Positions 1 through 13,155 of a stretch of 13,155 nucleotides of DNA are shown here, piece after piece; the first letter of the stretch is position 1; every line of letters begins with the position of its first letter. Below the pieces are notes generated by a model. The model was given only the letters and a program-made list of their open reading frames with translations, made no database searches and had not been told where the DNA came from. The DNA is from an uncultured Lachnospiraceae bacterium (lineage in GTDB: Bacteria > Bacillota > Clostridia > Lachnospirales > Lachnospiraceae). The DNA lies in contig CAMWXF010000015.1 in NCBI GenBank assembly GCA_947178115.1, positions 1-13,155 on the forward strand, read 5' to 3'. The position numbers and the translations under genes are program-made.

Positions 1-43
1 TTTCTGCGTGGTTCGTGGGCGTGGGGATGTGTTTAAGATACAG
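1..43 (-). other. Probable Nextera adapter read-through at contig end
   Basis: Read on the minus strand, positions 43 to 10 align without gaps to the Illumina Nextera read-through adapter (transposon mosaic end CTGTCTCTTATACACATCT followed by CCGAGCCCACGAGAC) at 27 of 34 positions. Positions 9-1 would be the start of an index. All seven mismatches read as A or C on the minus strand, a one-sided pattern that fits low-quality base calls better than evolution. The adapter sequence is recalled from established knowledge and the match was counted by eye. If correct, these bases are not genomic and the left edge of the window is an assembly end. Confidence 0.8.
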
Positions 44-216
44 GTTTTATGGCATAGTTCTTTCTCTATTTCATTAGGATAATATCCTTTTTCGGCAAAA
101 GTAGATTTGATATTTCGTGTTTCTACTTTCTTTTTATCTAAATCACAGTACTGTATCCTTTCACCATCAGCAAAATGGCGCAAAATCAATTGTGGCACAT
201 AATGACTATTTACCAT
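44..216 (-). CDS. DUF4238-type protein, N-terminal fragment
   Basis: The gene starts at ATG 216 behind a good ribosome binding site (GGAGG about nine bases upstream). It encodes about 57 genuine residues beginning MVNSHYVPQLILRHFADG. The HYVPQ..LR.F opening, followed by a short strand-rich part (RIQYCDLDKKKVETRNIKSTF) and GYYPNEIEKEL, is characteristic of the DUF4238 family, whose members are usually around 250-350 residues and of unknown function. The frame stays open to base 1, but after ...KELCHK it runs into the adapter-like sequence, and the expected LE-type continuation of the family is lost there. The break is therefore more likely a contig end than a biological truncation. The gene directly follows a decayed pRiA4b-like gene and sits downstream of rlmD on the same strand. 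The family assignment is from motif recognition only. Confidence 0.6.
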
Positions 217-223
217 AACAAAT

Positions 224-357
224 CGCCTCCATCTCAAACATTGTCCTGATAATATACGCTAAACGAGCCATCGCCATCGATACATTAACCGCCGCCACAT
301 TTTAGATTCGTATTCTTTTAATTCCGCACACATTTCATATATTGGTTGTGATGCCAT
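224..357 (-). pseudogene. Frameshifted pRiA4b ORF-3-like gene remnant
   Basis: From ATG 357 the minus strand reads MASQPIYEMCAELKEYESKMWRR, the usual opening of the pRiA4b ORF-3-like family (IY.. .AEL..Y.PK.WRR). It then meets a stop at 259-261. The continuation of the family (N.(S/T)MARLAYI..TMFEMEA) is present in another frame as VNVSMAMARLAYIIRTMFEM, ending near 224. Seen directly: two frames each carry consecutive family-like segments, so a frameshift with loss of a few residues between them is the simplest reading. Everything after MEA (normally SHLF and ~130 more residues) is missing and replaced by the start of the DUF4238-type gene. It begins 21 bases after the rlmD stop. Function of the intact family is unknown; it is common on plasmids and other mobile DNA. 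Confidence 0.6.
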
Positions 358-378
358 CACACATTTCTCCTTACGCTT

Positions 379-1941
379 TTATCCATAAATACACCCACAG
401 TCCGGTATCTCTTCTTCACGATAATATACTGTTTTCTTCACCGTACTCCCTGCATTCCTTACAATACTGCCATCTGTATCTTTTCTCACAAGCTGACATA
501 CACATTCTGTATGCACACTATGCCCAAACTGATCCACAGCCCGCACCCTCTTCAACTCATACCCGCCTTCGCACAGTACTTTCACATCTCTCGCCAACGT
601 AGCCGAGTCACAGCTCACATACACAATCCTCTCCGGTTTCATCGCAAGCATTGTCTCCAGACACTTCTCGTCACATCCCTTACGCGGCGGATCTACCACG
701 ATCACGTCGGGATGCCGCATCTGCTCGTCCGCTAATCCTATTTCCTTGCCGTTTCCCTCTCCCGACACATCATCCGTATTCAATTTCCCCTCATAAAATG
801 CCGGCAGTATTTCTTCCGCCTTTCCAACGAAGAACTGCACGTTACTGATCCCATTATCGCGGGCATTCTCTCCGGCATCCGCAATCGCTTCCGGAACTAC
901 TTCCACGCCGTACACTTGCTTTGCCTTCTTCGCCATAAAGAGGGATATCGTTCCGATTCCGCAGTACAAGTCCCAGACGGTCTCTTTCCCTGTCAATCCG
1001 GCATAGTCCAGTGCGAGAGCATACAATTTTTCTGTCTGCACGGGATTGACCTGATAAAATGACAGCGGAGAAATCGCAAAAGATATTCCGCCCAGAGTAT
1101 CATGAATCCTATCCTGCCCCCAGAGCACTCGAATTTCCTTCCCCATAATTACGTTCGTCTTCTCAGTGTTGACGCTGACAGAGATGCTTGTCATTCTGCC
1201 TTCACCTTCTGAAAATTTAAGCCCTGTCAACCTCTCAACCAGCCTCTCTTCTGCCGGCAGCTTCCTCCCGTTAATCACAATACACACCATGATTTCCCCC
1301 GACTGAAATCCCGTCCGGATCAGCACATGGCGCACCAGCCCGGTGCCCTCTGCCTCACGATACGCGGTTACATGGTTCTCTCGCATATAGTCTAAAACCG
1401 CCTCGAGAATGACCTGATTCTCAGGCGCACCTAGCGCGCAGTCAGTGTTTGCTATAATGTCATGTGTCCTGCCCGCATAGAAACCGGTGACAAGATTACC
1501 GTTCTTATCATATCCTACCGGATACTGCGCTTTGTTGCGGTAGTGCCATGGCTCCTCCATGCCGACGATCGGTTCCGTCACAGCCTCCACCAGCTCCGGC
1601 GCAAATCCGCCGATGCGGATCAGATTTCCCCGTACCTTATCCTGTTTATAGATTAACTGCCTGTCATAGCTCATAGCCTGAATCTGGCAGCCGCCGCACT
1701 GTCTGTGAAATCTGCACTTAGGTTCCACACGAAAAGAAGAAGGCGTTACCACCTTCTCTACTCTCGCATAACCATAATTCTTCTTACATTTGGTGATCCT
1801 CGCCTCCACCACATCACCGATAACCGCATCTTTTACGAAAAGCGTATATCCTTCCGCCTTGCCGATTCCTTCACCGTCATTACCGATATCCTCTATCGTG
1901 ACCGTGACAATATCATTTTTCTGATACTTTCCGTAATCCAT
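379..1941 (-). CDS. rlmD: 23S rRNA (uracil-C5)-methyltransferase, RlmD/RlmCD family
   Basis: The 520-residue protein transfers a methyl group from S-adenosylmethionine to C5 of uracil in 23S rRNA. Firmicute members may modify both U747 and U1939 (RlmCD), so site specificity is not settled by sequence. An N-terminal TRAM domain (about residues 8-66) is followed by the iron-sulfur ligands C76, C82, C85 (CRFHRQCGGCQ) and C168. The SAM-binding motif DLYCGIGT lies at 324-331, DPPRKGC at 417-423, the catalytic cysteine C444 in YVSCDSATLARD, and the general base region FGHSVHTEC at 472-480. Compared with the ~450-residue family norm there is an acidic insertion (about 384-410) and a ~35-residue C-terminal tail ending EIPDCGCIYG. 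The AGAGG ribosome binding site is about ten bases before ATG 1941. It is the last gene of the three-gene operon, 25 bases after yhaM. Confidence 0.93.
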   Translation of the reverse strand: MDYGKYQKNDIVTVTIEDIGNDGEGIGKAEGYTLFVKDAVIGDVVEARITKCKKNYGYARVEKVVTPSSFRVEPKCRFHRQCGGCQIQAMSYDRQLIYKQDKVRGNLIRIGGFAPELVEAVTEPIVGMEEPWHYRNKAQYPVGYDKNGNLVTGFYAGRTHDIIANTDCALGAPENQVILEAVLDYMRENHVTAYREAEGTGLVRHVLIRTGFQSGEIMVCIVINGRKLPAEERLVERLTGLKFSEGEGRMTSISVSVNTEKTNVIMGKEIRVLWGQDRIHDTLGGISFAISPLSFYQVNPVQTEKLYALALDYAGLTGKETVWDLYCGIGTISLFMAKKAKQVYGVEVVPEAIADAGENARDNGISNVQFFVGKAEEILPAFYEGKLNTDDVSGEGNGKEIGLADEQMRHPDVIVVDPPRKGCDEKCLETMLAMKPERIVYVSCDSATLARDVKVLCEGGYELKRVRAVDQFGHSVHTECVCQLVRKDTDGSIVRNAGSTVKKTVYYREEEIPDCGCIYG

Positions 1942-1966
1942 AGGTCGTCATACCTCTTTCGCTATC

Positions 1967-2911
1967 CTACTCTACCTTCGTCCCTCTCACATTAGACTCA
2001 AACAGCCTGTTATACCCAAGCCACCCCGTCTCATTCGTACTTTCCAGAAGTTCCGTGAAGGTCTCCATCTTCGCATCGGTATTGTCCGCAAAGGTCAGCG
2101 CGACCGCCTCCACGATAGCGGGTTTCTTGGGAGACCCGAACTCATACTCCCCGTGATGCGCCAGAATACAATGTTTCAGTTCCCCTGCAAGCAGCGCCGG
2201 GAACCCGTCTATCATCCTGATCTTTTCTCCGATCATCTCACTGCCGATTACAATATGCCCGAGGAACTGTCCGTCGTCCGTATAATCATTCTGCGGGAAA
2301 AGAGATAGCTCTTTCGTCTTGCCGATATCATGACAGATCGCCGCCGTCAGCAGAAGATCTCTGTTCAAAACGGCATATTGACTGCTGAAATAATCACACA
2401 GCCTCGCCACTGCAAGCGTGTGCTGCAACAGACCACCCACAAAACCGTGGTGCACTGTCTTTGCCGCAGAGGATTGTTTGAATACCTTCACAAATGCCTC
2501 GTCTTCCACGAAAAAAGCCTGCAACAATTTCTTCAGATAGGGATTCCCGATGCTGTCGATCAGTGCCAGCAGCTCCTTCATCATATCCTCGATCGGATAT
2601 TTACTTACGGGAAGATAATCCGCGGGATCATATTCACCCTCATTGCACTTGCGGATGCGTTTCACATTAACCTGGTTCGCTCCCTGAAAACTGGTTACAT
2701 CCCCATACACTTCTATGTAATCTAATGTATCGAAATCCTCGATTCCTGCATTATTAGGGTCCCAAATTTTAGCATCCACAGTTCCCGTCTTGTCCTGCAG
2801 GATCACATTATCATATGGCTTACCGTTCTTCGTAACCGCGGACTGTTTATGTTTGCACAGATAGATATCAAATACCCTGTCGCCCTCTTTATAATCCTTA
2901 ATATACTTCAT
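1967..2911 (-). CDS. yhaM: YhaM-family 3'-5' exoribonuclease
   Basis: The protein joins an N-terminal OB-fold nucleic-acid-binding domain (about residues 10-90) to a C-terminal HD metal-dependent hydrolase domain. HD-domain metal ligands are visible as H164 (LLQHTL), H194-D195 (ICHDIGK), H252-H253 (LAHHGEYEFGSPKKP) and D276 (FADNTDAKM). Members degrade RNA, and to some extent DNA, from the 3' end. An in-frame ATG exists at 2932, but the start at 2911 is preferred. It has GAGG five bases upstream, whereas 2932 has no good site. It also gives 314 residues, the length I recall for the Bacillus subtilis protein. It lies between the HtrA-like gene (64 bases upstream) and rlmD (25 bases downstream) on the same strand. 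The operon thus pairs RNA decay with rRNA modification. Confidence 0.9.
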   Translation of the reverse strand: MKYIKDYKEGDRVFDIYLCKHKQSAVTKNGKPYDNVILQDKTGTVDAKIWDPNNAGIEDFDTLDYIEVYGDVTSFQGANQVNVKRIRKCNEGEYDPADYLPVSKYPIEDMMKELLALIDSIGNPYLKKLLQAFFVEDEAFVKVFKQSSAAKTVHHGFVGGLLQHTLAVARLCDYFSSQYAVLNRDLLLTAAICHDIGKTKELSLFPQNDYTDDGQFLGHIVIGSEMIGEKIRMIDGFPALLAGELKHCILAHHGEYEFGSPKKPAIVEAVALTFADNTDAKMETFTELLESTNETGWLGYNRLFESNVRGTKVE

Positions 2912-2975
2912 CCTATCCTCATTTCTGCGCATGATTTCATCTTGATTCTATCGAAGCGCCTCATAATTTTACAGC

Positions 2976-4337
2976 CTATCTCGTTCCTAATGTCACCGTT
3001 GCGTTCATCTCACGTCCCTGCCGCATCAGCATGAAAGTCAGCGTATCCTCCGGATTGGCATTATACAGAACGGTGAGCAGATCGTTATAAGTGTTAATCG
3101 GTGTCTCATTGATCTGCACCACCACGTCACCGCTCTGGATCCCTGCCGCCATTGCAGGAGAATCCATCTCAATCCCTTTAATATACGCGCCCTGCGGGAT
3201 ATTCAGTTCCTCGCTTGCCTCTTTCGGCACATCAGCACCACGGATACCAAGATAAGCTCTTTCCTTATCATTGGACATCTTCTCGATCGTTCTCTTCAAC
3301 TCGGATATTCCGTATGCAGTCAACAGATTTCCCATATCATTGCTGGTATTGACGTTGTCAATAATGCCGATGACCATCCCTTTCAGATTGACAAGCACTC
3401 CCGTCGCATTCCGGCTGGCATATATATCCGTTGTGATCGTCTTATATGCGGAATCGGGTTGGTCCAGCACTGTTCCCACGGAAGTCACTACACCGTAACA
3501 GACCGATCCGCTTGTCCCCATCGGACTGCCCAGCGCCATGACAGGCATACCAAGAAGATTGCTGTTATTGGAGCTGCCCAGATTCGCGATATCTATGACA
3601 TCCATCGTCTCTTCCTCTATGCTCATCAGCGGCACCGATAGGACTGCCAGCCCCGTCGTGACATCTTTCTGTACAAGTTCCGCATTGACTTTCGCCTGAT
3701 CGCAGAATGTCACAATAATACTATCCACGTTATTCAGCGTTCCGCCGCTGACTAAGATCAAAATAGACTTACCGTTATTCGCTACAATAATTCCCGAAGC
3801 AGAAGCCTCGTTTTCATAAATATCATTGAACCAGTCAACGTCCGACACGACCCCGGTTACGGTCACAATGGACCGCCCTGCCGTCTGTGCCAGCTCCGCC
3901 AGCTCCCCGTAAAGCGCCTGATAATCCTCCATTCCAAACTCTACCTGTGACAGCAGTTTTTCGATCTGCTCATCTTCCAGCTCCGCCTGCACGATCTCTA
4001 CCTCAGGCTCTTTCTCTTCCTCCACCAGCATATCCTCAGGCTTCATCTCTTCCATCACGGTCTCTTCCGGAAACTGCACTTCCTCTGCTTCCTCTTCCGG
4101 GTACAAACGATTGCTGATAACAGGCTCAAGTACCAGGAATGTCACACATGCCACCAGACCGAAAACAACTGCCATCACTACCGTGATCACGGTTCTTCTG
4201 ATCAGCTTTTTCTTATTGACAGGCTTCTGTTTTATCGTTTCACGCAAAAAATCCGGCTGTACAGGCGGCGTATATTCTGCCTGTTCCTTGGCCGTGCCCT
4301 GCTCTATGCCGCTTTGTTCTTTATCCTGCTCTCCCAT
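2976..4337 (-). CDS. Membrane-anchored HtrA-like PDZ pseudoprotease
   Basis: The 453 residues have the layout of a DegP/HtrA (S1C) protein: a lysine/arginine-rich cytoplasmic N-terminus (1-48), one membrane segment (about 49-70), a very acidic linker (80-126), a trypsin-like fold (about 155-345) and a PDZ domain (about 352-453, YLGIRG...PQGAYIKGIEMDSPA..AGIQSGDVVVQIN). The fold is clear from ASGIIV, TTGLAVLSVP, LGSPMGTSGSV..GVVTSVG and GVLVNLKGMVIGI. All three triad residues appear lost. The N.HV histidine motif is replaced by LVSGGT (195-200), the D..TDLAVL aspartate by G229, and GNSGGPL by RNATGVL (309-315, A311 at the serine position). It is probably a non-proteolytic scaffold or peptide-binding protein outside the membrane. 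It is the first gene of the operon, start ATG 4337 with AGAGGA upstream. Confidence 0.85.
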   Translation of the reverse strand: MGEQDKEQSGIEQGTAKEQAEYTPPVQPDFLRETIKQKPVNKKKLIRRTVITVVMAVVFGLVACVTFLVLEPVISNRLYPEEEAEEVQFPEETVMEEMKPEDMLVEEEKEPEVEIVQAELEDEQIEKLLSQVEFGMEDYQALYGELAELAQTAGRSIVTVTGVVSDVDWFNDIYENEASASGIIVANNGKSILILVSGGTLNNVDSIIVTFCDQAKVNAELVQKDVTTGLAVLSVPLMSIEEETMDVIDIANLGSSNNSNLLGMPVMALGSPMGTSGSVCYGVVTSVGTVLDQPDSAYKTITTDIYASRNATGVLVNLKGMVIGIIDNVNTSNDMGNLLTAYGISELKRTIEKMSNDKERAYLGIRGADVPKEASEELNIPQGAYIKGIEMDSPAMAAGIQSGDVVVQINETPINTYNDLLTVLYNANPEDTLTFMLMRQGREMNATVTLGTR

Positions 4338-4389
4338 AAACCTGATTCCTCTTATTCATGAACAGTAGTAACTTTTGCACTGCTCTTTC

Positions 4390-4418
4390 AGTATAGCTTT
4401 TTTCCTCCCCCTTGTAAA
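4390..4418 (-). promoter_or_regulatory. Sigma-A promoter of the htrA-like/yhaM/rlmD operon
   Basis: On the minus strand TTTACA (4418-4413) and TATACT (4395-4390) are separated by exactly 17 bases. Transcription would start near 4383, about 45 bases before the HtrA-like start codon. No terminator or second strong promoter is seen between the three genes. Confidence 0.75.
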
Positions 4419-4420
4419 GA

Positions 4421-4444
4421 AGCCTTAAGCGCGAAAGCGCGGCT
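4421..4444 (+). other. GNRA-loop hairpin in divergent intergenic region
   Basis: GCGC-GAAA-GCGC (4429-4440) forms a short stem closed by a GAAA tetraloop. It is flanked by AGCC (4421-4424) and GGCT (4441-4444), which can pair outside a TTAA bulge. There is no following T-run, so it does not look like a terminator. It sits just upstream of the operon promoter and upstream of mutS2. Its role is unknown. Confidence 0.35.
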
Positions 4445-4580
4445 CCGTAGATACGAACTTCTATATGTGCAGACGATTCAGATACCCTGCTAACTGTAAC
4501 AACTCATAGTAATTCCGCCCACTTTATGATAGAATAATACCTAACACAATTATAAACATCATAAAGGAAATTATATAACT

Positions 4581-6956
4581 ATGAACAACAAAGTACTGCA
4601 TGTTTTAGAATACAATAAAATCATCGACCAATTAACGGACAAAGCCACCTCGGAGCAGGGCAAAAAGCTGACCCGCGCGCTTGTTCCCATGACGGATCAG
4701 GCAAAAATCGCCGCAGCACAGACGGAGACTGCAGATGCGCTGGGGCGTCTGTTTCGTAAAGGCTCAACCTCTTTTGGCGGTAACAAGGACTTAGGCATGT
4801 GCATCAAATCTCTGGAGATCGGCAGTGTCCTCTCCATTACAGAACTTCTGCGCATAGCGTCCTTTCTGGAAAATGTGAACCGCATCAAGACTTACGGCCG
4901 GAAGGATCGGGAAGATACACCCGCCGACTCGCTGGATGAATATTTCGACATACTGGAACCGCTCACACCGCTGGTAAATGAAATCCGCAGGTGTATCCTG
5001 TCGGAAGAAGAGATCGCAGACGATGCCAGCCCGACATTAAAACACATCCGGCGCAGCATGTCTATCACCAATGACCGGATTCACTCCCAGCTCAGCTCCA
5101 TGATCAACGGTTCCTGCCGCACCTATCTGCAGGATGCCGTCGTGACTATGCGTAATAACCGTTACTGCATTCCGGTGAAATCCGAATACAAAGGACAGGT
5201 GCCTGGCATGGTACACGACCAGTCTTCCACCGGTTCCACCTTTTTCATAGAACCGGCGGCCGTTGTCAGTCTGAACAACGAACTGCGGGAACTGGAAATC
5301 AAGGAACAGGAAGAGATCGCAGTCATTCTTGCGGACTTAAGCGCACAGACGGGTACACATACAGATACACTGGCAGGTAACCAGAGAGCCATGACCGCTC
5401 TCGACTTTATCTTTGCCAAAGCCTCTCTCGCCATGGAGCAGAATGCCACCATGCCGATTTTTAACACAGAACATCGGATACGCATCCGCCAAGGACGCCA
5501 TCCGCTTCTGGATAAAAAGAAAGTTGTGCCCATCGACATTTCGCTGGGTACGGACTTTGACCTTCTGGTCATTACGGGACCCAATACCGGCGGTAAGACC
5601 GTTTCCTTAAAAACTGTGGGACTGCTCACCTTAATGGGACAGGCGGGACTGCACATTCCGGCATTAGACCGCTCTGAGCTGTCCGTTTTTGAAGAGGTCT
5701 ACGCTGACATCGGAGACGAGCAGAGCATTGAACAGAGTCTCAGCACCTTTTCTTCCCATATGACAAATATCGTGTCCATTCTGCAGACGGCGGATGTCGA
5801 TTCGCTTTGTCTGTTTGACGAACTGGGTGCCGGAACCGATCCTACGGAAGGCGCCGCTCTTGCTATCGCGGTGCTTGACTATCTGCACAACCGCGGAATA
5901 CGGACAATGGCCACAACACATTACAGTGAATTGAAGGTCTATGCGCTGTCTACGAGTTTCGTGGAAAATGCAAGCTGCGAATTCAGTGTGGAGACGCTGC
6001 GGCCCACCTACCGTCTGTTGATCGGTATTCCCGGTAAGAGTAATGCATTCGCCATCTCATCCAAGCTGGGACTTCCAGATCGCATCATCGAAGAAGCCAA
6101 GCGGCATATCACGGAGGATAAGGAAAGTTTCGAAGATCTTCTGGCAGACCTGGAGAACAGCAGACTGACCATTGAAAAAGAACGGGCGGAAGTAGCGTCC
6201 TACAAGGAAGAGGTTCAGACATTAAAGAAACAGTTGGAAGCCAAACAGGAGAAAATCGATCAGGCGAAAGCACGTATTCTGCGCGAGGCAAATGAGGAAG
6301 CTCGTGAGATCCTGCAAAACGCCAAGGAGCTCGCCGACGAGACGATCCGCACTTTTCAGAAGGCAGGCGCCGGGTCTTCCATCAAAGAGTTGGAGAAATC
6401 CCGCCAGAAGGTGCGGGACAAGATTTCCGAGAAAAATGATAAACTGTCACTGAAAAATGACAAACTTACCCACAAGCTCCTAAAACCGAGCCAGATTAAA
6501 CTTGGGGAAAGTGTGAAGATCATTTCCATGGGATTAAAGGGTACCGTCAGCTCCCTTCCGGACAAGAACGGCAAACTCTTTGTTCAGTGCGGCATTATCC
6601 GCTCGCAGGTATCCTTAGACGATCTTGTTCTCGCGGAAGAGGAAACGATCAACACTGGCCGGATGCAGCGCGGCTCCTCCGGCAAGCTTAAGATGTCCAA
6701 GTCCTACTCCGTTTCCACCGAAATCAATCTGCTGGGCAAAACGGTAGACGAAGCTTTATCGGAGCTGGACAAATATTTAGATGATGCCTATCTGGCACAT
6801 CTGCCCAGCGTCCGCATCGTCCACGGCAAAGGCACCGGAGCGCTGCGAAATGCGGTACACAATTATCTGCGCAAAAATAAGGTAGTAAAAAGTTACCGGC
6901 TGGGAGAGTTCGGCGAAGGTGACGCAGGTGTCACAATTGCTGAGTTTAAGGATTGA
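4581..6956 (+). CDS. mutS2: Endonuclease MutS2
   Basis: The 791-residue protein has the full MutS2 architecture without the mismatch-recognition domain of MutS1: an N-terminal core (1-300), an ABC-type ATPase with Walker A TGPNTGGKT (332-340) and Walker B LFDELGAGTDP (411-421), a long charged coiled coil (about 510-640), and a C-terminal Smr nuclease domain (about 714-791) with VHGKGTGALR near 747. The family binds branched DNA to limit recombination; in Bacillus it also acts on collided ribosomes. One oddity is that the usual LDLRG motif at the start of the Smr domain reads INLLG (715-719). The start at 4581 has AAGGA twelve bases upstream, slightly far. It is divergent from the HtrA-like operon. 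The upstream region has only a weak -10-like TATGAT (4525-4530). Its 3' end overlaps the padR reading frame on the other strand. Confidence 0.96.
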   Translation: MNNKVLHVLEYNKIIDQLTDKATSEQGKKLTRALVPMTDQAKIAAAQTETADALGRLFRKGSTSFGGNKDLGMCIKSLEIGSVLSITELLRIASFLENVNRIKTYGRKDREDTPADSLDEYFDILEPLTPLVNEIRRCILSEEEIADDASPTLKHIRRSMSITNDRIHSQLSSMINGSCRTYLQDAVVTMRNNRYCIPVKSEYKGQVPGMVHDQSSTGSTFFIEPAAVVSLNNELRELEIKEQEEIAVILADLSAQTGTHTDTLAGNQRAMTALDFIFAKASLAMEQNATMPIFNTEHRIRIRQGRHPLLDKKKVVPIDISLGTDFDLLVITGPNTGGKTVSLKTVGLLTLMGQAGLHIPALDRSELSVFEEVYADIGDEQSIEQSLSTFSSHMTNIVSILQTADVDSLCLFDELGAGTDPTEGAALAIAVLDYLHNRGIRTMATTHYSELKVYALSTSFVENASCEFSVETLRPTYRLLIGIPGKSNAFAISSKLGLPDRIIEEAKRHITEDKESFEDLLADLENSRLTIEKERAEVASYKEEVQTLKKQLEAKQEKIDQAKARILREANEEAREILQNAKELADETIRTFQKAGAGSSIKELEKSRQKVRDKISEKNDKLSLKNDKLTHKLLKPSQIKLGESVKIISMGLKGTVSSLPDKNGKLFVQCGIIRSQVSLDDLVLAEEETINTGRMQRGSSGKLKMSKSYSVSTEINLLGKTVDEALSELDKYLDDAYLAHLPSVRIVHGKGTGALRNAVHNYLRKNKVVKSYRLGEFGEGDAGVTIAEFKD

Positions 6957-7459
6957 TGAATCCAGTTTTCGATTGCCTGCGTGAGAAGATACTGCTGCTG
7001 TAAAACCGCCTTACCTGTTTCGGGAATATCGGGGCGGTTTTCTTTTGCGTGGAGATTTTCTTCTTGATATGCCTTTAATTGTTTTACATTGTTTTCAATT
7101 TCTGTCAGGCATATTTGCTGTTTTTCTGGCGGAAGACTGTCCAGATTCACGATGACAGCATTAAAATCCAGATATATGTTGACAGATTTTGCGGCAATTT
7201 CAAACATTAACTTTTCAAATTCTTTTTCACCTTCATCAGTCAAAGAGTATACTGCTTTTTCCGGCATTTTCCCCTCTTTTTCCATATGGCTGCTGATTAG
7301 TCCCTTTTCTTCTAACTGAATGACCTTTTTATAGATAGAAGGAGTACTGATTTTGACCCACTTTGATATATTGCGGTATTCGACCAGCTTCTGAATATCA
7401 TAAGCGCTTAATGATTCTTTCTTCAACATTCCTAATACGATCAAGTCTATAGTAGCCAT
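6893..7459 (-). CDS. PadR-family transcriptional regulator
   Basis: The 188 residues carry the PadR winged-helix domain (about 1-85: IDLIVLGMLKKESLSAYDI, then KVSTPSIYKKV-type recognition region reading ISTPSIYKKVIQLEEKGLI and a wing ending VYSLTDEG). A C-terminal helical dimerisation region follows, ending around YLLTQAIENWIHQS (~residue 170). PadR proteins repress by binding palindromes and release DNA when they bind ligand. The ATG at 7459 has TAGGAG six bases upstream. It is divergent from the MATE gene, with shared operators, so repression of itself and the transporter is the obvious inference. The last ~18 codons are antisense to the end of mutS2 and do not look like a PadR tail, suggesting the original stop was lost. 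The gene looks more AT-rich than mutS2. Confidence 0.88.
   Translation of the reverse strand: MATIDLIVLGMLKKESLSAYDIQKLVEYRNISKWVKISTPSIYKKVIQLEEKGLISSHMEKEGKMPEKAVYSLTDEGEKEFEKLMFEIAAKSVNIYLDFNAVIVNLDSLPPEKQQICLTEIENNVKQLKAYQEENLHAKENRPDIPETGKAVLQQQYLLTQAIENWIHQSLNSAIVTPASPSPNSPSR
7002..7041 (+). terminator. Candidate mutS2 terminator inside padR coding strand
   Basis: AAAACCGCC (7002-7010) and GGCGGTTTT (7033-7041) form a 9-bp perfect stem around a 22-base loop. In the plus direction this is followed by CTTTTG, giving a U-rich 3' side. It lies 46 bases after the mutS2 stop. The same bases encode part of PadR on the minus strand (GAENRP...GKAV region), so chance pairing cannot be excluded, and the loop is long. 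Confidence 0.4.
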
Positions 7460-7481
7460 AAAAATCTCCTAATATTCGTTA

Positions 7482-7510
7482 TTGACAGATACTATAAATT
7501 ATAGTACTAT
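7482..7510 (+). promoter_or_regulatory. MATE promoter
   Basis: A consensus TTGACA (7482-7487) is spaced 17 bases from TACTAT (7505-7510). Transcription would start near 7517, leaving a ~69-base leader before the MATE start. The spacer and -10 element lie inside operator repeat 1, so a bound repressor would occlude RNA polymerase. The second repeat lies just downstream of the start site. Confidence 0.8.
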
Positions 7511-7511
7511 A
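7491..7511 (+). promoter_or_regulatory. PadR operator-like repeat 1
   Basis: The first copy of a 21-base repeat, ACTATAA-A-TTATAGT followed by ACTATA. The first 15 bases are a perfect palindrome around a central A, and the last 12 (TATAGTACTATA) are a second overlapping perfect palindrome. It sits in the spacer and -10 region of the MATE promoter and covers the padR -10. That PadR is the binder is inferred from position. Confidence 0.7.
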
Positions 7512-7526
7512 CTTTTTGCGTCGCAA
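7498..7526 (-). promoter_or_regulatory. padR promoter
   Basis: On the minus strand TTGCGA (7526-7521) and a perfect TATAAT (7503-7498) are separated by 17 bases. The -10 element is the centre of operator repeat 1, and the promoter overlaps the oppositely oriented MATE promoter. Simultaneous firing of both is therefore sterically unlikely. Confidence 0.7.
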
Positions 7527-7528
7527 CT

Positions 7529-7549
7529 AGTATAAATTATAGTACTATA
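7529..7549 (+). promoter_or_regulatory. PadR operator-like repeat 2
   Basis: The second copy of the 21-base repeat, matching copy 1 at 20 of 21 positions (AG instead of AC at the start). The copies start 38 bases apart. This one is downstream of the predicted MATE start site and just upstream of the padR -35. It could block transcription elongation or allow repressors on both sites to interact. Confidence 0.68.
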
Positions 7550-7585
7550 AAAAATAGCTTTTTAGTTGAAAGGAGCACATATAAC

Positions 7586-8956
7586 ATGAATGAACAAAAT
7601 AGAAAAATGGAGTTACTTGGAAGTGCGCCAATGCCCAAGGCACTTTTGGCATTGGGACTTCCGACCATGGTCGGGATGCTGATTAACGCGCTGTATAATC
7701 TGGTGGATACATACTTTGTAGGCGGACTGGGAACGGATCAAATGGGTGCGATCACAGTAGCTTATCCTCTTGGTCAGGTTGTCGTGGGATTGGGACTTTT
7801 GTTCGGAAACGGTGCGGCGGCGTATCTTTCAAGGCTTCTGGGAAGGGGAGACAGAGAAACCGCCGACAGGGTAGCAAGTACTGCCCTGTACAGCAGTGTT
7901 TTCAGCGGAGTAATCGTAATACTTTGCTCCGTTATTTTCCTGAAACCGATTTTAAAACAGTTAGGGGCAATCGACAGTGTGATGCCATATGCTCTGACTT
8001 ATACGAGCATCTATATCACATTTTCCATATTTAATGTGTTCAATGTCACCATGAACAATATTGTATCCAGTGAAGGAGCCGCGAAAACAGCCATGTGTGC
8101 GCTAATGGCGGGTGCGGTATTGAATGTCGTATTAGATCCGGTCTGTATCTACGGACTTGATCTTGGCGTTGCCGGAGCGGCAATTGCTACAGCGGTTTCA
8201 CAGATTGCTTCAACATTGGTCTATGTTTGCTATATTTTTAGCAAAAAGAGTATGTTTCATTTTCATATAAAAGGCTGCTGTCTTACAAAAGAGATCATGT
8301 CCGAAATTTTAAAGATTGGGATTCCGACACTGATATTTCAGCTTTTGACAAGCCTTTCCGTGGCGATGATCAATGGTGTGGCAACAGAATACGGCGGATC
8401 AGCTCTTGCCGCGATGGGACCGGTCACGAAAATTATGTCCATGGGAAGTCTGGTCGTGTTTGGATTCTTAAAAGGATTTCAGCCGATTGCCGGATTCAGT
8501 TATGGATCAAAAAAATATGATCGTCTGCACGAAGCAATCAGAATATCTATTATCTGGTCAACGATATTTTGTGTGGTTTTTGGTTTGGCAGTCGCCGTAT
8601 TCTCTACGGGGATTATGTCTCGGTTTACCAGAAATGATACGGAAATGATCCGCATTGGTCAGACGACACTTAGGGCGAATGGGATTTCTTTTATGTTGTT
8701 CGGATTCCATACCGTGTATTCCTTTCTTTTTCTTGTAATGGGAAAAGCAAAAGAGGGGTGCCTTCTTGGCGGCTGCCGACAGGGGATATGTTTTGTGCCT
8801 GTCATTTTGATTCTTCCGAGAATATTGGGATTGAATGGGGTTCTTTATGCTCAGCCGATTGCGGATGTGCTGGCGGCGATGGTTACTGTGTTTATGGCGC
8901 GGAGGCTCTCCATGGAATTAAAGACTGAGAAAGAGGAGGTCATTCACTTCAGGTAG
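7586..8956 (+). CDS. MATE family multidrug efflux transporter
   Basis: The 456-residue integral membrane protein has the repeated pattern of about twelve hydrophobic segments typical of MATE carriers. The N-terminal signature is PMPKALLALGLPTMVGMLINALYNLVDTYFVGGLG, then the GPVTKIMSMGSLVVFGFLKGFQPIAGFSYGSKKYDR region that opens the second six-helix half. Such proteins expel cationic drugs or metabolites in exchange for Na+ or H+ across the cytoplasmic membrane. The closest recognised subgroup is MepA/NorM-like; the substrate is not predictable. The start has GAAAGGAG ten bases upstream. It is transcribed from a consensus promoter overlapped by PadR-type operators, and an AraC/GyrI-like regulator gene follows after ~185 bases. 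The sequence ends with a short charged cytoplasmic tail. Confidence 0.93.
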   Translation: MNEQNRKMELLGSAPMPKALLALGLPTMVGMLINALYNLVDTYFVGGLGTDQMGAITVAYPLGQVVVGLGLLFGNGAAAYLSRLLGRGDRETADRVASTALYSSVFSGVIVILCSVIFLKPILKQLGAIDSVMPYALTYTSIYITFSIFNVFNVTMNNIVSSEGAAKTAMCALMAGAVLNVVLDPVCIYGLDLGVAGAAIATAVSQIASTLVYVCYIFSKKSMFHFHIKGCCLTKEIMSEILKIGIPTLIFQLLTSLSVAMINGVATEYGGSALAAMGPVTKIMSMGSLVVFGFLKGFQPIAGFSYGSKKYDRLHEAIRISIIWSTIFCVVFGLAVAVFSTGIMSRFTRNDTEMIRIGQTTLRANGISFMLFGFHTVYSFLFLVMGKAKEGCLLGGCRQGICFVPVILILPRILGLNGVLYAQPIADVLAAMVTVFMARRLSMELKTEKEEVIHFR

Positions 8957-9100
8957 CCGTAGAAAAACACATTGAATCATTCTCTCTGGAGAAAGATGAT
9001 GTATAGAGAAATTTGGAGAGTCTTATGCTAATATATAAAAAAGGTCAGACGGGATTTGACTTTCCGCAACTAAAATCAAGCAGATTTATTTTCAACTCCG

Positions 9101-9106
9101 TATAAT
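9101..9106 (+). promoter_or_regulatory. Possible -10 element for the AraC-type gene
   Basis: A perfect TATAAT lies 35 bases upstream of the preferred AraC start at 9142, but the position 17 bases upstream shows no recognisable -35. If used, transcription would begin around 9113, downstream of the alternative ATG at 9109, and exclude that start. Such a promoter might need an activator. The rest of 8957-9100 shows no clear terminator or gene. Confidence 0.35.
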
Positions 9107-9141
9107 AAATGCAGGATGGTCGAGACGAGGTTAAATATCAG

Positions 9142-10110
9142 ATGTACGAATGGCAAAAACAGATACAGATTATGATCGAAGAGATAGACATATGTATTAG
9201 AAGGAACGATGATGAAGCATTGTCACTAAGCTGTCTTTCTGATAAATTAGGATATTCCGAATGTCATATCTCAAGAAAATTCAGGGAAATCTCGGGCATG
9301 CAGTTTAGAGATTATCTGCGGTATCGAAGATTAGCTTTTGCGCTGAAAGAACTCAGAGATACTGACAATTCGATATTAGATATTGCTTTGAAGTATGGGT
9401 TTTCTTCACATGAAGCTTTTACACGCGCATTTAAGGAAGCCTATAGCATTACCCCAAGTGAATATCGTCATAGTCCAAGACCTGTCGCACTTCGTACGAT
9501 CATAAAACCTTTCGACTGTTACTTATTAAGCATTGGAGGATGTGGTATGGAGAAATCTGCAAAGGATGTAAAAACTTATTTTGTGACGATTCCGGCACAC
9601 AAATTTTTACACATTAAAAATTATGAGAGCATTGGATACTGGGACTTTTGGCAGAAACAGAGTCTTATTCCGGGGCAGGATTGTGAAACGATCTGTGGTT
9701 TACTTGACAGTATCAAGGGCAAATTGGACGATATGGGAGACAGTGAAGCGAATAGCGGAAGCGGCCAGATTATGGCATATATAAATGAACCGACCGGCAG
9801 AATCTGCAGCTGGGGGATTCCTCTCGCAGAATGCTACGGTGTACGCCTTCCGATTGACTATAGCGGCGATGTACCTGAGCAAATGCTTATGGCCGATATT
9901 CCTGAAGCTGAATATATCGTTTTCGAGCACGGCCCCTTTGACTTAGAGAAGGAGAACAACAGTGTGGAAGAAAAGATCGAAGCGGCCATGAAAACATTTG
10001 ATTATGCCGCCGCCGGTTACTGTCTTGATACCACTCCGGGCAGAGTGTTTTACTTTTATCATGATCCGAAACGGTTTTGGAAATATGTCAGACCGGTGCG
10101 GAAGATATAG
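9142..10110 (+). CDS. AraC-type regulator with GyrI-like ligand-binding domain
   Basis: The protein has an N-terminal AraC/XylS DNA-binding domain with two helix-turn-helix units (about residues 20-100; LSCLSDKLGYSECHISRKF and SILDIALKYGFSSHEAFTRAF, closing with YSITPSEYR). A C-terminal GyrI-like small-molecule-binding domain follows (about 143-320, ending RVFYFYHDPKRFWKYVRPVRKI). This is the Rob-like order, typical of activators that sense drugs. An in-frame ATG exists at 9109 (333 residues), but 9142 (322 residues) is preferred. It begins MYEWQKQIQ as relatives do, has GAGG 11 bases upstream, and 9109 lies against a TATAAT. It lies downstream of the MATE gene on the same strand, so it may control or respond to substrates of that transporter; the spacing of ~185 bases allows separate transcription. 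Confidence 0.9.
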   Translation: MYEWQKQIQIMIEEIDICIRRNDDEALSLSCLSDKLGYSECHISRKFREISGMQFRDYLRYRRLAFALKELRDTDNSILDIALKYGFSSHEAFTRAFKEAYSITPSEYRHSPRPVALRTIIKPFDCYLLSIGGCGMEKSAKDVKTYFVTIPAHKFLHIKNYESIGYWDFWQKQSLIPGQDCETICGLLDSIKGKLDDMGDSEANSGSGQIMAYINEPTGRICSWGIPLAECYGVRLPIDYSGDVPEQMLMADIPEAEYIVFEHGPFDLEKENNSVEEKIEAAMKTFDYAAAGYCLDTTPGRVFYFYHDPKRFWKYVRPVRKI

Positions 10111-10187
10111 CACTGACAATCTCATGATACTATAGGGCTCAATTTTATAAATGCATTATGAAAGCAAAACGATCTGCGTTTCAGCTC

Positions 10188-10216
10188 TTGAAAAAAGCAA
10201 CTGTATGCTATATTAT
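10188..10216 (+). promoter_or_regulatory. Promoter of the small RNA
   Basis: TTGAAA (10188-10193) is followed after 17 bases by TATTAT (10211-10216). Transcription would start near 10223, directly before AAAGGAACAACC. There is no coding gene between it and the strong hairpin 50 bases later, which points to a non-coding transcript. Confidence 0.65.
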
Positions 10217-10222
10217 ACCCAT

Positions 10223-10313
10223 AAAAGGAACAACCGCCCACAAGGTGGGTTGACCTAATGTATAGAGTAGAAAAACCACCCCGCTACCGGTCAAAGTTTT
10301 GGGGTGGTTTTTC
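10223..10313 (+). ncRNA. Small RNA, type I antitoxin-like
   Basis: A complete compact unit is visible: promoter upstream, a first hairpin at 10231-10252 (CAACC and CAC pairing with GTG and GGTTG around AAG, or alternatively CCCAC/GTGGG), a ~17-base linker and a strong terminator hairpin. The predicted transcript is about 90 nt. The arrangement, with the motif GGAACAACCGCCC at the 5' end and a CCACCCC/GGGGTGG terminator, resembles from memory the antisense RNA of holin-like toxin (type I toxin-antitoxin) loci in Firmicutes. In those loci the toxin mRNA comes from the opposite strand and ends in the same hairpin. No hydrophobic toxin with a start and ribosome binding site is recognisable on the minus strand here, so it may be an orphan or an independent regulator. 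Confidence 0.55.
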
Positions 10314-10315
10314 TA
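10268..10315 (+). terminator. Bidirectional intrinsic terminator
   Basis: A 15-bp perfect inverted repeat (TAGAAAAACCACCCC and its complement, 10268-10282 and 10301-10315) flanks an 18-base loop. GC-rich pairs sit at the loop end and A/T pairs at the base, giving a U-tract in both directions. It would end the small RNA on the plus strand and any transcript coming from the right on the minus strand. Confidence 0.8.
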
Positions 10316-10364
10316 TGTATGGCTACTTACAAGCAGTAAAAATATAGCGATGGAACTGTTGGAG

Positions 10365-10394
10365 TTGACGTTTGGACATCCCAGCGCATATAAT
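10365..10394 (+). promoter_or_regulatory. Promoter of the two-component operon
   Basis: TTGACG (10365-10370) and a perfect TATAAT (10389-10394) are separated by 18 bases. Transcription would start near 10401, giving a leader of about 145 bases before the response regulator. The leader carries two hairpins and a short ORF. Confidence 0.72.
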
Positions 10395-10424
10395 TTTATA
10401 TATACCGCAGAATTTCCTATACAA

Positions 10425-10466
10425 AATCGAGCTACGCTCGATTGCGAGATTTGCTTCGCAAACTCG
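10425..10466 (+). repeat. Two tandem hairpins in the regulator leader
   Basis: Hairpin 1 is an 8-bp perfect stem, AATCGAGC / GCTCGATT, with a TAC loop (10425-10443). Hairpin 2 pairs CGAG and TTTGC with GCAAA and CTCG around a TTC loop, with one bulged A (10445-10466). They are one base apart and neither has a T-run, so they are not simple terminators. They may stabilise the mRNA or act in regulation of the response regulator. Confidence 0.6.
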
Positions 10467-10508
10467 TGCAAGAATAAGCAATGTCTCATAAAAATAAAGA
10501 AAGGGAAC

Positions 10509-10544
10509 ATGATGTTTTGCTTCTGCAAGTATCATACAGGGTAA
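10509..10544 (+). CDS. Possible 11-codon leader peptide
   Basis: A short ORF, MMFCFCKYHTG, is preceded by GAAAGGGAAC, a better ribosome binding site than the one in front of the response regulator. Its TAA (10542-10544) ends two bases before the regulator ATG at 10547. The regulator's only site (CAGGG) lies inside the leader codons. Translational coupling is a reasonable inference; whether the peptide itself matters (it has two cysteines and aromatic residues) is unknown. It may be chance. Confidence 0.35.
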   Translation: MMFCFCKYHTG

Positions 10545-10546
10545 AT

Positions 10547-11245
10547 ATGGTAAACAAACAGAAAATTTTAATTGTAGACGACGACAACAATATCGCAGAG
10601 TTAATCTCTCTCTATCTGACGAAGGAATGTTTCGAGACGATGATTGTCAACGACGGAGAATCGGCACTCACCGCAGTGGACAGCTTCGAGCCGAATCTGA
10701 TGCTTCTCGACTTGATGCTTCCCGGCATCGACGGTTATCAGGTCTGCCGTGAGATTCGTTCCAAATCCACGCTGCCCATCATTATGCTGTCCGCCAAAGG
10801 CGAAGTCTTTGATAAAGTGCTCGGTCTGGAGCTGGGCGCGGACGATTACATGGAGAAGCCTTTTGACTCCAAGGAGCTGGTTGCCAGAGTCAAAGCCGTT
10901 CTGCGCCGGTACAAGCCTGCCGCTGCGGAACCGAAAGCTTCCGACATAAAGAGCGTGGAATATCCTGATCTTGTCATTAACCAGACAAACTATTCCGTTG
11001 TCTATATGGGTAAAACAATCGAGATGCCGCCCAAAGAACTGGAGCTGTTATATTTTCTGGCTTCCTCGCCGAATCATGTATTTACGAGAGAGCAGCTTCT
11101 GGATCAGATCTGGGGTTATGAGTATATCGGCGACACGCGTACTGTAGACGTACATATTAAGCGTCTCCGCGAGAAGATCAATGACCATGAAAGGTGGCGT
11201 ATCGCCACAATCTGGGGTATTGGCTACAAATTTGAATCCAGATAG
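10547..11245 (+). CDS. OmpR/PhoB-family response regulator
   Basis: The 232-residue protein has a receiver domain (about 5-118) with the acidic pocket D11-D13 (VDDD), phospho-acceptor D55 (LMLLDLMLPG), S82 and K104 (MEKPF). A C-terminal winged-helix DNA-binding domain follows (about 135-230; PPKELELLYFLASSPNHVFTREQLL, VDVHIKRLREKI, IWGIGYKF). A longer frame opens at ATG 10481, but its first 22 residues have no match to the family and no ribosome binding site. The start at 10547 (MVNKQKILIVDDD) gives the standard domain. It is phosphorylated by the histidine kinase encoded 11 bases downstream and then activates or represses target promoters. The target process cannot be told from sequence; PhoP/VanR/ResD-type regulators are all similar. 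Confidence 0.93.
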   Translation: MVNKQKILIVDDDNNIAELISLYLTKECFETMIVNDGESALTAVDSFEPNLMLLDLMLPGIDGYQVCREIRSKSTLPIIMLSAKGEVFDKVLGLELGADDYMEKPFDSKELVARVKAVLRRYKPAAAEPKASDIKSVEYPDLVINQTNYSVVYMGKTIEMPPKELELLYFLASSPNHVFTREQLLDQIWGYEYIGDTRTVDVHIKRLREKINDHERWRIATIWGIGYKFESR

Positions 11246-11256
11246 GAAAATATTAT

Positions 11257-12681
11257 ATGAGGAAAACGTTATATCTCAAATTTATACTTGCCTACATCAT
11301 TTTTGGTTGGTTTGGTTTCGTAGTTGTGGCAACCTTTGTTTCCAATATGACTATGGATCATCTGAAAAAACAGCAGGCAGACTCTCTCTACCGAGAGGCA
11401 ACACTGATCGCCAACACCTATGCAAGCGGACTGTACAATAATGAAGTATCTCTTGAAGTTGTCAAATCACAGTTGGACGCCTTGGATACCTACCTAAGCG
11501 CTACGCTGTGGATCATCAATCCATCCGGTCGTCTGATCTTAGACTCCTCCGCTCCTCTGGATGTGGAAAATGAGATCATGATCGAAAACTTTGATCCCAC
11601 CGTCACGGCAGGTTCCTACTATACAATCGGCAACTTTTTTAATACCTTCGACGAAGATATGCTGAGTGTGTTCGCGCCCATCACCTCCGACTATAAAGTC
11701 AAGGGATATGTGGTGATTCACAGCTCCATATCAGGTATTCTTAAGGAGACTGATAACCTCCTTACGATCTCCTATATCATGCTGGTCATTTTGTTTCTGT
11801 TATCACTCATTATCCTAATCTTCTTCACGGAGATCGTCTACATTCCGCTTCGTAAGATCACGGAAGCAACGGAGCAATATGCCAGCGGCAATATGCATTA
11901 TGAATTCAGTGTAGAAAGCGAAGATGAGATGGGTTATCTGGCAGCAACGCTGTCCTATATGGCCAGTGAAATCGCCCGCTCCGAGGACGACCAAAAAAAG
12001 TTCGTTGCCAATGTTTCCCACGACTTCCGTTCCCCGCTGACTTCCATCAAGGGATATCTGGAAGCGATGATAGACGGCACAATTCCACCGGAAATGCACG
12101 AGAGATATCTTACGATCCTTTTAAACGAAACAGAACGTCTGCGGAAACTGACCAACAGCCTCCTGACACTTAATAATCTGAATACAAAAGGGATCATGCT
12201 GAATAAGGTTGATTTCGATATAAACAGGACAATCCGCAACGTAGCGGCTTCTTTCGAAGGCACATGCCGCGCCAAGACAATCGCCATCGAACTGGTACTG
12301 ACAGGCGACGAGATGTATGTGGTGGCCGATATGGATAAGATTCAGCAGGTGCTCTACAATCTGTTGGATAACGCCATCAAGTTCAGCCATCACGATTCCG
12401 TAATCAAGATAGAAACGACAGAGAAGCACAACAAGGTATTCGTCAGCGTCAAAGATTCCGGCATCGGTATTCCGAAGGACGATCTGAAGCTGATCTGGGA
12501 CAGATTCTATAAATCCGATCTCTCCCGCGGTAAAGATAAAAAGGGCACCGGTCTGGGATTGTCCATCACGAAAGAGATCATCCGCTCCCACGAAGAAAAT
12601 ATCAACGTAATCAGCACCGAGGGCGTAGGAACAGAATTTATTTTCTCCTTGTCAAAATCAGACATGGAGGACGATGACTGA
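11257..12681 (+). CDS. HAMP-domain sensor histidine kinase
   Basis: The 474-residue membrane sensor has a first membrane segment at about 9-28 and a ~140-residue extracellular sensor region containing a PAS/Cache-like stretch (LSATLWIINPSGRLILDSS). A second membrane segment lies at about 169-193, a HAMP linker at about 194-246, then a HisKA domain with phospho-acceptor H255 (NVSHDFRSPLTSIKGYLEAM). The HATPase_c domain has an N-box with N372 (LLDNAIKFS), DSGIGIP near 400 and GTGLGLS near 430. It autophosphorylates on H255 and passes phosphate to D55 of the regulator encoded just upstream. The gene begins 11 bases after that gene's stop, behind AGGAAAA. The stimulus is unknown. It ends 3 bases from the converging trmL, with no room for a conventional terminator between. 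Confidence 0.94.
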   Translation: MRKTLYLKFILAYIIFGWFGFVVVATFVSNMTMDHLKKQQADSLYREATLIANTYASGLYNNEVSLEVVKSQLDALDTYLSATLWIINPSGRLILDSSAPLDVENEIMIENFDPTVTAGSYYTIGNFFNTFDEDMLSVFAPITSDYKVKGYVVIHSSISGILKETDNLLTISYIMLVILFLLSLIILIFFTEIVYIPLRKITEATEQYASGNMHYEFSVESEDEMGYLAATLSYMASEIARSEDDQKKFVANVSHDFRSPLTSIKGYLEAMIDGTIPPEMHERYLTILLNETERLRKLTNSLLTLNNLNTKGIMLNKVDFDINRTIRNVAASFEGTCRAKTIAIELVLTGDEMYVVADMDKIQQVLYNLLDNAIKFSHHDSVIKIETTEKHNKVFVSVKDSGIGIPKDDLKLIWDRFYKSDLSRGKDKKGTGLGLSITKEIIRSHEENINVISTEGVGTEFIFSLSKSDMEDDD

Positions 12682-12684
12682 TCG

Positions 12685-13155
12685 CTAGTTTTTCCAGTGC
12701 AGGCGATGCAACTCTCCTGCCTTTAGCATACCGTCAAACTGATTCTGGCGAAGCGCTTCATACAGCACGATCGCCACAGAATTAGACAAGTTTAGAGACC
12801 TGATCTGCTCCAACATAGGAATGCGGATACAGGTTTCTTCATTTTCTACCAGAATTTCCTCCGGAATGCCGCCACTCTCCTTACCGAACATAATATAGTC
12901 ATCCGGGGCAAATGCGACATCTGTATAAACGCGCTTCGCTTTCGTGGTAGCCATCCAGATCTTGGCAGCAGGATGCTTCTCCCGAAACTCCTGATAATTC
13001 ATGTATCTGGTAACATCCAAATGCTCCCAATAATCCATACCGGACCGTTTGATCGATTTCTCATCCAAGCGGAAACCCAGCGGCTCGATCAAGTGAAGGC
13101 TCGTACCTGTGGCAACACAGGTACGGCCGATATTGCCGGTATTAGCCGGGATTTC
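12685..13155 (-). CDS. trmL: tRNA (cytidine/uridine-34 2'-O)-methyltransferase TrmL, 5' end cut
   Basis: The visible 156 residues are a SPOUT-class (SpoU/TrmH-like) methyltransferase that 2'-O-methylates the wobble base of certain tRNAs, such as leucine tRNAs, using S-adenosylmethionine. The trefoil-knot motifs are clear: EIPANTGNIGRTCVATG at the N-terminus, IMFGKESGGIPEEIL in the middle, and IRIPMLEQIRSLNLSNSVAIVLYEALR at the C-terminus. The window's right edge removes only about eight residues (normally M-I-V-L-x-x-P type). The frame is continuous to base 13155, so the ATG near 13092 is an internal methionine-like position within IEPLGF and not the start. The predicted full length of ~164 is normal. 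It converges on the histidine kinase gene. Confidence 0.95.
   Translation of the reverse strand, partial: EIPANTGNIGRTCVATGTSLHLIEPLGFRLDEKSIKRSGMDYWEHLDVTRYMNYQEFREKHPAAKIWMATTKAKRVYTDVAFAPDDYIMFGKESGGIPEEILVENEETCIRIPMLEQIRSLNLSNSVAIVLYEALRQNQFDGMLKAGELHRLHWKN

Follow-up and report, generated by a model that had tools for sequence, protein, structure and literature searches.

An HtrA-like pseudoprotease without a catalytic triad is conserved beside yhaM across sampled Lachnospiraceae

Results

A triad-less HtrA-like protein

A gene from an uncultured Lachnospiraceae bacterium encodes an HtrA-like protein that has lost all three catalytic residues, and the triad-less form holds throughout the sampled family. 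HtrA is a protease familiar from textbooks; the Lachnospiraceae are a large group of gut commensals. The gene lies at 2976..4337 on the minus strand of the window, by which we mean the whole 13,155-nucleotide stretch of DNA analysed here; ORF call, translation and Pfam give a protein of 453 amino acids (coordinates include the stop codon). A preliminary description of this DNA held that the entire triad is gone while the surrounding frame is intact, and the alignment bears this out. The columns of the catalytic His, Asp and Ser are occupied by G199 (3741..3743, minus), G229 (3651..3653, minus) and A311 (3405..3407, minus), the last within RNATG in place of GNSGG.

Pfam, an AlphaFold2 monomer model and structural matches agree on the domain order of the HtrA/Deg family, a trypsin-like domain followed by a PDZ domain. 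The trypsin-like domain, devoid of catalytic residues, spans residues 137-350 (3288..3929, minus; Pfam, alignment, model and structural matches), and the PDZ domain spans residues 358-453 (2979..3266, minus; Pfam, conservation and model) and retains Y-L-G-I at 362-365. Ahead of them lie a juxtamembrane motif delimited by conservation, F30-x-x-E33-x-I35-K36-x-x-P39 and then a run of Lys or Arg (residues 28-48; 4194..4256, minus), a single predicted transmembrane segment (residues 49-75; 4113..4193, minus; helix 42-78 in the AlphaFold2 model, and conservation), and an acidic, poorly conserved linker predicted to lie outside the membrane (residues 76-136; 3930..4112, minus; model and conservation). 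Because positive charges precede the helix and the acidic stretch comes after it, the motif is probably cytosolic and the N-terminus would lie inside the cell; the HtrA fold and the single helix are likewise predicted. The signature of HtrA/Deg proteases (peptidase S1C), a His-Asp-Ser triad with GNSGG, is missing from the window protein, which scores 127.8 bits against TIGR02037, the NCBI curated model for Do-family endopeptidases, and so falls below its cut-off of 416.2. It is near certain that this protein does not cleave, and we call it a pseudoprotease.

Spread of the triad-less form

Searches with P0001 as the query covered 61 genomes together with 299 family genomes from 298 genera. Of the 37 genomes searched from the genus, 34 have an orthologue, 65-100% identical; the three without one (G008, G019 and G020) are 67, 84 and 97% complete. 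For the family sample the best 150 matches were taken, down to about 170 bits, and 88 of the 149 rows from outside the window were read (L053-L140), a choice by score that favours close relatives. These 88 family members and the genus members form an aligned set of 127 distinct sequences. Not one of the 127 has an intact triad, none retains the His, and none retains any two of the three residues. The Asp column holds Gly in 99 and Asp in 5, and the Ser column holds Ala in 75, Gly in 27 and Ser in 15. The 240 relatives listed from two protein searches (of 3185 and 511 matches) all lack the His. Alignment with HtrAs and Lachnospiraceae homologues, named in the preliminary description as the check on triad loss, thus yields no intact His, Asp and Ser in the sampled family. 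Several triad-less proteins (P0021, P0097, P0098, P0136, P0138 and P0228) bear the source name 'S1C family serine protease', a misleading label for them.

Could the protein still be an enzyme, with a different set of catalytic residues? Ser393 is found in 125 of the 127 sequences and Asp295 and Asp404 in all of them, and three family members (L073, L118 and L122) retain S-G-G at the old Ser site. Ser393, however, sits in the PDZ domain, the best His column reaches only 44/127, Cys columns outside the membrane segment reach at most 51/127, exact GNSGG occurs in no aligned row, and the three S-G-G rows lack both His and Asp. Such an enzyme is very improbable. Replacement catalytic residues and a conserved His metal site were both considered as candidates, and neither was found among the 127 aligned sequences.

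Gene order around yhaM

In the window the pseudoprotease gene is followed after 43 bases by a yhaM-like 3'-5' exoribonuclease gene with an HD domain (1967..2932, minus; Pfam HD and NCBIfam NF010007), and this after 25 bases by an rlmD-like 23S rRNA methyltransferase gene (379..1941, minus; TIGR00479 436 bits, cut-off 184). On the other side stands mutS2 as a divergent neighbour (4581..6956, plus; Pfam MutS_V and Smr, gene context). The YhaM-like protein carries the HD-domain match and is best described as a divergent relative of YhaM, since it scores 202 bits against NF010007, below the curated cut-off of 460. The TIGR00479 model matches the RlmD-like protein in two stretches, which points to an insert beyond about residue 390. 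A promoter-like site, TTTACA-17-TATACT (10/12; 4390..4418, minus), was returned by a promoter scan in which the region's 9 such sites, against 7.9 in shuffles, do not exceed chance; a terminator scan of the region returned 4 against 2.8 in shuffles. Elsewhere in the window, 10481-12681 (plus) holds what we take to be a tandem response regulator and histidine kinase, with a MATE-like transporter and an AraC-like regulator upstream.

The same order recurs in the family. In 84 of the 88 family loci a same-strand yhaM gene follows no more than 1 kb downstream, the exceptions being L071, L079 and L111, in which none was seen, and L123, in which it is 1.4 kb away. The median gap between pseudoprotease and yhaM, taken between stop-to-stop ORFs, is 0 and 22 bases in two sets of loci. 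rlmD is found on the same strand in at least 72 of the 88 loci and mutS2 is divergent in at least 66, both lower bounds because the flanks are short. A YhaM match was obtained in 20 of 24 genomes sampled from the order's other families, 19 of the matches being strong, and in 5 of the 19 an HtrA with an intact triad sits at the yhaM slot or one gene from it (directly upstream in L164, L168, L180 and L181, with one ORF between in L167/L231); in the remaining 14 no HtrA was seen within 1.5 kb of yhaM. The preliminary description had called the position at the head of the operon unexplained. That position stands; it is no isolated puzzle, given the 84 of 88 family loci and the active HtrA in the same slot of 5 of 19 other families.

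The slot is not always filled. A search for YhaM in 30 highly complete family genomes, all lacking a strong pseudoprotease match, gave 28 strong matches. Five of these 28 loci hold a divergent pseudoprotease in the slot, and in 23 no pseudoprotease was seen upstream of yhaM, mutS2 being visible beside yhaM in 15 of the 23. Divergent members reached only through the yhaM slot (L188, L195, L198, L206 and L211) include none with an intact triad, and three of the five keep the Asp. Mapped by parsimony onto a quick tree of 112 labelled YhaM rows, the gene switches between presence and absence 9 times, and starred branches force 3 of these changes. The 23 of 28 loci in which it was not seen and the 9 changes indicate that YhaM does not need the pseudoprotease.

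A constant replacement gene upstream of yhaM was considered and rejected, the functions of 20 ORFs from 19 loci being varied when compared with Pfam. Fourteen matched, one only below the cut-off, and 6 matched nothing; the functions include histidine kinases, transport proteins, polyphosphate kinase, an M23 peptidase and bactofilin, among others. The M23 peptidase and bactofilin gene stand upstream of yhaM in L163, from a sister-family genome (G039). YhaM itself was considered as a docking partner. Between 89 sequences with the gene and 23 without it, no YhaM column is conserved in the former (at least 90%) and lost in the latter (at most 60%), and since no column switches with the gene, YhaM gains no support as the partner. 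PMC7101322 deals with YhaM trimming and plays no part in these arguments.

Descent and active paralogues

The triad-less proteins form one clade in both a quick tree (62 rows, support 100) and a careful tree (49 rows, 100/100), and this clade is nested among HtrA rows, as descent from HtrA would have it. Its sister is the group of active HtrA paralogues of the Lachnospiraceae (89 in the quick tree; 91/93 in the careful tree, not starred), and the next branch is the yhaM-slot HtrA of L164 (88; 86/76, not firm). From this sister relation the active and inactive pair likely arose once, by duplication, and the simplest history likely has a single duplication and a single loss of catalysis, both early in the family. 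In the likely course of events, duplication took place in the family ancestor, the copy beside yhaM lost catalysis and the copy elsewhere stayed an active HtrA.

With the active paralogue as query, a strong match was obtained in 66 of 67 family genomes, namely in 51 of 52 pseudoprotease carriers and in 15 of 15 genomes without a pseudoprotease in the yhaM slot. The sole exception among carriers (G207, 93% complete) yielded only its own pseudoprotease. We read 39 active copies from 38 family genomes, comprising 18 genus genomes (3 without the pseudoprotease) and 21 copies in 20 other genomes, and all 39 have intact triads. In the genus, a long second HtrA match is found in 31 of 34 carriers; G007 gives a fragment, and G035 and the window's assembly give none. 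The preliminary description had asked whether a further, active HtrA is encoded in these genomes; in the genus and the family this is the rule. With P0001 as query, the window's own assembly gave no second HtrA, which means little because that assembly is 64% complete. The same assembly does encode a 273-amino-acid Trypsin_2 protein with no PDZ match (L022:1402-2220, minus; G000:C41), whose aligned columns still hold His, Asp and Ser (S[H]VLEYW, F[D]IGF and M[S]GGG) and which may possibly be an active non-HtrA serine protease of this genome.

These paralogues bring in the main rival explanation, in which the pseudoprotease is a non-catalytic partner that stimulates or holds back the active HtrA, on the model of MamO and MamE. 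The sister relation of active and inactive copies, their co-occurrence in 51 of 52 carriers and the intact triads of every active copy read all speak for it. There is precedent as well: MamO needs no catalysis to activate MamE, and three times in that family a duplication came with loss of the triad (PMC4794232); an inactive domain of plant Deg7 serves trimerisation (PMC3473262). Yet all 15 of 15 genomes that lack the slot gene also give a strong active-HtrA match, so the active HtrA does not need the pseudoprotease. The two copies also lie more than 240 kb apart in five assemblies that carry both on one contig (G145, G198, G245, G331 and G356), and the Gram-positive HtrAs tested to date proved monomeric in solution (PMC12745498). 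We hold the partner explanation to be possible but rather unlikely.

Purifying selection

Within the genus, median NG86 dN/dS is 0.090 for the whole protein (34 pairs), 0.043 for residues 25-48, 0.044 for the transmembrane segment, 0.091 for the linker, 0.084 for the protease-like domain and 0.17, the highest, for the PDZ domain. These values are rough because dS is high; pairs with dS outside 0.1-2 were dropped, and 24 to 53 of 91 pairs were kept per segment. The active paralogue has a dN/dS of 0.085 over its last 330 residues and 0.164 over its whole length. Compared over the protease-like and PDZ domains (12 genomes, 66 pairs), the pseudoprotease has a mean identity of 0.73 and the active HtrA one of 0.79. 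The proposal of selection for a non-catalytic role accords with the value of about 0.08 for the protease-like domain and with the persistence of the triad-less form. The top value of the PDZ domain fits variable ligands and also fits weaker constraint.

The gene might instead be decaying and kept by chance, which would agree with its not being seen in the slot in several lineages. That explanation is already contradicted by the overall genus dN/dS of about 0.09, by the lack of internal stops among the matches listed and by the single clade that extends across the Lachnospiraceae, and scarcely deserves credence.

A conserved juxtamembrane motif

The juxtamembrane motif was overlooked in the preliminary description. 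Among the 88 family members, residues 28-48 have the highest mean pairwise identity of six segments (0.40, against 0.37 for the transmembrane segment and 0.35 each for the PDZ and protease-like domains), a modest lead over the folded domains, and 87 of the 88 have Glu at position 33. AlphaFold2 confidence is low up to residue 36, within the motif stretch. The pattern [FYW]xx[EQ]x[IVLM][KRV] matches 108 of 132 triad-less sequences; of the 24 misses, 18 fail by one position, 2 by two (L120 and L206), and 4 are over-long or cut ORFs as read (L006, L133, L188 and L211). The pattern is absent, in the stretch searched, from the active paralogues of 18 genus and 21 other family copies. It is present in 6 of 28 active HtrAs from other families of the order (L141/L164, L161, L168/L234, L221, L222 and L226), which makes the motif older than the loss of catalysis and not tied to it. 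Judged by sequence, the pseudoprotease has kept the motif and the active family paralogues read have not. A search for the motif in other membrane proteins, run with a 59-residue piece against 13 genomes, gave strong matches to the pseudoprotease only (next E 0.007).

High conservation of a cytosolic motif is left unexplained if the protein is a partner of the active HtrA. It is equally unaccounted for if the protein is instead a holdase, tethered to the membrane and shielding unfolded exported proteins, with the protease fold reused as a chaperone. The holdase is consistent with a fold and PDZ domain predicted to be intact and with the pneumococcal HtrA ectodomain S234A, most of which assembles into hexamers (PMC12745498). 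Moreover, prsA, encoding an exported foldase, adjoins yhaM or is close to it in Listeria, S. aureus and B. subtilis (PMC3921577); the Lachnospiraceae are not alone in having an exported folding factor by yhaM, which hints at no more than a loose link between envelope protein folding and the yhaM locus. We judge a holdase improbable, more so than a partner of the active HtrA.

Discussion

The absence of an intact triad in the sampled clade, the single clade, strong purifying selection in the genus, the conserved gene order and the conservation of the motif rest directly on sequence data. The pattern calls for a role in which the fold, the anchor and the cytosolic tail matter and cleavage does not, and so favours a sensor or an adaptor. 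The preliminary description had named a peptide sensor and a regulator of a true HtrA as candidate roles. The reading we prefer, and to which we give an even chance, is a transmembrane pseudoprotease whose PDZ domain binds exported polypeptides outside the cell and whose juxtamembrane motif signals to a cytosolic partner. Exported polypeptides would be bound by the PDZ domain, and the bound state would be passed through the motif, by signalling or docking, to that partner. A bolder form, which we put forward tentatively and with less than even confidence, is that a duplicated HtrA turned into a family-wide one-pass receptor in which the dead protease domain and the PDZ domain sense misfolded exports and the cytosolic motif drives the response.

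If the signalling reading is true, the protein is an example of a protease turned into a receptor, and if it is a receptor, the Lachnospiraceae would have an envelope stress sensor that acts through binding rather than proteolysis. A side-by-side comparison is possible with the active relatives that occupy the slot in sister families. Protease counts in the Lachnospiraceae are likely inflated, because source names say serine protease, yet none of the proteins read is expected to cut.

HtrA pseudoproteases as such are already known, MamO (PMC4794232) and inactive plant Degs (PMC3473262) being examples. A search of the open-access literature, with subscription journals mostly outside its scope, turned up no paper on a Lachnospiraceae HtrA pseudoprotease among the matches listed. 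Nor did those matches include an HtrA pseudoprotease that forms a single clade across a family, lacks its triad, keeps a fixed gene order and carries a conserved cytosolic motif.

Comparison with known systems

DegS has a single membrane anchor and is a stress sensor that acts by cleavage. Its structures (3gdv and 6ew9) are among the top structural matches, with one protease-type domain and one PDZ domain as here, and the window protein shares the DegS-type plan of one PDZ domain and a single, here predicted, transmembrane anchor. Unlike DegS, the pseudoprotease lacks the catalytic residues for peptide-activated cleavage and has a conserved juxtamembrane motif.

MamO of magnetotactic bacteria is likewise an HtrA relative without catalysis kept beside an active relative. 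According to PMC4794232, MamO retains His and Asp and has Thr at the place of Ser, whereas the window protein has lost all three; MamO binds metal through two surface His, for which the best His column here (44/127) offers no counterpart; and MamO has a TauE-like transporter domain, whereas the window protein has no such Pfam match and ends with its PDZ domain. Inactive plant Degs and the degenerate Deg7 domain also have mutated or incomplete triads but are eukaryotic (PMC3473262).

The active yhaM-slot HtrAs of other families (L164, L168, L180, L181 and L231) share the gene slot and the domain order. Two of them, L164 and L168, carry a Y-x-x-E/Q-x-I-K motif like that of the pseudoprotease. 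Unlike the pseudoprotease, all five keep His, Asp and Ser.
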